Part shown: one piece after another, positions 1-64,000 of the stretch
Layout: each line of letters begins with the position of its first letter
Numbering within the stretch: position 1 is the stretch's first letter
Assembly: GCA_004297165.1 (NCBI GenBank)
Contig: SCUJ01000001.1
Coordinates: 62,001-126,000, forward strand
Length of the DNA: 64,000 bases
Direction: 5' to 3'
Source of the DNA: Gammaproteobacteria bacterium
GTDB lineage: Bacteria > Pseudomonadota > Gammaproteobacteria > Eutrophobiales > Eutrophobiaceae
Translations under genes and position numbers: made by a program
Notes under the pieces: generated by a model
Database searches by the model: none
Told to the model about the DNA's origin: nothing
Seen by the model: only the letters and a program-made list of their open reading frames with translations

Positions 1-2
1 CC

Positions 3-1028
3 GGTATGGGCGCATTGCCGGGGGCGGAGACCTGGCAACAGTTCAAGTATGGATTCGGGCCGACCGTGGACGGGCTGTTCGCGCAATCCAATTTCGGGGT
101 CGTCACCAAGATGGGGTTCTGGCTGTTCCCGGCGCCGGAGTCCTTTCTGGAGGCCGTGGTCACGGCGGCGCGGCACGATGACATCATCCCTCTGGTGGAT
201 ATCACCGCGAGACTGACGCACTCCGGGGTGATGAATTCCAATATCCTGCTGGGTTCGCCCATGCGCGATGCCGCGCTGAGGGATCCCGATCTTAGAGAAT
301 TATTTTTGCACACAGATCAGGCCGAGGTCCGCCGGAAGCTGGATGATTACGCCGGGAGTCACAAGCTGGCGTTCTGGACCAGCCGCCTGAAATTCTATGG
401 CCCGGAAAAGGTCGTGAAGGCCCAGTGGGAACACGCGCGGGAGAGATATTCCGGCATCCCCGGCGTCGGCTTCCAGGAAGGCGAACTGTTGCGCTTTCCG
501 CTCACCGAGGAACAAATCGCCGGGATGCGGGACCAGGTGGCGATCGGCGTGCCAAATCTCTCGATCTTCTCAGCCATTTCCCGCTCGACCTTCAATCCCA
601 CGCCCACCATGGGCCACATCGGATTTTCGCCAGTGATCCCCATGACGGGGGAGGCGGTGATCGAATCGCATCGCGTGATCGGGCAGGAGTTGGCGGACAT
701 GGACACAACCCCCGCGTTCATGACCATGCCGATTTCCTATCATTCGCGGACCTTCATCATATTGATTGCATTTTCAATCGTGGAAGATCCGGCAATCAAT
801 CGCAAGACCCGCGAGGTGTTCAGACGGCTCATCAAGGTCGCGGCGGAACATGGCTGGGGCGAGTACCGCACGCATACGGCATTCATGGACGATTGCGCGG
901 CGGTCTATTCATATAACGATCATTCGCTGCGCCGACTGCACGAGACCTTGAAGGACGCCATCGATCCGAACGGCATCCTCTCGGCCGGACGGTATGGCAT
1001 ATGGCCCAGGCATCTGAGGAAGAAATAA
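3..1028 (+). CDS. VAO/PCMH-type FAD-linked oxidase, 3' part (gene cut by window edge)
   Basis: C-terminal part of a flavoprotein of the vanillyl-alcohol oxidase / p-cresol methylhydroxylase family, which oxidises para-substituted phenols in the cytoplasm or periplasm. The reading frame is open to the left edge, so the N-terminal FAD-binding half lies outside the window. The visible part has the family block GFGPTVDGLFAQSNFG near its start. It has GWGEYRTHTAFMD about 60 residues from the end, where family members keep a Tyr-Arg pair in the phenol-binding pocket, and it ends with DPNGILSAGRYGIWP, a typical family terminus. It precedes two secreted tannase-like genes on the same strand, which fits phenolic-compound metabolism; exact substrate unknown. 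Confidence 0.85.
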   Translation, partial: GMGALPGAETWQQFKYGFGPTVDGLFAQSNFGVVTKMGFWLFPAPESFLEAVVTAARHDDIIPLVDITARLTHSGVMNSNILLGSPMRDAALRDPDLRELFLHTDQAEVRRKLDDYAGSHKLAFWTSRLKFYGPEKVVKAQWEHARERYSGIPGVGFQEGELLRFPLTEEQIAGMRDQVAIGVPNLSIFSAISRSTFNPTPTMGHIGFSPVIPMTGEAVIESHRVIGQELADMDTTPAFMTMPISYHSRTFIILIAFSIVEDPAINRKTREVFRRLIKVAAEHGWGEYRTHTAFMDDCAAVYSYNDHSLRRLHETLKDAIDPNGILSAGRYGIWPRHLRKK

Positions 1029-1100
1029 AGTCCAAGTGATATTTTTGGCGTAAGATTAACAGGCTGTCAGGCATCGTTGTTCTCTACGGGGGGAATCAGC

Positions 1101-2672
1101 ATGTATAAGCGGCTATCCGTTTTTGTGTGGCTGTTGTCAGGTATCTTGTGGTCAGCGCCAGTAATCGTTGCGGCGCAACAGGGATGCGAGGGTCTGACCT
1201 CACTCAAGATCCCGAACGTCACCTTCACCCTGGCGACGGCAATTACCGCCCCGCCGGATTACGTGGCGCCAAATCCACGGGTACCCTTCTGGAACCCCGA
1301 ACCCGCCAAGGTCTCCGTGCCGTTCTGCCGCGTGGCCGGCTACGTGGAGCCCGCGCAGGAATCGCACATCGGGTTCGAGATCTGGCTCCCGTTGGTGAAG
1401 AACTGGAACGGGAAATACCTGGGGATAGGCACGCCCGGCATGGTCGGCTACATCTCCTACGGCGCGCTGGCCCGCAACGTGCAGAACGGCTACGCCACGG
1501 CCTCGACCGATACCGGCCATGTTGATACGGACACGCCGGGCGAGGCCCCGACGGCCGAATGGGCCGGCAACACGGAAAAGGTGATCGATTGGGGACACCG
1601 CGCCCAGCATCTGACCACCGTCATCGCCAAGGAGGTCGCCAATGCCTATTACGGCACGGCGATAAAATACGCCTACTGGAACAGTTGCCACGAAGGCGGC
1701 AATCAGGCCCTGACCGAGCTGCAACGCTATCCCGGGGACTTTGACGGCATCGTTGTGGGCGGACCGGCCTACTACATGACCCGCCTGCAGGCCGCCACCT
1801 TGAACGCCTCCCTGGCGCTGGTCGGCGACGGACCCGAATCACCGACCTTCCTGCCGACCGCCAAATATCCTGCCATCAACCGGGCCGCGCTGGATGCCTG
1901 CGATGACCTCGACGGCGTCCACGACGGCGTGATCGACGATCCCACCCGCTGCCGTTTCGATCCGGCGAGCATGCAATGCCCGCCCTACAAGGACGAAGCG
2001 TCCTGCCTGACCGCAAGCCAGGTGGAGGCGGTGAGAAAAATGTACGCCGGCGCCAAGTTTGAGGACGGCACGGAGATCTATCCCGGTTACGAACCCGGTA
2101 GCGAATTGCGCTGGGATGTCCTCGGCCGCGGACCGGGGCCGATCCCCGTCAGCACCGGCTTCTTTCAGACCATGGTCTATCCGGGACAGAACTGGGACTA
2201 TCACACCTTCGACGTGGATCGCGACACGCGCTTCGCCGAGAAGAAGCTCGGCGGCATGATCGATTCCATGGATCCGAACCTGAAGCCCTTCAAGGACCGG
2301 GGCGGGAAGACGATCATGTTCACGGCCTGGGAGGAATCGGCGATCCCGCCGCGCGGCATCATGAATTATTACCGGAGCGTGGTCGAGACAATGGGCGGCC
2401 TGGAGAAGACGCAGGACTTCGCCCGCCTGTTCATGGTCGCGGGCATGGGCATGTGTCCCGGCTTCCGGGACCCGGGCGGGTTCGACACCCAGAAGGCGAT
2501 CGAACAATGGGTCGAGAAAGGCGTGGCGCCGGACACGATCATGTCCATCATGAGGACCGGTACGGAGGTGCACCGGACACGTCCCGTGTGCGCTTATCCC
2601 GCGGCGGCCATCTACAACGGCAGCGGGGATCCGAACGAGGCCGCGAGTTATGAATGCCGCGTTCGCGAGTGA
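1101..2672 (+). CDS. Secreted tannase/feruloyl-esterase family protein, triad substituted (copy 1)
   Basis: A 523-residue exported protein of the tannase/feruloyl esterase family (alpha/beta hydrolase). The start at 1101 is chosen because a G-rich Shine-Dalgarno (about 1088-1095) precedes it and a signal peptide follows directly (MYKRL, hydrophobic stretch, then VAAQQ). An in-frame start at 1077 would add eight unsupported residues. Lined up with the intact paralogue at 8709-10268, the Gly-Cys-Ser-Thr-Gly-Gly nucleophile motif reads Ser-Cys-His-Glu-Gly-Gly (His197 replaces Ser). The catalytic Asp position is Glu412, and the catalytic His before the conserved Cys is Met451. The two cysteines that flank the triad in this family are kept. 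Ordinary serine-esterase chemistry is therefore unlikely; role unknown. Confidence 0.85.
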   Translation: MYKRLSVFVWLLSGILWSAPVIVAAQQGCEGLTSLKIPNVTFTLATAITAPPDYVAPNPRVPFWNPEPAKVSVPFCRVAGYVEPAQESHIGFEIWLPLVKNWNGKYLGIGTPGMVGYISYGALARNVQNGYATASTDTGHVDTDTPGEAPTAEWAGNTEKVIDWGHRAQHLTTVIAKEVANAYYGTAIKYAYWNSCHEGGNQALTELQRYPGDFDGIVVGGPAYYMTRLQAATLNASLALVGDGPESPTFLPTAKYPAINRAALDACDDLDGVHDGVIDDPTRCRFDPASMQCPPYKDEASCLTASQVEAVRKMYAGAKFEDGTEIYPGYEPGSELRWDVLGRGPGPIPVSTGFFQTMVYPGQNWDYHTFDVDRDTRFAEKKLGGMIDSMDPNLKPFKDRGGKTIMFTAWEESAIPPRGIMNYYRSVVETMGGLEKTQDFARLFMVAGMGMCPGFRDPGGFDTQKAIEQWVEKGVAPDTIMSIMRTGTEVHRTRPVCAYPAAAIYNGSGDPNEAASYECRVRE

Positions 2673-2704
2673 GACATACCTTATTTATTTGAGGAGGGGT
2701 ACAA

Positions 2705-4276
2705 ATGAAAAATAAGAAGATTTCTTTCGCGCCTTTCGTATTCATGGCCGGCCTGGCGCTGGCGCCGGTCTTGGCAATCGCGCAGCAGCCCTGCGAGGGC
2801 CTGATGGCGGTCAAGCTTCCCAATATCACGATCACCTCGGCCGCGGCCGGCGATGCGGGCTTCGAGTTGCCGCCGCAGGCGGGTTTTCTGAATGCGCCGC
2901 CGCGCAAGGTGACGGCGCCGTTTTGCCGGGTACAGGCGTTTTCGACGCCGAGCAGCGACTCACACATCGGCCTCGAGGTATGGCTGCCGGTCGCGCAAAA
3001 CTGGAACGGGAAATTCCTGGCCGCGGGCAATCCGGGATTCATCGGCTCGTTGTCTTCCAGCGGACTCGCGGGGATCATGGAACGCGGCTACGTCGCGGCG
3101 GGCACCGACACCGGCCATGTCGATGAGGCCTTCGAGTGGGCGATCGGTCATCCCGAGAAATGGGCGGACTGGGGTTATCGCGCCGTGCACGAGATGGCGG
3201 TCCTGACCAAGGAACTCGCGAACCAGTACTACGGCAAACCGATTCAGCACTCCTATTGGAACAGTTGCCACAACGGTGGCAATCAGGCGCTCAACGAAGC
3301 ACAGCGTTATCCCGGGGATTTCGACGGGATCGTCGCGGGCGATCCCGCCCTGCATATCTCGCACCTGCAACCAGGCTCGCTGTACATCAGTTGGGTCGCG
3401 CTGAAGGATGGGGTCGGCAGCCCGGCGTACATCCCCCCCGCGAAGGTCGCGATCCTGAACCAGGCCGCGCTCGCCGCCTGCGATGCCGACGACGGCCTGG
3501 CCGACGGACTCATCACGAATCCGATGCAATGCAAGTTCGATCCCGCCGTAACGCAATGCAAGGCCGCGGACGACGGCACATGTTTGACCGCGGCGCAGGT
3601 CGATACCGCGAAAAAGATCTACGCGGGAGCAAAGTTCAACGACGGCACGCCGATCTACGCCGGCTATGTGCCGGGCAGCGAGGTGACCTGGAATTTCATG
3701 ATCGAGAAGGAACCCTTCTCCGTGAACCTCAACTACTTCAAGGGCATGGTCTTCCAGGATCCGAACTGGGATTTCCGCACCTTCGATCCGGATCGCGACA
3801 CGCGGCTGGCGATCGAACGCACCGGCAAGTATGTGGACGCGAACAATCCCGATCTGCGGCCGTTCAAGCAGGCGGGCGGCAAACTCATCCTCATCGCCTC
3901 ATGGAACAGCACCGCGCTCGCGCCACTGCAAGTGGTCGAGTATTACCAGGGCATCGAGAAAATCATGGGCGGGCCGGACAAGACTCGGGATTTCGCGCGC
4001 CTCTTCGCCGTGCCCGGTTCGCGCGGCTGCCCCGGCTTCGTCCGCAACACCGAGGATTTCAAGGCGCTCGAAGCGATGATCGACTGGGTCGAAAACGGCA
4101 AGGCCCCCGAGAGCATTGTTTATTCGTATCGCGAGGCGACCGAGGGCGCCTCCGGCCTGGCGAGCGCGGGCAAGGTCTACCGCACGCGGCCGGTCTGCGC
4201 CTATCCGGAGGTCTCGAAATACAAGGGGAGCGGCGACATCAATGACGCGGCCAATTTCACGTGCGGGACTAAATAG
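2705..4276 (+). CDS. Secreted tannase/feruloyl-esterase family protein, triad substituted (copy 2)
   Basis: A 523-residue tandem paralogue of the preceding gene, starting 32 bp after its stop with its own strong Shine-Dalgarno (GAGGAGG, about 2691-2697). The signal peptide ends near AIAQQ. The nucleophile region reads Asn-Ser-Cys-His-Asn-Gly-Gly (His189 in place of Ser), the Asp position is Ser, and the position before the conserved C-terminal Cys442 is Gly441 instead of His. It shares the block WNSCHxGGNQAL with copy 1, which suggests a selected, non-classical site rather than random decay. Likely co-transcribed with copy 1. Family membership is clear; activity cannot be predicted. Confidence 0.85.
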   Translation: MKNKKISFAPFVFMAGLALAPVLAIAQQPCEGLMAVKLPNITITSAAAGDAGFELPPQAGFLNAPPRKVTAPFCRVQAFSTPSSDSHIGLEVWLPVAQNWNGKFLAAGNPGFIGSLSSSGLAGIMERGYVAAGTDTGHVDEAFEWAIGHPEKWADWGYRAVHEMAVLTKELANQYYGKPIQHSYWNSCHNGGNQALNEAQRYPGDFDGIVAGDPALHISHLQPGSLYISWVALKDGVGSPAYIPPAKVAILNQAALAACDADDGLADGLITNPMQCKFDPAVTQCKAADDGTCLTAAQVDTAKKIYAGAKFNDGTPIYAGYVPGSEVTWNFMIEKEPFSVNLNYFKGMVFQDPNWDFRTFDPDRDTRLAIERTGKYVDANNPDLRPFKQAGGKLILIASWNSTALAPLQVVEYYQGIEKIMGGPDKTRDFARLFAVPGSRGCPGFVRNTEDFKALEAMIDWVENGKAPESIVYSYREATEGASGLASAGKVYRTRPVCAYPEVSKYKGSGDINDAANFTCGTK

Positions 4277-4292
4277 CTGACATATCGCTTCT

Positions 4293-4313
4293 CCTCTCCC
4301 CTCGCGGGAGAGG
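4293..4313. repeat. C-rich/G-rich hairpin, intergenic repeat or terminator
   Basis: An 8-bp perfect inverted repeat (CCTCTCCC / GGGAGAGG) around a 5-nt loop lies between the convergent ends of the second tannase-like gene and matB. More G-rich sequence follows to about 4338. Two similar hairpins lie at 17349-17371 and 17418-17442, so this looks like a dispersed intergenic element. No T-run follows, so intrinsic termination is only possible. Confidence 0.6.
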
Positions 4314-4365
4314 GGCAAGGGGAGAGGGGGAGGGGGAACCAACGGTTTTACGGAACCCCTACAAA

Positions 4366-5871
4366 CTAGATCTCGAATAACCGCCTGACCTCAGGCTTCG
4401 TAACCTTCCCCATCGCGTTGCGTGGGAGTTTCGGCACGACTTGCAGCAGCTTCGGCAGTTTATAGCGCGACATCCGCTCGCCCGCCCATTCGCGCAGGGA
4501 CTCCAGTTCAAGCGAGTGACCCGCCTTCGGCACCACCGCTACGGCGACTGCCTCGCCCCAGGTGTCGTCCGGGACGCCGACCACGGCGCATTCCGCGATG
4601 CCGGGATGCCGCAGCAGCGCATCCTCGATCTCCAGCGCCGACAGCTTGTAACCTCCGGACTTGATGATGTCCACGGAGAGCCGTCCCATGATCCGGAAGT
4701 AGCCGTGTTCGATGACCGCCATGTCCCCGGTCCGGAACCAGCCATCGACGAAGGACTTGGCGGTGGCATTCGGATCGTTCCAGTACTCCTTGAACACCGC
4801 CGGTCCCCGTACCTGGATCTCCCCCGGCGAGTCCTCGGCCTGAATGACCTCGCCCTGTTCGGTCACCAGTCGGATCTCGACCTCCGGCAACGGCATGCCC
4901 ACCGCGCCCGGACGCCGCTCCCCTTGCAGGGGATTGGACAGCGCCATGCCGATCTCGGTCATGCCGTAGCGCTCCAGCAGGGTCTGGCCGGTGAGACCTT
5001 CCCAGGTCCTGTGGATCTCGACCGGCAGGGCGGCGGATCCCGAGACCATCAGCCGCATGCCGGCGAAACCCTCGCACACCGGCTTGCGGGCGTCCGGATC
5101 CAGGGCATTGATCCCCTCAATCAGTTTCACATAGATCGTCGGCACCGCCATGAAGAGGGTGAATTCGCGCGCGGCGACCCCCGGGAGTATGGACTGCATG
5201 TCGAAGGCGGGGAAGGTCCGGACCCGCGCCCCGCACCACAAGGCGCAACTCTGGATGTTGACGATCCCGTGGATGTGATGCATGGGCAGAAAGAGGGGAA
5301 TGCGATCATCCTGCCGCCACCCCCAGGCGTTGACCAGCGAGCGGATCTGGGCGGCGATCCCGCCGTGGGTGCTGACCACGCCCTTGGGTTTGCTGGTGGT
5401 GCCGCTGGTAAAGAGGATCATGGCGCGGCGATCCGCGGTGAGCCGCGGCAGCGCCGGCGTTGACGGGGAATTCATTTCCGCGAGATCGAGAACCCGAATG
5501 CCGAGTTGAGCGCAGAGCGTTTGCACTTTGTCCCTATAGGGCGCGGCGGTCACGAGGTTGCTGACCTGCGCCGTGGTCAACACATGTTCGATCTCGGGCA
5601 GGGTGGCGCCAAGGTTCAGCGGCACGGCGATCCCGCCGGCCCGCCATATCCCCCATTGCGCAGAGGCGTAATCGATCCCCGCCGGAAACAGCATCGCCAC
5701 GCGTTGTTCATCGAGATCGGCGCGGTTATCGAGCAGGCCCGCCGCGATCCGCGCCGAGCGATCCAGCAATTCCCGATAGCTGATCTGCCGATCGCCTTCG
5801 ACGATCGCGATCCGATCGCCATGCTCCTGGGCGCGAGAGATCAGATCGGTGGTGTGTTCAGTCGTCTGCAT
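4366..5871 (-). CDS. matB: Malonyl-CoA synthetase (acyl-CoA synthetase family)
   Basis: A 501-residue adenylate-forming enzyme that would activate malonate to malonyl-CoA using ATP and CoA in the cytoplasm. It has the P-loop-like AMP-binding motif FTSGTTSKPKG, the block ERYGMTEIGMALSNP typical of malonyl-CoA synthetases, the hinge region around WFRTGDMAVIEHGYFRIMGR, and the C-terminal catalytic lysine in LPRNAMGKVTK. It is the last gene of a three-gene operon after the malonate transporter genes madL and madM, which supports malonate over other short dicarboxylates. No malonyl-CoA decarboxylase gene is next to it, so the product may feed fatty acid or polyketide synthesis or be decarboxylated by an enzyme encoded elsewhere. 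Confidence 0.85.
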   Translation of the reverse strand: MQTTEHTTDLISRAQEHGDRIAIVEGDRQISYRELLDRSARIAAGLLDNRADLDEQRVAMLFPAGIDYASAQWGIWRAGGIAVPLNLGATLPEIEHVLTTAQVSNLVTAAPYRDKVQTLCAQLGIRVLDLAEMNSPSTPALPRLTADRRAMILFTSGTTSKPKGVVSTHGGIAAQIRSLVNAWGWRQDDRIPLFLPMHHIHGIVNIQSCALWCGARVRTFPAFDMQSILPGVAAREFTLFMAVPTIYVKLIEGINALDPDARKPVCEGFAGMRLMVSGSAALPVEIHRTWEGLTGQTLLERYGMTEIGMALSNPLQGERRPGAVGMPLPEVEIRLVTEQGEVIQAEDSPGEIQVRGPAVFKEYWNDPNATAKSFVDGWFRTGDMAVIEHGYFRIMGRLSVDIIKSGGYKLSALEIEDALLRHPGIAECAVVGVPDDTWGEAVAVAVVPKAGHSLELESLREWAGERMSRYKLPKLLQVVPKLPRNAMGKVTKPEVRRLFEI

Positions 5872-5896
5872 GATTGTCTATCCGTTCGTCTGTTCT

Positions 5897-6673
5897 TCAT
5901 CCGAGCGCGGCGGCCAGGGCCTTCACCGTCAGGAACAACACGGAAGGGCCCAGCAGACAACCGAGCCCGGTGTAGAAGGTCGCGGTCATGACCCCGTAGG
6001 GCACGAGCTTGGGATCGGTCGCGGCGAGACCCGCGGCCACGCCGCTGTTGGTGCCCATGAGGCCCCCATAGACCATGGCGGATTGCGGATTGTCGAGGCC
6101 GATATAGCGGGCGAGCGCGGGCGTGCCGAGCATGACCAGGATCGCCTTGACGAGGCCGGCGGCGACGCTGAGCGCGAGGAGATCGGAACTCGCGCCAAGG
6201 GCCGTGCCCGTGACGGGCCCGACGATATAAGTGACCGCCCCTGCCCCGATGGTGGTGATCGCCACGGGATCGGTGTAACCGAAGGCGACCGCCACAATGG
6301 CGCCCAGCACGAAGGAGACGACCACCCCAATCAGGATGGAGATCGCGCCGACAAAACCCGCGCTTTTAAGGTCTTCGAGGCTCGCTCCATAGGCCGTGGC
6401 GATGATGGCGAAGTCCCGGAACATGTTGCCGCCCATCACGCCGATGCCGGCAAATACGGCGATATCGGCGAGCCCGGCATTTCCGCCGGTATAGGCCCCG
6501 CTCACGCCGGCCAGGATCAGGCCGAAGGCGATCGCGATCGCCGAGCCGTGCAACCGACCCTTGGTCAGGGTCCGGGAGAGCCAGTAGGAAAACCAGGTGA
6601 TGGCGCCGATCAAAACGAAGGCGACGATCAGGCCGTTGGCCTTGGTCATGTTGAGGATAAGGTCGCCGATCAT
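5897..6673 (-). CDS. madM: Malonate transporter, MadM subunit
   Basis: A 258-residue polytopic inner-membrane protein with glycine-rich helices (for example VFAGIGVMGGNMFRDFAI and AVTYIVGPVTGTALGASSD) and the size and pattern of MadM, the large subunit of the two-component malonate:cation symporter. Its start codon overlaps the stop of madL by 4 bp (ATGA), so the two subunits are translationally coupled. The matB gene follows after 25 bp. Together they form an uptake-plus-activation unit for malonate. Confidence 0.85.
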   Translation of the reverse strand: MIGDLILNMTKANGLIVAFVLIGAITWFSYWLSRTLTKGRLHGSAIAIAFGLILAGVSGAYTGGNAGLADIAVFAGIGVMGGNMFRDFAIIATAYGASLEDLKSAGFVGAISILIGVVVSFVLGAIVAVAFGYTDPVAITTIGAGAVTYIVGPVTGTALGASSDLLALSVAAGLVKAILVMLGTPALARYIGLDNPQSAMVYGGLMGTNSGVAAGLAATDPKLVPYGVMTATFYTGLGCLLGPSVLFLTVKALAAALG

Positions 6674-7056
6674 GACTGTTCCCCTTGCGGAGGTATCGCC
6701 GGGCGCCGGCAGAAGCGGCTCAATACCGGGACCAGGGCGAAACCGCCGGCCACCGCCAACGTGCCCGCAAGCAGGGCTACAGGCCCGCCCTTCAGCGCGG
6801 CATAGACATCCGATTTTGCCGCCATCGCGATCACGATCGGGATGTACATGGCGCTCCAGAAGGTGATGCCATCCGCAGTCATTGGGCCGAGTTTGAACTT
6901 CGATTCCGTGCGGCTGGAAAGAAACAGCAACATCAGCATGGCGATGCCGACGCCGCCGACATTGGCCTCGACGTCGAGGATCACTCCCAGGAGATCCCCC
7001 AGGAATACCCCCGTCAGCATGGAAAGGGAAAGAATGGCGACGCCATAGATGATCAT
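6670..7056 (-). CDS. madL: Malonate transporter, MadL subunit
   Basis: A 128-residue membrane protein with about four hydrophobic segments; the length matches MadL, the small subunit of the malonate transporter. Recognisable family blocks include GVFLGDLLGV near the N-terminus and LGPMTADGITFWSAMYIPI in the middle. It is the first gene of the madL-madM-matB operon. A Shine-Dalgarno-like GGAGGAAC lies just upstream of the start. The 236 bp between this start and the divergent carrier gene at 7293 should hold the operon promoter; no regulator gene is adjacent. Confidence 0.85.
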   Translation of the reverse strand: MIIYGVAILSLSMLTGVFLGDLLGVILDVEANVGGVGIAMLMLLFLSSRTESKFKLGPMTADGITFWSAMYIPIVIAMAAKSDVYAALKGGPVALLAGTLAVAGGFALVPVLSRFCRRPAIPPQGEQS

Positions 7057-7292
7057 AAGTTCCTCCCGGATCTTTTTTGGCAGGATACCACAGGATGCGA
7101 TCGCGCCGCTTTCCCGAACAGCGTTCCCGGATTAATATTATGTCCCTGGTTTACCGACTGTATAGCGGCCATCACGCATCGACCCTACAAGCTTCTGCAC
7201 CACCCCCGGCGGGAAAGCCGCGGAACTCCGGGCCTTGCCGTACGGTCATTACCTCTGCAACCGCTCAACCTCGCTGTCTCGGATAACAATTA

Positions 7293-8702
7293 ATGAATAA
7301 CGACGCCACGGTTCTGGAAATGGTTCACACGCCGCCGACCCGGCTGGAAAAGGTCCTCGGGATCTTCGCCAGCGTGCAGGCACGGGAAGGCGTCACGAGT
7401 CTCCTGTTGCTCTGCAACATCTTCCTCATCCTCATGGCGTACTATTTCATCAAGCCGGTCCGCGAGGGCTGGCTCTCGATCTCGGTTGTCAGTGACTGGT
7501 CCAAGCTGGAGATCAAATCGTATTCGGCCTTCGGGCAGAGCATGTTGTTGCTGATTATCCTGCCGGTGTACGCCTGGCTGGCCGCCAGCGTGTCGCGGCG
7601 CAGACTCATCACGGTGACCGCGGGGATATCGGCGATCCTGTTGGTGGCGTTCTGGCTCATGCAACCGGGGTTGTTGACCGAACAGATCCGTTATGTCGGG
7701 ATTGCCTTCTACATCTTCGTGGGGATATTCAGCGTGACCCTGGTGGCCCAGTTCTGGTCGTTTGCCTCGGACCTGTACGGCCAGGAAAAGGGCCGCCGCC
7801 TCTTCCCGCTGGTCGCGATCGGCGCCTCCGCGGGCGGCGTGGTCGGATCCTGGGTCGGGGAGCGGGCCGTCGAGTTGCATTGGTTGAACGCCTTCGATCT
7901 GATCCTGTTGGCCCTAATCCCGCTGGGGCTCGCCGTCACCCTGGCGCGGCACATCGATCGCAGGGGCACGCTGGGCCACCCCAACGGCGAGACGGAGATC
8001 CGCCGGCTACAACCGGCGGCCCCGGATGGCCACGGCGCCTTCAGGACCATTTACGAAAGCCAGTATCTGACGATCACGGCGGGGATGATGCTGCTCTTCA
8101 ACTGGGTGGTATCGAGCGGCGACAACATCCTCTTCGGCCTGGTGCAGCAGGCGCTCGAAGGCGATTTGAACGGGACCGGCGACCCGCAGGCGCTGGCCGC
8201 GGCCATGAATGTGGCCACCACCGCCTTCTACAGCGAACTGTATTTCTGGGTGAATCTGTCCGGCCTGCTCTTGCAGGCCTTTGTCGTCTCCCGACTCGTG
8301 CGGCTCGGCGGATTCGGTCTGCTGCTCATCGCCACGCCGCTGGTGTCGCTGGCCGCCTATCTCTCGATGGTGATCGCCCCGGTGATCGGGATCATCAAGG
8401 TGATGAAGGTCGCGGAGAATTCCAGCAATTATTCGATAAACAACACCGCCCGCCACATGCTCTGGCTGCCGACGACCAAGGCCATGATGTATCAGGCGAA
8501 GGCCACCATCGATACCCTGTTCGTCCGCATCGGCGATGGCCTGGCGGCGCTCACGGTCCTGCTGGGGACGCGCTTCTGGTCTTACACGCTGAGCGATTTC
8601 CTCCTGGTGAATATCGTCCTCAGCACGCTCTGGATAATCCTCGCCATCTGCCTGATCCGGGAATATAACCAGCGCAGCCGGATGCTGGCCCAGCCCGCCT
8701 GA
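7293..8702 (+). CDS. ATP/ADP-translocase-like (NTT/TLC family) MFS carrier
   Basis: A 469-residue integral membrane protein with about 12 hydrophobic segments. The block YYFIKPVREGWLS near the N-terminus and ENSSNYSINNTARHMLWLP in the last third resemble the bacterial Npt1/Npt2 nucleotide transporter family. The classic members exchange ATP for ADP or import NTPs in intracellular bacteria. Homologues in free-living bacteria are common and of unknown substrate, so ATP/ADP exchange should not be assumed here. It is divergent from the malonate operon and convergent with the third tannase gene, with 6 bp between stops, so it appears to be monocistronic. No strong Shine-Dalgarno is visible. Confidence 0.7.
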   Translation: MNNDATVLEMVHTPPTRLEKVLGIFASVQAREGVTSLLLLCNIFLILMAYYFIKPVREGWLSISVVSDWSKLEIKSYSAFGQSMLLLIILPVYAWLAASVSRRRLITVTAGISAILLVAFWLMQPGLLTEQIRYVGIAFYIFVGIFSVTLVAQFWSFASDLYGQEKGRRLFPLVAIGASAGGVVGSWVGERAVELHWLNAFDLILLALIPLGLAVTLARHIDRRGTLGHPNGETEIRRLQPAAPDGHGAFRTIYESQYLTITAGMMLLFNWVVSSGDNILFGLVQQALEGDLNGTGDPQALAAAMNVATTAFYSELYFWVNLSGLLLQAFVVSRLVRLGGFGLLLIATPLVSLAAYLSMVIAPVIGIIKVMKVAENSSNYSINNTARHMLWLPTTKAMMYQAKATIDTLFVRIGDGLAALTVLLGTRFWSYTLSDFLLVNIVLSTLWIILAICLIREYNQRSRMLAQPA

Positions 8703-8708
8703 TTTCAT

Positions 8709-10268
8709 TCACCGCCGGCAGACGAAGTTTTCCTCCCGCTCGGAGTCGCCTGCGCCCCGATAATGGGCATGCGCGGGGAAAGGGCATAACGGACGGCTGC
8801 GGCCGGGAAACGCCGTGCCGGTCGCAGTCACCCGATCGGGCGGTGCGCCATCCTCCACCCAGCGGATGATGGCGGTCAGGAGGTCGAAGCGATCCAGGGT
8901 TGCCGATCCCCCGCCGCAGTGTCCCATCCCGGGGACCAGAAACAGGTGGCTCCACTGCGCGGTCTGTTCCTCGCCGCCGTTATCCCGCGCTAGACGCAGA
9001 TAGTAATCGACAGTATCCAGGGCCGAGAACCAGGGATCGCTGACGCCGTGATAGAAGATCAGTTTGCCGCCGCGCCCGGCGAAACTGGAGAGATTGGTCC
9101 AGAGATGGCTGTCGCCCAGACCGTTCAGCGACCCCGCGGCGACCGCGGCCTCCCGATCCACATCCTGCTCCATCGCCATGACTGGCGGACCCACCGGGCT
9201 TTGCCCCGCATGGAGGAGTCCGGGAGCGCCGCGTCCGCTGTCGCCGATGCCGATGTCATAAAGATAACCGGGGTAGACCTCGAAGCCGCGGGAGTCCTTC
9301 GGCCCGCCGAAGGCATCGTGCAGGGCCTCGACCTGCGCCGCGCTAAGACAACTTGCGTTCTTCTCCGCCTTGCATACCAGACTGGCCGGATCGAAATCGC
9401 AGCCGAGGGTATCCGCGATCAGTCCGTCGCGCATCCCGTCCCTGGCGTCGCAACTCTTGCGGAGCGAGTCCAAAATCAATTGCTTGTCCGCGTCTGAAAA
9501 TGCCTGGGAGACGATCGGTTGCCCCTGGTCGTCTTGCGGGGCGACCCGGTTGAAGGCGGTCACCAGATGCCGCATCCCGAGGTTGGAATAATCCGTGCGC
9601 ATGGCCGGGGCCCCGGCGACAATCCCGTCAAAATAGCCAGGGTAACGCTGCGACATGATCATCGCCTCGCGCCCGCCGGTGGAGCAGCCCATGAAATAAG
9701 ACCGCACCGGCTTGTTGCCATAATAGGTTGCCACGATCTCCTTCGCCGCCACGGTCACCTTGCCGACGGCCTGGTAAAAGAAGTTCAAGGCCGCCTCCTG
9801 ATCCGCAAAAAAGGCCGCATCGAACACGGTCTGGCTCTGGTGGCCGCTGTCGGTCGTCACCACCGCGAAGCCGCGGGAAAGCGCCGGGCTGTCGCCGGAG
9901 GCGACCTGTCCCAGGGGTCTCGCCACATTGCCGTTCAAACCGCCGCCGCCCTGAAACAGGAAACGGCCGTTCCAGTCATCCGGCATGGCGATGGCGAAAC
10001 CGATGGCGTAACTCGCGCCGCCAACCCCGGTACGTTTGTCGAGCATGCCCTCGACCAGGCAATGCGCCGGGAGGGGTTGCAGGATCGGCGGGGCGAACGG
10101 CGCAGCCGGCGGGATCCCCTCGGGGACTGTTTTTGCACTGGTAATTTCGAGGATCATACCCGGCAAGGTCAGGGATTGAAGCGCGACACAATCCGCAGCC
10201 GTTGCTGCACTGGCCACGAACGCCACGGACAACAGGAATAGTGTAATGACACCGGCACTAATACGCAT
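8709..10268 (-). CDS. Secreted tannase/feruloyl-esterase family protein, intact triad (copy 3)
   Basis: A 519-residue exported esterase of the tannase/feruloyl esterase family, expected to hydrolyse aromatic acid esters in the periplasm or outside the cell. The start at 10268 is favoured by a GGGGGAA Shine-Dalgarno just upstream and an immediate signal peptide (MRISAGVI... cut near ASAATA). The full CS-D-HC arrangement is present: nucleophile Ser196 in GCSTGG with the preceding Cys, an Asp in GVSDPW, and His-Cys in GMGHCGG. It is therefore the catalytically competent paralogue against which the two tandem genes at 1101-4276 can be compared. An in-frame ATG at 10301 is possible but less likely. 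Confidence 0.88.
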   Translation of the reverse strand: MRISAGVITLFLLSVAFVASAATAADCVALQSLTLPGMILEITSAKTVPEGIPPAAPFAPPILQPLPAHCLVEGMLDKRTGVGGASYAIGFAIAMPDDWNGRFLFQGGGGLNGNVARPLGQVASGDSPALSRGFAVVTTDSGHQSQTVFDAAFFADQEAALNFFYQAVGKVTVAAKEIVATYYGNKPVRSYFMGCSTGGREAMIMSQRYPGYFDGIVAGAPAMRTDYSNLGMRHLVTAFNRVAPQDDQGQPIVSQAFSDADKQLILDSLRKSCDARDGMRDGLIADTLGCDFDPASLVCKAEKNASCLSAAQVEALHDAFGGPKDSRGFEVYPGYLYDIGIGDSGRGAPGLLHAGQSPVGPPVMAMEQDVDREAAVAAGSLNGLGDSHLWTNLSSFAGRGGKLIFYHGVSDPWFSALDTVDYYLRLARDNGGEEQTAQWSHLFLVPGMGHCGGGSATLDRFDLLTAIIRWVEDGAPPDRVTATGTAFPGRSRPLCPFPAHAHYRGAGDSEREENFVCRR

Positions 10269-10421
10269 CGCGAGGTTCCCCCTTTTGTTTATTATCTCCA
10301 CATCGAGTGTGGCTATTTTGCGGCGTGCTTATATTTTTTCTCTTATGAATTTACAATCGTCCTTGAAATCGGATATGCGATATCCTCATCTTCCGTCCAA
10401 CACAAAGCTTAGCGAATCGAT

Positions 10422-12305
10422 ATGACCGGCGCACCTGCCAAATTCGGCTCCATGCTGGGTCTCGCCCCTGGCGAGGTCCCCGCGTTTTCATCCCATTACG
10501 CATCCGCGGATACCAGAGAGTATCCTGATCGCGAATCCTACCGCAGTTACCATGAAGGCATCTTCATGGGCTACAAGTGGCAATGCGTGGAGTTCGCGCG
10601 GCGCTGGTTGTACCGGAACAAGGGTTACATCTTCGACGAAGTCGGCATGGCCTACGATATTTTCCAGCTTCGCTGCGTCCGGGTGATCCGCGACAATACC
10701 CTGTTGCCGGTGCATGCCTTCAGGAACGGCAGTATCCGCCGGCCCGAACCCGGCAGCTTGTTGATCTGGGACGAGGGCGGCGAATTCGAGCATACCGGCC
10801 ATGTGGCGGTAATCACCGAGGTGTTTCCTGACCGGGTGCGGATCGTCGAACAGAACGTTGATCATCGGCCCTGGCCGCGCGGCCGGAACTACTCACGGGA
10901 ACTTGGCGCCGTGATCGACGCCGCCGGCGGTTACCATATCACCTGCACCTATGACCGGGGGGCCATCCTCGGTTGGGTCATCCAGACCAGCGATCCTTCC
11001 CATGCGGAGCCCAGGATCGAACCGGCACCGGAACTTTTCAATCTGCGCCTCGCGGAGATACCCTCGCAGCGTCCACAAGGCGCCTGGCTCGACGCCGCGC
11101 GGCCGGACGAGGCGGCCTTCATCGCCGTGGGGCGTCCCTGGCTGACCAATGCCCCGGATCTGCAACGCAGCTATTTCTGTCTCTCGGAGACCGCGTTCAC
11201 GGAGATCAAGCACGCCGCCAACGAGCTGCATGCCATGTTCATGCACGCTACGCACAAGGTGTTGAAGGACGATAGACTTCTCGCCCGCTTCAAACTGCCC
11301 CGCTCCATCTGGCCGAAGCTCCGCCAGTCCTGGAACAACCGGCGCAACCAGATGATCACGGGCCGGTTCGATTTTTCCGTCTCCAGTCGCGGCATCAAGG
11401 TCTATGAATACAATGCCGATTCCGCCTCCTGTTACCTGGAGACCGCGCGCCTGCAAGGCACTTGGTTCGACTCCTTCGGTTTCGAGGACGGGGATTGTCC
11501 GGGTAACCGGTTATATCCGGATCTGGCGCGGGCCTGGCGCAAGAGCGGCGTGGATACGGTCCTGCATATCCTCCAGGACAATGAGCCCGAGGAGACCTAT
11601 CATGCCTTGTTCATGAAGGCCGCCGTCGAGGAGGCCGGGATCCGCTGCAAGCTCGTGGTGGGCATGGAGGGCCTCGACTGGGACGCTGCGGGCTTCGTCG
11701 TGGACCGGGACGGGGAACGCATCCTCAGGGTGTGGAAGACCTGGGCCTGGGAAACGGCCCTGGATCAGTTGCGCGCGGAGTTCGATGAGGAGGAAGCCCT
11801 GTCCGCCATCAGCGATTCGCATCCCCGGACCAAACGGCCCCGCCTCGCCGATATCCTGCTGCGCAACGAGGTGGTGGTCTACGAACCCTTGTGGACGTTA
11901 ATCCCGAGCAACAAGGCGATCCTGCCTGTGCTTTGCGAGATGTTCCCCGGGCATCCCAACCTGCTGGAGGCGCGCTACGAACTGGAACCGGAGATGGCGC
12001 GTTACGGATACGTCGCCAAACCCATCGCCGGCCGCTGCGGCGCCAACATCAGCATGGTGGACCGTCATCAGGAAGTGATGCAGGAAACGGGAGGGACTTT
12101 CGGCGGGCAGGATCACATCTACCAGCAACTCTTTCCCCTGCCCAGGATCAACCGGCTCAATCTTCAGATCGGCGCCTTCACCGTAGACGGGAAATTCTCC
12201 GCCGCCTGCGTCCGCGCCGATACCTCGCCGGTGATCACCTCCGACAGCGATCTCCTGCCGCTGCGGGTGTTCGAGGACGAGGATTTATTGCCGATACAAA
12301 ATTAA
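10422..12305 (+). CDS. gss: Bifunctional glutathionylspermidine synthetase/amidase
   Basis: A 627-residue, two-domain cytoplasmic enzyme of the same size and order as Escherichia coli Gss. Residues 1 to about 200 are the CHAP-type amidase, with catalytic Cys55 in YKWQCVEFARR, His127 in TGHVAVI and a Glu in VEQNV. Residues about 220-627 are the ATP-grasp synthetase that joins glutathione to spermidine, with blocks such as KVYEYNADSASCYLE and YVAKPIAGRCGANIS. It would make and hydrolyse glutathionylspermidine, a thiol conjugate linked to redox protection. It ends tail-to-tail with the dehydrogenase gene at 12302-13423, overlapping by 4 bp. The Shine-Dalgarno is weak. Confidence 0.92.
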   Translation: MTGAPAKFGSMLGLAPGEVPAFSSHYASADTREYPDRESYRSYHEGIFMGYKWQCVEFARRWLYRNKGYIFDEVGMAYDIFQLRCVRVIRDNTLLPVHAFRNGSIRRPEPGSLLIWDEGGEFEHTGHVAVITEVFPDRVRIVEQNVDHRPWPRGRNYSRELGAVIDAAGGYHITCTYDRGAILGWVIQTSDPSHAEPRIEPAPELFNLRLAEIPSQRPQGAWLDAARPDEAAFIAVGRPWLTNAPDLQRSYFCLSETAFTEIKHAANELHAMFMHATHKVLKDDRLLARFKLPRSIWPKLRQSWNNRRNQMITGRFDFSVSSRGIKVYEYNADSASCYLETARLQGTWFDSFGFEDGDCPGNRLYPDLARAWRKSGVDTVLHILQDNEPEETYHALFMKAAVEEAGIRCKLVVGMEGLDWDAAGFVVDRDGERILRVWKTWAWETALDQLRAEFDEEEALSAISDSHPRTKRPRLADILLRNEVVVYEPLWTLIPSNKAILPVLCEMFPGHPNLLEARYELEPEMARYGYVAKPIAGRCGANISMVDRHQEVMQETGGTFGGQDHIYQQLFPLPRINRLNLQIGAFTVDGKFSAACVRADTSPVITSDSDLLPLRVFEDEDLLPIQN

Positions 12306-13423
12306 TAAAAATGCGGAGATATCCGGCTTAACAATTTCATGGCAGTCGCGTGATGCGAGGTGAGCTTGCCGCCATAGATGGTGAAGAGCCTGGGATCGGC
12401 GGGATCATCCGGCTGCAGGATGGTTTCACGGGTGCGCGTGAAAGGCGATTCCGGCGCGGCCGGGAGTACGCGCAGACCGGCGAATGAACTCAGGACATCG
12501 CCGGGAGCCAGCCCGCGCCGGAAATAATGATTGAAGATCCCGAGCAGGTATTCGATCTCCTCCACGGTCGGGGCGACGGCCTCGGGCGCGCCGCGATACG
12601 GCCGCTCCGTGGTCCCCATGAGGATATTCCCCTGCCAGGGTTGCGCGAACACGGCCCGGCGGTCCGAAGGCGATTCCAGATAATAGATCCCTTGCTGCAA
12701 GGTCCCGGGGATCACGATATGCGAGCCCGCCACCAATTCCAGTTCCCGCCGGGCGGGCACAGGCAGGACCCGATCCAGGACCTGATTCACCCACGGGCCT
12801 GAGGCATTGATGAGCATCCGTGCCCGGCATTCCAGCGTGGAACCGCCCGCGCGGTAACGGAGCAGATAACCGTCCATTTCCCGAATGGCCTCAAGGAATT
12901 CCGCCTGAAGCTGTAAAACCGCGCCGGCCCCGGTCGCCTTGCGCAGCACGGCGCGGGTCAACGCGGCGTCATCCGTGCCGGCATCGGTATAGCGGAAGAC
13001 CGCCTGAAGCCCATCAAGTCGGATCCCGTCCAGTGCCCGCCATTGTTCCCTGGGAACGCGCTGAAAACCCTTGCCCCCCAGGATCTGGTAGAGCGACAGA
13101 CCGGAGGCGATCTGCCAAGGTCGCCGTTTGCTCGCGTCATAGATGGGGATATAAAACGCCACCTCGCGCACCAGCTCCGGGAATTCGGCGAGCAGGCGCG
13201 CCCGTTCCTTGAGGCATTCCCGCACCAGATTGAACTGGGCGGTCTCCAGGTAGCGCAGTCCGCCGTGGATCAACTTGCTGGAGCGGCTCGATGTGCCCTG
13301 GGCCGCCGCGGAATACTGTTCGAGGACCAGACAGGAAAAACCGCGCTCGGTGGCGACCCTCGCGCAGGCGGCGCCGTGGATGCCGGCGCCGATGATGACG
13401 ATGTCAAATCGTTGTATCTCCAT
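12302..13423 (-). CDS. FAD-dependent glycerol-3-phosphate dehydrogenase, short form
   Basis: A 373-residue flavoprotein of the GlpD/DAO family, expected to oxidise sn-glycerol-3-phosphate to dihydroxyacetone phosphate and pass electrons to quinone. It has the Rossmann dinucleotide motif IIGAGIHGAACA, then the GlpD signature SSRSSKLIHGGLRYLE. GlpD proteins of about 500 residues have an extra C-terminal helical domain that is absent here; the protein stops at the end of the FAD/substrate domain. It is the downstream gene of the kinase-phosphodiesterase fusion, 25 bp after its stop, so the two form an operon that would channel glycerophosphodiesters into glycolysis. Confidence 0.8.
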   Translation of the reverse strand: MEIQRFDIVIIGAGIHGAACARVATERGFSCLVLEQYSAAAQGTSSRSSKLIHGGLRYLETAQFNLVRECLKERARLLAEFPELVREVAFYIPIYDASKRRPWQIASGLSLYQILGGKGFQRVPREQWRALDGIRLDGLQAVFRYTDAGTDDAALTRAVLRKATGAGAVLQLQAEFLEAIREMDGYLLRYRAGGSTLECRARMLINASGPWVNQVLDRVLPVPARRELELVAGSHIVIPGTLQQGIYYLESPSDRRAVFAQPWQGNILMGTTERPYRGAPEAVAPTVEEIEYLLGIFNHYFRRGLAPGDVLSSFAGLRVLPAAPESPFTRTRETILQPDDPADPRLFTIYGGKLTSHHATAMKLLSRISPHFY

Positions 13424-13448
13424 GACTCAAAGTTTTGTTATCGAATGA

Positions 13449-15605
13449 CTAATGACATTCTTTTAACTCACTCACCGCCGCGGTCGAGATCCAGTCGACC
13501 CCGAGCCGATAATACTGCCCGGCCAATTCCCGGTCATTGATCTCGTAGACCATCCAGTCCCAGGGACCCGGCCAGGGCGGCTCGCCGGTCAGCTTCTCGT
13601 GGTTCACGATCAGATAATCCGGCAGCAATCGTTCGGCTGCCGCACGGTGCGCGGCATCGTATTCGCGCAGGACCCAACCGATGGCGAGGGCCGAATTGCG
13701 GCGCGCGTACTCCAGGCACTCGTGCTCGAAGGAGATGAGAATGCAATGCTTACCGTTATCGCGCAAGTCCGCCAGCAGCCGGCGCATGACCTTTTCAATT
13801 CCGAAATGATCGAGGGTATGCCGCTTGACCTCGGCAAAGAACAGGACGCGGGGGTGCGCCGCCATCACCTCGATCACCTGACCCAGATCGGGTATACGTT
13901 CCTTCGCGAGGTCTTCCGCCGCTGACAGAATGGCGAATTGCTTCAATTGCTCCCGGCTGTAATCGAAGATGCGGCCTTGCTCGCCCGTCATGCGGGCGAG
14001 GGTCTCATCGTGAAAGATCATCGGTTCTGCATCCCGGCTGAACTGGATATCGAACTCCACCGCGTCCGCGCCGGAGTCAATCGCCGCCGTTATTGAAGTG
14101 AGGGTATTCTCAGCGTGACGGCCGCGATAGCCGCGGTGCGCGACGATGCGCGGAATTTTATTCAGTCGGGTGGTGGTGTCCGATTCCCGGCGCCAGTCCG
14201 CCTTTGCGCCAAGCGCCGTGAGTAACACATGGCGGTAATGACGATAGCGCCGCTTGAGGGCGGGATTTGTACGGGGCGTGAAGAGTTCAGGCTGTTCCTG
14301 TGTCCAGGGCTGATCTGAACCGAGCGCCAGCCAGGCGACGCCACGCGCCGTCGCCTCGTGGTCCGTGGTTCGCGCAACGGGTATCCCCGCGAGATCGGCG
14401 AGCCTCTGGCAGAGTCCATCGAGCCGGGACAGGCCGCCGCTGATCCGGATCTTTTGAATCGAATCCCGCGCCATCTCGGCGAGGTTGTCCAGCAGCATGA
14501 ACAGGATGCTCTCCATGATGGCGATTATTCGTTTGGCGCGATCCGCATTTTCCGGGACAAAGCACATGGGCGCCTGATCGATCCACCAGGGCGAGCCGAG
14601 ACCGCCGATTGTGTTGATGCAGATCGGCGGATCGACAACATCTGCAAGCCATTGCGTCATGAGTTGCCGGAACTCTTCTTCCGTTTCCTGTTCCCGCATG
14701 GCGTCCACCGCCGATCCTGCGCCGTTGACTGTACCCTCAAGCAGATAATCCACATGATTATCCCGGCTGACGGCGATCCCCCCGAGGAGGCGCTCGTGCC
14801 GCGGCGGGTTGACGCCGGCCTCGCGCAGGACGAAGGCCCCGCTGCCGATGTTGATAAGCGCAGTGTCCGCCGCCGGGATACCCTCGGCATGAATGGCCGC
14901 GTTCTGGTCGCCGCACACACAGCACAGTTCGATGTCATGACCGATCAGCGAACCGTATTCCGCGAGGGTCGTCCGGCACTCCGGCAGGATCGACCGTGGG
15001 ATCTCGAAGAGCGCCAGCAACTCGGGGCTCCAGTCCAGCCGGCGGAGATCGAAGAGGAGACTGCGCGCGGCGTTGCTGTGATCGACCACATGAGGCTTAC
15101 CGCATAATAAATTGGCGCAGAGAAAGGATGCCAGAGGACCGACGCAGAGGCGGCCGGATTGAAACACCGCTTGCACCGCGCGGTCGTTTTCGAGCAGCCA
15201 CTTGATCTTGCCCGCGAGATAATGCGGCGAGAGCGGCAGACCGGTGATGGCATGGATTGCGGCGGCGCGATCCGCGTAGGGTTGCAGCAGATTCGCGGCG
15301 CGTCGATCCTGCCAGCTTATGGCAGGGGCAAGCGGTTCTCCCGTCTCGCGATCCCAGGCCACCAAGGTGGAGCGTTGCGTGGCAAGTCCGGCACTCTTCA
15401 CTTGGACGCTGATTTTCTCCAGTACTGTGTCGATCACGCCGCGCACGGATTGCAGGATCTCCACTGCGTTCTGTTCCACCTGCACCGCGTCAAGCCGGCG
15501 CAGGGCGACAGGTTGCATGGCCACGGCCAGGATCCTCCCGGCAGTGTCGAACACGACGGCACGGCTCGCGTGGGTCCCCTGATCGATGGCGAGAATGGCG
15601 GACAT
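13449..15605 (-). CDS. Fusion protein: FGGY-family (glycerol-kinase-like) kinase + glycerophosphodiester phosphodiesterase
   Basis: A 718-residue two-domain protein. Residues 1 to about 465 are an FGGY kinase close to GlpK: phosphate-binding DQGTHASRA at 8-16 and the catalytic Asp233 in CGDQNAA. Residues about 484-718 are a GDPD TIM barrel with all expected residues: His490-Arg491, Glu499, Glu517/Asp519 and His532-Asp533. GDPD would release glycerol-3-phosphate from glycerophosphodiesters. In the kinase, two glycerol-contacting positions of GlpK differ by eye: the Glu of the QRET motif is Ser79 and the pocket Tyr is His128, so the phosphorylated substrate may not be glycerol. The in-frame join is continuous and no stop or frameshift separates the domains. 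It is followed by the short GlpD-type gene. Confidence 0.85.
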   Translation of the reverse strand: MSAILAIDQGTHASRAVVFDTAGRILAVAMQPVALRRLDAVQVEQNAVEILQSVRGVIDTVLEKISVQVKSAGLATQRSTLVAWDRETGEPLAPAISWQDRRAANLLQPYADRAAAIHAITGLPLSPHYLAGKIKWLLENDRAVQAVFQSGRLCVGPLASFLCANLLCGKPHVVDHSNAARSLLFDLRRLDWSPELLALFEIPRSILPECRTTLAEYGSLIGHDIELCCVCGDQNAAIHAEGIPAADTALINIGSGAFVLREAGVNPPRHERLLGGIAVSRDNHVDYLLEGTVNGAGSAVDAMREQETEEEFRQLMTQWLADVVDPPICINTIGGLGSPWWIDQAPMCFVPENADRAKRIIAIMESILFMLLDNLAEMARDSIQKIRISGGLSRLDGLCQRLADLAGIPVARTTDHEATARGVAWLALGSDQPWTQEQPELFTPRTNPALKRRYRHYRHVLLTALGAKADWRRESDTTTRLNKIPRIVAHRGYRGRHAENTLTSITAAIDSGADAVEFDIQFSRDAEPMIFHDETLARMTGEQGRIFDYSREQLKQFAILSAAEDLAKERIPDLGQVIEVMAAHPRVLFFAEVKRHTLDHFGIEKVMRRLLADLRDNGKHCILISFEHECLEYARRNSALAIGWVLREYDAAHRAAAERLLPDYLIVNHEKLTGEPPWPGPWDWMVYEINDRELAGQYYRLGVDWISTAAVSELKECH

Positions 15606-15738
15606 GGGGGTATTCTAAACAGGCTCACATACCGAGGCCATGTTCATAGCGGATAAATTCAGTGCGTAAGGAATAGGCTTTGCCCGGAGACTTTGCAGGA
15701 TTATCATCCCTCAACCATAACGGCAGGGGGATTGAATT

Positions 15739-16158
15739 ATGAACATGCTTGCAGAATTCAAGGATTTCGCCATGCGCGGCAACGTCGCGGACATGGCGGT
15801 CGGCATCATCATCGGGGGCGCCTTCGGCAAGATCGTCAGTTCACTCGTAAACGATGTCATCATGCCACCCATAGGTTTGTTGATGGGCAATGTGGACTTC
15901 TCCAATCTGGTCATCACATTGCAAGACAAGACTGCCGAGACCGAGGCGGTTACGCTGCGTTATGGCGTATTCATCAACACCACACTTGATTTTATAATTG
16001 TCGCCTTCGCCATATTCCTGCTCATCAAACAGATGAACCGCTTCAGAAAGAAAGAGGAAACCCCCGTGGCGCCTAATGTGAAAGAATGTCCGAAATGCAT
16101 AAGCAAGATCGATATCAGGGCAATCCGTTGCCCGCATTGCACTTCCGATATCGCTTAG
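15739..16158 (+). CDS. mscL: Large-conductance mechanosensitive channel with C-terminal zinc ribbon
   Basis: A 139-residue inner-membrane channel that opens under hypo-osmotic shock to release solutes. The N-terminal block [24 protein letters not shown] and a second membrane helix around residues 77-95 ([11 protein letters not shown]) are diagnostic of MscL. The C-terminus carries two cysteine pairs (CPKC and CPHC, about residues 115-134) that form a small rubredoxin-like zinc ribbon, found in a subset of MscL proteins instead of the usual helical bundle. A good GGGGGAT Shine-Dalgarno precedes the start by about 7 nt. Confidence 0.93.
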
Positions 16159-16226
16159 GCCGGGCGATCATGCCTATAATGATTTCGCGGAGTCAGATTC
16201 GCTTACATCCAAAAAGGGGAGATAAG

Positions 16227-17285
16227 ATGAAAACCTGTAACAAAATCATTGCCGGATTATGGCTGCCGATTGCCAGTACGTTGTTACTGCCTCTGGCAGC
16301 ATCAGCCGCGGGGGAGGGCGCCTGCGACCGCGCCTGTCTGGAAGGCTACGTAGACAAATATTTCGCGGCGGTCATCGACAACGACCCTGCCCGGATACCG
16401 CTAGCGCCCGATGTGCGCTTCACGGAAAACGGCCAGAAGCTCACCATTGGCGACGGGCTCTGGAATACGATGAAGGCGACCGGGCCTTACCGGCTGTTCG
16501 TCACCGACCCCGAGGCGGGTCAGGTCGCGTTGTTCACCACGATCGAAGAGGATCACCGCGAGCCCGACAAGGGCACGCCGGCCCTGATGGCCCTGCGGCT
16601 CAAGATCAAGAACGCCCAGGTCACCCAGATTGAACAATTCATCGTGCGCAACGAGGATGCGGCCAAGCGCGTCGCCGCCATGGGACAGCCGCATGCGGTC
16701 TATCTCGAGGCCATACCCGAGGCGGAACGCATGTCGCGCGCGGATCTGGTCAAGACCGCGAATTATTACTTCGCCGGGATCCAGCAGAACGACGGCAAAG
16801 GTTTGGACGGCACCGGCACCTATCCGTTCACCGACGATTGCGACCGCTACGAGAACGGCTCGCGCTCGACCAATGCGCCCACGCCCGCGGGCGAGACCAA
16901 ACCGGATCCGAAAACCGCATCCGTCTACTCGGGTCAGTGGAGCTGCCTGGAACAGTTCCAGTCCGGACTGATCCACTTCGTCAACCGGGTCCGGGATCGC
17001 CGCTTCGTCGCCGTCGATCGCGAGCGCGGCATCGTCTTTGCCTTCGGGTTTTTCGATCACTCGGGCGGCGCTTCCCGCACCTTCCAGACGCCGGACGGTC
17101 GCACCGTGACGGCCGGCCCGGTGCAGCCCTGGACCTGGCAGCTTGCCGAGCTGTTCAAGATCGAGAAAGGCAAGATCCGGCGCATCGAGGCGATCCTGGA
17201 ACGCAGCCCGTACGGCATGAACGCCGGGTGGAGCAGTTGGGAAGACGGCATGTCCGACAAGCCACGGGATGTGTCAATGGAATGA
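16227..17285 (+). CDS. Conserved secreted protein of unknown function
   Basis: A 352-residue protein with a clear signal peptide (MKTCNKIIAG..., cut near AASA/AGEG). The start at 16227 has an AAGGGGAGA Shine-Dalgarno just upstream; an open frame continues further up but overlaps mscL. The mature part begins with a CDRAC cysteine pair and is rich in short beta-strand-like segments, with charged stretches such as SRADLVKTANYYFAGIQ repeated in style in both halves. This suggests two related alpha+beta (SnoaL/NTF2-like) modules, but that is a guess from pattern. No catalytic motif is recognised. It sits alone between mscL and a convergent dehydrogenase. Confidence 0.7.
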   Translation: MKTCNKIIAGLWLPIASTLLLPLAASAAGEGACDRACLEGYVDKYFAAVIDNDPARIPLAPDVRFTENGQKLTIGDGLWNTMKATGPYRLFVTDPEAGQVALFTTIEEDHREPDKGTPALMALRLKIKNAQVTQIEQFIVRNEDAAKRVAAMGQPHAVYLEAIPEAERMSRADLVKTANYYFAGIQQNDGKGLDGTGTYPFTDDCDRYENGSRSTNAPTPAGETKPDPKTASVYSGQWSCLEQFQSGLIHFVNRVRDRRFVAVDRERGIVFAFGFFDHSGGASRTFQTPDGRTVTAGPVQPWTWQLAELFKIEKGKIRRIEAILERSPYGMNAGWSSWEDGMSDKPRDVSME

Positions 17286-17348
17286 TGAGGGAGAGCCCTT
17301 CATCACGGATCCCCCCTCCACCCTCGCGATCGGTCACCCTCTCCCCAT

Positions 17349-17371
17349 CCCTCTCCCGTCAAGGGAGAGGG
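17349..17371. repeat. C-rich/G-rich hairpin repeat
   Basis: A 9-bp perfect inverted repeat (CCCTCTCCC / GGGAGAGGG) with a 5-nt loop, between two convergent genes. It is similar in composition and arm sequence to the hairpin at 4293-4313. It may act as a bidirectional terminator or be a dispersed palindromic element. Confidence 0.6.
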
Positions 17372-17417
17372 GAAATTTGATGTTGGGATTTATTTCATTT
17401 CGCCCAATCAACGCGCT

Positions 17418-17442
17418 CCCCTCCCCCCTCGCGGGGGAGGGG
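17418..17442. repeat. C-rich/G-rich hairpin repeat, second copy in the same gap
   Basis: A 10-bp perfect inverted repeat (CCCCTCCCCC / GGGGGAGGGG) with a 5-nt CTCGC loop, about 45 bp after the previous hairpin. The loop is like that of the 4293 copy (CTCGC). Two near-identical elements in one convergent gap indicate a repeat family. Confidence 0.6.
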
Positions 17443-17467
17443 CAGGGGGAGAGGGGGCAGAGCGAGA

Positions 17468-18616
17468 TCAATATCCCTTCTTGATATCTACGACATTCAA
17501 CATTTTCTCCCCCGCGATGTAGCGGCGGAGGTTCTCCCGGATCACGATCCAGCGCCGTTCCTGGGCGCGATCCGAGGTGGAGCTGTTGTGCGGGGTGATG
17601 ATGACGTTCGGGATTTGCCATAACGGATGACCCTTCGGCAGCGGTTCGGGGTCGGTGACGTCAAGTCCGGCCCCGGCGAGCTTGCCGTCCTTCAACGCCG
17701 CGACGAGATCGTCGGTTACCGTCGATCGACCGCGGCCCACCGAAATGAAATAACTGCCGGGTTTAAGTGCGGCGAAGAATTCGCGGTCGAACAGGCCGGT
17801 GGTCTCCCTGGTCAGGGGCAGGGCATTCACGATCACATCCGCCCTGGCCGCGAGCGTCTGCAATTCATCCGCGAGCCCGACATACTCGACGAAATCCGGT
17901 CCCTCGCGGCTCGAATTGCGCGTGGCGATCACATGCATGCCAAGACCATGGGCCCGGCGCGCCACTTCCGTGCCGATGCCGCCCAGCCCCGCCACCAGCA
18001 TGGTCTTGTCTTTGACTTCGATCATGGGCGTCGCGCTCGCAGCGGCCCGGCCCCAATCCTCCTGCAACTGGGCGGCGTGCGACCCCCCGAGTCCGCGGGT
18101 CAGCATCATCATCATGGCGATGACATGCTCGGCGATCGGGGGCGCGGAATAGTGCTGATTGTTGGTCAGGATGAAATGCCCGTCCTGACTCTCCGGCAGC
18201 ATGGCGCAACCTTCCACGCCCACGCCGTAGTGTTGCAGCCAGCGCAGTTTCGGCGCGCCGCGGACGATGGCGGGGGTGCAGTAACCGAGATAGACCTCCA
18301 TGTCGCGCATGATGGATTCCTCCGGCGCCTGGCCGAATCCGGCGTTGGACGTGACGAGCGGGATCTCCCCGGTGACCTCGCGGATCCAGTCGAGCAGGTC
18401 CGGGCGGGCCGCGAGATCGTCGGGGGCGACGGAGATCACGATCCGGGCCGGCGGCTTCCAGCCGGGCCTATCGCGTACGGCGACTGCGTCCTCCTCGATA
18501 TTCATCTCCAGCAGAAACGCGGCGGTCGCCGCATCAGGCCCGGCGGCACATAGCGGCAGGGAATGGATCAGGAGATAGGCGCAAATGATCCTCAGGCTGC
18601 GATTCTTGACGGACAT
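17468..18616 (-). CDS. D-2-hydroxyacid dehydrogenase family protein with signal peptide
   Basis: A 382-residue NAD(P)-dependent oxidoreductase of the D-isomer 2-hydroxyacid dehydrogenase family. Starting at 18616, it opens with a hydrophobic signal-like segment (RIICAYLLIHSLPLCAAG). The nucleotide-binding motif GLGGIG is present. So is the catalytic trio: Arg in SVGRGRS, Glu in DVTDPEPLP and His in ITPHNSS. A basic stretch after the second strand (TRNSSREG) may favour NADP. The frame stays open upstream to 19045, but that would overlap the divergent SufT-like gene and lose the signal-peptide position. An exported cofactor-dependent dehydrogenase is unusual; the segment might be an uncleaved anchor. 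Substrate unknown. Confidence 0.82.
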   Translation of the reverse strand: MSVKNRSLRIICAYLLIHSLPLCAAGPDAATAAFLLEMNIEEDAVAVRDRPGWKPPARIVISVAPDDLAARPDLLDWIREVTGEIPLVTSNAGFGQAPEESIMRDMEVYLGYCTPAIVRGAPKLRWLQHYGVGVEGCAMLPESQDGHFILTNNQHYSAPPIAEHVIAMMMMLTRGLGGSHAAQLQEDWGRAAASATPMIEVKDKTMLVAGLGGIGTEVARRAHGLGMHVIATRNSSREGPDFVEYVGLADELQTLAARADVIVNALPLTRETTGLFDREFFAALKPGSYFISVGRGRSTVTDDLVAALKDGKLAGAGLDVTDPEPLPKGHPLWQIPNVIITPHNSSTSDRAQERRWIVIRENLRRYIAGEKMLNVVDIKKGY

Positions 18617-18739
18617 GGGGACGATCCTCGGGATAGGGTGGATTGCCGATGGAGGATTGTAACCCATCCCGCGATTGATCAGGGCGGTGACGGCTGTTAC
18701 ATTGAAAACCAAGCGAACCGCAACGAGGAAACTTCCCCC

Positions 18740-19060
18740 GTGAATCAGCCAGCCGACCTGCCGACCGAAGCCGATGTCCGCAATGCATTGTACCGGGTGA
18801 TCGATCCGGAGGTGGGCATCAACGTGGTCGACCTGGGCCTTGTCTATGGAATTACCATCGAGCCCAACGAGGTGCATGTCGCGATGACCATGACCACCCC
18901 GGCCTGTCCGATGGGCGGGATGATCATGGAAAATGCCCGTCGGGCGATCGCGGACATCGCGCCGGAAAACTTTGAGGTGACCATACACCTGGTATGGGAT
19001 CCTCCCTGGAGTTCGGACCTGATGACGGAAGAGGCCAAGGAGCATTTCGGCTGGTCCTGA
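18740..19060 (+). CDS. SufT/MIP18-like (DUF59) metal-sulfur cluster assembly factor
   Basis: A 106-residue cytoplasmic protein of the DUF59/MIP18 family, whose members (SufT, PaaD) help mature iron-sulfur proteins. The family core is visible: RVIDPEVGINVVDLGLVYGI, then a MTMTTPACPM block with the conserved Cys of the family. The GTG start at 18740 is chosen for its GAGGAA Shine-Dalgarno 9 nt upstream; longer in-frame starts would read through non-conserved sequence. It overlaps the next gene by one base (TGATG), so the two are translationally coupled. Confidence 0.85.
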   Translation: MNQPADLPTEADVRNALYRVIDPEVGINVVDLGLVYGITIEPNEVHVAMTMTTPACPMGGMIMENARRAIADIAPENFEVTIHLVWDPPWSSDLMTEEAKEHFGWS

Positions 19061-20127
19061 TGGCCGATATCCCGCCCGTCCTGCGCCTTCCCCTGCTGTT
19101 GCTGGGATTTCTCAGCCTCATCCTCGGCGTGGGCGCGGGACTCGCCCGTCTCGGTTGGACCGTACCACAGCCGGCCGTGGAGATTGCGGCCTTCCACGGC
19201 CCGCTCATGGTCTGCGGTTTTTTCGGCACGGTGATCAGCCTGGAACGCGCGGTGGCCCTGGGGCGGGCGTGGACTTATCTTGGCCCACTGGCCGCCGGGG
19301 CCGGGGGGCTCTGCATCATCTTTGGCATGCCGCTCTTCCTTGCGCAGGCATTGCTCATACTGGGTGGCGCGATTCTATTTACCGGGTCAGTGCTGGTCTT
19401 CCTGCGCCAACGCGCCCTGTTTACCTTCACCATGGCCGCCGGCGCCGCCTGCTGGCTGCTCGGCAACGGGCTGTGGCTCACTGGCGTCTCGGTGTATGCG
19501 GCCTCGGTGTGGTGGCTGGGTTTTCTGGTGCTGACCATCGCCGGCGAGCGCCTGGAATTGTCGCGCTTTCTGCCGCCTTCGCCGGTCGCGCGGCGCGTGT
19601 TTATCGGCCTGCTTGCGGGCCTGCTGGTTGGCATGGCGCTCGATGCGCGGCTGCTCGGACTCGCCCTGCTCGCATTGGCGTTGTGGCTGTTGCGCCAGGA
19701 TATCGCGCGCCGCACGGTCAAGGACAAGGGGCTCACGCGCTTTATTGCCGTATGTCTGCTCACGGGCTACGCCTGGCTTGGCCTGGGCGGCGCGATCATG
19801 CTGGGCGCGGGTCTCGCGCCGGGAACTCCCGCGCATGATGCGGCGCTGCACGCCCTGATGCTGGGCTTCGTCTTCTCCATGGTCCTCGGTCATGCGCCGA
19901 TCATCTTCCCCGCCGTGTTGCGGGTCACGACGCCCTATCACCCCATCTTTTACGGGCCGCTGTTGCTGTTGCATCTCTCGATCATGTTGCGCCTCGCCGG
20001 CGATGCGATCGGCGACATGGATTGGCGCAGCGTCGGCGGCATGTTGAACGCCGTGGCCTTGTTGATCTTCATCCTGAACATGATCGCCGCCGTGATCCGC
20101 GGGAAATTGCAGCAGCGGACACGCTGA
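19060..20127 (+). CDS. Polytopic membrane protein, possibly NnrS-like
   Basis: A 355-residue, very hydrophobic protein with about 11-12 predicted membrane segments. The start at 19060 overlaps the stop of the SufT-like gene by one base. Conserved-looking histidines sit in or near helices (HGPLMVCGFFG, HALMLGFVFSMVLGHAP). The pattern of a His followed by glycine-rich helices recalls NnrS, a haem/copper membrane protein of the nitric oxide response, but the match is by eye and weak. Coupling to an iron-sulfur assembly factor fits a nitrosative-stress or metal role without proving it. A MATE pump gene follows after 4 bp. Confidence 0.6.
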   Translation: MADIPPVLRLPLLLLGFLSLILGVGAGLARLGWTVPQPAVEIAAFHGPLMVCGFFGTVISLERAVALGRAWTYLGPLAAGAGGLCIIFGMPLFLAQALLILGGAILFTGSVLVFLRQRALFTFTMAAGAACWLLGNGLWLTGVSVYAASVWWLGFLVLTIAGERLELSRFLPPSPVARRVFIGLLAGLLVGMALDARLLGLALLALALWLLRQDIARRTVKDKGLTRFIAVCLLTGYAWLGLGGAIMLGAGLAPGTPAHDAALHALMLGFVFSMVLGHAPIIFPAVLRVTTPYHPIFYGPLLLLHLSIMLRLAGDAIGDMDWRSVGGMLNAVALLIFILNMIAAVIRGKLQQRTR

Positions 20128-20131
20128 CGGG

Positions 20132-21499
20132 ATGCGGACAGACAGCCAGGCGATCCTCTCCGGCCCCATCGGTTCGGTGCTCGTACACATGACCATCCCG
20201 ATGATCATCGGGATCGCGGTGATGATCCTCTACCAGGTGATCAACACCTTCTTCGTCAGCCGCATGGGCACCGAGGCCCTCGCAGCGATCAGTTTCACCT
20301 TCCCGGTGGTGCATACGATGACGAATTTCGGAGTGGGCTTTGGCATAGGGGTCTCCGTCATCCTGGCGAAAAGCATCGGCGGTGGGGATCTGGGCAGGGC
20401 CAGGCTGGTCACCACCTATACCATCTGGCTCGTGCTGGCGCTTGGGGTGCTGCTCGCCGCGCTCGGCATCGCCACGGTGAATCCACTGTTCCAGAGGCTG
20501 GGCGCGAGCGCGGATACGCTCGTGCTGATCCATGAGTATATGGATGTCTGGTATCTCGGCAGCGCCCTGATGATGTTTCAGATCATCAGCAACGGGATCC
20601 TGCGCGCGACCGGCGACACCCGCCTCCCCAGCATTGTGATGGTCATCTCGGCTGTGTTGAACGCCGTGCTGGACCCGCTGCTCATCTTCGGTCCCGGCCC
20701 GCTGCCGGCGCTCGGGATCCGCGGCGCAGCCATCGCCACCCTGATTGCATGGACCTTTGCCTCGGCCTCCAGCCTCTGGATCATGTTGAAACGCGAAGGT
20801 CTGCTGGATTTCAGCCTGCCGGACCCCCGCAAGATGCTCAAGTACTGGCGGGAGTTAACCCTCATGTCCCTCCCGATCTCGGGGGCGAACATGCTGATCC
20901 CGATTGCCAGCATGATCATGACGGGGTTTGTGGCGAGATATGGCGAGCACGCCGTGGCGGGCTTCGGTGTCGGGAGCCGGATCGAGGCGGTCGCCATGAT
21001 CGTCTGCATCGCCCTCACCTCGGCGCTCTCGCCTTACATGGCGCAGAATCTCGGGGCTGGGCAATATCCGCGCGCCCGCAACGCGCTGAACCTGTCTTTG
21101 CGCTTCGCCCTGCTGTTCGAATTCGGTCTGTATCCCATCCTCGCGCTCGCCGCGCCCTGGCTGACGCTCATCTTCAGCAGGGACCCCCAAGTGCAGCAGG
21201 TCGCCATGCAGTTCCTCTGGATCATGCCCATCGGTTTCGCTTTCTATGGCATGGTAATTATCATCAACACCGGCTTCAATGCCGCGCACCAGTCACACAA
21301 GACCCTCATTGCGAGTCTGGTGCGGCTCTTTCTCTGCTATGTTCCGGCAGCCTGGCTGGGCGGGATGATGTTCGATATTCCAGGACTCTTCGTGGGCGCG
21401 GTCGCGGGCAACGGCCTCGGCGCGTGGATCGCCTGGCAGATGCTGCTGGGCACCTGGCGCGGTCTGGAAGATGGTGAGATTGAGAAGGCTGTGGCTTAA
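20132..21499 (+). CDS. MATE family efflux transporter
   Basis: A 455-residue inner-membrane protein with 12 hydrophobic segments in two similar halves, typical of MATE cation-coupled drug/organic-cation exporters. Family blocks include the N-terminal MTIPMIIGIAVMILYQVINTF segment and the repeat-half start GVGSRIEAVAMI. It starts 4 bp after the preceding membrane protein gene and overlaps the convergent URO-D-like gene by 4 bp at its 3' end. It is probably co-transcribed with the SufT-like and NnrS-like genes. Substrate not predictable. Confidence 0.88.
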   Translation: MRTDSQAILSGPIGSVLVHMTIPMIIGIAVMILYQVINTFFVSRMGTEALAAISFTFPVVHTMTNFGVGFGIGVSVILAKSIGGGDLGRARLVTTYTIWLVLALGVLLAALGIATVNPLFQRLGASADTLVLIHEYMDVWYLGSALMMFQIISNGILRATGDTRLPSIVMVISAVLNAVLDPLLIFGPGPLPALGIRGAAIATLIAWTFASASSLWIMLKREGLLDFSLPDPRKMLKYWRELTLMSLPISGANMLIPIASMIMTGFVARYGEHAVAGFGVGSRIEAVAMIVCIALTSALSPYMAQNLGAGQYPRARNALNLSLRFALLFEFGLYPILALAAPWLTLIFSRDPQVQQVAMQFLWIMPIGFAFYGMVIIINTGFNAAHQSHKTLIASLVRLFLCYVPAAWLGGMMFDIPGLFVGAVAGNGLGAWIAWQMLLGTWRGLEDGEIEKAVA

Positions 21500-22821
21500 C
21501 GCACCACGTTTATCAATGTTCGAACGTGTTCGTCCGTGGTCTTGTCGATCCCGGCGCCGTTGGCGAGGATGAAGCCGCCCGTCGGGGCGAACAGTTCCAG
21601 CAATTCCATGCAATAGGCCCGCAACTTTTCGATGGTTCCCGCGAACATGAGCGAGGACGGCACGTTGCCCATGACGCAGAGATTCCCGCCGAGCAGGTCC
21701 GCGACCCGGCGCATGTCGGATTGATCGAAGAACCACATCGTGCGCCGGGCGGGATAATCGGCGATGATCTCCAGCCGCTGGTTGTAACTGCCTTCGGCAA
21801 AGAGCATTGGGATAATGCCCTCCGCGTTCAACCCCTCCATCACCGTGCGCAGCGTCGGCCAGTAAAAGTCGCGGAACTGTTTTACGGACATGAAGGCGTC
21901 CGCCCCCTTGTGCAGCGGGAACATGACGGTCGCCCGGCCAAAGAAATCGCAGGCGCGCACGGTGTCGTCGATGATGATCGGGGCGAGAGTGGCACAGGCC
22001 GCCTTCACCTGCTCCGGCCGGCGGTAAAGGTCGGTCATGATCCCCTGGGTGCCGCGCAGGGTGTCGCCGAGGATATCGAAGGGGGCCTTCGCGAAAGGCG
22101 GGCTCATCAGGGAGGGATATCCCGCCGCTGCGACCCGGCCCGCGATCTGGCGTCCCACTGACAGGCATTTCATGGCCTCGGTCCCGGCGGCCATGAGTTT
22201 GTGCAGCATCTCCTGGACATCCGGCATGGCGAAGGGCAGGACATCCGTCGCGACCTGCGGCAGTTCGCTGAAGGTGGGCAGGGTGGGCATCTTGCGCAGC
22301 GGCGCCAGCGCGCCGAAGACCCGCGGCAGGTAATGGCGCAGCCAATAGCCGGACGGGTCCCGCAGCAACGCCGGATAGTCCTCGGCGCTCATGTATTCGC
22401 CATCCACGGTCTGGAATGTCTGGCTGTCCGGGAGGCCGTGCCCGGACCAGATGTAGACCTTGTAATCGAGCATGTCCCAGACCCGCGCCGGCATGGGGGC
22501 TGTCATGATGCCTACATCCGGTTCGAATTCCTTGTGGAAGTCGAGCACCGGTTGCATGACGCAATCGTAGTTGTAGAGGGTATCGCGGCCGGTGATGCCG
22601 GCCCGTTTAACCAGATGGGAACCGACGACGGGGAGCGCCGGCACACGCGAGGCCCCGGTGCACTGGATGGCGTTATGGAGGATGCGGAGCCGGCGCCGCC
22701 ATGCCTTTTCCGCCTCCGGGCTGTCGAAGGCGATCCCCTCCGCTGTTTCCACATGCTTCAGGCGTAACTGAATCCTTTCGTCAACCCCCAGATCCCGCCA
22801 GTTTTCCGGTTTTATGAACAT
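21496..22821 (-). CDS. URO-D superfamily protein (not HemE)
   Basis: A 441-residue protein of the uroporphyrinogen decarboxylase superfamily TIM barrel. It is much longer than HemE (about 350 residues) and lacks the HemE N-terminal substrate motif, so it is more like the methyltransferase-type or uncharacterised members. The C-terminal core is recognisable: LEIIADYPARRTMWFFDQSD, LCVMGNVPSS and FILANGAGID. The start at 22821 (MFIKPENW) follows the family pattern; 18 further in-frame residues upstream are of low complexity and unlikely to be translated. No corrinoid protein gene is nearby, so a methyltransferase role cannot be assigned. Function unknown. Confidence 0.75.
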   Translation of the reverse strand: MFIKPENWRDLGVDERIQLRLKHVETAEGIAFDSPEAEKAWRRRLRILHNAIQCTGASRVPALPVVGSHLVKRAGITGRDTLYNYDCVMQPVLDFHKEFEPDVGIMTAPMPARVWDMLDYKVYIWSGHGLPDSQTFQTVDGEYMSAEDYPALLRDPSGYWLRHYLPRVFGALAPLRKMPTLPTFSELPQVATDVLPFAMPDVQEMLHKLMAAGTEAMKCLSVGRQIAGRVAAAGYPSLMSPPFAKAPFDILGDTLRGTQGIMTDLYRRPEQVKAACATLAPIIIDDTVRACDFFGRATVMFPLHKGADAFMSVKQFRDFYWPTLRTVMEGLNAEGIIPMLFAEGSYNQRLEIIADYPARRTMWFFDQSDMRRVADLLGGNLCVMGNVPSSLMFAGTIEKLRAYCMELLELFAPTGGFILANGAGIDKTTDEHVRTLINVVR

Positions 22822-22979
22822 GGCTGTTCTCGCTTTATTGTTGTTATATCGGCATCTCAGCCGTTTCAGTAACATGCTCGCACCTAAATAAGGCTTCGGG
22901 CATTATAACCAGTCATGGTCGGGCGGCAATCCCCGTAGTTTTTTACGTTTTATGCATCATGCAAATGAGGAGAAACATT

Positions 22980-23750
22980 ATGCGCAGATACCTGATTTCC
23001 TTGCTTGCGGCTTTTCTGACAACCATCCCGCAACTGGCGCTTCTTGATGCGGCTAGGGCAGCGGATGAACCTAAAACCGTCCTGATCACCGGGGCGAATC
23101 GCGGTCTCGGCCTCGAATTCGCCCGCGAATTCCATACGCGCGGTTACCGGGTCATCGGCACGGCGCGGGATCCTGCCGCGGCAGAGGAACTCAAGGCGTT
23201 GGGCGTGCGGGTCGAGCAACTCGATGTGGCCGATACCGGCAGCGCCAAAGCGTTGGCCAGCCGGCTCGGGGATGTGGCGATCGATATCCTGATCAACAAC
23301 GCCGGGATTTTCGGAGTGAATACCCCCACCATCGCTGAGCTCGACGTCGACAAGCTGCACGAGGCCTTCACGGTCAACAGCATCGGACCGTTGCGCGTCA
23401 CGCAGGCGCTGCTGAAAAATCTTAGGCAGGGGCACGACAAAAAGATCGTCAACATCAGCACCAGCATGGCGAGCATCAGCGACAATACCGACGGGGGCGG
23501 GAACTATGCCTATCGATCGAGCAAGGCCGCGCTTAACATGATTGGCAAGTCACTCGCGGGCGAGTTGGGCAGGGAGGACTTCATCGTGGTGATGATCCAC
23601 CCCGGCTGGGTGCGGACCGACATGGGCGGGCCGGGGGCGCCGCTCTCTCCCGAGGAGAGTATCGGCGCCATCCTGAAGCTCATCGATGGCCTTAAGGCCG
23701 AGGATAACGGCAGGTTTATGGATTACAAGGGACAAACGATGGCCTGGTAG
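22980..23750 (+). CDS. Short-chain dehydrogenase/reductase with signal peptide
   Basis: A 256-residue classical SDR. After a signal-like N-terminus (MRRYLISLLAAFLT... ARAAD) comes the cofactor motif TGANRGLG, then the structural motif NNAG and the catalytic Ser (NISTSMAS). The YxxxK pair is Tyr-Arg-Ser-Ser-Lys. The start at 22980 has a GAGGAG Shine-Dalgarno at a good distance. It resembles carbonyl-reductase-like SDRs of the csgA type. Export of an NAD(P)-dependent enzyme is odd, because cofactor is not normally available outside the cytoplasm. Monocistronic by position. Confidence 0.85.
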   Translation: MRRYLISLLAAFLTTIPQLALLDAARAADEPKTVLITGANRGLGLEFAREFHTRGYRVIGTARDPAAAEELKALGVRVEQLDVADTGSAKALASRLGDVAIDILINNAGIFGVNTPTIAELDVDKLHEAFTVNSIGPLRVTQALLKNLRQGHDKKIVNISTSMASISDNTDGGGNYAYRSSKAALNMIGKSLAGELGREDFIVVMIHPGWVRTDMGGPGAPLSPEESIGAILKLIDGLKAEDNGRFMDYKGQTMAW

Positions 23751-23760
23751 TCCTATTTTC

Positions 23761-26187
23761 TTATTGAGTATTGACCTGCAACGGCTTGTGGGACTGGGCC
23801 TGTCCGGCCGCGGCGTTGATGATCATGTCGGTCACGACCGGGGTGCGGTTGAAGTAGTGACCGCCCAGGGCGTCCGAGATCGCGCATAACAAGGCCGAGG
23901 CCGCGGCGCCCATGGGCGGTTCGCCCGCGCCCTTGATCCCCATGGGGTTGTCCGGGTCCGGTTTGTCGAGGGCCGCGACCTCCATCACCGGCGGCACATC
24001 CAGGTAGGAAGGCGGTTTGCATTGATGGAGCGCCACATTCGCCGGGAGTCCATTCTGGGGGTCGTACACGGGCCGTTCCTTGCCGGCCATGCCGAACCCC
24101 ATCACCGCCCCGCCTCGCAACTGAGTGGCCAGGCTCATGGGATGCACGACAGTGCCGCAGTCGGTGGCGCCGACATATTCCAGGATGTCGTACTTCCCCG
24201 TCTCGGTATCGAGTTCGATCAAAATGAAACTTGTGGCCATGGCGGCAATATGATTCTCCATCTTGAGATTATCTTTCGCGACGCCCACCAGTCCCTTGCC
24301 CGCGACCCCGGCAACCGCGGCCTGGGTGAGAAAGAAGATGTCCTGCGGGGTTTCATGGCCGTCATATTTGCCGCCGAGCTCGATCGCCCGTTGCGCCGCC
24401 TGGGCGAAGGTGAGGTGTTTGCTTGCGTCGGTTTTAAGATAGACCTTCTGGCCGCCCACCTCATAATCCTCCGGCGCCCCGCCAAGGTCTTGCGCGGCGA
24501 TCTCCTGGAGTTTCAGTTTCGCATCCATGGCCGCCGCGTAGTTGGTGCGAGTCATGGTGCCGGAGGTGTTCGATCCGAACTGGCCCAGATTCCAGGGCAG
24601 ATTGCGGCGGCTGTCGCCGCGCTCGATGATGCATTCCTCCCAGTCGCAGCCCAGGACCTCGGCGGCGACGCGGGAGGTGCTGGCGTAGGAATACGTGCCC
24701 AGATTGCCGACGCCGGTGTGGATGTGCAGCTTGCCATCGGTGTCGATGTGCAGCAGGCCGTCGAAGCCCGCGCCGCTCGCCGAATGATAACCCTGGCCGA
24801 CGCCCACGCCGATGACCTTGCTGCCCTTGCGCTCGCCGCTGCGTCTGGCCTTTTCCTCCCAGCCGAATTTTTGCGCCCCGAGCGCGAGGACCTCGCGCGC
24901 GTAGGAAACGGAGACCTTCTGCCGGCCGGAGACCTTGGCGTCATTTCCGGGGGCATTGATCTCGCGGATCTTCAGGCGGTCGATCCCCAATTGCCGCGCG
25001 GCCTTGTCGAGCAACGGCTCCATGACGGCGTGGATCTGATTCTGGCCCGGTCCGCGTTGCGGCCCGCAGGGCGGGGTGTTGGTGCAGATCGAGATCGAGC
25101 GGAAACGCATGGAAGCAGGCGTGTACATCAGCGAGACCGCATCGCCCGCGGCGCCGTAATCGAAGAAACCGGTATTCGCGCCATTTTGCTGCACGATGTA
25201 GAGATCCGCGGCAATGAGCTTCCCATTCTTGCCGAAACCCAGTTTGATGCGGCCCTGAAAGCCGGAGCGGGCCGAGCCCAGGAAATATTCCTCGGCGCGG
25301 GTGATCCTGAGTAAACAGGGACGGTTGATCTTTTTCGCCATATGCGCGGGGACCGTCATGACCGGATAGGCGCTGCCTTTCGAGCCGAAACCGCCGCCGC
25401 AGAATTCCGAGATATAGACCAGTTGATCCGGCGGCACGCCGACGAGTTGCGCAAGCCCCGGCATGATGAAGCTCTGGCTCTGGGTGGAGCCATGGATGAA
25501 GCATTTGCCGTTCTGCCAATAGGCGAAAGAGCTGCGCGGCTCCATGCTGTGATGCGGATTCGCGGCGGTGATGAAGGATTCGTCCAGCACCAGGGCCGCC
25601 TCCTTGAGGCCGGCCTCGAAATCGCCGAAGGCCCATTCGTTGACAGGGGCGCCCGCGGGCAGTTTGTCGTCGCCGGCCGCGGCGAAGTCCTGGGCGGTCC
25701 ACTTGTGCGATTTTAGCTGGGGTACGCCGCCACCCATGCCTTCGCCGGAAGCGGTGGTGACCAGATTGCCCGTGGCATGGGCATCGGGGCCGCCGGGGTA
25801 GAGACTCTGCAAGGGATCGACGGTGAAGGGCAGTTCCTCGAATTCGATCTTGATCTTTTCCAGGGCATCGGCGGCGATTGCCTCGCTGGCCGCGGCGACG
25901 GCGAGGATCGGCTCGCCGACATAAGTGGGTTCGTTGTTGAGGATGGGTTGTTGCGGCGCCGGTATGGGCGGGAGATCGTCCGCGGTCAGGATGCCGTAAA
26001 CCCCCTGCATGGCCTGCGCCGCCGTGGTATCGATGCTTTTTATCCTGCCGTGCGGGATGGGGCTCAGCAGCAGCTTGCAGAACGCCATGCCGTCGGCGCG
26101 GAAATCCTCGGCGTATTTCGCCTTGCCGGTCACCTTGGCGACGACATCAGGGGGGGTAAAATTCTTGCCGATGAGTGTGTATGCCAT
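23761..26187 (-). CDS. Xanthine dehydrogenase/aldehyde oxidase family, molybdopterin-binding subunit
   Basis: An 808-residue large subunit of a molybdenum hydroxylase, which would hydroxylate an aldehyde or N-heteroaromatic compound. The N-terminal a/b hammerhead domain begins at GKAKYAEDF, the molybdopterin motif FCGGGFGSKG is present, and the catalytic Glu lies in IKGAGEPPMG near the C-terminus. Subunits that carry the [2Fe-2S] clusters and FAD are normally encoded next to it; none is here, and flanking genes are unrelated. Partners must be elsewhere, or the protein uses another electron acceptor. No Tat signal is seen at the N-terminus. Confidence 0.88.
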   Translation of the reverse strand: MAYTLIGKNFTPPDVVAKVTGKAKYAEDFRADGMAFCKLLLSPIPHGRIKSIDTTAAQAMQGVYGILTADDLPPIPAPQQPILNNEPTYVGEPILAVAAASEAIAADALEKIKIEFEELPFTVDPLQSLYPGGPDAHATGNLVTTASGEGMGGGVPQLKSHKWTAQDFAAAGDDKLPAGAPVNEWAFGDFEAGLKEAALVLDESFITAANPHHSMEPRSSFAYWQNGKCFIHGSTQSQSFIMPGLAQLVGVPPDQLVYISEFCGGGFGSKGSAYPVMTVPAHMAKKINRPCLLRITRAEEYFLGSARSGFQGRIKLGFGKNGKLIAADLYIVQQNGANTGFFDYGAAGDAVSLMYTPASMRFRSISICTNTPPCGPQRGPGQNQIHAVMEPLLDKAARQLGIDRLKIREINAPGNDAKVSGRQKVSVSYAREVLALGAQKFGWEEKARRSGERKGSKVIGVGVGQGYHSASGAGFDGLLHIDTDGKLHIHTGVGNLGTYSYASTSRVAAEVLGCDWEECIIERGDSRRNLPWNLGQFGSNTSGTMTRTNYAAAMDAKLKLQEIAAQDLGGAPEDYEVGGQKVYLKTDASKHLTFAQAAQRAIELGGKYDGHETPQDIFFLTQAAVAGVAGKGLVGVAKDNLKMENHIAAMATSFILIELDTETGKYDILEYVGATDCGTVVHPMSLATQLRGGAVMGFGMAGKERPVYDPQNGLPANVALHQCKPPSYLDVPPVMEVAALDKPDPDNPMGIKGAGEPPMGAAASALLCAISDALGGHYFNRTPVVTDMIINAAAGQAQSHKPLQVNTQ

Positions 26188-26376
26188 GATCGATCTCCTG
26201 CGGAATTGCGCCAGTGTAGCATAAGACCCGTACAGGTTAGGATCGCCGCTCTATCTGTTTATTCGCCGAGTGGATCTGGAGTAATATCCCCCGACAATAC
26301 GAGGTTAAGAACCGATGAGATACGTTGTTGCAATGACCCATGACATGAGCGAGTTCTGAGGAGTTAGTCACAACCC

Positions 26377-26847
26377 ATGAGACTCGTGTTTGTCGAAAAG
26401 GATCGCGCGGAGGATATCGCCCGCCTGGCCTTGAACCTCCTGGAAGAGGTCCAGGCCCGCACCGGCCGCAAGATCGACGCGCCGAATCTCGCGCAGACGA
26501 CCCGCCTGTGCAAGAACTTCCTGGCCAAGGGGCAGTACAACGTCGTCGCGGCCTGCGCCGGGGATGTCATCGTCGGTTTCGGATCGCTCTGCGAGAGCCA
26601 CGCGCTTTACGCCGAGGGGACCTTCGGCATCTTGCAGGAGTTGTATGTCCTGCCGGAATACCGCTCGCAGGGGGTTGGCGCAAAACTGCTGGAAAAGATT
26701 GTGGAATTCGCCCGCAAGAAGGGTTGGCGGCGGCTGGAACTCGCCACCCCGCCGCTGCCCGAGTTCGATGGGTCGGTCCGCTTTTACGAGAAAAACGGAT
26801 TCGAGCTCACCAGCGGCCGGAAGCTCCGGCGGTTGATCGACGGCTGA
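26377..26847 (+). CDS. GNAT family N-acetyltransferase
   Basis: A 156-residue acetyltransferase using acetyl-CoA. Motif A is clear: ELYVLPEYRSQGVGAKLLE, with the pyrophosphate-binding QGVGAK, followed by VRFYEKNGFEL of motif B. The N-terminal half has the usual strand-helix pattern. The acceptor substrate cannot be predicted. It ends 4 bp from the convergent GST gene. Confidence 0.85.
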   Translation: MRLVFVEKDRAEDIARLALNLLEEVQARTGRKIDAPNLAQTTRLCKNFLAKGQYNVVAACAGDVIVGFGSLCESHALYAEGTFGILQELYVLPEYRSQGVGAKLLEKIVEFARKKGWRRLELATPPLPEFDGSVRFYEKNGFELTSGRKLRRLIDG

Positions 26848-26850
26848 TGG

Positions 26851-27651
26851 TCAGCCCAGCAGTCCGAGCTCTGCGTCGGTCGCCGCATGACCCCATTTAT
26901 CGGCGGGCGGCATCGGCCGCGTCGACCAGTGGGGCGTCAAGGTGAAGCTGGAGATGGAACGGCCTTCGGGGATCCGTCCATTGCCGCCGCCCTGGGTGTA
27001 ATCGTAATAAAGCTTCACAATCTCTTCATGACTGCGGCCCACCGCGGCCGCGGGATGATTGATGCAGGCCTCGCGCCAGCGCTGCACGCGTTTGAGATGG
27101 CCTGGGACCTTGTAATTCTCGTAATATTCCAGAAACAGCAGACGCTTCATCAACGGCGTAAAACAGACCTCCGCCCAGCCAAAGCGCTCGAACAGAAAAT
27201 CGCGATCCGGGGCGTAATAACTTAGAAAATCGTCGATGGACTTGAACTCCTCATCCACCTCCGCTTGCAATTCCGCGCGTTTGTCCGGGTCCCGGTTCAG
27301 GATCATCCGGTAGCCGGGGCCGGAAAAATCCATGTCCATGGCGCACAACATCTCTTCAACGGCATGTTTATAGGGATCACGCTGGGCGATGGGCGGGTCC
27401 GGGAAGCGCATGTCCAGATAACGCAGGATCACCATGCTTTCTTTAAGGGTCTCGCCGTTTTCCAGGGTCATGGCCGGCAGGGAGGTGGTGCCGCGGGTCT
27501 TTGCGAGCAGCCAGTCAGGGCGCGGTTTGGAGATGTCGACCTCCTGATCGGCAAAGGCGTCGTGGAGCCCCTTCAGGCGCGCCATGATCTCCACGCGCTC
27601 GGAAAAAGGACAACCGGGAAAGTGGTAAATGATAATTTTATCTGCGCTCAT
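26851..27651 (-). CDS. Glutathione S-transferase family protein
   Basis: A 266-residue GST-fold protein. The thioredoxin-like N-terminal domain opens with IIIYHFPGCPFSERVEI, where CPF-S is the usual catalytic loop of the Cys/Ser-type GSTs. The cis-Pro motif follows as SLPAMTLENGETLKESMVI, then a helical C-terminal domain. The start at 27651 places the domain at the N-terminus as in relatives. An in-frame ATG at 27687 has a better Shine-Dalgarno (AGAGG) and would add 12 residues, so the true start is unsettled. Substrate unknown. Confidence 0.82.
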   Translation of the reverse strand: MSADKIIIYHFPGCPFSERVEIMARLKGLHDAFADQEVDISKPRPDWLLAKTRGTTSLPAMTLENGETLKESMVILRYLDMRFPDPPIAQRDPYKHAVEEMLCAMDMDFSGPGYRMILNRDPDKRAELQAEVDEEFKSIDDFLSYYAPDRDFLFERFGWAEVCFTPLMKRLLFLEYYENYKVPGHLKRVQRWREACINHPAAAVGRSHEEIVKLYYDYTQGGGNGRIPEGRSISSFTLTPHWSTRPMPPADKWGHAATDAELGLLG

Positions 27652-27744
27652 GATGAGGGTATGGGTAATGAGTTTCCGGAACGGCATGGTAAAGGATCCT
27701 CTTCTTATAATGAAATCGATTTGCCGGGTTATCATAGCAAGACA

Positions 27745-28305
27745 ATGAATCAGGTCCCGCAAATCCAGACCGATCGCCTCCTGCTGCGCGCCTTCGCTAC
27801 CGCGGATGCCGAGGTTGTGCAACGCCTGGCGGGCGCCTGGGCGATTGCCGATACCACCCGCTCCATCCCGCATCCTTATCCGGATGGCGCGGCTGAGGCG
27901 TGGATCCGATCGCATCCGAGAAGTTTCGCCACCGGCGCCTTGCACAGCTTTGCCATCACGATTCAGGCCAGCGGCGAACTGACAGGCGCTATCAGCCTGA
28001 TGAATCCTGTAACGGACGTGGGGCTGATGGAGATCGGTTACTGGATCGGCGTCGAATACTGGCGCCGCGGTTATTGCACCGAGGCGGCCCGGGCGGTGGT
28101 CAATTACGGATTCACCGTCCTGGGGCTGAAACGCATCCATGGCCATTGTCTGAAGCGCAACCCCGCCTCGGGCCGGGTCATGGAAAAACTGGGCATGACC
28201 AGGGAAGGCTGTCTGCGCCAGCACATGAGTAAATGGGATAAGCTGGAGGATGTGCTCATCTATGGCATCCTCCGTTCGGAGTGGAACCCGGTTACTAACG
28301 TATGA
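27745..28305 (+). CDS. GNAT family N-acetyltransferase (RimJ/RimL type)
   Basis: A 186-residue acetyltransferase of the RimJ/RimL-like group. It starts with the typical IQTDRLLLRAF and has the acetyl-CoA region WRRGYCTEAARAVVNYGF, followed by RIHGHCLKRNPASGRVMEKLGM. Such proteins acetylate ribosomal-protein N-termini or small molecules. Its stop overlaps the start of rlmI by 4 bp (ATGA), so it is translationally coupled to an rRNA methyltransferase, consistent with a ribosome-related role but not proof of one. An open frame continues upstream across the GST gene region and is ignored. Confidence 0.85.
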   Translation: MNQVPQIQTDRLLLRAFATADAEVVQRLAGAWAIADTTRSIPHPYPDGAAEAWIRSHPRSFATGALHSFAITIQASGELTGAISLMNPVTDVGLMEIGYWIGVEYWRRGYCTEAARAVVNYGFTVLGLKRIHGHCLKRNPASGRVMEKLGMTREGCLRQHMSKWDKLEDVLIYGILRSEWNPVTNV

Positions 28306-29510
28306 AACAGGTTGTCCTTAAGGAAGGGCGGGATCGCTCGCTGTTGCGCCGTCACCCCTGGGTCTTCTCCGGGGGCATTGCGAGGGTCACTGGCAAACCT
28401 GCGCCGGGCGAGACGGTCGAGGTATGCGATGCAGCCGGATACGTCCTCGGCTTCGGCGCCTGGTCGCCGGATTCGCAGATCCGTGTGCGAATGTGGACCT
28501 TCGATCCGGCGGAGGCAATCGATGAGGATTTTTTTTCTCGCAGGATCGCCACGGCGATTACTTTGCGGGAGTCGCTCGGGATCCCCACGCGGACCAACGC
28601 CCTGCGTTTGATCAGTTCCGAAGGGGATGATTTGCCGGGGGTCATCGTCGATCGTTACGGCGAGTATCTGGTCGGACAATTTCTAAGTTGCGGCGCGGAA
28701 GTCTGGAAGGACGCGATCGCGAAATCACTGTTGCGCCTGACCGGGGCGCGGGGGTTTTATGAACGTTCCGATGTCCCGGTGCGCCGCAAGGAAGGACTGG
28801 AACCGCGCCAGGGACTGCTCCTCGGCGAGGACCCGCCCGCGCTGATCGAGATGGAAGAGGATGGCGTGCGTTACAACTTGGATATCCGCGAGGGCCACAA
28901 GACCGGGTTTTATCTGGATCAAAGGGACAACCGCGCCCTCGTGCGCGCGCACAGCGACGGGGCAGAGGTGTTGAACTGTTTCTCCTACACCGGTGGTTTC
29001 GGTCTTGCCGCCCTGCACGGCGGGGCCACGCAGGCAACCAACGTGGAGGATGTCGCGGGCCTGCGCGAACTCTCCGAGCAGAACCGGATCGCGAATGGCT
29101 TCGACGAGACGCGCTGCGTCAATCTCAAGGGGGATGTCTTTCGTTTATTGCGCGAGTATGTGGAGCAGGGCAGGCGCTTCGATCTGGTCGTGCTCGATCC
29201 GCCGAAGTTCGCCGAGTCCCAGGGCCAGTTGCAGCGCGCGTGCCGGGGCTACAAGGACATCAACCGCCTGGCCTTGAAACTGCTCCGTCCCGGCGGGTTG
29301 CTGTTTACCTTCTCCTGCTCGGGGTTGATGAAGCTGGATCTGTTTCAAAAGGTCGTCGCCGATGCCGCGCTCGATGCTGGGGTCGACGCCCAGATCCTGC
29401 AGGTACTCTCGCAGGCCCCGGATCATCCGGTGAAGATCCAGATCCCGGAGACGGCGTATCTTAAGGGCCTGCTGCTGCGCGTGGTGAATTTAATTGACAC
29501 AAAAACCTAG
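28302..29510 (+). CDS. rlmI: 23S rRNA (cytosine-C5) methyltransferase, RlmI type
   Basis: A 402-residue SAM-dependent methyltransferase that modifies a cytosine in 23S rRNA. It has an N-terminal PUA-like RNA-binding domain (residues 1 to about 80, with WVFSGGIARVTG), the SAM motif NCFSYTGGFGLAALHGGA, the motif DPPKFAESQG and the catalytic Cys in TFSCSG. Residues from codon 370 to the VV at 29481-29486 are encoded by sequence duplicated at 35843-35920. In the downstream copy the gene ends VVG-stop; here it ends VV followed by seven other residues. The present 3' end therefore seems to have been rebuilt by an inserted element. Confidence 0.9.
   Translation: MKQVVLKEGRDRSLLRRHPWVFSGGIARVTGKPAPGETVEVCDAAGYVLGFGAWSPDSQIRVRMWTFDPAEAIDEDFFSRRIATAITLRESLGIPTRTNALRLISSEGDDLPGVIVDRYGEYLVGQFLSCGAEVWKDAIAKSLLRLTGARGFYERSDVPVRRKEGLEPRQGLLLGEDPPALIEMEEDGVRYNLDIREGHKTGFYLDQRDNRALVRAHSDGAEVLNCFSYTGGFGLAALHGGATQATNVEDVAGLRELSEQNRIANGFDETRCVNLKGDVFRLLREYVEQGRRFDLVVLDPPKFAESQGQLQRACRGYKDINRLALKLLRPGGLLFTFSCSGLMKLDLFQKVVADAALDAGVDAQILQVLSQAPDHPVKIQIPETAYLKGLLLRVVNLIDTKT
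29409..29486. repeat. 78-bp direct repeat, left copy (island boundary, inside rlmI 3' end)
   Basis: Matches 35843-35920 at 75 of 78 positions with no gaps. All three differences are synonymous in the rlmI frame (a Val codon and two bases of a Leu codon). This is the left edge of a 6.4 kb insertion and a candidate attachment-site duplication. Confidence 0.9.
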
Positions 29511-29522
29511 GGATAGTACAAC
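29494..29522 (+). promoter_or_regulatory. Putative sigma-70 promoter for the fic-like gene
   Basis: TTGACA at 29494-29499, a 17-bp spacer, then TACAAC at 29517-29522. It begins just inside the left island boundary, overlaps the last codons of rlmI, and would start transcription near 29529, ahead of the Fic gene. Confidence 0.55.
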
Positions 29523-29572
29523 ACAATAACCTAATAAACGTATGGCAGATAAACCTAGAGTCAACCCTGAAC

Positions 29573-31093
29573 ATGGCCGCGCCTTCCGGGAAACTGGCCG
29601 AATCCCTCTCTGTCCTGAAAGTCCTTCAGGATCAGGGGCGCGTGGCCGTGCGGACGGCCGAACTGACCCGCACACACCGCGAGCGCTTGCTCAGGAACGG
29701 TTTCATCCGCGAGGTCATGAAGGGCTGGTATATCCCTGCGCGTCCTGACGAACCGGCAGGCGAGAGCACATCATGGTATGCGTCCTTCTGGGGATTTTGC
29801 GCGGCCTATCTGAGTGAGCGTTTTGAGAGCGCGTGGTGTCTGAGCCCTGAGCAGTCCCTGTCCCTCCACACGGGGAACTGGAGCGTGCCCCGGCAACTGT
29901 TGGTGCGTGTGCCCAGGGGCGGAAACAAGCCCACGGGTTTGCTGTTCGATACATCCATCTTCGATCTGCGGCTTGAACTTCCGGCCAAGCAGGACATGGA
30001 GGTAAGGGACGGCCTGAGAATCTTCAACCTGCCCGCAGCCTTGGTCGCCTGCGCACCGTCGTATTTCAAGACGCGGCCGGTTGAGATGCGCGCGGCCCTG
30101 GCGATGGTTCAGGACGCATCGGACCTGCTGCGCCGGCTCCTTGCAGGCGGACACAGCACGATAGCCGGGCGGCTGGCAGGCGCGATGCGCAATATCGGGC
30201 GCGACCAGGCCGCAGATAACATCGCGAAGACGATGCAGGCTGCGGGCTATACCGTTAATGAGAGCGATCCCTTTGAGGACGCGCCACTGATTGTTCTGAG
30301 CGCACGCGAGATGTCGCCGCACGTCAACCGGATGCGGATGAACTGGGCGCAAATGCGGGAGGACGTTCTCCGCCTGTTTCCGGATTCGCCCGGCCTTCCC
30401 AGGAACTTCGCCGCCTACTTGAAGCAGGTCGATGAGGTCTATGTAAGCGACGCATACAACTCACTGTCGATTGAGGGCTACAAGGTCAGCGCGGAATTGA
30501 TCGAACGCGTTCGCTCCGGCCAATGGAATCCCGACAGCATCAAGGGGGATCAGGATCACCGCGACGCCCTGGCGGCCCGCGGCTATTGGCAGTCCTTTCA
30601 GAGCGTCAGGAAAAGCATTGAACGAGTCCTGCGCAAGAACAACGCCGGTCTTGTCGCCGGACAGGACCATACCGTGTGGTACCGGGAATTGTTCGCGCCG
30701 AGCGTGATGGCTGGGATTCTCAAGCCCGCCGATCTGGCCGGGTATCGCAACGGTCCGGTCTATATCCGCCGCTCCAAGCACACGCCGCCAAGTCTGGAGG
30801 CCGTGCGCGATTTGATGCCGGAGTTTTTCGAACTGCTTCAACAGGAGGACGATGCCGCCGTGCGCGTCGTTCTGGGTCATTTCATGTTCGTCTATATCCA
30901 TCCCTATTTCGATGGCAACGGACGCATGGGGCGCTTCCTGATGAATGTGATGATGGCTGCGGGCGGTTATCCGTGGACTGTGGTTCCGCTGAAACGCCGC
31001 AACGATTACATGACGGCGCTGGAATCTGCGAGTGTGGGCGGGGATATCAAACCGTTTGCGAAGTTTCTTGCCGGCCTCATAAAAGCAGTGTAG
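29573..31093 (+). CDS. AbiEi-like winged-helix / Fic-domain fusion protein
   Basis: A 506-residue protein. Residues about 5-60 look like the winged-helix start of AbiEi-type antitoxins (LRNGFIREVMKGWYIPA), and residues 60-200 continue as an AbiEi-like regulatory domain. The C-terminal half is a Fic domain with the catalytic motif HPYFDGNGRMGR at 443-454, complete for AMP-transfer. The inhibitory motif SIEG lies at 299-302, upstream of the Fic core, so activity is probably self-restrained by the Glu301 finger. Such proteins AMPylate targets and act as toxins or regulators, often near type I restriction genes. It is the first gene of the island and is directly followed in frame by an HsdM remnant. 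The start has a weak Shine-Dalgarno. Confidence 0.82.
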   Translation: MAAPSGKLAESLSVLKVLQDQGRVAVRTAELTRTHRERLLRNGFIREVMKGWYIPARPDEPAGESTSWYASFWGFCAAYLSERFESAWCLSPEQSLSLHTGNWSVPRQLLVRVPRGGNKPTGLLFDTSIFDLRLELPAKQDMEVRDGLRIFNLPAALVACAPSYFKTRPVEMRAALAMVQDASDLLRRLLAGGHSTIAGRLAGAMRNIGRDQAADNIAKTMQAAGYTVNESDPFEDAPLIVLSAREMSPHVNRMRMNWAQMREDVLRLFPDSPGLPRNFAAYLKQVDEVYVSDAYNSLSIEGYKVSAELIERVRSGQWNPDSIKGDQDHRDALAARGYWQSFQSVRKSIERVLRKNNAGLVAGQDHTVWYRELFAPSVMAGILKPADLAGYRNGPVYIRRSKHTPPSLEAVRDLMPEFFELLQQEDDAAVRVVLGHFMFVYIHPYFDGNGRMGRFLMNVMMAAGGYPWTVVPLKRRNDYMTALESASVGGDIKPFAKFLAGLIKAV

Positions 31094-31270
31094 GAAAATC
31101 GCGATGACTTCATCGACTATCTCGACGGGTTCTCGCCCAACGTTCAGGAGATTCTGACCAAGTTCAAATTCCGCGACCAGATTCAAACGCTGGTCGATGC
31201 CCACGTCCTCGGCTACCTGATCGAGAATTTCCTGGTCCTTGAGATCAATCTCTCACCGAGTCCGGTTCTC
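31094..31270 (+). pseudogene. Remnant of type I restriction methyltransferase gene hsdM
   Basis: About 58 codons directly after the Fic stop (TAG at 31091-31093), in the same frame, encode sequence typical of the HsdM region just before the methylase core: DDFIDYLDGFSPNVQEIL, FKFRDQIQTLV and EINLSPSPVL. Neither the upstream N-terminal domain nor the SAM-binding domain is present. The frame then runs into unrelated sequence and stops by 31330, overlapping the 3' end of the protease gene on the other strand. This is a deletion remnant of a type I restriction-modification locus. Confidence 0.7.
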
Positions 31271-31306
31271 GGATTACGTTCTATGCGTTATTACAGCGCG
31301 GGCCGG

Positions 31307-32209
31307 TCAGATATTGTGAATGCGCCGGATACGATCACCTAACGCCTCGGGTTCTTCGTCTTCATCTGCGGCGAAGGAGCAGGCGCCGCTGCTGGGCGGC
31401 AGTTGGATGAGGGAGATTGTGAAATCGTAGTTCTCCGAGACGATGCACATTTCCTGGCACGGTTCAGGAAACCAAACGCCGGGCGGATGTTCGATACCCT
31501 TTCGCGCATCTGCGAATGTGTCAGGGTATGCCGCGGCTGACGCATCGGGGACCGGAACGGCGAGGCCGGATGTGCGGATGAACACTCCCGATTTGAGTGC
31601 GGCTTTGCTGGAGCGCGCCCATAAAATATACCCCTCCCGTGAGAGGACAAGCACGGCCCGCCGTTCGGTAAAGAGAAGCCAGCGCAGTGTGGCAGCCACC
31701 AGCGAGACCTCATAGCGGTCTGCGCAGTGTCCGAGCAGTTCGAAGGTCGCCGCAGTCCGTGTGTCGATCTGGCGGCGGTAGTCGTCCAGCGGCATAAGAA
31801 GGTAGGCCGCAAACGTGTTGGCTTCCTGTTCAATCTGTCTGTAAGCCGAATCCCAGCGGACGACATCGTCCTGGCTGCATCGCAAGCCGTTGGGGAAAGA
31901 GAGCCGGTGTATCAGGTAGTGGCCGAATTCGTGTGCCAGCGTGAAGTTGATGCGGCCTTTAGACGTGATTGCGTTGTTGTAGAGGATGCCCCAGCCTTTG
32001 CGGCCCGACGGAGCAGGCAGTAGTGCGCCATCGAATCCGGGAAGATTCTCTCCCTGGATCAGGGACAATGGATCGTCGGGAAACCAGTCTTTGGAGAGGT
32101 CCAGAGCGACATCAGAAACAGAAACTGGAAAATGATTCAGGCCGAAAACTTTATTGAGGACCGAAGAGATGTCAGTGGCCCATCGAGTCGGAGAACGCGG
32201 CTTGGTCAC
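31307..32209 (-). CDS. ImmA/IrrE-type metallopeptidase, CapP-like CBASS regulator
   Basis: A 300-residue zinc peptidase with the motif HEFGH at 93-97 (FTLAHEFGHYLIH) and a downstream Glu in QIEQEANTFAAYLLMP as probable third ligand. The C-terminal 130 residues may be a sensor domain. It overlaps the upstream repressor gene by 4 bp (ATGA). ImmA/IrrE peptidases cleave partner XRE repressors. In CBASS operons such a pair, named CapH and CapP, is encoded divergently from the immune genes and de-represses them after DNA damage. Orientation and position here match that arrangement, so CapP is the favoured role; a generic mobile-element ImmA is the alternative. Confidence 0.8.
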   Translation of the reverse strand: MTKPRSPTRWATDISSVLNKVFGLNHFPVSVSDVALDLSKDWFPDDPLSLIQGENLPGFDGALLPAPSGRKGWGILYNNAITSKGRINFTLAHEFGHYLIHRLSFPNGLRCSQDDVVRWDSAYRQIEQEANTFAAYLLMPLDDYRRQIDTRTAATFELLGHCADRYEVSLVAATLRWLLFTERRAVLVLSREGYILWARSSKAALKSGVFIRTSGLAVPVPDASAAAYPDTFADARKGIEHPPGVWFPEPCQEMCIVSENYDFTISLIQLPPSSGACSFAADEDEEPEALGDRIRRIHNI

Positions 32210-32529
32210 TCTTTCTTGTCCCAGACTTTCACTAGGTCGCGCAGCTTTTCTTTTGTAGCTTCATCCAGCCCCTGATACGTGCGGAAAAACGCCTGATCGA
32301 GGACATCCTCTCCCGGTGCTGCTTTTGTCGTGCTGACCAGATAATCCGTTGTGACGCCAAGGGCGCTCGCAATCTTCGCAACCTTTTCAGCGGAGGGGCG
32401 CGGCGGGTTCTTGTTTTCCAACTCCCAAATATAGCTCTTGCTCGATTCGGACAGTTCCGCCAGTTTCTCCAGCGTAAACCCCTTCTGTTTGCGTAAGTCT
32501 CTGATTTTCTTTCCAAGCGAGGTCGTCAC
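32206..32529 (-). CDS. XRE-family HTH repressor, CapH-like
   Basis: A 107-residue DNA-binding protein: helix-turn-helix in residues about 5-60 (IRDLRKQKGFTLEKLAELS, then SKSYIWELENK), then a short helical tail that may dimerise. The GTG start at 32529 has a strong GGAGG Shine-Dalgarno 5 nt upstream. An in-frame ATG at 32541 adds four residues but has no Shine-Dalgarno. It is translationally coupled to the peptidase gene and divergent from the CBASS-like operon. Two near-identical direct repeats in the intergenic region are likely its binding sites, one adjoining its own start and one at the capV transcription start. Confidence 0.82.
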   Translation of the reverse strand: MTTSLGKKIRDLRKQKGFTLEKLAELSESSKSYIWELENKNPPRPSAEKVAKIASALGVTTDYLVSTTKAAPGEDVLDQAFFRTYQGLDEATKEKLRDLVKVWDKKE

Positions 32530-32540
32530 ATTAGCCTCCA

Positions 32541-32562
32541 TAAGGTTCAGAGTAACGATACA
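32541..32562. promoter_or_regulatory. Putative repressor operator, site 1
   Basis: A 22-bp sequence containing GTTCAGAGTAACGATACA, repeated at 32599-32620 with 18 of 22 matches, all differences being transitions. It adjoins the start of the CapH-like gene, so occupancy could give autoregulation. Confidence 0.55.
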
Positions 32563-32570
32563 ACATATAC

Positions 32571-32599
32571 TTGACTAGAGGAAGTCTTATTGCTAGGCT
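32571..32599 (+). promoter_or_regulatory. Putative sigma-70 promoter of the CBASS-like operon
   Basis: TTGACT at 32571-32576, a 17-bp spacer and TAGGCT at 32594-32599. Transcription would start near 32606, inside operator site 2, giving a leader of about 140 nt before the phospholipase start. Confidence 0.6.
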
Positions 32600-32620
32600 A
32601 AAGTTCGGAGTAGCGATATA
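32599..32620. promoter_or_regulatory. Putative repressor operator, site 2
   Basis: Second copy of the 22-bp direct repeat (core GTTCGGAGTAGCGATATA), 58 bp downstream of site 1. It covers the end of the -10 element and the predicted start point of the rightward promoter, a position suited to repression. Confidence 0.55.
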
Positions 32621-32745
32621 TTTTGTGCGGAAAGACCAAGAAGCGATTCTCGGCAGACTCTTGAGCCTTTAGGGTGGCTGGGTCTTCAGAAGAGGTCGCC
32701 CGAGGGACCACATTCATAAACCGGAAGATGAAAGGCAACCGATTG

Positions 32746-33786
32746 ATGAGCAATGACGAAGAACTGCAACTGCGTAAACGCCGCATCCTGTCCATTGACG
32801 GGGGCGGAATCCTCGGCACGTTTCCCGCGGCTTTTCTTGCCGGGCTTGAACAGCACCTGCAAGGCCGGCCCATCGGATCGTATTTCGACCTGATCGCGGG
32901 CACATCTACGGGCGGCATCATCGCCATTGGATTGGCGATGGGGTTGCGCGCTTCCGACCTTCTCGATCTCTACGAGTATCGCGGACCAGAAATATTTGGG
33001 CAGGGACACGGGGTGGTCGCAGACTTTATCTTCGACAAGCTGCGTCGCGCTCGCCGGCTTGTCATGAACAAGCACGATTCTGGTCCCTTGCGCACCGTTC
33101 TGGAGGATGTGCTCGGCGATAAACGGATCGGCGATGCCAGGACGCGGCTGCTCATCCCTGCATGGAATCCTGTTGCCCGGTCGGTTTATATCTATAAGAC
33201 CGCGCATCATCCGCGCCTTCGCAACGACTACAAGTCCCTGGCGGTCGATGCGGCGATGGCGACTGCCGCCGCGCCGACCTACTTCCGCCAGCACATCACG
33301 CAGCACGCTGTCGGCCTGACCGATGGCGGCACATGGGCCAATAATCCGACGGCACTGGCCGTTGTCGAGGCAATCACTATGCTGGGCTGGCCGGGCCGAT
33401 CCTTGGATGTTCTCAGCCTTGGTTGCCTGGAGGAGATCTACACCATCCGCAAATGGTCCGGCATCGGGACGCTCGGCGCCAAAATCATCAAACTCTTCAT
33501 GGACGGGCAATCGCACAGCGCGATGGGCATTGCCAAGCTGCTCACGGGCCATGAGCACGAACGGACGGCGATTCACCGGATCAATCACACAGTTCCCTAC
33601 AACGCCTACAGGATGGATGACACACGGGTCATTCAAGACCTCAAGGGTCTGGGCTATTCCTTCGCACGCGATCGGCAACCGGTTCTCGATCCCGTGTTTT
33701 TCGGCCAGCCGGCAGAGGCGTTCGCGCCTGTCTATGGGCTGGATCAAGAGCCGGGGACAGTAAAGACAGAGAGGTTGTCGGCATGA
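32746..33786 (+). CDS. capV: Patatin-like phospholipase, CapV-type CBASS effector
   Basis: A 346-residue patatin-fold lipase, the expected membrane-degrading effector of a CBASS system. It has the oxyanion block SIDGGGILG (16-24), the nucleophile Ser54 in GTSTGG and the dyad Asp193 in LTDGGTWANNP. The start at 32746 is chosen for a GAAAGG Shine-Dalgarno and because relatives begin shortly before the GGG block; in-frame starts at 32728 or GTG 32674 are possible. Its stop overlaps the CD-NTase start by 4 bp. On phage sensing, a cyclic nucleotide from the next gene product would activate it to hydrolyse phospholipids and kill the cell. Confidence 0.87.
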   Translation: MSNDEELQLRKRRILSIDGGGILGTFPAAFLAGLEQHLQGRPIGSYFDLIAGTSTGGIIAIGLAMGLRASDLLDLYEYRGPEIFGQGHGVVADFIFDKLRRARRLVMNKHDSGPLRTVLEDVLGDKRIGDARTRLLIPAWNPVARSVYIYKTAHHPRLRNDYKSLAVDAAMATAAAPTYFRQHITQHAVGLTDGGTWANNPTALAVVEAITMLGWPGRSLDVLSLGCLEEIYTIRKWSGIGTLGAKIIKLFMDGQSHSAMGIAKLLTGHEHERTAIHRINHTVPYNAYRMDDTRVIQDLKGLGYSFARDRQPVLDPVFFGQPAEAFAPVYGLDQEPGTVKTERLSA

Positions 33787-34985
33787 CGATTGATATCAGG
33801 AAGTATTCGGCGTTTCTCGAACAGGTCGCTGGCGAGATCGACATCCAGCCCGGCAAGTATCAGGACGCGGTGAACCGCTATCGGGCGGTTGGGCGATGGC
33901 TTGAGGAGGGCTCGTATCCCGGCTGCACGGGTAAACTGAGCATCTATCCGCAGGGATCGTTCCGGCTCGGCACGGTTGTCCGGCCCATCCGCGACGGGAT
34001 CGAGGCGTGCTACGACATCGACCTTGTCTGCGAGATGCCGCTTCGCAAGGATCGGACTACGGCGCAGTCCGTAAAGTCCATGGTCGGCGACCGACTCCGC
34101 GAGAACGCCACTTACAAGAGGTTGCTCGATCCCGAAGGACGGCGCTGCTGGACGCTCGAATACGCCGAGCAGGATGGGGTTGGGTTTCATCTCGACGTGC
34201 TGCCCGCAGTGCTGGACGGAAGCGGTCTGCTGAGCACCGCTATTGCGATCACCAATAAGGTTGGCTCTGCCTATTCCTGGTCGGCCAGCGACCCACGAGG
34301 CTACGGTGCGTGGTTCGATAGCAGGAATAAATTCGCCTTCGACCGTGTTCAGTTGGAGCAGAAGCAGAAACTCCAGCGCGGTGCGCCTCTGGTCTTCGCC
34401 AGCATCGACACCGTGCCGGACCAGTTGGTCCGCACGCCGCTCCAGCGTGCGATTCAGCTTATGAAGCGCCACCGCGATCTGCGCTTCGATTACCAAGAGC
34501 GCATCGAATATGCGCCGATCTCGATCATCATCACGACGCTCGCGGCGCATCTTTACGGCAACGAGCTGGATGAGTATTCCGCCCTGTCGGGAATTGTCCG
34601 GAAACTTCAGGGGCACGCGGCGCTTGTCGAAAACCGGGCGATTGAGGGCTGCCTGGCGACCTTGGGGCTGATCCAGCGCCGTCCGGACGGCAAGTGGTAC
34701 ATCGGCAATCCGGTCAATCCTGCAGAGAATTTCGCGGACCGCTGGCATGAGGATAACCATGCCCGCGCTCGGGCCTTCTTTGCCTGGGTGGTTGCGCTCC
34801 AGAAAGACCTTCTCAATATTCTGGAGGAGACCAATCCGCGCTTGGTCGAGGAGCATTTGGGCCGTGTGCTAGGTACGGCGGCCGTGACAAGGCATCTCGA
34901 TATTCTCGTTCTGCCTGCGCCGATGATCGACACACCGCCACGCATTCACATCACCGGCGCCGCGAAACCGTGGAGGGAAGGGTGA
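33783..34985 (+). CDS. CD-NTase, cyclic (di/tri)nucleotide synthase of CBASS
   Basis: A 400-residue nucleotidyltransferase of the cGAS/DncV-like superfamily. The signature is complete: Gly58-Ser59 in YPQGSFRLGT, the first metal pair in CYDIDLV (Asp78 and Asp80) and the third Asp138 in FHLDVLPAV. A C-terminal helical domain follows. It overlaps capV upstream and the E2-like gene downstream by 4 bp each, so all three are translationally coupled. The product nucleotide cannot be read from sequence. Its C-terminus, ending in a Gly, may be the site joined by the E2-like partner; that is known for some CBASS systems and is inference here. Confidence 0.88.
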   Translation: MTIDIRKYSAFLEQVAGEIDIQPGKYQDAVNRYRAVGRWLEEGSYPGCTGKLSIYPQGSFRLGTVVRPIRDGIEACYDIDLVCEMPLRKDRTTAQSVKSMVGDRLRENATYKRLLDPEGRRCWTLEYAEQDGVGFHLDVLPAVLDGSGLLSTAIAITNKVGSAYSWSASDPRGYGAWFDSRNKFAFDRVQLEQKQKLQRGAPLVFASIDTVPDQLVRTPLQRAIQLMKRHRDLRFDYQERIEYAPISIIITTLAAHLYGNELDEYSALSGIVRKLQGHAALVENRAIEGCLATLGLIQRRPDGKWYIGNPVNPAENFADRWHEDNHARARAFFAWVVALQKDLLNILEETNPRLVEEHLGRVLGTAAVTRHLDILVLPAPMIDTPPRIHITGAAKPWREG

Positions 34986-35707
34986 CGGAGGATCTGCAGC
35001 GGCAAATCGCGGTACTCACCGCTTTTCACAAGGGACTTGCCAATATCGCCCGACACGATGCAGACACCGTCGTCTCCGGGACGCTGCCGTTTGAGGCATC
35101 TGCCGATGGGCTCGAGACGATTACCGAGTCCTTCGAGATCGAGCTGACGGTCCCGGATGCTTTTCCCGAAAGCCTGCCGCGGGTCCGGGAAACGGGAGGC
35201 CGGATCGGAAATGATTACGAGCACCACAACGCTAGCGGAACACTCTGTCTGGCGGTGCCCGTCGAACAGCGGCGTATCTTCCTTGAGAATCCAACTCTGC
35301 TTGGATTCGTGAATCGGCTGGTGATTCCTTATCTATATGGTTATTGCTTCTGGAAGAAGCACGGTCGTCACCCGTTTGATGAGGCGGCGCACGGATACGA
35401 AGGCATTCTACGCCACTATCTCGATACGCTCGGTCTGGCTGATGAAGCAAAGGCGCTTGCCGTCATCTGCTATCTCTTCGAGCATGGCTATCGCGGCCAT
35501 CATGACTGTCCGTGCGGGAGCGGTTTGAGAGTTAGAGCCTGTCACGGTCCTGCGTTGATGATTCTCCATCGGACACACAACCAGCAGACCGTCCGTAGTG
35601 ATTTCGTGGCAATCTTCGAACACTGCTTTGCGAAGTTTCAGGATGGCCAGTTGTCCTTCCCGACACCGCTGAGACTTCAAATCCTGCGTCTGTTCAATCG
35701 GCTCTAG
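34982..35707 (+). CDS. E2-like (Cap2-type, E2-only) protein with SEC-C-like zinc motif
   Basis: A 241-residue protein, third gene of the CBASS-like operon. Residues about 1-150 fit a bacterial E2 (ubiquitin-conjugating-like) fold, with the strand FEIELTVPDAFPESLPRV and the probable catalytic Cys89 in HHNASGTLCL. There is no E1 or JAB domain, so this is the E2-only, short type II layout. Residues 176-188 read CPCGSGLRVRACH, a SEC-C-like metal-binding motif that could contact RNA or a partner. The GTG start at 34982 overlaps the CD-NTase stop and has GGAGGG just upstream; GTG at 34970 is a weaker alternative. It probably conjugates or primes the CD-NTase to raise its activity. Confidence 0.8.
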   Translation: MTEDLQRQIAVLTAFHKGLANIARHDADTVVSGTLPFEASADGLETITESFEIELTVPDAFPESLPRVRETGGRIGNDYEHHNASGTLCLAVPVEQRRIFLENPTLLGFVNRLVIPYLYGYCFWKKHGRHPFDEAAHGYEGILRHYLDTLGLADEAKALAVICYLFEHGYRGHHDCPCGSGLRVRACHGPALMILHRTHNQQTVRSDFVAIFEHCFAKFQDGQLSFPTPLRLQILRLFNRL

Positions 35708-35842
35708 GATTTATGGGTTTTTGGAGCGGCAGGAAGATTATTCTTGGTCGAATTATTGGCAAAAAGCTTGAGATGGAAAACTCGTGGGTTGATTAAGATG
35801 CCTGTTTCCTGGGTTTGAGAAATAAACTTGTCTCTTTTTCGG

Positions 35843-35926
35843 TCGCAGGCCCCGGATCATCCGGTAAAGATCCAGATCCCGGAGACGGCGTATTTGAAGG
35901 GCCTGCTGCTGCGCGTGGTGGGTTAA
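35843..35926 (+). pseudogene. Displaced 3' end of rlmI (right island boundary, includes 78-bp direct repeat)
   Basis: Bases 35843-35920 repeat 29409-29486, and the next two codons give Gly-stop, so this fragment encodes the last 27 residues or so of an RlmI protein ending VVG. It has no start and no upstream coding part. It is best read as the original rlmI terminus, cut off when the island inserted and supplied a replacement end to the intact gene. The 135 bp before it (35708-35842) hold no recognisable gene. Confidence 0.85.
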
Positions 35927-35937
35927 CCCTGGAATTA

Positions 35938-36291
35938 TCAGATAGGTAATTTGCCCCGGAAGATGAAGAACACCGCGCCCATCATGCACAGACCCGCCCA
36001 GAGATAATCGAGCTTCAACGGTTCCTTGAGATACAGGAAGGAGAAGGGCACGAAGACGCTGAGGGTGATCACCTCCTGCAGGATCTTGAGTTGCCCGACA
36101 TTCATGGCCGTGTAACCGACCCGGTTCGCGGGTACTTGCAGCATGTATTCGAAGAGGGCTATCAACCAGCTCACGATGGCGGCGACCAGCCAGGGTTTGT
36201 GATTGAGTTCCTTGAGGTGGGCGTACCAGGCGAAGGTCATGAACACGTTGCTGCAGATGAGAAGCAGGATGGAGATGGCGATTGGATGCAT
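35938..36291 (-). CDS. DUF486 (DMT-like) small membrane protein
   Basis: A 117-residue inner-membrane protein with four hydrophobic segments, of the DUF486 family related to the drug/metabolite transporter fold. Family blocks are CSNVFMTFAWYAHLK near the N-terminus and FEYMLQVPANRVGY in the middle. Function is unknown for the family. It lies just outside the right island boundary, so it was the original downstream neighbour of rlmI, convergent with it. Confidence 0.85.
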   Translation of the reverse strand: MHPIAISILLLICSNVFMTFAWYAHLKELNHKPWLVAAIVSWLIALFEYMLQVPANRVGYTAMNVGQLKILQEVITLSVFVPFSFLYLKEPLKLDYLWAGLCMMGAVFFIFRGKLPI

Positions 36292-36356
36292 GGTCGTTCC
36301 AGCGGTTGATGGTTACCGCTAAGAGTAGCCTGAGCCGCGAATAGTTTCAGCAGGGT

Positions 36357-36893
36357 TCAGGCGCGGACAAGGTTCTGGCCGGCCTCAACGGCCTTGAGCA
36401 TGGATTTCACCAGCTTGGCGGGGGCGCCGGCGCAGATGGCCGCGACGAGCGTATCGGCGCGGCAGACGCCGGAGAGTTCCACAAGCGCTCCCAGCGCCAC
36501 TATGTTGGCCGAACGGATGTCGTTGCAGGCGCGCGCGGTATCGAGCAGCGGCAGCGCCCTGGTTTTACCGTTCTCCGCGTCCTTGCCTTCTGCCGCGCTC
36601 ATATCGATCACGACCAGAGTATTTGTCTTCAGGATATCGTCCGAGGCATGGAGTGCGATCCGATCCAGGATAACGAGATAATCCAGGGCGCTGGCGAGCG
36701 GATAATCCGTGGCCTTTGTCCCAGCCACCAGGTCACAGCGGCTCAGGCCGCCGCGGGAGGTGGGTTCGTAGCTTTGGGATTGGGCGATGCGTTTCCTCTC
36801 GAGGGTAAGGGCATCGCCCAGGATCTGGCCGGCGAGCAGGATCCCCTGGCCGCCGCTGCCGGAGAGACGGATCTCGATTTGCGTTTGGCTCAT
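36357..36893 (-). CDS. korC: 2-oxoacid:ferredoxin oxidoreductase, gamma subunit
   Basis: A 178-residue gamma subunit: the family opening IRLSGSGGQGILLAGQILG is at the N-terminus and SYEPTSRGGLSRCDLV follows. It is the last gene of a five-gene operon, and its start overlaps the beta subunit stop by 4 bp. With KorA and KorB it would form the thiamine-pyrophosphate enzyme that converts a 2-oxoacid (most likely 2-oxoglutarate) plus CoA to acyl-CoA, CO2 and reduced ferredoxin. An open frame continues upstream across korB and is not used. Confidence 0.87.
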   Translation of the reverse strand: MSQTQIEIRLSGSGGQGILLAGQILGDALTLERKRIAQSQSYEPTSRGGLSRCDLVAGTKATDYPLASALDYLVILDRIALHASDDILKTNTLVVIDMSAAEGKDAENGKTRALPLLDTARACNDIRSANIVALGALVELSGVCRADTLVAAICAGAPAKLVKSMLKAVEAGQNLVRA

Positions 36894-37726
36894 TCGACGT
36901 TGCCCAGGGATTGCAGATGCCGTTGCCGCGCCGCGGCGTATTCCGGGCGATCCTTGCGCGCAAGCACGCCGGTCCGCAACTGGTTGGGCCGGAACGGACG
37001 ATCCACGCTGTTCGTGTAGACATCGGGACGCGCCGCCGCCTTCTGGCTCAGCACCATCTCGGCGGAGTTGCCGAGGTCGTTTTTGCGGCCGTAGATCTCG
37101 GTGCAGTCGGAGATGACCTCGATGAACGCGAAGCCCGGATAGGCGAGCCCTTCGCGCAGGAGATTTTTCAGCGCGGGCGTTTGCAGGGTGATCTCCCGGC
37201 CCACGAAACCGGCCCCGGCCCCTTCGGCCAGGGCGCAGGCGTCGAAGGTGGGTTCGAAATTGCCCAGCGGCGTGGTCGTGGTATAGCGCGAATTGCTGGT
37301 CGTGGGCGAGACCTGCCCGCCGGTCATGCCATAGACCTCGTTGTTCAGCATCATGCAGGTGATGTTCAGATTGCGGCGGCAGGCGTGGATCAGATGATTG
37401 CCGCCAATGGCGAGACAATCGCCGTCGCCGGTGATCACGACGACCTCCAGATCCGGGCGGGCGAGTTTCAGGCCCGTGGCGAAGGCCAGCGGCCGGCCAT
37501 GGGTGACATGAAAGGTGTTGGCATCGACATAGGCCCCGATCCTCCCCGAGCAACCGATCCCGGAGACGATGGCCAGCCGGTCCTTTGTTATCCCGAGTTC
37601 ATGCACGGCCCAGAGCAGGGCGCGCAAGGCGATGCCGTGACCGCAGCCGGGGCAGAGGAAGTGCGGCATGAGGTGTTCCCGCAGGTATTCCCGGATGACG
37701 AACTCCGGCGCCGGGGCTTCAGTCAT
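36890..37726 (-). CDS. korB: 2-oxoacid:ferredoxin oxidoreductase, beta (TPP) subunit
   Basis: A 278-residue subunit that binds thiamine pyrophosphate and Mg. It has CPGCGHGIALRAL near residue 24, the IGCSGRIGAYV block and the TPP motif GDGDCLAIGGNH, followed by LNNEVYGMTGGQ. It overlaps korA by 8 bp and korC by 4 bp. Length and motifs fit the 2-oxoglutarate oxidoreductase branch, but pyruvate or branched-chain oxoacids cannot be excluded by eye. Confidence 0.9.
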   Translation of the reverse strand: MTEAPAPEFVIREYLREHLMPHFLCPGCGHGIALRALLWAVHELGITKDRLAIVSGIGCSGRIGAYVDANTFHVTHGRPLAFATGLKLARPDLEVVVITGDGDCLAIGGNHLIHACRRNLNITCMMLNNEVYGMTGGQVSPTTSNSRYTTTTPLGNFEPTFDACALAEGAGAGFVGREITLQTPALKNLLREGLAYPGFAFIEVISDCTEIYGRKNDLGNSAEMVLSQKAAARPDVYTNSVDRPFRPNQLRTGVLARKDRPEYAAARQRHLQSLGNVE

Positions 37727-38870
37727 TGGCCAGTTCCTCGATCTGTTGCAGGATTTGCGAGGGCGTGATCGCCTCGCCGTCGATGCGATTGAGACCCACG
37801 ACCCGGCAGTGATCGCCGGCGTGACGCTCCACCTCGGCGATGAGTTGGCCCGCGTTCATCTCCGCCACTATAACGGCCCCCGCCGGCTGCAAGAGGGCCT
37901 GCAAGGGGAGCGTGGGGAAGGGCCAGAGGGTGATGGGCCGGAACAGCCCGGCCCGTATGCCCTTGGCGCGGGCCTTGGCGACCGCGCGTTTGGCGGCCCG
38001 CGCCACCAGTCCGCAGGCCACCACGATCACCTCCGCGTCCTCGCCGGCGACGATCTCGAATTGCTCGATGCGATCGAGATGCGGTTCCAGCTTGTGGCTG
38101 AGATGCCGGTTGGCGGCGGCGATCGCTTCCGGTTTCTGGGTTGGAAACCCGTCCTCGCCGTGGGTCAGTCCCGTCATGTGCGTACGGTGACCGTCGCCTG
38201 GCCGCGGCATGGCCGGGATCCCGTCGGTCCCCGGCCTGTAGGGGAGGAAATTGCGGTCATCCGGCGCGGCCCATTGACGGTCGATAATTTCTATAGTCTC
38301 GGGAGCAGGCAGATCCACGGTCTCCCGCAGATGGCCGATGGTCTCTTCGTACAAGATCACCACCGGCGTGCGGAAGGCCTCGGCCAGATTGAAGGCGCGA
38401 ATGGTCTGCGCGTAGATCTCGGCGACTGAGGCGGGCGTCAACACAATGATGGCGTGATCGCCATGCGTGCCCCAGCGGGCCTGCATGTAATCGCCCTGGG
38501 CTGGGCGCGTCGGCAGGCCGGTGCTGGGTCCGCCGCGCATGACATCGATAATGACACAGGGGATCTCCGTCGCCACGGCGAGTCCCAGGTTCTCCTGTTT
38601 CAGCGAAAAACCCGGTCCGCTGGTTGCCGTCATCACCTTGAGTCCGCCCATCGAGGCGCCGAGGATCGCGGCCATGGAGGCGATCTCGTCCTCCATCTGG
38701 ATGAAGACCCCGCCGACGCCCGGCAACTCGCTGGCCATGCGTTCGGCGATCTCGGAAGAAGGTGTGATCGGGTACCCGGCGTAAAAACGGCAGCCGCCGG
38801 CGATGGCCCCGAGGGCGCAGGCCTCGTTGCCTTCCAGGTTCTGTGTGGTTGTGGCTGGTTCAGTGCTCAT
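37719..38870 (-). CDS. korA: 2-oxoacid:ferredoxin oxidoreductase, alpha subunit
   Basis: A 383-residue alpha subunit. The pyrimidine-binding domain starts with EACALGAIAGGCRFYAGYP and contains ITPSSEIAERMA, and the block SGPGFSLKQENLGLA is typical. The C-terminal third is the transketolase-C-like domain. Its start overlaps the end of iorB by 4 bp. In many bacteria a small ferredoxin gene, korD, directly precedes korA; here the equivalent domain is the C-terminus of IorB. Confidence 0.9.
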   Translation of the reverse strand: MSTEPATTTQNLEGNEACALGAIAGGCRFYAGYPITPSSEIAERMASELPGVGGVFIQMEDEIASMAAILGASMGGLKVMTATSGPGFSLKQENLGLAVATEIPCVIIDVMRGGPSTGLPTRPAQGDYMQARWGTHGDHAIIVLTPASVAEIYAQTIRAFNLAEAFRTPVVILYEETIGHLRETVDLPAPETIEIIDRQWAAPDDRNFLPYRPGTDGIPAMPRPGDGHRTHMTGLTHGEDGFPTQKPEAIAAANRHLSHKLEPHLDRIEQFEIVAGEDAEVIVVACGLVARAAKRAVAKARAKGIRAGLFRPITLWPFPTLPLQALLQPAGAVIVAEMNAGQLIAEVERHAGDHCRVVGLNRIDGEAITPSQILQQIEELAND

Positions 38871-39802
38871 GCGTCAAGACGATGGAGGGTGATGGCGAAA
38901 TCCGGACACAGGCGCTCGCAGACGCGGCAGCGGGTGCAGAGGTCCGGGTCCTTGAGTTCGGCCACTTGCCGGTCATTCATGAACAGGCAGCGTTCGGGGC
39001 AGAACTTGACACAGATCTCGCAGCCCTTGCACCAGGCCGCATTGATCTCCGGGGCCGAGCGCGCCACGTAATCGCCGAGGTCCGCTGCGGCGGGAAAAAC
39101 CGCCGGGGCCTCAGCATGCATGGCGGCGGGATCATGTTGTTCGACCCAGGTCCGTCCCGCCGCGAAGGCCCGCAGATTGGCGCCGATGGTTTTTTTTGGC
39201 ACCAGTTGTTCGATGACGGTGAGCCACTCCTGCTCCGGAAAATCCAGCGCCGTGGAGAGCATGCCGAGCAGGATGGTATTCGCGGCCCGGGCATTGCCCA
39301 GTTCCGCCGCCATGCGGCTCGCGTCGGTCGCGAAACAGTTGGGGACCTTACCGGCGACCTCGGCGACGGTATGCCGCGCGTAATTCGTCACCGCGCCCGG
39401 TTTGCGGCTGCGGCAGGAAAACGGCGGGATAAGTTGCTGCGTATCCGCGAGGAATGTCCCGGTCTCGGGATTGAGAAAAGGCAGCCAGCGCAGACCTTCG
39501 GCCCATTCGAGCGCGACCAGCACGTCCGCCTCGCCGATCGGGATGGTCGGCGAGTAGACCCGCTGGCCGAAACGCAGATGACTGAAGACCGAGCCCCCGC
39601 GCTTGGACATGCCATGCACCTCGCTCTGCTTGACGTCGAGGTCCTGGCGTTCGCAGAGGAGGGCGATGACCTTGGAGATCATGATCACCCCCTGGCCGCC
39701 GACCCCGACAATGAGGACATTCGTCGGCCGCTCCTGCGCGCGTGCGGACGGCGCGGTCAGGGCCGCGGCGGTGATGACCTCCTTGGGCGTACCCGTGGTC
39801 AT
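38867..39802 (-). CDS. iorB: Indolepyruvate ferredoxin oxidoreductase beta subunit fused to a KorD-like 2[4Fe-4S] ferredoxin
   Basis: A 311-residue protein. Residues about 25-205 are the IorB gamma-type domain (VLIVGVGGQGVIMISKVIA, then EVHGMSKRGGSVFSHLRFG). Residues about 245-311 carry eight cysteines in two cluster motifs, CKGCEICVKFCP and CTRCRVCERLCP, like the delta subunit of 2-oxoacid oxidoreductases. Ordinary IorB is about 200 residues and lacks this part. The start at 39802 overlaps the iorA stop by 4 bp; the longer frame upstream is inside iorA. The fused ferredoxin could serve both the IorAB enzyme and the KorABC enzyme encoded just downstream. Confidence 0.85.
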   Translation of the reverse strand: MTTGTPKEVITAAALTAPSARAQERPTNVLIVGVGGQGVIMISKVIALLCERQDLDVKQSEVHGMSKRGGSVFSHLRFGQRVYSPTIPIGEADVLVALEWAEGLRWLPFLNPETGTFLADTQQLIPPFSCRSRKPGAVTNYARHTVAEVAGKVPNCFATDASRMAAELGNARAANTILLGMLSTALDFPEQEWLTVIEQLVPKKTIGANLRAFAAGRTWVEQHDPAAMHAEAPAVFPAAADLGDYVARSAPEINAAWCKGCEICVKFCPERCLFMNDRQVAELKDPDLCTRCRVCERLCPDFAITLHRLDA

Positions 39803-41655
39803 GCCGTGGCCGGCGCCTCGGCGACGATGCCGATCGCATCCGTGGTGCACACCTGCATGCAGAGGGTGCAGCCGATGCAGGCGGCCTCATCGATCTTCAC
39901 CTTGTTATAACCCTCGTGACGTTCCTCGCTCCAGGACAGGGCCGGGCAGCCCAGGTTCATGCAGGCCTGGCAGGCATTGCAGGCCTCGGCCCTGACCCGC
40001 AGCGGCGGACCCTTGATCTTCACGGGGTCCAGCACGCAGGGCCGGTCCATGATCAAGACGGAGACGCCTTTGTGACGGATGGCCTCGCGCAAGGCCTGAT
40101 GCACCGAGGCAATATTATAAGAATCGATCTTCCTCACCCATTGCACCCCGGCCGCGCGGATCATGGTCTCCATGTCCACGCGATGGGTGGCCTCACCCCG
40201 CAGGGTGCGGCCGGTGCCGGGGTGATCCTGACCGCCGGTCATGGCGGTGATACGATTGTCGAGCAGGACCACCGTGATGTCCGCCTGGTTGTAGACCGCG
40301 TCGATGAGCGGCGGGATCCCCGAATGCAGGAAGGTGGAATCGCCGATGGTCGCCACGATGGGTCGCTCCTGGGTCCCGGCCTTGGCCATGCCGAGCGCAA
40401 TCGCGATGCTGGAGCCCATGCATACCGTGGTGTCGATCGCCTTGAGCGGCTCCACCGCGGCCAGTGTGTAACAGCCGATGTCGCCGGCGACCCGGGCATC
40501 GAGACTGCGCAGCGCGAGATAGGCCGTGGTGTGGGGACAGCCCGCGCAGAGCAGCGGTGGCCGGGGCATGCTCTTGATGGCAAGCTCGGGCAGGGCCGGG
40601 CCTGGTTTCAGGATCCCCGCCTGTTCCAGTCCCTGCCGGATCGTCTCGACGGAGAATTCTCCGGTCCGCGGGAAGAAGCGCTTGCCGTCCACCGCGATCC
40701 CCAGCGTCCGCACTGCGTTTTCTATCACCGGCTCCAGTTCCTCGATGACCAGGACCCTTTGCACCGAGTTGCAGAATTCCCGGATCTGTTCCAGCGGCAG
40801 AGGCCATGACACGCCCAGTTTCAGGATGCTCGCATCAGGTGCGACTTCTTTGACATAGGTGTAGGCGGTGGCCTGGGTGATGATGCCGTACTCCGCGCTG
40901 CCTTTTTCCCAACGGATCAACGGCGAGTCCGCGAGCCAGGCGGTGAGCTTGCGCTCCCGTTCCAGCAGGGCGTGATGACGCACCCGCGCATGACCGGGGA
41001 TCATGACATTCTTGGCCGGGTTCTCGATGAACTCGCGGGGCGCGGGCGCATCGCGTTCGCCGGTGCGCACGAGGCTGCGGGTGTGCGAGAGCCGGGTGGT
41101 GCTGCGAACGATGACCGGCGTGTCGAACTCCTCGCTGATCGAAAAGGCCAGCCGGGTAAAGTCGAGGGCCTCCTGGGCGTCCGAAGGTTCCAGGATCGGG
41201 ACCATTGCGAGCGCGCCGAAAAGACGGGTGTCCTGCTCGTTCTGAGAGCTGTGGATGCCGGGGTCGTCGCAGACGGCGATCACCAGCCCGCCGTTGACGC
41301 CGATATAGGTCTGCGACATCAGGGAATCGGCGGCCACATTGAGGCCGACATGTTTCATCGAGGCAAAGGCGCGCACCCCGGCGAAGGCGGCGCCGATGGC
41401 GACATCCAGGGCGACCTTCTCGTTGGTGGACCACTGCGCATGCACATCGGCGGCGGGATAAGTCGCCAGGCTCTCCATGATCTCGGTACTCGGTGTGCCG
41501 GGATAGGCCGCGGCCACGCGCACCCCGGCTTCCCATGCCCCGCGGGCGATGGCCTCGTTGCCCATCATCGATTCGCGGGCAGGACGCCGCACGGCGCCGG
41601 CGTTACTTTCGCCTGCCCCGCCCGTAACGGGCCTGATGTTGGCTGCTTTACTCAT
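39799..41655 (-). CDS. iorA: Indolepyruvate ferredoxin oxidoreductase alpha subunit
   Basis: A 618-residue catalytic subunit that oxidatively decarboxylates aryl pyruvates from aromatic amino acid breakdown to aryl-acetyl-CoA, reducing ferredoxin. It has the N-terminal block AAYPGTPSTEIMES, the TPP-binding region GDIGCYTLAAVEPL through TIGDSTFLHSGIPPLIDAV, and a C-terminal two-cluster ferredoxin domain (CNACQACMNLGCP and CIGCTLCMQVC). It is the first gene of the five-gene operon. The start at 41655 gives 618 residues, including an N-terminal extension of about 30 residues before the first family block; longer in-frame starts add low-complexity sequence. These enzymes are oxygen-sensitive, pointing to anaerobic or microaerobic use. 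Confidence 0.9.
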   Translation of the reverse strand: MSKAANIRPVTGGAGESNAGAVRRPARESMMGNEAIARGAWEAGVRVAAAYPGTPSTEIMESLATYPAADVHAQWSTNEKVALDVAIGAAFAGVRAFASMKHVGLNVAADSLMSQTYIGVNGGLVIAVCDDPGIHSSQNEQDTRLFGALAMVPILEPSDAQEALDFTRLAFSISEEFDTPVIVRSTTRLSHTRSLVRTGERDAPAPREFIENPAKNVMIPGHARVRHHALLERERKLTAWLADSPLIRWEKGSAEYGIITQATAYTYVKEVAPDASILKLGVSWPLPLEQIREFCNSVQRVLVIEELEPVIENAVRTLGIAVDGKRFFPRTGEFSVETIRQGLEQAGILKPGPALPELAIKSMPRPPLLCAGCPHTTAYLALRSLDARVAGDIGCYTLAAVEPLKAIDTTVCMGSSIAIALGMAKAGTQERPIVATIGDSTFLHSGIPPLIDAVYNQADITVVLLDNRITAMTGGQDHPGTGRTLRGEATHRVDMETMIRAAGVQWVRKIDSYNIASVHQALREAIRHKGVSVLIMDRPCVLDPVKIKGPPLRVRAEACNACQACMNLGCPALSWSEERHEGYNKVKIDEAACIGCTLCMQVCTTDAIGIVAEAPATA

Positions 41656-42029
41656 CAAGTTGTAAGTTCCAGTACTGTTCAATCGGGGGCGAATCGCCCC
41701 CCATGCGCCGGCAGCGAGGCCCTTGTGAATCTTGGCGGGCATCCGAGCCGGGGCGCTTTCGCAGTCCGGAGTTTCGGCGGGGTTTAGGGGTCGCGCGCAT
41801 CGCATGACGCCCCCGGCTTTTCAAATCGTTTAATTACCTGATTCCCGCCAGAAGGCCCGCATAATACAGAAGGGAGGTTCTGGAAGTTTTTGATCTGAGT
41901 CATGAATCGGCGATCGGCGAGGGTGAGTAGGACATGGAAAGTAAGTGTCGCCCGGATGCAGCGCAGCGTAATCCGGGGAATCATTTTCATCCCGGATTCC
42001 GTTGCATTCCATCCGGGCTACTCCGCTGC
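41656..42029. other. Intergenic region, 374 bp, no gene seen
   Basis: Lies between the divergently placed start of iorA and the stop of srkA. It should contain the ior-kor promoter, but no convincing -35/-10 pair was found. The only clear structure is the long inverted repeat at 41950-42018. Confidence 0.5.
41950..42018. repeat. Imperfect inverted repeat, REP/MITE-like
   Basis: Two 28-nt arms (41950-41977 and 41991-42018) pair at 23 of 28 positions around a 13-nt loop; both arms begin or end with GCCCGGAT / ATCCGGGC. It could fold into a long hairpin in DNA or RNA. It lies just downstream of srkA and may terminate it, but its form is that of a dispersed palindromic element. Confidence 0.65.
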
Positions 42030-43034
42030 TCACGTCCAGTCATGCCATTCGAGCGGCGGTTCGTCGATTAGGGCCAGTTGTTCGCGCAGGGCGAGGATGT
42101 GATCCTGCCAGTAGCGTTGCGTGTTGAAGGCGGGAAAGGCCCTGGGGAAGGCGGGATCGTCCCAGCGGCGCGCCAGCCAACCGCTGAAATAAATGATGCG
42201 CAGTGTCCGCAGTGGTTCGAGCAGTTGCAGTTCAAGGGGATCGAAGTTGCGAAACTCCGTATAACCTTCCAGTAATTCGGTAAGGCGGGCGGTCATGTAC
42301 GGGCGATCGCCGGAGAGCAGCATCCAGAAGTCCTGTATGGCGGGACCGGTGCGGGCATCGTCGAAATCGACGATGAACGGATGCGTTTCCTGCCAGAGGA
42401 TATTGCCAATGTGAAAATCGCCATGGAGCCGGAACCGGCGGCACTCCACAAGCAGCCGCAGTCGATCGCTCAAGCGGTGGATCAGTTGTTCCGTCGCCGC
42501 GGCATAGGCGGGCCGGATATCGGCGGGCACGAAGTCGCCGGCGAGCAGGAACTCGCGGCAACCGATCACATATTCTTCGAGACCGATGGCAGGGCGTTCC
42601 CGGAATTCCCTGACCGCGCCCACGTTGTGCATCCGTCCGAGGCAACGCCCCAATTGCCGCAGAGTCTCCGGGTTATCGAGTTCCGGGGCCCTGCCGCCCA
42701 CGCGGGGATACAGGGCGAAGCGATAGGGTCCGCTCCGGAGCAGGGTTTCTCCCTGGCTGTCCTTGAGCGGCGTGGCTACCGGGATCTCCATTTCGTTCAA
42801 CTCATGGGTGAACCGGTGCTCCTCCAGGATCGCCGCGTCCGACCAGCGCGCAGGCCGGTAGAACTTGGCGATGATCGGAGCGGTCTCTTCCAGACCGATC
42901 TGGTACACGCGATTCTCGTAGCTGTTCAGCGCGAGCACCCGTCCGTCGCAGCAATAACCGGCCTGCTCCACGGCGTCGAGGATGGCGTCTGGCGACAGGT
43001 TATGAAAAGGACGCAAGGCATCGGTTTCGGTCAT
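42030..43034 (-). CDS. srkA: Stress-response Ser/Thr protein kinase SrkA (YihE/RdoA)
   Basis: A 334-residue kinase of the aminoglycoside-phosphotransferase-like fold, matching SrkA in length and order. It has LALNSYENRVYQIGLE near the N-terminus (nucleotide loop), the catalytic loop RFRLHGDFHIGNILW and the metal-binding VDFDDARTGP. In E. coli the protein counters stress-induced death, in part by limiting MazF toxin. No dsbA gene is adjacent as it is in enterobacteria. It appears monocistronic. Confidence 0.9.
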   Translation of the reverse strand: MTETDALRPFHNLSPDAILDAVEQAGYCCDGRVLALNSYENRVYQIGLEETAPIIAKFYRPARWSDAAILEEHRFTHELNEMEIPVATPLKDSQGETLLRSGPYRFALYPRVGGRAPELDNPETLRQLGRCLGRMHNVGAVREFRERPAIGLEEYVIGCREFLLAGDFVPADIRPAYAAATEQLIHRLSDRLRLLVECRRFRLHGDFHIGNILWQETHPFIVDFDDARTGPAIQDFWMLLSGDRPYMTARLTELLEGYTEFRNFDPLELQLLEPLRTLRIIYFSGWLARRWDDPAFPRAFPAFNTQRYWQDHILALREQLALIDEPPLEWHDWT

Positions 43035-43165
43035 TGACGTATGGTAACAGTTATATAGGCTGCGATGGCTGGCTTGAATAATCCTGTGCGTGGATGGGTG
43101 GATCCTTTAGAATGAATTTCATAATTACAAGCTAATCGCAGTCAGAAAAATCCTTAATAACACTC

Positions 43166-44080
43166 ATGGACAAACTGACCAGCATCCGGGTATTTCTGCA
43201 AGTCGCGCGATCGGGAAGCTTCTCCGCCGCGGCCCAGCAATTGCGCATCTCCAAGGCCATGGCCTCGAAACATGTCAGCAGCCTGGAACGGCAGCTCGGC
43301 GTCCGCCTGTTCAACCGCACCACCCGGCATCTCAGCCTGACCGATACCGGTCTCAACTACCGGGACCGCGTGCAGGGCATCATGGAAGAACTGGAAGAGA
43401 CCGAACTCAGCACCGCAAAGTTATCCGCCGAACCCACGGGGACCCTGAGGATCATGGCGCCCACGTCCTTCGGGTCCTTTCACCTCACCCGCGCCGTAGC
43501 CGAATACCGGCGGATCTATCCCAGGGTCAGCATCGACTTGATCTTCGCCTCGCGCACGCCCGATTTCATCAACGAAGGACTCGATCTCGCCATACAAACG
43601 GGAGAACTGAAGGATTCCAACCTGGTGGCCCGGAAACTTGCCCAGTCGCGGCAGGTGGTCTGTGGCGCGCCGGACTATCTGGCGCGACATGGCATACCGG
43701 AACGCCCTGCTGATCTCGAACGCCATAATTGCCTTTTATTTACGCCGCGTTCGCCGGCCGGCGTCTGGACCTTCAGCGGACCGGACGGGGTATACACCCA
43801 ACGGGTGCAAGGCGATGTCAGCGCCAATACCGGCGATGCACTTCGCATCGCGGCCATTGAAGGTTGCGGCCTGATTCAACTGCCGACCTACATCCTGGGT
43901 CTCGACATCAAGGCTGGCAAGCTCAAGGTCCTTCTGGAACAATTCGAACCGCCGGCCCGTCCCATTTATGCGATCTATCTGCACCGCGCCTATCTCTCGG
44001 CCAAGGTGAGCACCTTCGTGGAATTTCTCTACCAGCTCTATCAACCCATACCTTACTGGGAACGCTGGACCGGCGAATGA
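43166..44080 (+). CDS. LysR-family transcriptional regulator
   Basis: A 304-residue LysR regulator. The N-terminal helix-turn-helix is classical (FLQVARSGSFSAAAQQL, then ASKHVSSLERQLGVRLFNRT), followed by a periplasmic-binding-protein-like effector domain from about residue 90. It resembles the large group of LysR proteins that control nearby oxidoreductase or efflux genes, but here it is followed by a Sel1-repeat gene and its target is not obvious. The gene is divergent from srkA. Confidence 0.9.
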   Translation: MDKLTSIRVFLQVARSGSFSAAAQQLRISKAMASKHVSSLERQLGVRLFNRTTRHLSLTDTGLNYRDRVQGIMEELEETELSTAKLSAEPTGTLRIMAPTSFGSFHLTRAVAEYRRIYPRVSIDLIFASRTPDFINEGLDLAIQTGELKDSNLVARKLAQSRQVVCGAPDYLARHGIPERPADLERHNCLLFTPRSPAGVWTFSGPDGVYTQRVQGDVSANTGDALRIAAIEGCGLIQLPTYILGLDIKAGKLKVLLEQFEPPARPIYAIYLHRAYLSAKVSTFVEFLYQLYQPIPYWERWTGE

Positions 44081-44148
44081 AAATACCGGAGGCAGGCCGG
44101 TAATAGGTTTAATATAATCAGACACATAAAACATCACATCACGGTCTA

Positions 44149-45396
44149 ATGCCAGGTCAAGACATCACGGTTGATATAGAGCACGTCACGGCCGAGGCCA
44201 TGGCAGGTGAGCTTGCCATGCAACTGCAACTGGCCGAGATGTATGAGAATGGCAACGGCATCCCCCTGGATTACGGGCAGGCGGCGTACTGGTACCAGAA
44301 GGCGGCGCAACAGGGCGAGGCGCGGGCGCAATCCCGCCTGGGTCAGATGTACCTGCGGGGATATGGGGTCGTCGAGGACCACCGTCAGGCCGTGAAATGG
44401 CTGCGAATCGCTGTGGAGCAGGAGGATGCGTCCGCCCTGGCAAATCTTGCCTGGTGCTATCAGGAAGGGCTTGGCGCACAAAGGGATCTGCATCAGGCGC
44501 TCACGCTCTATGAACGCGCGGCGGAGCAGGGGCATGCGGGCGCCTGTTACAACCTCGGTTTCATGTATGCGGGCGGACTCGGCGCGGCGAAGGATCCGCA
44601 CCGGGCGGTACAATGGTATCTACGGGCGGCGGAGCGCGGTCATACCCGCGCCCAGTTGAATGTCGGCATGATGTTCGCGCGTGGCGAGGGCATCGGGAAA
44701 GACGAGCGGGAAGCTGTGAAGTGGTATACCGAGGCGGCGGTCCGCGGGTACGCCAAGGCCCAATACAACCTCGGCCTCATGTACATGGGTGGGCATGGCG
44801 TCGCGCCGGATGATAATCAAGCCTTTGAGTGGATTAAGAAGGCCGCCGATCAGGGCTACTACAAGGCGCAATTCAACCTGGGACTCCTGTATCAGCACGG
44901 TCTGGGGACGCCAACCGATTATGAGGAGGCCTTTACCCAGTTCGCCCGCGCCTCGGAACAGGGATATGCCAAGGCGGCCTATCAGATGGCCAAGATGTAT
45001 GAGGTCGGCCAGGGCGTTGAGATCAACGAGATCAAGGCCTTCAAATGTTACCAATGGGCTGCGGAGCGGGGTTACGCCAAGGCGCAATACCGCCTGGGCC
45101 GCCTGTATCTGGATGGCAAGGGCGTGCGTCAGGACCGCGAGCTGGCGTGCAAATGGATCGAGAAGGCCGCGTTGCAGGGGTATGTCAAGGCGCAATACCT
45201 ACTGGGCGTCTGCTACACGAAGGGCTATGGCGTAGTGCGCGATTACCAGCACGCCTGGGCCTGGTTATCGCTGGCCTGCGAGTCCGGCGATGCCGCAGTC
45301 GTGGAGATGCGGGACAAGGTTGCCGGGAGCCTTGCCGGACCCGCGCTGGAGGAGGCGAGGCAACTCGCCATCCATTGGCGCAATCACTATGAGTGA
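44149..45396 (+). CDS. Sel1-like repeat (TPR-type) protein
   Basis: A 415-residue protein made almost entirely of about eleven 36-residue Sel1-like repeats, each with the pattern A-x-x-x-LGxMYxxGxGVxxDxxxAxxWYxxAAxQG. Examples are GYAKAQYNLGLMYMGGHG and GYVKAQYLLGVCYTKGYG. Such alpha-solenoids mediate protein-protein contacts in signalling or envelope processes. There is no signal peptide or membrane segment, so it is probably cytoplasmic. It ends 1 bp from the convergent mltF gene. The partner is unknown. Confidence 0.88.
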   Translation: MPGQDITVDIEHVTAEAMAGELAMQLQLAEMYENGNGIPLDYGQAAYWYQKAAQQGEARAQSRLGQMYLRGYGVVEDHRQAVKWLRIAVEQEDASALANLAWCYQEGLGAQRDLHQALTLYERAAEQGHAGACYNLGFMYAGGLGAAKDPHRAVQWYLRAAERGHTRAQLNVGMMFARGEGIGKDEREAVKWYTEAAVRGYAKAQYNLGLMYMGGHGVAPDDNQAFEWIKKAADQGYYKAQFNLGLLYQHGLGTPTDYEEAFTQFARASEQGYAKAAYQMAKMYEVGQGVEINEIKAFKCYQWAAERGYAKAQYRLGRLYLDGKGVRQDRELACKWIEKAALQGYVKAQYLLGVCYTKGYGVVRDYQHAWAWLSLACESGDAAVVEMRDKVAGSLAGPALEEARQLAIHWRNHYE

Positions 45397-45397
45397 T

Positions 45398-46855
45398 CTA
45401 TAAAACCTTCGAGTCGCTGTAAAGATTCTCAACCGACCGCTCGTATGGCGCCATCTCCGGCTGCGTCAACTGCACCAGGGTGTTGTGATACTTCCGGATG
45501 TTCTCCACGAATTCCACAGCCTGATAGCCGCGGGCATAACCGTGGCGGGTGGTCCTGAACCATTTCTTGCGGCTCAAGAGCGGCAGGCTCTCCCGGACAT
45601 CCTCCCACAGGTCCGGATTCTTGCCCATCCGGTCGGTGAGGACCCTGGCATCCTCCAGATGCCCGTATCCGATGTTATAGGCGGCGAGAGCGAACCAGCG
45701 GCGATCAGGCTCCTGTATCCGTTCCGGGATCTTCTCGAGCATATGCGTGAAATACTCCGCACCGCCCCGGATGCTTTGTACGGGGTCGGCGCGATTGGTC
45801 ACGCCGAGACTCTCCGCAGTACTTTTCGTCAGCATCATCAATCCCCGCACGCCCGTCTCTGAACGCGCGGTGCGGTCCCAATGGGATTCCTGGTAACTGA
45901 TGGCTGCTAGCAAAGACCAATCCAACCGGTATTGATCCGCGGTTTTCTCGAACAGATCCCGATAATTCGGCAGGCGCATGGCGTAACGGTCGATGAAGTT
46001 CCGCGAATCCAGGTAATCGAATTCCTCGGTATGCCCGAAACAGGCGTCGAAAAGGTCCGCAAGATCGCCGCTCAGATAGATCTCATCCTGAAATTCCCGC
46101 GCCGCCTGGATGAGTCCGGCGTCAACCTTTTCGCCCCGAAAGGCCCAGGCGAGGGGCAAAGGTGTTCCCACGGTCAGTGCCGGGCGGATCTCGGGATAGG
46201 AATGCATGGCCAGGACCAGTTCGTTGGAGTCGGCGATCGTGTACCCGATCTCCCCCTTTTCGATCATCGCCAGCAGGTCCTGGGTATTGAGTTCTGGATG
46301 GATGACCAGCAGCAGCTTAGGGTGGTTCGCCCGCAGGGACTCCACCAGCGGGGGCGGCAGGTAATCCCCGGCGATGTGAATGGCGTGTGGTGGAATGTCG
46401 TCCAGGCTGGTCGGCAGTTCCCCGCCGTTACGGTAGATGAGATGGAATGTCAGCCATTGGTGCGTCGGGACGAGCGTCATTCGGCTGTCCGGCAGACTCT
46501 GATTGATGAGCGAGGCAGCGGCGAAATCAGCTTTTCCCTCCCGCAGGATTTCGATCATTTCGGCATCGCTTTTCGCCACGATGACATTGAGAGAGACCTC
46601 CAGATGATCCGCGAAACGGTCTGCGAGTTCGAAACTGAAACCGCGTTCTTCCGCATTTTCCAGATAATAAGTGGCCGGACCCGCCCGAGTGACGACGGTG
46701 ATCGCGCCGGTTTGCCGGATCTTGTCGAGCGACGATTGGGCCGGCCGGATGGGGGCGGGCGGAGGCGGCTGTCTGGAACAGGCTGCGCTACATAATAATG
46801 CCAGTCCCAGGAGGCTCATCAACGGGGCGACGGCAGGCGAACGGGCGGCCTTCAT
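45398..46855 (-). CDS. mltF: Membrane-bound lytic murein transglycosylase F
   Basis: A 485-residue lipoprotein with two domains. The N-terminus has a signal with lipobox LLCSAAC, followed by a proline-rich linker. Residues about 40-270 form a solute-binding (SBP_bac_3) domain that regulates activity. Residues about 290-460 are the SLT catalytic domain with its Glu in AISYQESHWDRTARS. It would cleave peptidoglycan between MurNAc and GlcNAc at the outer-membrane inner face. Order and length match MltF. Confidence 0.92.
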   Translation of the reverse strand: MKAARSPAVAPLMSLLGLALLCSAACSRQPPPPAPIRPAQSSLDKIRQTGAITVVTRAGPATYYLENAEERGFSFELADRFADHLEVSLNVIVAKSDAEMIEILREGKADFAAASLINQSLPDSRMTLVPTHQWLTFHLIYRNGGELPTSLDDIPPHAIHIAGDYLPPPLVESLRANHPKLLLVIHPELNTQDLLAMIEKGEIGYTIADSNELVLAMHSYPEIRPALTVGTPLPLAWAFRGEKVDAGLIQAAREFQDEIYLSGDLADLFDACFGHTEEFDYLDSRNFIDRYAMRLPNYRDLFEKTADQYRLDWSLLAAISYQESHWDRTARSETGVRGLMMLTKSTAESLGVTNRADPVQSIRGGAEYFTHMLEKIPERIQEPDRRWFALAAYNIGYGHLEDARVLTDRMGKNPDLWEDVRESLPLLSRKKWFRTTRHGYARGYQAVEFVENIRKYHNTLVQLTQPEMAPYERSVENLYSDSKVL

Positions 46856-47033
46856 CGGGGGTAAGGCTTGTTTGACATGACATTAGGATAAGGGGGTTGC
46901 CCCCTGCGGGGAAAGCCATTCCACGAGATTCGACCAAATTTCCATATTTAAAGGGCTGTCACTTCGTCGCGGAAACAGTACAATACTCGCCCCGGTCAGG
47001 CGCCAGAATGCCGGGAAATCAAGCACATCCACC

Positions 47034-47124
47034 GGAGAGGTGCCAGAGCGGCCGAATGGGCTCGACTCGAAATCGAGTGACCGCTAATAACGGTCCGTGG
47101 GTTCAAATCCCACCCTCTCCGCCA
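47034..47124 (+). tRNA. tRNA-Ser (anticodon CGA)
   Basis: A 91-nt tRNA with a 7-bp acceptor stem (GGAGAGG / CCTCTCC), a 5-bp anticodon stem (CTCGA / TCGAG) around loop CTCGAAA, a long variable arm as expected for serine, the T-loop GTTCAAATC, discriminator G and an encoded CCA end. It reads UCG codons. It is immediately upstream of a toxin-antitoxin pair, a frequent integration site, but no second copy of its 3' end was found in the window. Confidence 0.95.
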
Positions 47125-47182
47125 ATTTCCGCCTTGTTTATCGTCCTGCCTCGTGGCGATTTGTCGTTGCATAATTGTTAAT

Positions 47183-47218
47183 TGACCACTCTCGTGACCA
47201 TGGTCATACTGATGGTCA
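47183..47218. promoter_or_regulatory. Putative antitoxin operator (TGACCA/TGGTCA array)
   Basis: A perfect 12-bp palindrome TGACCATGGTCA at 47195-47206 is flanked by half-sites TGACCA at 47183-47188 and TGGTCA at 47213-47218, just upstream of the antitoxin start. This is the expected layout for cooperative autorepression by a Phd/VapB-type antitoxin-toxin complex. Confidence 0.6.
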
Positions 47219-47239
47219 TCTATCGTCCTGGAGTGTGTC

Positions 47240-47473
47240 ATGCAAACCATCAAGGCCTCCGAATTCAAGGCAAAATGCCTGGCACTTATGGATGAGGTCG
47301 CGCGCACGGGCGAACCCATCCGCATCACCAAGGCGGGCAAACCGGTAGCGGAGCTGTGCCCGGTGAGAACGGCGAAACCGGCTACACCCTTCGGAATATG
47401 GAAGGGACGGACACGGATCCTTGGCGACATTATGGAGCCCATTGATGTGGATGAGTGGGAGGCATTGAAGTGA
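47240..47473 (+). CDS. Phd/YefM-family antitoxin
   Basis: A 77-residue antitoxin. The N-terminal DNA-binding fold is typical of Phd/YefM (TIKASEFKAKCLALMDEVA, then ITKAGKPVAEL), and the C-terminal acidic tail (MEPIDVDEWEALK) would wrap the toxin. It overlaps the PIN toxin gene by 4 bp (GTGA), as in most type II pairs. A palindromic operator array lies upstream. Confidence 0.88.
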   Translation: MQTIKASEFKAKCLALMDEVARTGEPIRITKAGKPVAELCPVRTAKPATPFGIWKGRTRILGDIMEPIDVDEWEALK

Positions 47474-47868
47474 TCCTGCTCGATACCCATACACTGTACT
47501 GGCTGGCGACTGCGGACGAGAAACTGGGGCGGATGTCCCGTGCGAAAATCGAGCATGCATTCGGTGAGGATGGGGTTGCCGTCAGCGCCATCAGCTTTTG
47601 GGAACTGGCCATGCTGGCGTTAAAAAAACGCATCGAGGCCGACGATGTTCCGGAACTGCGGAGGATCGCGCTTGAGTCGGGTATCACTGAGCTGGTGTTG
47701 GATGGTCCGACCGCAATTCTCGCCGCGCAACTGGAGGTATTGCACAAGGACCCGGCGGATCGATTCATCGCGGCCTCCGCGCTCCGCCATCATGCCACCC
47801 TGGTGACGGCGGATGATCGCCTGCTTACTGGCGGCAACGGTCTCGCCGTGCAGGATGCGCGGGAGTGA
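47470..47868 (+). CDS. vapC: VapC-type PIN-domain ribonuclease toxin
   Basis: A 132-residue PIN-domain protein. The acidic metal-binding residues are present: Asp in LLDTHTLYW at the N-terminus, Glu in ISFWELAML, and two Asp in KDPADRFIAASA and VTADDRL. VapC toxins cut tRNA or rRNA to stop growth. The GTG start at 47470 overlaps the antitoxin stop; the in-frame start at 47455 is less likely. The pair is probably a stabilisation or defence module. Confidence 0.88.
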   Translation: MILLDTHTLYWLATADEKLGRMSRAKIEHAFGEDGVAVSAISFWELAMLALKKRIEADDVPELRRIALESGITELVLDGPTAILAAQLEVLHKDPADRFIAASALRHHATLVTADDRLLTGGNGLAVQDARE

Positions 47869-47912
47869 CGTCCCCTTCGATGCTTCTACTTGGCTTGAGC
47901 CATTGTTTTGAA

Positions 47913-47934
47913 ACCCTCGCCTAAAGGCGAGGGT
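47913..47934. terminator. Hairpin between vapC and the PEP-CTERM gene
   Basis: A perfect 9-bp stem (ACCCTCGCC / GGCGAGGGT) with a TAAA loop between two convergent genes. On the minus strand it is followed by TTTCAAAAC, on the plus strand by no T-run, so it is a possible weak terminator. Confidence 0.5.
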
Positions 47935-47966
47935 AATTCACTTGGAATTATAATGAGATTTCACGT

Positions 47967-48962
47967 TTACATGGTTTTTGTAAGCGTTTTCAATCGTCGT
48001 TTAGTGACGAGTTCCAACAAAGCAAGACCTGCCAACAGCATGGAAGTTGTACCCGGCTCCGGGACATTAGTTGGTATCGGTGTCGGAATGGAAGAAAAGG
48101 GGATGGCAGAAAACGCCAAACGGAGTTTCAAGTCGCCCCATGATGTTCCAGCGGGTCTGCCCGCAGCAATGCATGACGGAGCGTTAGGGTCGCACGAAAA
48201 AATACCGGCAGCTCCGATGTTGAGGTCAATGCGGAATTCAAAATCACGACCGGTACCGATATAGAAAGAACCAGCCGACCCACCAGTCATCGTATGGAGT
48301 CCATTAATACCAGGTGCGTATTGAGGGTCAGGGCCGTTCCAATCGAATCCACTCAGGTTACCATCCCACCCTGTTTGAGAAGCATTTGCGGTATACGCGC
48401 TGCCAGAATTCCACCAGTGATAATCGCCGTACGTGGTGAACACATAGTCGTAGACCCAGTAGATGGTAGCCGCAGTGTCGGAAGTGAACCTGTATTTCGC
48501 CGAGCCTATTGCCCAACTCGACAGGCCGCAACATATATCCGAGTTACTTGTCTCGTCATACAAGTGATAAGTGAAAACATTGGAAGGGTCGAGCAGACCT
48601 GCCGCGCCTGGAACGAAACCTGCGGTTGCGGCAGTATGTCCTGAATAGACGTTCAACCGATCTGTAACATCCACGTTGTGTCCTGACGGGGTCTCATCCC
48701 ACCCAGTCCAGGGAGTTCCTGTCAGCGCGGCATAACTTGGCGAACCAGCAACACTGCCAGTGGCCCATTGCGCCGATTCGCAACAACTAAAATTGCTAGA
48801 CGGTACAACAGCCCTTGTGTTTCCAGCATCAACACCCCAAAGGATGACATCAGCCGTCGCCGGAACCGAAAGAACAGACAGTAGAAGAATTACAAGTAAC
48901 GAGGTAAGTTTGCGAACGATTAAGGCACAGGACATGCGGTTTATAGGGTAATTAATATACAT
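47967..48962 (-). CDS. PEP-CTERM sorting-domain exported protein
   Basis: A 331-residue exported protein. It has an N-terminal signal peptide (LTSLLVILLLSVLSVPATA), a beta-rich central part with many Ser/Thr/Gly/Trp residues, and a C-terminal sorting signal: VPEPGTTSM, a hydrophobic helix and the basic end TKRRLK. PEP-CTERM proteins are processed by exosortase (EpsH) in bacteria that make exopolysaccharide. No exosortase gene is in the window. The start at 48962 has a GGGGG Shine-Dalgarno-like run; a second Met at 48935 lacks one. The gene is clearly more AT-rich than its neighbours. Confidence 0.88.
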   Translation of the reverse strand: MYINYPINRMSCALIVRKLTSLLVILLLSVLSVPATADVILWGVDAGNTRAVVPSSNFSCCESAQWATGSVAGSPSYAALTGTPWTGWDETPSGHNVDVTDRLNVYSGHTAATAGFVPGAAGLLDPSNVFTYHLYDETSNSDICCGLSSWAIGSAKYRFTSDTAATIYWVYDYVFTTYGDYHWWNSGSAYTANASQTGWDGNLSGFDWNGPDPQYAPGINGLHTMTGGSAGSFYIGTGRDFEFRIDLNIGAAGIFSCDPNAPSCIAAGRPAGTSWGDLKLRLAFSAIPFSSIPTPIPTNVPEPGTTSMLLAGLALLELVTKRRLKTLTKTM

Positions 48963-49391
48963 TGCGCCCCCAAAGAAGTATTTATAGCCGTGATTTGTAT
49001 TTTCACATGAACAATGAATTCTTGAATGCTGGATAATACCCGTGCATATACTGTGCCTTATGAAATTATTCTTATAATAAACAGTGAGATATGAGCTTAC
49101 GCAAATTTTTTACATACTGAATTATGTAAATAAACTCGACACTAAATTGACTTGAAAATCTACAAAAATCTGGGGTGTCACCAAGATAATCAATGTAAAT
49201 TCAATCGGTTATTAACCATTTTGATTCTTATGTTTTTTATGTAAACAAAAGCGACAACCGCAAGATTATTTCGTTTTTTGAGTCCCCGATAGGAGAACCT
49301 TATTACCCTTGATATCATCACCGGGACATTCCGCAGCCCGCGGTTTCCTCTCCACGAACCTTAACCCATTTTCCGGCGATCATCCGAAGTC
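48963..49391. other. AT-rich intergenic region, 429 bp, no gene seen
   Basis: The lowest-GC stretch of the window, between the divergent PEP-CTERM gene and an unknown secreted protein gene. It contains a 14-bp near-repeat (TTATGTAAAtAAAc at 49122-49135 and again at 49237-49250) and several A/T tracts. Promoters for both flanking genes should lie here, but none stands out. Confidence 0.5.
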
Positions 49392-50096
49392 ATGAGTTCC
49401 CGCGCGTTTTACAGATTGTCGCTGCTGTCGCTGTTGTATTTGGCGCCGCTGTCCCCCGGTTGGCCGCAAGGCGTGATCTCCGAAGATTTCGATACGATCG
49501 CGGAAAGTCTGTTCTGGGACGAGCTGCATCCCTACGGCGGCTGGACGCTGTTCTGCGGGGATCGTTTCGATCACGATCGCAAGACCGCCGATCGGCGGAC
49601 CGTCATCCTGATGCACATCTATCCGCTGGAAAAGATGTTGATGCGGGCCGGATGCGACAGCCGGATGCAATGCCGGGAGTCCGGCAACGCATTATTCCGG
49701 CGCATGGAGGCGGACATGCACAATCTGTATCCCGACTGGTCCGATCTGGTGACCCGTCTGAACGGGATGGAGTTCGGCGAGGTGGCGGGCGAGGAATGGC
49801 GCTACCAGGATTGTGACTTCGAATGGCGTAAAAACCTCGTCGAACCGCGGCCGGTATCCCGCGGCAATGTCGCGAGGGCGCTCTATTACATGCACTGGCG
49901 TTACGATCTTCCCCTATGGCCGCCGCTCATCCAGACGCTGCAGCGCTGGAACCGCGAAGACGGCACGAGCGAGCAGGAGCGTTTCCGCAACGACCGGATC
50001 GAGGCGTTGCAGGGCGAACGCAATCCCTTCATCGACGATCCTTTGCTGTTGGACAATCCGCCGCCGGCCAGGATGCGCAAGTCCGGATTACCCTGA
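49392..50096 (+). CDS. Secreted protein of unknown function
   Basis: A 234-residue protein with a signal peptide (FYRLSLLSLLYLAPLSPGW). The mature part has several cysteines (FCGD, GCDSRMQC, YQDC) that could form disulfides, plus many aromatic residues, and it ends with a Pro-rich segment. No known domain is recognised. It is followed after 27 bp by a convergent TraB/GumN-like gene. Confidence 0.65.
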   Translation: MSSRAFYRLSLLSLLYLAPLSPGWPQGVISEDFDTIAESLFWDELHPYGGWTLFCGDRFDHDRKTADRRTVILMHIYPLEKMLMRAGCDSRMQCRESGNALFRRMEADMHNLYPDWSDLVTRLNGMEFGEVAGEEWRYQDCDFEWRKNLVEPRPVSRGNVARALYYMHWRYDLPLWPPLIQTLQRWNREDGTSEQERFRNDRIEALQGERNPFIDDPLLLDNPPPARMRKSGLP

Positions 50097-50123
50097 CAGC
50101 CTGTTGGATCACTATTAGGATGA

Positions 50124-51134
50124 TCACGGCGCCCGCACCGCATAGCCCTTCGCTTTGAGCTGCGCCAGCAGGCCGCGTTCGCTGACCAGTTCGCCGATAT
50201 CGAGTACGGCAAAAGTGGAGCGATTGGCGGTCAGCGCCTTTTCCGCGGCTGCCAGCCATTGTTGTTGGCTGCGTTTCTGCAAATCCTCCACCGTGGTTCC
50301 TTCACTGCTGGCCAGCATCATGAGCGCGCAGGGATTGGCATCGTCGAATACAACGGCGCCGTCGCGCAAATCGTCGACATAGCCCTGGGCCCAACTGTTC
50401 GCGCGGCTTTTCATTGACTCGATATCGTTCTCGTAGCGGTTGATCAGGGTTTCCATGCAGGCAATCTCCTGTTCCGGCGGCAAACTGTTGATCAGTTTTT
50501 CGGTGCGATCGGCCAATTTTCCGTAACCGCCTTCGAGTTTCAACCGCACTTCGGTGGCAGTACGCTTGATACGGCGGTTGCGTCTGACCAGCCGTTTGAT
50601 CTTTTTCATGATGCCGCGATCCGCAACGAGATTATTCTGCGCGAGCACCGTTCGACCCAGTTGCCCGATTGCGAACATGGGTCGCATGGTTTCCAACTCA
50701 TCATGATCGGGCATGTACCGCGTCTTCAGCGCGGCGAAGCGTCGATACAACCCCGGCGGCAATACGTCCTGTAGCGATTTGCCGTCGGGATTCCTGCCAA
50801 GACGCTTGGCCAGCCGGTAACCCCGCACATAGTTGATCGGATTCAGCATCACCAGCGGGGAGACGTCGATATCGGCGCCTGGCGGCTCAATGAATTCATC
50901 GATCCCCTTGATTACCTTTTCCACCCGCGCCGATTCCCAAATCATGCCTTTGGGGATCGGGGACAGCAGCGCAAAGATCCACAGGTTGTTCTCGCCATCG
51001 CTGACCTTCCATAGCGCGGGCCCCGGCAGTTTGCCGGTCACGACGATTTCCTCCAGCGCTTCCTGTTGAGCAAAAGCCGTCAACGATGACAACATCAGCA
51101 GCGCCCCAATCAATACATCCCTACGAATTCGCAT
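50124..51134 (-). CDS. TraB/GumN family protein, divergent
   Basis: A 336-residue exported protein with signal peptide (ALLMLSSLTAFAQQ). It opens like a TraB/GumN protein (VTGKLPGPALWKVSDGENNLW). The family normally has two GxxH motifs that bind the catalytic metal. Here the first site reads FALLSP in place of the usual LGTIH-like sequence, and the second (near residue 320, DIGELV) has Glu where His is expected. The protein may therefore be inactive or use another chemistry. A proline/charge-rich middle part is conserved in style with xanthomonad GumN-like proteins. Confidence 0.78.
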   Translation of the reverse strand: MRIRRDVLIGALLMLSSLTAFAQQEALEEIVVTGKLPGPALWKVSDGENNLWIFALLSPIPKGMIWESARVEKVIKGIDEFIEPPGADIDVSPLVMLNPINYVRGYRLAKRLGRNPDGKSLQDVLPPGLYRRFAALKTRYMPDHDELETMRPMFAIGQLGRTVLAQNNLVADRGIMKKIKRLVRRNRRIKRTATEVRLKLEGGYGKLADRTEKLINSLPPEQEIACMETLINRYENDIESMKSRANSWAQGYVDDLRDGAVVFDDANPCALMMLASSEGTTVEDLQKRSQQQWLAAAEKALTANRSTFAVLDIGELVSERGLLAQLKAKGYAVRAP

Positions 51135-51168
51135 TCGATTTCTCCAGTGAGTTAACTGTGGAGCGCGT

Positions 51169-54100
51169 TTATTTTAATGAATAAGACCACTCGCGCCAGC
51201 CGGCCAGCAACGGAAAATAGAGCCCCAGCCGAATGGGGCGGGCATCCATGACAGAATAGATCCGGGCGTAGCGTTCGAGTTGGGCGCGATAACGCTGCTG
51301 TTCTCGATCGAGAAAACCTTCCCTGTCGCTGCCGCCATGCGACCCCAGCTTGTAATCAATGATCCAGCGGACGCCATCGTTATCGATAAAACTGCGGTCG
51401 ACGACGATGTGATCGAGCCTGCCCTCCACCACGCCGCTCAGCGCGAATTCGGCCACGGCCTCCTGATGCTCGTGGTCCAGGATCCAGCGACCCCGCGCAT
51501 CCGCAAGGATGGTCTGAAGAGCTGCCTGCACCGAGGCCAGGGCGCCACGCAGCCGATCCCCGATCATCCCCCTCGCCTCCAGCATCCCGCTGGCAGTGAG
51601 TTCCAGCCTCTCGCGCAGCGCGTCATCGATTGCTCTGGCCTGCCGTTGTGCGAGGGCGTGCAACAGCCGGTGCAGTACCGTCCCGACAATGCGCGCATCC
51701 TCGCCGGCCCAATCGAATTCCACGGACGCCTCGATCCGCTCAGGAATTACGCTCTCCATCTTGGAAATCCCCAAGGGCGGTTCCGGCGCCGTCCACTCGG
51801 CGATCAAACGTTTACGTGCAGAGGATGGCGTCCGATCCGGGGCTTGTTCCGTACCAGGCTGCGGCCGTGGCTTGGCGAGGAGGGCCGCAAATTCCGGTTC
51901 AGCCACCGGCCACAGGCGCGCCAACAGGGTATCCTCGCGCGGTGTGCTCAAGCTCGGGCCGTCGGCGCTGTCTTTCACGGGCACATGACCCAGGAGATAC
52001 AGCCGTCGCCTGGCGCGGGTCGCGCCCACGTAAACCAGGCGGCTGTTTTCATGCCGGGTGTGCGTCTGTTCCAAGCGTCTCAGGTAGGCCGCGATGCGGT
52101 TCGTATCCTCGCCTGCCGCGCTCACGGGGGCGAGCAGGAGATCGCTCTGTCCGCCTTCCCGGTTGTGCTCCAGCCATGACAGCAGCCTTTCTTCAGCGTG
52201 TCTCGGACTGCGCCCAAGACCGGGCATGATGACATGGTCGAACTCCAGACCCTTCGCCTTGTGCAGGGTCATCAATTGCAATGTCCCGTCCGCCGCGGCA
52301 TCGGGCAGGGCGTATAACTCATTGAGTTCGTGTTCGAGGCGATGCAGGTCGCCTTGGCCGAGGTCCTCCAGCAGGCGCAGAAACACCTCCGCGTCCTCGC
52401 CGCTGTTTCGATCCGGCAGACAGGCTGGTCCGCCCAGGGCGATCCAGACTCCTTCCGTCCATTGGCGCAGAGTGCAGCGATCTCGGCCTGCCATGGCCGC
52501 GTCCAATATCGGCAGGACCCGGCGCAACCGGTTCTGGCCATCCGGGCTGAGTCCGGCGGTCACCGCCGTATCGTGCAGCAGATCATGTATAGCTCGCTCA
52601 TCACGGCCGCCGGCCAGGGCATGCAGGTCCATGAGCGTGAGGCCGCAGAAGGGGGCCCGCAACAGGGCGAGCCAGGCGATCCGATCGGCCGGATGCAGCA
52701 GGGCGCGGGTGATGGCGAGCAGATCCAAAACGACTGTCTGGCCGCCGAGTTTTTCGATCTCCACAGCCTGATAGCGCAGGCCCGCCACCTGCAAGACCGG
52801 GGCGATCAGCGCGAGATGGGCGCGGCTGCGCACCAGGACGGCGGTCGTACCGGCGGGTTCTTCCGCGCGGAGGCGCTGGATGATCCCGACGACCTGATCG
52901 GCCTCCGCACGATCGCTGCGTTCGAGTTGCGGAATGATCGTCACCGCCGGACCGTCCAGGGCCGGATGAAAGGCCTCCGCCGGGGCCGCGGCCACCGCGC
53001 CGCTCCCGATGTCATCCACCCGGCCGAGCACCTCGGGAAAGCTGGCGTTGATCCAGTCGACCAGCCCCTGTTGGGCGCGAAAGTTCACCGAGAGACGGAG
53101 GAATTCGAGCCGGATCTGGCCGATGCCGTTTAGGCATGCGTCCAGAAACAGGCCAACCTCGGCCTCACGGAAACGATAGATGGATTGCATGGGGTCGCCG
53201 ACCGCGAACAGACTGTGATCCTCGCCCGGTTGCCAACCCGCGGTCAGGCGCCGGATCAGTTCGAATTGGTTCCACGAAGTGTCCTGGAATTCGTCAACGA
53301 GAAGGTGCCGGACGCGATAATCCATCGCGAGCGCCAGATCCGTGGGCGACTCGGGTTCGCCGAGGGCGGCGAGCGCCGCCTGCGTCACGGCGGCGTAGTC
53401 CACCTGCCCGCGCGTCTGGAAGACGACCTCGAGATGCGCCGCGGCGATCCGCAACAGCCCAATCAGCGCCTGAAGGGTCCGCCATTCCGCTTCGGTGTAG
53501 CGCGCAGGCGGCAAGGTATCCAGGTCGGCGAGGGCGTTCCTGAGCGATTCATTTCCGCTTAGCGCATCCAGCAGGGCGGACATGCGCTCTTTCATCTCCT
53601 TGCTCCGTGCCTTGCGCGTTGGATCCTTGAAATCGCCGGCTGCGGGGAATCCTTCATTTTTTGTAATGCGCGCTCGCCAGGCGCCATCTTTAGTCAGGAG
53701 GAATTGTCGCAGTCCCTCCCAGACCGGGCGGTCCGCAAGCGTCGCGTCCGGCAGGGTGTCGAGCCCGGCGCAGTTTCGGATCGGCGAGTCGCTTCCGGCG
53801 AGATTTTCCGCGGCATAACGCAACAGTTCAAGCAGCTCCGCGCCGATCTCCCGGGGGCAGCAGCGGGCAATCGCCGCGAGGCCCGCGGCCACCAAATCCG
53901 CAAGCCCTGCCTCCAGCCTCTCGCGCGTCAGCGCCGGATGGGCGGGATCGGCAAGGTGCCGCAGCCACTGATCCCGCCGGGCCAGCATCCCCGCGATGAG
54001 CGATTGCAGTTGATCGAGGCGGTTGTCCAGATGGGAGACGAGATGTGCGATATCCTCCGACCAGGTCGCGCCGCTTTCGAGGTCCGCGATGACATTCGCC

Positions 54101-54570
54101 GCCGCGTCGAGGTAAAGCTCCGCAGGGTCTTCGGCGATCGCGGGCGGGGCGCCGAACCGCGAGAGGATGGGCATCTGCCGGACCAGCGTGAGACACAGGG
54201 AATCGATGGTCTGGATCCGCAACCGGACAGGATTCTCGAGCAGGCGCCAGTTCATCTCCCGATCCCGCCGCACGGCACGGCGCGCGAGGTCCAGCGTCAG
54301 TTCCTGATGCGCATGCAGGGGCGCGCGATTGGCGCAGGCGTCGGCCAGGGCTTCCAGGATCCGCTGGCGCATCTCGCCTGCCGCCTTGCGCGTGAAGGTG
54401 ATGGCGACGATCTCTTCCGGGGCCTGCACCCCGGCGAGCAGGGTCAGGTAACGCTGGATGAGCAGACCGGTCTTGCCCGATCCGGCCGGGGCCTGGACGA
54501 TGAAGGACCGAGTCGGGTCGAGCGCCCGGACCCTGACTTCCTGATCGACAATCGTCAGCGCGTCATTCAT
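51169..54570 (-). CDS. UvrD/AddA-like helicase-nuclease for double-strand break repair
   Basis: A 1133-residue protein combining a superfamily 1A helicase with a C-terminal RecB-type nuclease. Walker A is APAGSGKTG near residue 30, motif Ia AITFTRKAAGEMR follows, and DEFQDTSWNQFELI is Walker B. The helicase C-terminal motif is LMTLHKAKGLEFDHVIMP. The nuclease motif GRLDHIVVD...IDYKLG is near the end. It acts with the upstream AddB-like protein to resect broken ends. The ATG at 54570 has a GGAGGCG Shine-Dalgarno and overlaps the preceding gene by 8 bp; a GTG at 54588 is less supported. Confidence 0.88.
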   Translation of the reverse strand: MNDALTIVDQEVRVRALDPTRSFIVQAPAGSGKTGLLIQRYLTLLAGVQAPEEIVAITFTRKAAGEMRQRILEALADACANRAPLHAHQELTLDLARRAVRRDREMNWRLLENPVRLRIQTIDSLCLTLVRQMPILSRFGAPPAIAEDPAELYLDAAANVIADLESGATWSEDIAHLVSHLDNRLDQLQSLIAGMLARRDQWLRHLADPAHPALTRERLEAGLADLVAAGLAAIARCCPREIGAELLELLRYAAENLAGSDSPIRNCAGLDTLPDATLADRPVWEGLRQFLLTKDGAWRARITKNEGFPAAGDFKDPTRKARSKEMKERMSALLDALSGNESLRNALADLDTLPPARYTEAEWRTLQALIGLLRIAAAHLEVVFQTRGQVDYAAVTQAALAALGEPESPTDLALAMDYRVRHLLVDEFQDTSWNQFELIRRLTAGWQPGEDHSLFAVGDPMQSIYRFREAEVGLFLDACLNGIGQIRLEFLRLSVNFRAQQGLVDWINASFPEVLGRVDDIGSGAVAAAPAEAFHPALDGPAVTIIPQLERSDRAEADQVVGIIQRLRAEEPAGTTAVLVRSRAHLALIAPVLQVAGLRYQAVEIEKLGGQTVVLDLLAITRALLHPADRIAWLALLRAPFCGLTLMDLHALAGGRDERAIHDLLHDTAVTAGLSPDGQNRLRRVLPILDAAMAGRDRCTLRQWTEGVWIALGGPACLPDRNSGEDAEVFLRLLEDLGQGDLHRLEHELNELYALPDAAADGTLQLMTLHKAKGLEFDHVIMPGLGRSPRHAEERLLSWLEHNREGGQSDLLLAPVSAAGEDTNRIAAYLRRLEQTHTRHENSRLVYVGATRARRRLYLLGHVPVKDSADGPSLSTPREDTLLARLWPVAEPEFAALLAKPRPQPGTEQAPDRTPSSARKRLIAEWTAPEPPLGISKMESVIPERIEASVEFDWAGEDARIVGTVLHRLLHALAQRQARAIDDALRERLELTASGMLEARGMIGDRLRGALASVQAALQTILADARGRWILDHEHQEAVAEFALSGVVEGRLDHIVVDRSFIDNDGVRWIIDYKLGSHGGSDREGFLDREQQRYRAQLERYARIYSVMDARPIRLGLYFPLLAGWREWSYSLK

Positions 54571-57298
54571 CCCCGCCTCCAAACTCACCCTCCGGTGGCC
54601 GACGTCCCGCCGGCGACTCGTGGACGCGGCACAAGGGGGTTAATGCACAATGGCGACAGGTGCCCGGAAATCTTTTGGGATCGACCTCCGCCCTGCCGGA
54701 CCGGAAGGACTCTCCCAGACGCGTGATGGCGTTCCGCCACGCGCCGAGTACGTTCTCCCAATTGCCGGCGTGTCGGGTGGGTATGGCCTCTTCCCAAGAG
54801 GGGACGGTTGGTATCAAACCGGATTCCGCGGCGATCCCGCGAAAGGCCATTGCCCTGGTCCGCACCTGCCCGAACAACACGGCGCCAAGTTCACCCGATA
54901 TCGCCATGCTGTAGACCGGCAGTTGCGGTTCCTCGGGACGCTCGCCGAACCACTGGGCGGGCGCGAGCTTGCCGGTCTTGTAGTCGAACAGGACCTTGCG
55001 GCCGTCCGGGAGTTCGTCGATGCGGTCGATGGTCAACTGCACCTCGATGCCGCCGGCCGCGACCGTCCGTCGCGCTTCGCGCTCCGCCACCCGGAAGGGT
55101 TGTCGCTGGCGCTCGAGCGCGAGCCAGTCCTGCATGTTACGGCAGAGCCGCTCGGACTCCAGGGCGAGAAAATGGGGCTTCAGCGTGTGCGGGTAGCGGC
55201 GGGCCAATTCATCCAGCGCCTGATTCACACAATCCGCAATCAAAGCCTCCAGGGCCGGGGGATCGAGTTCGAGCAATCGCGCGTGAGACTCCAGGCGCCG
55301 CCAGATCTGCTCCAGGATCCGGTGCACGGTCTGGCCGCGGGCGCGCGGGTCGAGCCCGATCGCGGCCTCTTCGAGCGGACGGGCGGCAAGCCGCAGTTCC
55401 GCAAAGGCCCGGAAAGGGCAGGCCGCTTGCAGTTTGAAGACGCTGCTCCCGCCCGCAACGGATGTCTGCGCGAGAGGCGGGGCCGGGTCCGTCGTGAGAT
55501 CCTCCAATTCCGCCCGCTCCAGCACCGCCGCCCGCCAGGTTTTAAGACCGGACAGAGGCAGTGCTTGCGGCTGGATCTCCGGGAGGTCGGCGATCAGCGG
55601 GCTCGGGTTTAACGGGGCATCGTCAGACCGCAGCGGGTAGCTCACGGTTACCTCCGGGGCCGCCCCGAGCAGGCGCCGGGTGATCGCCCGTGCCCGTTCG
55701 ATCTCTTGTGCCTCGCTGGCATGCGGGAGTCCGGCCCGCCGCTGCATGGGCAGAGGTAGAAAGGGATTCGGGTGCGGCGCCGGCGGCCATTGGCCGTCGT
55801 GCAGACCCATTATCCATAGATGATCGAAGGCAAGGCCGGCAGCCTCGAGCAGGCCGAGCACCTGCACCGGGGCGGTCGGACCTTGCGGCTGAAAGATGCG
55901 GTTCGTTGCGAGTTGCTCCAGCAGGGCGATGGCCGCTGACTGTGACAGCGGTCCGCTGACCCGGCGCATGGCGCTGAATTCGATCAGGAGTTCCCGCCAG
56001 GCATCGATGGTTTGATATTCCTCGCTCGACAGGGTGCGGCCGGCCGCCCAGCCAAGGGCGCGCAAGAGGCGGGTGAAGTGCGCGGCCCAATCCTCGCTTC
56101 CCGCCCGGCGTGGGAGGCCCCTTGCCAGATCTCGCCATTGCCCAACGTGGTGTACGAGGATCGGACAGGCGTACGGATGTCCCGATTGGCGGGCGAGACG
56201 GAGCAATTCGCCAAGGTGGATCCTGCCTTCTCCGGCCGTGCGTAGACAGGCATCCAGCAATGCCCGTGCCCCGGTCTCCTCCCGCCAGCCGGCGAGGAAC
56301 GGCGAGAGCAGCAACCGGCCGGCGTCTTCCAGGGCGATCGTCTCCCCGCGGGGCAGGCGCAGGATCAGCAGGGCTGCCGCGATCAGCGGTTCGTGGCTGA
56401 GCGGCAGGCCCAGGGAAATATTGTAAGGACGCGGCGTGGACCATTGTCCGGGGACCTGCGTTCCGGGGGCGAGCACCTCGTCGAGTTGAGCGCCGAGACT
56501 CGCGCGTCTTGCCGCCAGGTCCGGCACGATCACGCCAATCGTCGTATCGGGCCTTCGTTCCAGGAGACCGCGCAACCAGCGCGCGAGGGTTTCATGTTCG
56601 ACGCGGGAATCGGCGCAGCCGATCCGTCTGGCCTCTGCCTCGACAGCGCTCCTTTGCAGTACGCGCACCCGGCAGCCGGCCCCTTGCAAGGTATCCAATA
56701 GTCGCGATTGTTGCGGCGGGAGTTCATCGAAACCCAGGATGAGCAGGGATCGCGGGAGTGGAATCGATTTGTCGCTTATCGCGGCGGCGAGATGCCAGGC
56801 GAGGCGGGCCGGCGATAACCAGCCGTGTTTCCGGCAGCGGGCGTCATAGGCCGAGGCCCAGGTAAAAAAACTGGCGCTGTCCTTGTTAAAGGCGAAGTCA
56901 CTCCGTTTGAGCGGCAGTTCCCAGGCATGCAACAGCCGCCAGGCATCGAGTCCCTGATCGATTGCCCCCTGCGGCTGCAACAACGGTTGATCGGAAAGAT
57001 CGGCAAGGACGATCTCCTCCCAGAGGTAACGTTCCTGGGTCGGGGCGAGGAGCTGTAAATCGGGGTCGAGGCTGCCCTGTAACCGGGCATTCTCCAGCAT
57101 GCGCTCCAGCCAGGCATTCCAGGGGAGGATGTCGGGCGTTGGCCAGGCATCCCGTCCCTGGGACGCCATCCAGCGGTCGTATTCCCGATGGAGCGAGAGC
57201 GCGAGACGCTTGTTGGCGGTAACGGCCGTCACCCCCTGTTGCATGGCCTCCAGGATTTCCGTGGTGGGAGCTGTTTCCGGCGCGATCACAGCGGGCAT
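54563..57298 (-). CDS. PD-(D/E)XK nuclease family, AddB-like DNA repair protein
   Basis: A 911-residue partner of the helicase-nuclease. The N-terminal part is an inactivated helicase-like fold (TANKRLALSLHREYDRWM at the start). The C-terminal part is a RecB-type nuclease with IDRIDELPDGRK and FDYKTGKL. Four cysteines, one in LQAACPFRAFAE and three in CRHCALTPLC, fit the [4Fe-4S] cluster of AddB-type nucleases. Length and layout match the family described as a probable DNA repair protein in beta/gammaproteobacteria. The divergent TetR gene begins 85 bp upstream. Confidence 0.85.
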   Translation of the reverse strand: MPAVIAPETAPTTEILEAMQQGVTAVTANKRLALSLHREYDRWMASQGRDAWPTPDILPWNAWLERMLENARLQGSLDPDLQLLAPTQERYLWEEIVLADLSDQPLLQPQGAIDQGLDAWRLLHAWELPLKRSDFAFNKDSASFFTWASAYDARCRKHGWLSPARLAWHLAAAISDKSIPLPRSLLILGFDELPPQQSRLLDTLQGAGCRVRVLQRSAVEAEARRIGCADSRVEHETLARWLRGLLERRPDTTIGVIVPDLAARRASLGAQLDEVLAPGTQVPGQWSTPRPYNISLGLPLSHEPLIAAALLILRLPRGETIALEDAGRLLLSPFLAGWREETGARALLDACLRTAGEGRIHLGELLRLARQSGHPYACPILVHHVGQWRDLARGLPRRAGSEDWAAHFTRLLRALGWAAGRTLSSEEYQTIDAWRELLIEFSAMRRVSGPLSQSAAIALLEQLATNRIFQPQGPTAPVQVLGLLEAAGLAFDHLWIMGLHDGQWPPAPHPNPFLPLPMQRRAGLPHASEAQEIERARAITRRLLGAAPEVTVSYPLRSDDAPLNPSPLIADLPEIQPQALPLSGLKTWRAAVLERAELEDLTTDPAPPLAQTSVAGGSSVFKLQAACPFRAFAELRLAARPLEEAAIGLDPRARGQTVHRILEQIWRRLESHARLLELDPPALEALIADCVNQALDELARRYPHTLKPHFLALESERLCRNMQDWLALERQRQPFRVAEREARRTVAAGGIEVQLTIDRIDELPDGRKVLFDYKTGKLAPAQWFGERPEEPQLPVYSMAISGELGAVLFGQVRTRAMAFRGIAAESGLIPTVPSWEEAIPTRHAGNWENVLGAWRNAITRLGESFRSGRAEVDPKRFPGTCRHCALTPLCRVHESPAGRRPPEGEFGGGDE

Positions 57299-57325
57299 TA
57301 TAACGATGTGATGCGGAAATTCCGC

Positions 57326-57353
57326 TTGAAATAGGAACCATCAGTCATATAAT
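57326..57353 (+). promoter_or_regulatory. Sigma-70 promoter of the TetR-RND operon
   Basis: TTGAAA at 57326-57331, a 16-bp spacer, and a perfect TATAAT at 57348-57353. Transcription would start near 57360, about 23 nt before the TetR start codon. Confidence 0.65.
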
Positions 57354-57367
57354 GACCGCCGGTCATT
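57351..57367. promoter_or_regulatory. Putative TetR operator
   Basis: Inverted repeat AATGACC-GCC-GGTCATT with perfect 7-bp arms and a 3-bp centre. It overlaps the -10 box and predicted start point of the operon, so binding by the adjacent TetR protein would block its own transcription and that of the pump. Confidence 0.65.
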
Positions 57368-57382
57368 CCGGGACGGTCAGTC

Positions 57383-58027
57383 ATGGGGCTTCAGGAACGC
57401 AAATTGCGCGAATTCAGCCGCCGCGAGCACGAGATCCTCGCGGCGTCCATTCGCCTGTTCGACGCCGACGACTGGCAGAGCGTGACGGTGGAGGAGATCG
57501 CCGACCTCGCCGAGGTCGGCAAAGGCACGGTCTACAAGCATTTCAGCAGCAAGGAGGACATCTACGCCCGGTTGACCCTGGATTTCTACGAGGCCCTGCT
57601 GGAAGAACTCGCGCGGGTGGACCTGAATCGGCCCGCCGATGCGGTGTTCAAACAAAGCATCGAGGTCGCCCTGTGGTATCACTATAAAAACCCGGCCTAT
57701 CGACGCGTGACGCAATATTGCAAACGCGGCGACTTCAAGAAACGCATCTCCGCCGAACTGCTGCAACAATTTCGCGACTGCGACGAGGAGTTCAAGGGCA
57801 AGGCGCTGGAGATGCTGAAGGTCTGTGTCGAGACAGGCGTCATCCCGAACGGCCCCTATCAGCAGATGCTCTACGGCATAACGACCACCTTCGAGGGCGC
57901 AGTCAACATCCTCTGGAACGGCGAATGTCTGGGCGATGGTCTGGTCGTCGAAGATTATATCCATGCCATATCGGCATTCATCATGTCCGGGCTCAAGGGC
58001 TCGGGGTTTGAACAGGGAAATCCGTAA
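57383..58027 (+). CDS. TetR/AcrR-family transcriptional regulator
   Basis: A 214-residue repressor. The N-terminal TetR helix-turn-helix is clear (EILAASIRLFDADDW, then IADLAEVGKGTVYKHF), followed by an all-helical ligand-binding domain. Its stop shares one base with the start of the RND adaptor gene (TAATG), so it is the first gene of the pump operon. It probably senses a pump substrate and represses the promoter at 57326-57353. Confidence 0.9.
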   Translation: MGLQERKLREFSRREHEILAASIRLFDADDWQSVTVEEIADLAEVGKGTVYKHFSSKEDIYARLTLDFYEALLEELARVDLNRPADAVFKQSIEVALWYHYKNPAYRRVTQYCKRGDFKKRISAELLQQFRDCDEEFKGKALEMLKVCVETGVIPNGPYQQMLYGITTTFEGAVNILWNGECLGDGLVVEDYIHAISAFIMSGLKGSGFEQGNP

Positions 58028-59139
58028 TGAACAAGGCAACATTGACTCATCCCGTATCTCTCGCGCTGTTTGCCACCCTGGCGTTTGCGGCGTGGATGCT
58101 GAGCGGGCTGTTCGACACCGGGGCGCGCGAGGCGAATGACGGGAACGCGCCGATCGTCGCGGAGCGGGACCTCATGCGGGTCGAGGTGCTGGAATCCCAA
58201 GCCGCCGACGTCACCCGCGAGATCATGATTCAGGGACAGATGGATCCCCTGCGCGAGGCGCAGCTCAAGGCGGAAACGGCGGGCCGGGTCGAGGCAATCC
58301 TGGCGAAGAAAGGTCTGCGGGTAAAACGCGGCGAGGCGATCCTCACGCTGGCAATGAACGATCGCGAGGCGCGGCTCCTGGAGGCGCGGGCCAGATTGCG
58401 GCACGCCACGGCGCGCGCCGATGCGGCCGCGCGGCTGCGAGACAAGTCTTATCTGGATCAAGTCAGCCTGATGGAGATCGAGACGGCGCAGGCCAGCGCC
58501 CGCGCGGAGGTGGAAAAAATCGAACTCGAGATCCGCAACACCCGGATTGTTGCGCCCTTCGACGGCATCGTGAACGACCGGATAGTCGAGGTCGGCGACT
58601 ACGTCGGCATCGGCGATCCGGTCGCGACCATGGTGGATGACAACACCATGCTGGCGAGCGGTTATCTGCCGCAGCAGAGCGTGGGGAAGATCAGCCTCGG
58701 GCAGACGGCCACGGCCCGGCTGTTTTCCGGCGAGGAGATGCAGGGCAAGGTCACCTACATCTCCGCCCAGTCGGCCAACGAATCGCGGACCTTCCGCGTG
58801 GAAGTGGAGATCCCGAATCCCGAACACGAGTTGAACTCGGGGATCAGCACCATGCTGAGTCTCGCCGCGGGCAGCACGGAGGCGCATTTCATCTCGCCAT
58901 CGATACTCTCGCTCGGCGAGCAGGAACAGCTCGGCGTCAAGTTGGTCGCTGACGATAACCGCGTGGTCTTTCATCCGGTCGAGGTCGTGCGCACCGAACG
59001 CAATGGCGTCTGGGTGGCCGGTCTGCCGCAACGGGTGACATTGATTACCATGGGGCAAGGTTTCGTCAATCCGGGCGAGAAGGTGGCGCCCGTCGAGCCC
59101 GGCCGGCAGGGTTCCGCCCCGCCCACCCTCTCCATGTAA
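58027..59139 (+). CDS. RND efflux periplasmic adaptor (membrane fusion protein)
   Basis: A 370-residue HlyD/AcrA-type adaptor. An N-terminal membrane segment (ALFATLAFAAWMLSGLF) is followed by a lipoyl half-motif (AETAGRVEAILAKKGLRVK), a coiled-coil hairpin around residues 105-165, the second lipoyl half (IVAPFDGIVNDRIVEVGDYV) and a beta-barrel. It would link the inner-membrane pump to an outer-membrane channel. No TolC-type gene is in this operon. Confidence 0.9.
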   Translation: MNKATLTHPVSLALFATLAFAAWMLSGLFDTGAREANDGNAPIVAERDLMRVEVLESQAADVTREIMIQGQMDPLREAQLKAETAGRVEAILAKKGLRVKRGEAILTLAMNDREARLLEARARLRHATARADAAARLRDKSYLDQVSLMEIETAQASARAEVEKIELEIRNTRIVAPFDGIVNDRIVEVGDYVGIGDPVATMVDDNTMLASGYLPQQSVGKISLGQTATARLFSGEEMQGKVTYISAQSANESRTFRVEVEIPNPEHELNSGISTMLSLAAGSTEAHFISPSILSLGEQEQLGVKLVADDNRVVFHPVEVVRTERNGVWVAGLPQRVTLITMGQGFVNPGEKVAPVEPGRQGSAPPTLSM

Positions 59140-59164
59140 GGCCCGGGCCGGAGAATTCACTGTC

Positions 59165-62100
59165 ATGATGCGCACCATCATCGATGCGGCCTTTGCCCGC
59201 GACCGCACAGTACTCCTGTTTCTCGCCTTTTTTCTGGTCGCCGGCGCGTATGCTTATATCGCGATCCCGAAGGAGTCGTTTCCGGATATCACTATCCCCA
59301 TATTTTATGTCTCCATGAACCACGAAGGGATCTCGCCGGAGGACGCCGAACGCCTGCTGGTCCGGCCCATGGAAAAAGAACTGCAAACCATCGAGGGGCT
59401 GAAGGAGATCTCCGCGACCGCGAGCGAGGGCTATGCCAACCTCACCCTCGAATTCGACGCGGGTTTCGATAACAAACAGGCGCTGGATGACGTGCGGGAG
59501 AAGGTGGACATCGCGCGCGTGGAGTTGCCCGCCGACACCGACGAGCCGCGGGTGATGGAGGTCAATGTGGCCCTGATGCCGGTGATCTCCGTGAGCCTCT
59601 CCGGCCCGGTGCCCGAGCGCACCCTGGTGCAACTGGCCCGCGGCCTCCAGGATGAAATCGAGGCGCTCCCCGGCGTGCTTGAAGTGGAGATCGGCGGTGA
59701 CCGCGAGGAATTGATGGAGATCGTCATCGATCCCGTCATCCTCGAGACCTACGATATCAATTTCGAGGACATCTTCTCCATCGTCAGGCGCAACAACATG
59801 CTGGTCGCGGCGGGCGCCGTGGATACCGGCGTGGGCCGGATGGTGCTGAAGGTGCCCGGGGTCGTGGAAAATCTCGAAGACATGATCCGCATGCCGGTCA
59901 AGATAGTGGGCGATACCGTCGTAACGCTCGGCGACATCGCCATCGTCCGCAGCACTTACAAGGACCCGGAAGGCTACGCCCGTCTGGCCGGTCAGCCGGC
60001 GCTGATCCTGGAGGTCACCAAGCGCGTGGGCGCGAACATCATCGAGACCAATCAGGCCGTGCGCGATCTGGTCAGCGAGCGCAGCAAGTCCTGGCCGGAT
60101 AACATCCGCATCGATTTCATGCAGGATGAATCGAAGCAGATCCGCACCATGCTGGATGACCTGCAAAACAACATCGCCTCCGGGATCATCCTGGTGATGA
60201 TCATCGTCCTCGCCGCGCTCGGATTGCGGTCCTCGCTGCTGGTCGGGCTCGCGATCCCCGGTTCCTTCCTCGCCTCCATCGTGATCCTGAAGCTCATGGG
60301 CGTGACGCTGAATATTGTCGTGCTGTTCAGCCTGATCCTGGTCGTGGGGATGCTGGTGGACGGGGCGGTCATCGTCGCGGAGCTGGCCGAGCGCAAGATC
60401 GCCGAAGGCATGGAACCGAAGGCGGCCTTCAAGCACGGCGCGGACCGCATGTCCTGGCCGGTGATCAGCTCCACGGCAACCACGCTCGCGGTCTTCGTCC
60501 CGCTCCTGTTCTGGCCGGGCCTGATCGGCGAGTTCATGAAATACCTGCCGATCACGGTGTTGGTATGTCTTACGGCCGCGACCATCATGTCGCTCTTCTG
60601 CATACCTGTGCTGGGCGGGATGCTCGTGCGTCGAAAGAAGATAATTCAAGGCGACGCTAACGACGAGGTTGCCGTTCACGCGGATCCAAACGGCCCCATG
60701 ACGCGCGCCTATACGCGGGTACTTGCGTTTCTGTTGCACCGGCCACAGATGACTTTGGTTGCGGCAATGCTGATGATGGCCGCGAGCTTCATCTGTTTCG
60801 ATCTCTTCGGCCGCGGCGTCGAGTTTTTCCCCGAGATGGAGCCCGATTTCGCCCAGATCCAGATCCACGCGCGCGGGGACCTGTCCGTTGCGGAAAAAGA
60901 TGCGCTTCTGCGCGGCGTCGAAACCCGGATCCTCGGCATGCGGGAGATCCGCTCGATGTATTCGCGCACCACCGCGGGCGGCGGACAGAATCAGGCGGAG
61001 GATGTCATCGGCGTCATCCAGGTGGAATTCATCGACTGGCAGGAGCGCCGGAAGGCGGCGGAAATACTTGACGAGATCCGGCGCTCGACCGCCGGCATTC
61101 CCGGCATCATCGTCGAGATCCGGGAGCAGGAAAACGGCCCGACGGAAGGTAAACCCATCGAGATTCAGGTGAGCAGCGCGGATCCCACGAAGATCGCGCC
61201 GGCTGTCGAACAACTGCGCGCCCTCATGACGCGCCTGGGAGGCTTCGTCGATGTCGAGGACGATCGACCCCTGCCGGGCATCGAGTGGCGGGTGACGGTG
61301 AACCGGGAAGAGGCGGCGCGTTACGGGGCGGACATTACTTTGCTCGGCAGCGCGGTGCGCATGATTACCTACGGCGTCAAGCTGGCCGAGTACCGGCCGG
61401 AGACCACCGATGAAGAGGTGGATATCGTGGCCCGCTTCCCCTTTGGTGACCGCAATCTGGATCAACTCGGGCAATTGCAGATCCGCACCAATCGCGGCAT
61501 GGTGCCGATCAGCAATTTCGTCAAACTGGAGCCCGCGCATAAAACCGGCACCATCCGGCGCGTCGACGCCCGCCGGGTGCACACCATCCGCGGCGATGTC
61601 GCCGAGGGCCTTCTGGTCGACGACAAGCTGAACGAACTGCGGGAGGCCCTGCCCGTCGCCGGACTGGATCCCTCAGTCGCGGTATATTTCGGCGGCGAGG
61701 CGGCGGATCAAAAAGAGGCCGAGGATTTCCTGAGCGGGGCGTTCATGATCGCGCTGTTTCTGATGGTGGTCATCCTGGTGACGCAGTTCAACAGCATCTA
61801 CCAGACGTTGCTGGTCCTCTCCGCCGTCATTTTCTCCACCGGCGGCCTGATCATCGGCCTGCTGATCACCAACGAACCCTTCGGCATCGTGATGTGCGGC
61901 ATCGGGGTCATCGCGCTGGCGGGGATCGTGGTGAACAACAATATAGTCCTGATCGACGCCTATAACGAGATGATCAGAAATGGCCACGGCGCCGTCGAGG
62001 CCGCCTTGCGCACCGGCGCCTTGCGAATGCGGCCCGTGTTGCTCACCGCCATGACCACGGTCCTGGGGCTGGTGCCCATGGCCTGCGCCCTTACCATTGA

Positions 62101-62323
62101 TATCCTCAAGCGGGAGATCTCCCTTGGCGCACCATCCACCCAGATGTGGGTCCAGCTCTCCACCTCCATCGCCGGCGGTCTGACCTTCGCCACCATGATG
62201 ACGCTGCTGGTGACGCCCGTCATGCTCGTGGTCGGCGACAAATACGGCGCGCGCATCCGCGCATACTGGCGACAGCGGAGCAAACCCCGCGCGGTGGCCG
62301 AATCCGCCGCGCCCGCCGGTTGA
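59165..62323 (+). CDS. RND efflux pump permease
   Basis: A 1052-residue inner-membrane transporter of the AcrB/MexB superfamily with 12 membrane segments and two large periplasmic loops. Proton-relay region: helix 4 reads GMLVDGAVIVAEL, with one acidic residue where AcrB has two. Helix 10 reads GIVVNNNIVLIDAYNEM. The N-terminus (PKESFPDITIPIFYVSMNHEG) resembles RND pumps of broad or unknown substrate. It follows the adaptor by 25 bp and precedes phosphoglucomutase by 3 bp, so pgm may be co-transcribed. Confidence 0.9.
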   Translation: MMRTIIDAAFARDRTVLLFLAFFLVAGAYAYIAIPKESFPDITIPIFYVSMNHEGISPEDAERLLVRPMEKELQTIEGLKEISATASEGYANLTLEFDAGFDNKQALDDVREKVDIARVELPADTDEPRVMEVNVALMPVISVSLSGPVPERTLVQLARGLQDEIEALPGVLEVEIGGDREELMEIVIDPVILETYDINFEDIFSIVRRNNMLVAAGAVDTGVGRMVLKVPGVVENLEDMIRMPVKIVGDTVVTLGDIAIVRSTYKDPEGYARLAGQPALILEVTKRVGANIIETNQAVRDLVSERSKSWPDNIRIDFMQDESKQIRTMLDDLQNNIASGIILVMIIVLAALGLRSSLLVGLAIPGSFLASIVILKLMGVTLNIVVLFSLILVVGMLVDGAVIVAELAERKIAEGMEPKAAFKHGADRMSWPVISSTATTLAVFVPLLFWPGLIGEFMKYLPITVLVCLTAATIMSLFCIPVLGGMLVRRKKIIQGDANDEVAVHADPNGPMTRAYTRVLAFLLHRPQMTLVAAMLMMAASFICFDLFGRGVEFFPEMEPDFAQIQIHARGDLSVAEKDALLRGVETRILGMREIRSMYSRTTAGGGQNQAEDVIGVIQVEFIDWQERRKAAEILDEIRRSTAGIPGIIVEIREQENGPTEGKPIEIQVSSADPTKIAPAVEQLRALMTRLGGFVDVEDDRPLPGIEWRVTVNREEAARYGADITLLGSAVRMITYGVKLAEYRPETTDEEVDIVARFPFGDRNLDQLGQLQIRTNRGMVPISNFVKLEPAHKTGTIRRVDARRVHTIRGDVAEGLLVDDKLNELREALPVAGLDPSVAVYFGGEAADQKEAEDFLSGAFMIALFLMVVILVTQFNSIYQTLLVLSAVIFSTGGLIIGLLITNEPFGIVMCGIGVIALAGIVVNNNIVLIDAYNEMIRNGHGAVEAALRTGALRMRPVLLTAMTTVLGLVPMACALTIDILKREISLGAPSTQMWVQLSTSIAGGLTFATMMTLLVTPVMLVVGDKYGARIRAYWRQRSKPRAVAESAAPAG

Positions 62324-63958
<1,635 letters not shown>

Positions 63959-64000
63959 TGCCGTGTAGCTTCAGGTATCCCTGGCCTGTTTCTCCCGCAG

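Follow-up and report, generated by a model that had tools for sequence, protein, structure and literature searches.

The window, by which we mean the whole 64,000-nucleotide stretch of DNA that was analysed, opens with three co-directional genes (Table 1). The first encodes a flavoprotein that matched p-cresol methylhydroxylase in the phmmer search (9h40, E 1.2e-94) and also vanillyl-alcohol oxidases; its full ORF, completed from contig C11, has 535 aa, and the gene ends approximately 72 bp upstream of copy 1. Copy 2 follows copy 1 after a gap of 32 bp on the same strand. A simple consensus scan of the plus strand between the flavoprotein gene, copy 1 and copy 2 turned up nothing that resembles a promoter or a terminator, so the three genes could possibly form one operon.

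Table 1. Features of the locus, with positions counted from the first letter of the window
Feature	Position	Strand	Evidence and remarks
VAO/p-cresol methylhydroxylase-type FAD protein, C-terminal part	1-1028	+	gene start outside the window; phmmer; FAD-oxidase_C
Copy 1, putative secreted Tannase-fold protein, His-Glu-Met class	1101-2672	+	ORF, 523 aa
Copy 1 nucleophile elbow YWNSCHEGGNQA	1674-1709	+	sequence; His197 = 1689-1691; aligned to GCSTGG of feruloyl esterases
Copy 2, putative secreted Tannase-fold protein, His-Ser-Gly class	2705-4276	+	ORF, 523 aa
Copy 2 nucleophile elbow YWNSCHNGGNQA	3254-3289	+	sequence; His189 = 3269-3271; aligned to GCSTGG of feruloyl esterases
Intact Ser-Asp-His tannase-family paralogue	8709-10268	-	PF07519 362 bits; triad alignment; tree

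Both copies have, by eye, a Sec-like signal peptide at the N-terminus. They matched almost the whole Pfam Tannase model (PF07519) with 340.0 bits for copy 1 and 340.5 bits for copy 2, against a cut-off of 29.8, and neither matched an NCBIfam model. The AlphaFold models had a mean pLDDT of 91.1 and 92.0, respectively. The best PDB match of both models was AoFaeB (TM 0.90 over the full length, 27-30% identity), and the TM scores were 0.90-0.91 with FaeC and about 0.8 with MHETase. Copies 1 and 2 are thus members of the Tannase/feruloyl esterase family by sequence and by fold.

The triad positions were set by phmmer alignment to Aspergillus oryzae FaeB (6g21, 3wmt) and Fusarium FaeC (6fat). AoFaeB and the Fusarium oxysporum enzyme share with the copies the fold, the large lid and the cysteines that flank the triad, whereas their catalytic Ser, Asp and His align with H197, E412 and M451 in copy 1 and with H189, S402 and G441 in copy 2. 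The corresponding motifs are SCHEGG, AWEES and GMGMCPG in copy 1, SCHNGG, SWNST and GSRGCPG in copy 2, and GCSTGG, GVSDPW and GMGHCGG in the paralogue at the end of Table 1. The initial annotation had proposed from a comparison by eye that the triad was replaced in both copies while the flanking cysteines were kept, and the alignment bears out both points: the disulfide cysteines at the triad positions are retained in copy 1 and copy 2. Judged by this alignment, the copies lack the CS-D-HC motif, the defining catalytic feature of tannase-family serine esterases. The paralogue had served as the intact comparison; its Ser-Asp-His triad is indeed complete, but it is not the closest Ser-Asp-His relative of the copies, with which it shares 30-32% identity, against approximately 49% for the three proteins L046, L047 and L053.

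The His clade and its history

We searched 84,980 species genomes with copy 1, copy 2 and one same-family homologue, which gave 31 loci. The question had been raised whether a clade with the WNSCHxGGNQA block exists, and it does, as a separate branch of the tree with 26 full-length members, all from Gammaproteobacteria and Acidobacteriota. The CHxGG block pattern was found in 9 of 396 Acidobacteriota genomes and in two of 144 relatives of the window's genome (that genome itself and one other); among 398 sampled Pseudomonadota, only the window's own genome had it. In a tblastn search against plasmids, all relatives found were below 60% identity. The tannase family is represented by seven genes in the window's own genome; one of them, a third clade member on contig C12, is also of the His-Glu-Met type. 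Its relatives suggest that this genome belongs to an uncultured gammaproteobacterium. A copy 1 ortholog with 68% identity is present in a genome of the same family, and the same protein occurs in L012, a Gammaproteobacteria MAG.

The clade members were aligned with ordinary family members, including two samples that were drawn on the family model alone and are hence unbiased to the motif. All three triad positions were readable in 89 proteins, of which 63 were Ser-Asp-His (SDH), 16 His-Glu-Met (HEM), nine His-Ser-Gly (HSG) and one His-Gly-Gly (HGG); no mixed set occurred among these 89. The catalytic Ser-Asp-His of the CS-D-HC motif was absent in all 26 clade members, which have His, Glu/Ser/Gly and Met/Gly instead. 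Relatives in other genera and in a different phylum show no variation at these three positions, so the triad replacements are not due to chance. The pair in the window consists of one HEM-type and one HSG-type gene, and an HEM-type member was also present in six of the eight sampled genomes that carry an HSG- or HGG-type member.

Some sequence variants were seen within and near the clade. One HEM subclade (L076, L079, L080, L084, L085, L089 and L092) has the elbow CHNGGRQG, with Arg as in ordinary tannases, and Trp two residues past the Glu (N-E-T-W). L001, from the window's own genome (C13:873087-874460), and L048 have the elbow YWNSCSNGGRQG and an intact Ser-Asp-His triad; they resemble the His clade by eye but are not its sister in the tree.

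Trees were built without the triad columns and their neighbours, and a second tree was built also without the oxyanion loop. All 26 His proteins lay on one side of a branch (support 100/99), the SDH group L046, L047 and L053 was their sister, with approximately 49% identity to the copies, and the His-Ser/Gly-Gly proteins formed one nested group (support 100/99). The trees needed two changes of triad label, compared with a mean of 19-23 for shuffled labels. This comparison points to one ancestral switch from Ser-Asp-His to His-Glu-Met and one later, nested change from His-Glu-Met to His-Ser/Gly-Gly, not to parallel events. The earlier description of a parallel substitution in the two copies is therefore given up.

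We also considered a local duplication followed by parallel decay, and ruled it out. Apart from copy 2, the HSG clade in which it sits consists of Acidobacteriota proteins, and copy 1 lies elsewhere in the tree. The two copies share 50% identity with each other, whereas their nearest relatives in other genomes share 68% with copy 1 and 74% with copy 2, so they are not local duplicates.

Pocket residues and selection

The pocket positions of the clade were compared with those of the 63 SDH proteins and the sister group, and the numbering was checked against MHETase. Six positions, the triad included, change on one branch. The residue before the oxyanion glycine changes from Gly to Pro (Pro112 in copy 1, P110 in copy 2; MHETase position 131) in 26/26 clade members against 0/63 SDH proteins, and the elbow Ser changes to His (His197) in the same proportions. 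Directly after strand beta-6 (position 221), Ala is replaced by Asp in 25 of the 26, compared with 5/63 SDH proteins having Asp there; in copy 2 it is Asp213. The Gly of the HG motif before the old acid is Ser or Ala in 24/26 members and Gly in all 63 SDH proteins. The ancestral changes at the last two positions were Asp to Glu for the old acid after beta-7 and His to Met for the old base after beta-8; in the derived subclade that includes copy 2, Glu then gave way to Ser or Gly and Met to Gly. The sister group retains Gly, Ser, Ala, Gly, Asp and His at the six sites.

Much of the surrounding structure is kept. The cysteines of the active-site disulfide and the aspartates of the Ca2+ site are conserved throughout, and the family cysteines are retained, as is the lid, whose residues Gln230 and Tyr235 are common to the His clade and its SDH sister group. 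Studies have shown that the oxyanion residues of MHETase are Gly132 and Glu226 (PMC7568301). A loss of the oxyanion glycine in the clade was considered and rejected, as the Pro occupies position 131 and the equivalent of Gly132 is kept. At position 131 MHETase has Ser, 91% of the family has Gly and the clade has Pro. Likewise, the Cys224-Cys529 disulfide, Gly132 and the Ca2+ aspartate motif of Ideonella sakaiensis MHETase (6qg9, 6qz3), a member of the same family, have equivalents in the clade, whereas its Ser225, Asp492 and His528 are all replaced. Compared with AoFaeB and FaeC, the clade differs further in the Pro next to the oxyanion Gly and in the Asp after beta-6.

The clade has kept one oxyanion glycine together with the fold, the lid and the disulfides, and it might still hydrolyse esters through a relocated triad or a water activated by the His. 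The alignment of 89 proteins was searched for a different conserved Ser/Asp/His triad in both copies, and it was absent; apart from the elbow His, no Ser or His is both invariant and specific to the clade. Ser195, two residues before the elbow His, is frequent in the clade, but it is not invariant, being Gly or Asn in 3/16 HEM proteins. The Pro in place of the glycine beside the oxyanion Gly also speaks against ester hydrolysis, and in MHETase the S225A change is inactivating (PMC7568301). We consider a surviving esterase very unlikely. The Ser-acyl chemistry of the feruloyl esterases is not available at its customary site in the clade, and another set of polar residues is strongly constrained.

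Pairwise dN/dS between related clade members was 0.08-0.21, values that are rough because dS is high (0.8-2.3), and the intact paralogue gave 0.15 against its ortholog. The clade is under purifying selection. Copy 1 is the sole full-length member without Asp after beta-6 (G221), and it also has N235 for Tyr235; its 68% ortholog has both residues. These deviations would fit relaxed paralogues on the way to pseudogenes, but both frames are open at full length, the dN/dS values are similar to that of the intact paralogue, and the replacement residues are conserved between phyla. We give decay an almost negligible probability, in agreement with the first reading of the sequence, which had argued against random decay.

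Possible functions of the clade

By homology with the triad, we infer that the elbow His, Glu and Met share one place in the fold. The sequences show that the parts of the catalytic machinery were exchanged together on one ancestral branch. We speculate that the elbow His pairs with the new Asp after beta-6, the two together acting as general acid/base. Copy 1 has Gly221 instead of this Asp, and its Glu412, which occupies the place of the former acid, may take over the role. A small, probably phenolic, ligand would be held beneath the lid, and a reaction without a Ser-acyl intermediate could be that of a lyase, isomerase, hydratase or water-activating enzyme. We tentatively favour this account, a repurposed secreted pocket in which a His-carboxylate pair serves as acid/base on a small phenolic ligand, and give it slightly less than an even chance. 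The catalytic acid of the alpha/beta-hydrolase fold is known to have a second possible location after beta-6 (PMC7034887; PMC11878206), and in the group B alpha/beta hydrolases the acid lies at the same site as the new Asp of the clade (position IV, then Pro). In group B, however, this Asp serves the His of the beta-8 loop and the elbow nucleophile, while in the clade the His itself is at the elbow.

The ligand pocket may predate the switch, because Gln230 and Tyr235 are common to the clade and its SDH sister; this suggests that the ligand class was retained and the chemistry changed. Gly221 and Asn235 of copy 1 count against the acid/base account, and so does the HSG class, which keeps His and Asp only, a thin set for catalysis. 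With fewer polar groups, HSG proteins appear from their residues to be weaker candidates for catalysis than HEM proteins; in copy 2 and the rest of its class, some of the machinery may have been lost, and these proteins could act as binders or partners. That the pocket of the clade acts on small phenolics outside the cell by chemistry different from the hydrolysis of esters is, in our opinion, possible, at somewhat lower confidence than the acid/base pair itself.

The clade may instead have no catalytic role, the residues holding a ligand without turnover in a secreted binder or sensor of phenolics, or in a protein that regulates the active esterases of the same genome or works with them. None of the three catalytic residues survives, and in the HSG class two of the positions hold Ser or Gly and Gly. 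Most of the His-clade genomes checked also carry ordinary SDH paralogues. Non-enzymatic alpha/beta-hydrolase proteins without the serine are known, for example ABHD15 (PMC6601125), DUF687 and CGI-58 (PMC11878206). ABHD15, CGI-58/ABHD5 and the Asp/Glu-His dyad carboxy lyases have naturally lost the nucleophilic Ser and kept the fold, as here (PMC6601125, PMC11878206); some serine-less proteins of this kind bind ligands or use a dyad, and their subfamilies are unrelated to the clade. On the other side, His-Glu-Met together with the Asp and the Pro is held over two phyla, and a mere loss of catalysis would not call for particular polar residues to arise at every one of the catalytic positions. 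We regard a binder as a rather less probable outcome than an acid/base pocket, at around one chance in three.

Another explanation concerns the HEM class, in which the elbow His, Glu412, Met451 and the beta-6 Asp might bind a metal, for instance copper, and so make the protein a redox or hydrolytic metalloprotein. Triad homology would bring His, Glu and Met together at one site of the fold with the Asp adjacent, and redox enzymes lie near several members. Besides the VAO/PCMH flavoprotein described above, the neighbours of other members include a PQQ dehydrogenase with cytochrome c, FAD- and molybdenum-type oxidoreductases, an SDR and a pectin-type glycosidase. Redox and plant-polymer genes thus appear repeatedly, but none of them is a constant partner: a conserved operon partner was sought and rejected, as the neighbours of 22 His-clade loci have almost nothing in common, and a VAO/PCMH-type flavoprotein is not beside the copy 1 ortholog in L012. 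Because the genomic context differs between members, no pathway supports a particular reaction, which also counts against the acid/base account. The metal site is further weakened by the HSG class, which retains two of the four candidate ligands, by copy 1, which is without the Asp, and by the alignment, which contains no additional clade-specific His, Cys or Met. We consider it unlikely. As a separate observation, short-chain dehydrogenase genes (L107:6-836 and L111:6446-7276) adjoin two related HSG/HGG members in two genomes.

A recent survey of active sites in the superfamily covers triads with Ser, Asp or Cys as well as dyads without the serine; an elbow His with Met at the base position is not among the arrangements that it describes (PMC11878206). 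In the open-access literature, we found no report of substituted triads in the tannase family or of His at the nucleophile elbow. Annotation by homology would call the clade tannase or feruloyl esterase, and this is probably the wrong function; we believe that the clade probably carries out other chemistry or binding than the cutting of tannin and ferulate esters. Few catalytic machines are as well studied as the serine triad of the alpha/beta-hydrolase fold. To our knowledge, clades that exchanged nucleophile, acid and base together and then fixed the new set over two phyla are rare. Since the sister group keeps Ser-Asp-His at approximately 49% identity and has the lid residues in common, the route from Ser-Asp-His to the His clade is open to direct study by residue swaps.

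Other genes in the window

On the minus strand, 4366-6676 holds an AMP-forming ligase gene adjoining a malonate/sodium symporter MadM gene, possibly a pair for malonate uptake and activation. The plus-strand gene at 7293-8702 encodes a predicted membrane protein of 469 aa, transporter-like by eye and with no Pfam match at E 1e-5. A CHAP amidase domain is fused to a glutathionylspermidine-synthase ATP-grasp domain at 10422-12305 (plus strand). At 13449-15605 on the minus strand, a glycerol-kinase-type FGGY kinase and a glycerophosphodiester phosphodiesterase are fused in one ORF (FGGY_N, FGGY_C, GDPD), and a gene resembling FAD-dependent glycerol-3-phosphate dehydrogenase (12302-13423) adjoins this fusion.

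Follow-up and report, generated by a model that had tools for sequence, protein, structure and literature searches.

The fused gene and its neighbour

The window, i.e. the whole 64,000-nucleotide stretch of gammaproteobacterial DNA that was analysed (contig SCUJ01000001.1, positions 62,001 to 126,000), contains a minus-strand gene in which a GlpK-like FGGY kinase is joined to a GDPD phosphodiesterase. The gene is an uninterrupted frame of 718 codons, from ATG to stop, that occupies exactly 13449-15605. This bears out the preliminary description, which had claimed that one frame encodes an FGGY kinase and a complete GDPD barrel, and all three Pfam domains scored above their cut-offs (Table 1). 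The kinase half belongs to the FGGY family on the strength of its two Pfam domains and the presence of the catalytic residue Asp233. The C-terminal half belongs to the GDPD family, given a PF03009 match at residues 490-653 (89.9 bits against a Pfam cut-off of 23.6) and the retention of His490, Glu499-Asn500, Glu517, Asp519, His532, Glu592 and Lys594. Of these, His490, Glu499, Glu517, Asp519 and His532 belong to the HR..EN, E.D and HD motifs, and the set presumably includes the catalytic residues.

Among the NCBIfam models, the C-terminal half scored best with PRK09454/NF006989, the cytoplasmic glycerophosphodiester phosphodiesterase UgpQ. At 84.3 bits this match lies under the equivalog cut-off of 264, and, unlike UgpQ, the GDPD considered here is a domain of a kinase. 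An AlphaFold2 model of the fused protein, built with 20 aligned sequences, had a mean pLDDT of 90.5 and a pTM of 0.84. The GC level at third codon positions was 0.74 in the kinase, 0.69 in the linker and 0.75 in the GDPD part. Upstream of His490, as far back as residue 426, GTG460 is the only other start codon in frame, so separate translation of the GDPD half is not obvious.

The short GlpD encoded downstream resembles aerobic GlpD (PRK12266/NF008899), its best NCBIfam match, but the score of 279.9 bits is below the equivalog cut-off of 360. Only DAO and overlapping FAD/NAD models were matched in Pfam, with no other C-terminal domain.

Table 1. Coordinates of the features discussed, numbered from the first nucleotide of the window
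Feature	Position	Strand	Evidence
Short GlpD of 373 aa with no domain but DAO; lies 25 bp downstream of the fused gene	12302..13423	-	Pfam DAO, 173.2 bits; same neighbour in relatives
Fused gene, GlpK-like FGGY kinase and GDPD phosphodiesterase, 718 aa	13449..15605	-	Single open frame; Pfam FGGY_N, FGGY_C and GDPD; AlphaFold2 model
GDPD barrel, aa 486-718	13452..14150	-	Pfam GDPD at 490-653; phmmer match to PDB 2pz0 at 487-644
Low-confidence linker, aa 472-482	14160..14192	-	Sole stretch of at least 3 residues with pLDDT < 50
FGGY_C domain, aa 253-428	14322..14849	-	Pfam, 65.9 bits (cut-off 27)
Asp233, at GlpK catalytic Asp245	14907..14909	-	Invariant: 80/80 loci, 48/48 rows
FGGY_N domain, aa 4-220	14946..15596	-	Pfam, 147.1 bits (cut-off 28.8)
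His128, at GlpK Tyr135	15222..15224	-	Alignments; 80 loci of named genomes, partly selected by a pattern: 79 His, 1 Tyr
Ser79, at GlpK Glu84	15369..15371	-	Alignments; 80 loci of named genomes: 62 Ser, 18 Ala

Kinship of the kinase half to glycerol kinases

Profile searches gave the kinase half 273.5 bits with TIGR01311, the GlpK equivalog model, versus 101.9 with XylB, and comparison with PDB sequences also placed it closest to glycerol kinases. When the model was subjected to VIA alignment, the first 33 rows were glycerol kinases or glycerol-kinase-like proteins (Z 41.9-49.6, rmsd 2.2-3.8, 444-469 residues aligned), and the first row of another kind was a gluconate kinase at Z 40.9. GDPD structures were absent from this list, which hardly tests residues past 470. 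As a GlpK equivalog the kinase half fails, scoring about 274 bits (273.5-274.7) against a cut-off of 590.35.

Residues of the glycerol pocket

Pocket residues were read by alignment to E. coli GlpK (b3926; NC_000913.3), in mature GlpK numbering. Residues R78, S79, W98, H128, Y129, D233 and F258 of the fused protein correspond to R83, E84, W103, Y135, F136, D245 and F270 of GlpK, and Asp8, Arg15 and Gln234 also stand at the corresponding GlpK positions. The fused protein is thus like GlpK in its two FGGY domains, its fold and its equivalents of R83, W103, D245 and F270, but unlike GlpK in having Ser at E84, His at Y135, a fused GDPD and a five-residue gap where the fructose-1,6-bisphosphate loop of E. 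coli GlpK aligns. These alignments agree with the earlier proposal that Ser79 and His128 replace two GlpK contacts while Asp233 is kept. The residue after His128 is Tyr, where GlpK has Phe, and might restore a hydrogen bond. One published analysis lists R83, E84, Y135, D245 and F270 as the residues that determine the specificity of GlpK, and has four of them forming hydrogen bonds to glycerol (PMC3245297). Read in this order, the fused protein has R, S, H, D and F, so that three of the five positions are retained and the GlpK signature as a whole is not.

Because the 80-locus set of Table 1 had been fetched in part with a search pattern containing the His, the count was redone on 48 rows from a whole-protein search, in which one gene appears twice (G275 and G275b). 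At the E84 equivalent these rows had Ser (43), Ala (3) or a gap (2), and never Glu in the 46 ungapped rows; at the Y135 equivalent they had His (42), Tyr (4), Asp (1) or a gap (1). Both Glu and Tyr were retained in all nine canonical GlpK rows. In a kinase tree that omits G275b, G100, G263 and G045, the altered-pocket kinases were separate from canonical GlpK.

Judged from these alignments, the altered pocket is not peculiar to the fusion but marks a large, mostly unfused clade of GlpK-like kinases. With most of the clade unfused, the change cannot have been a response to being linked to a GDPD in one polypeptide. The departure from GlpK at two published specificity positions therefore stands, but its connection with the fusion does not. 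The clade may be identical to a proteobacterial glycerol-kinase-like FGGY subgroup of CDD.

A divergent FGGY-like protein was encountered in G045 (L041:3134-4615, plus strand). It has 33% identity to the kinase of the fused protein and has lost the equivalents of R83, E84, W103, D245 and F270, and on these residues is likely to be a pseudokinase.

Arrangement of the genes in relatives

In several relatives (G172, G241, G232, G371, G361 and G116), separate adjacent genes lie on one strand in the order FGGY-GDPD-GlpD, and in others a GDPD-GlpD pair lies upstream of, or convergent with, the clade kinase. Among the 80 loci of named genomes, a GDPD match was present in 35, a GlpD match in 38 (including five canonical-like ones at ≤33% identity), both in 32 and a fusion in none; the 39 loci with neither neighbour include many on short contigs. 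The same slot beside the short GlpD and GDPD is occupied in G046 by a canonical GlpK, which scored 692.8 bits against the cut-off of 590.35. Within a few kb of the clade kinase, two Rhodoferax loci (L093 and L143) carry a weakly matching FGGY piece and a GlpD. Overall, the GDPD-short GlpD pair looks like the core unit. Such pairs were also seen with no clade kinase in the region read (L235:4858-6952, L236:4007-6024, L237:2433-4334 and L204:4650-6681).

A bifunctional aldolase/short-chain dehydrogenase (SDR) of 656-661 residues is encoded directly after the short GlpD in some relatives. The example at L182:8156-10129 (plus strand) scored 1135.6 bits with NF006196 (cut-off 831), and others were found at L180, L193, L198, L199, L204, L139 and L223. 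A search of the source genome for this aldolase/SDR fusion returned matches to the SDR part only, and the idea that the protein belongs to the module throughout was rejected for that genome.

Co-occurrence across genomes

A draw of 369 genomes from the class gave 89 with a match at 1e-60, of which 67 were counted as carrying the clade kinase. Those left out were 18 over the GlpK cut-off together with G045 (pseudokinase-like), G100 (truncated), G122 and G271; three of these last four carry the short GlpD. With the short GlpD defined by a score of at least 402.6 bits (70 genomes), both genes were present in 57 genomes, the clade kinase only in 10, the short GlpD only in 13 and neither in 289. 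The short GlpD thus occurs in 57/67 clade genomes versus 13/302 others (Fisher p 1e-43, ignoring phylogeny). Canonical GlpK showed the opposite tendency, being present in 3/67 clade genomes versus 93/302 others (Fisher p 1e-6, ignoring phylogeny; both 3, clade only 64, canonical only 93, neither 209). Counted by family, with the 182 families taken as sampled, the short GlpD was found in 32/39 clade families versus 7/143 others (p 4e-22), and canonical GlpK in 5/39 versus 60/143 (p 6e-4).

Within the source genome, the fused gene is the sole FGGY match, the sole GDPD match and the sole match to the GlpK profile, and there is a single GlpD match. A search of the same genome for a MIP/GlpF channel found none.

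One scan with the kinase alignment yielded 502 stretches encoding relatives, not all of which are necessarily clade members. An earlier scan of genome contigs for close relatives, with the fused protein as query, had returned none. At 1e-70, the only match in a draw of 349 genomes from the phylum was the fused gene's own; the clade may be uncommon beyond the lineages in which it was seen, unless this draw missed it. Of the matches in 736 plasmid records, none reached 60% identity or extended over 80% of the query, and the 15 listed among them were all annotated glpK.

Recurrence of the fusion

The preliminary description had suggested looking for FGGY-GDPD fusions elsewhere, and fused frames were indeed present in other genomes. 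Those of G278 (717 residues) and G124 (720 residues) are full length, and that of G373, from the same genus as G278, reaches 609 residues before the contig ends. In G006, which belongs to the same family as the source, the kinase part is frameshifted and its C-terminal part is continuous with the GDPD. At this locus (L031:8961-11200, minus strand) the kinase part is divided between two overlapping frames, by either a frameshift or a sequence error. With the source included, 4/67 clade genomes in the class draw carry a fusion, as does G006; tandem genes and fusions were distinguished only in regions actually read. Twenty additional regions were searched for further kinase-GDPD or GDPD-GlpD fusions and gave none, the long open frames being overlaps in other frames. 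The only other genome of the source genus, which is 76% complete, gave no match.

In the kinase tree the fused forms lie on three branches, and the fused and unfused states require three changes. A single clade for all five fused rows was rejected (p 0.0228), but a single clade for the four rows other than G124 was not (p 0.152). Joining of the kinase to the GDPD has probably happened more than once. A search by title of open-licence papers found no description of a glycerol kinase-GDPD fusion.

Proposed function and alternatives

Enzymes of this GDPD type release glycerol-3-phosphate (G3P) and an alcohol, kinases of the GlpK type convert glycerol to G3P, and GlpD converts G3P to dihydroxyacetone phosphate (DHAP). 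On balance, the fused protein and the short GlpD probably make up a salvage module that leads from G3P to DHAP, the kinase taking the place of GlpK and having glycerol as its likeliest substrate. The GDPD half would convert glycerophosphodiesters from phospholipid turnover to G3P and a head-group alcohol, the kinase half would form G3P from glycerol and ATP, and the co-directional short GlpD would pass the G3P on to DHAP. Two sources of G3P would in this way be combined with one sink. The glycerol used could include that freed by the GDPD half from glycerophosphoglycerol, in which case both products would become G3P. The ancestral state would have been a kinase and a GDPD encoded by separate adjacent genes, fused more than once by loss of the boundary; the protein is presumed to be cytoplasmic, and any benefit of the fusion is likewise presumed.

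Glycerol is favoured because canonical GlpK is nearly excluded from clade genomes and stands in the same slot in G046. Together with the adjoining short GlpD, these findings leave the suggestion that the fusion phosphorylates a head-group alcohol rather than glycerol unsupported as written, although the two ideas coincide where phosphatidylglycerol supplies glycerol as the head group. Several points count against glycerol salvage: the kinase scores far under the GlpK cut-off; the source genome has no MIP/GlpF channel match; an aldolase/SDR follows the operon in some relatives; almost half of the named loci, many of them on short contigs, have neither neighbour; three genomes have both kinases; and the two Rhodoferax loci have the arrangement described above. 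Conserved change at two of the five GlpK positions, as read from the alignments, also counts against glycerol and often means a different substrate.

Because of those two changed positions, a different substrate is possible, if less probable than glycerol. The clade would then be a separate isofunctional FGGY group acting on a ketose, a derivative of glycerol or a different polyol and feeding the DHAP node by another route, and the fused kinases may use the alcohol released by the GDPD. The replacement of Glu in all 46 ungapped rows and of Tyr by His in 42 of 47, both at sites of the GlpK signature in the cited text (PMC3245297), would fit such a group, as would the gap at the E. coli bisphosphate loop, the aldolase/SDR adjoining the operon in a subset and the coexistence with canonical-like glp genes in L093 and L143. 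Against it, the clade kinase is closest to GlpK by profile and fold, the exclusion of canonical GlpK and its place in G046 would be unexpected, and the source genome has the fused gene as its sole FGGY and, with matches to the SDR part only, no aldolase/SDR fusion. A bolder version, which we consider rather unlikely, is that R-S-H-D-F represents an undescribed FGGY specificity for a non-glycerol alcohol from glycerophosphodiester or ether-lipid breakdown; repeated fusion would then channel the GDPD-released alcohol to the kinase, one chain salvaging both products.

It is very improbable that the kinase half is dead or purely regulatory and that the fused protein acts as a GDPD. The residue losses of the G045 protein indicate that decay occurs among such proteins, but here Asp8, Arg15, Arg78, Trp98, Asp233, Gln234 and Phe258 all stand at GlpK positions, and the D245 equivalent is invariant in both sets (Table 1). 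An error of sequencing or assembly that merged two neighbouring genes is scarcely credible as the origin of the fusion, and we consider it refuted: one lost stop would suffice, given that the unfused genes are adjacent in this order in many relatives, and the kinase part of G006 is itself frameshifted, but GC at third positions is even across the gene and fused frames recur in G278, G124, G373 and the C-terminal part of G006.

Comparison with known systems

The Mycoplasma glycerophosphodiesterase route employs an H2O2-forming oxidase, and its enzymes are separate proteins. As far as the published account goes, the GlpQ route of these organisms resembles the proposed module in taking deacylated phospholipid to G3P through a glycerophosphodiesterase joined to glycerol metabolism (PMC3178575). 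The closest published context is the PA3026-PA3024 operon of Pseudomonas aeruginosa, part of the GliR regulon, which places an FGGY kinase beside a GlpD homologue (PMC8151288). In the text of that report, its third gene encodes an FAD oxidoreductase rather than a GDPD and there is no fusion; PA3024 is proposed to phosphorylate glycerol, its deletion caused no growth defect on glycerol, and carriers of the cluster outside Pseudomonas are described as having no glpD and glpK homologues (PMC8151288). For PA3026, a route through alkylglycerol phosphate has been proposed.

The fusion offers a testable case of the repeated joining of two enzymes that yield one metabolite, G3P, and a considerable number of kinases that score far under the GlpK threshold appear to replace GlpK where it is missing. 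The substrate of one clade member would extend the pocket rules of glycerol kinases or add an FGGY specificity, and would settle the annotation in many gammaproteobacterial genomes.

Other genes near the fused gene

Divergent from the fused gene, a plus-strand gene at 15739-16158 encodes MscL with a C-terminal tail that carries two CxxC pairs (CPKC and CPHC). On the other side, a plus-strand gene for a glutathionylspermidine amidase/synthase-like protein (10422-12305; NF007801, 873.4 bits, just below the cut-off of 882) is convergent with the short GlpD gene, the two ends overlapping at 12302-12305. Beyond it, on the minus strand at 8709-10301, lies the gene for a tannase/feruloyl esterase family protein (PF07519, 362 bits).
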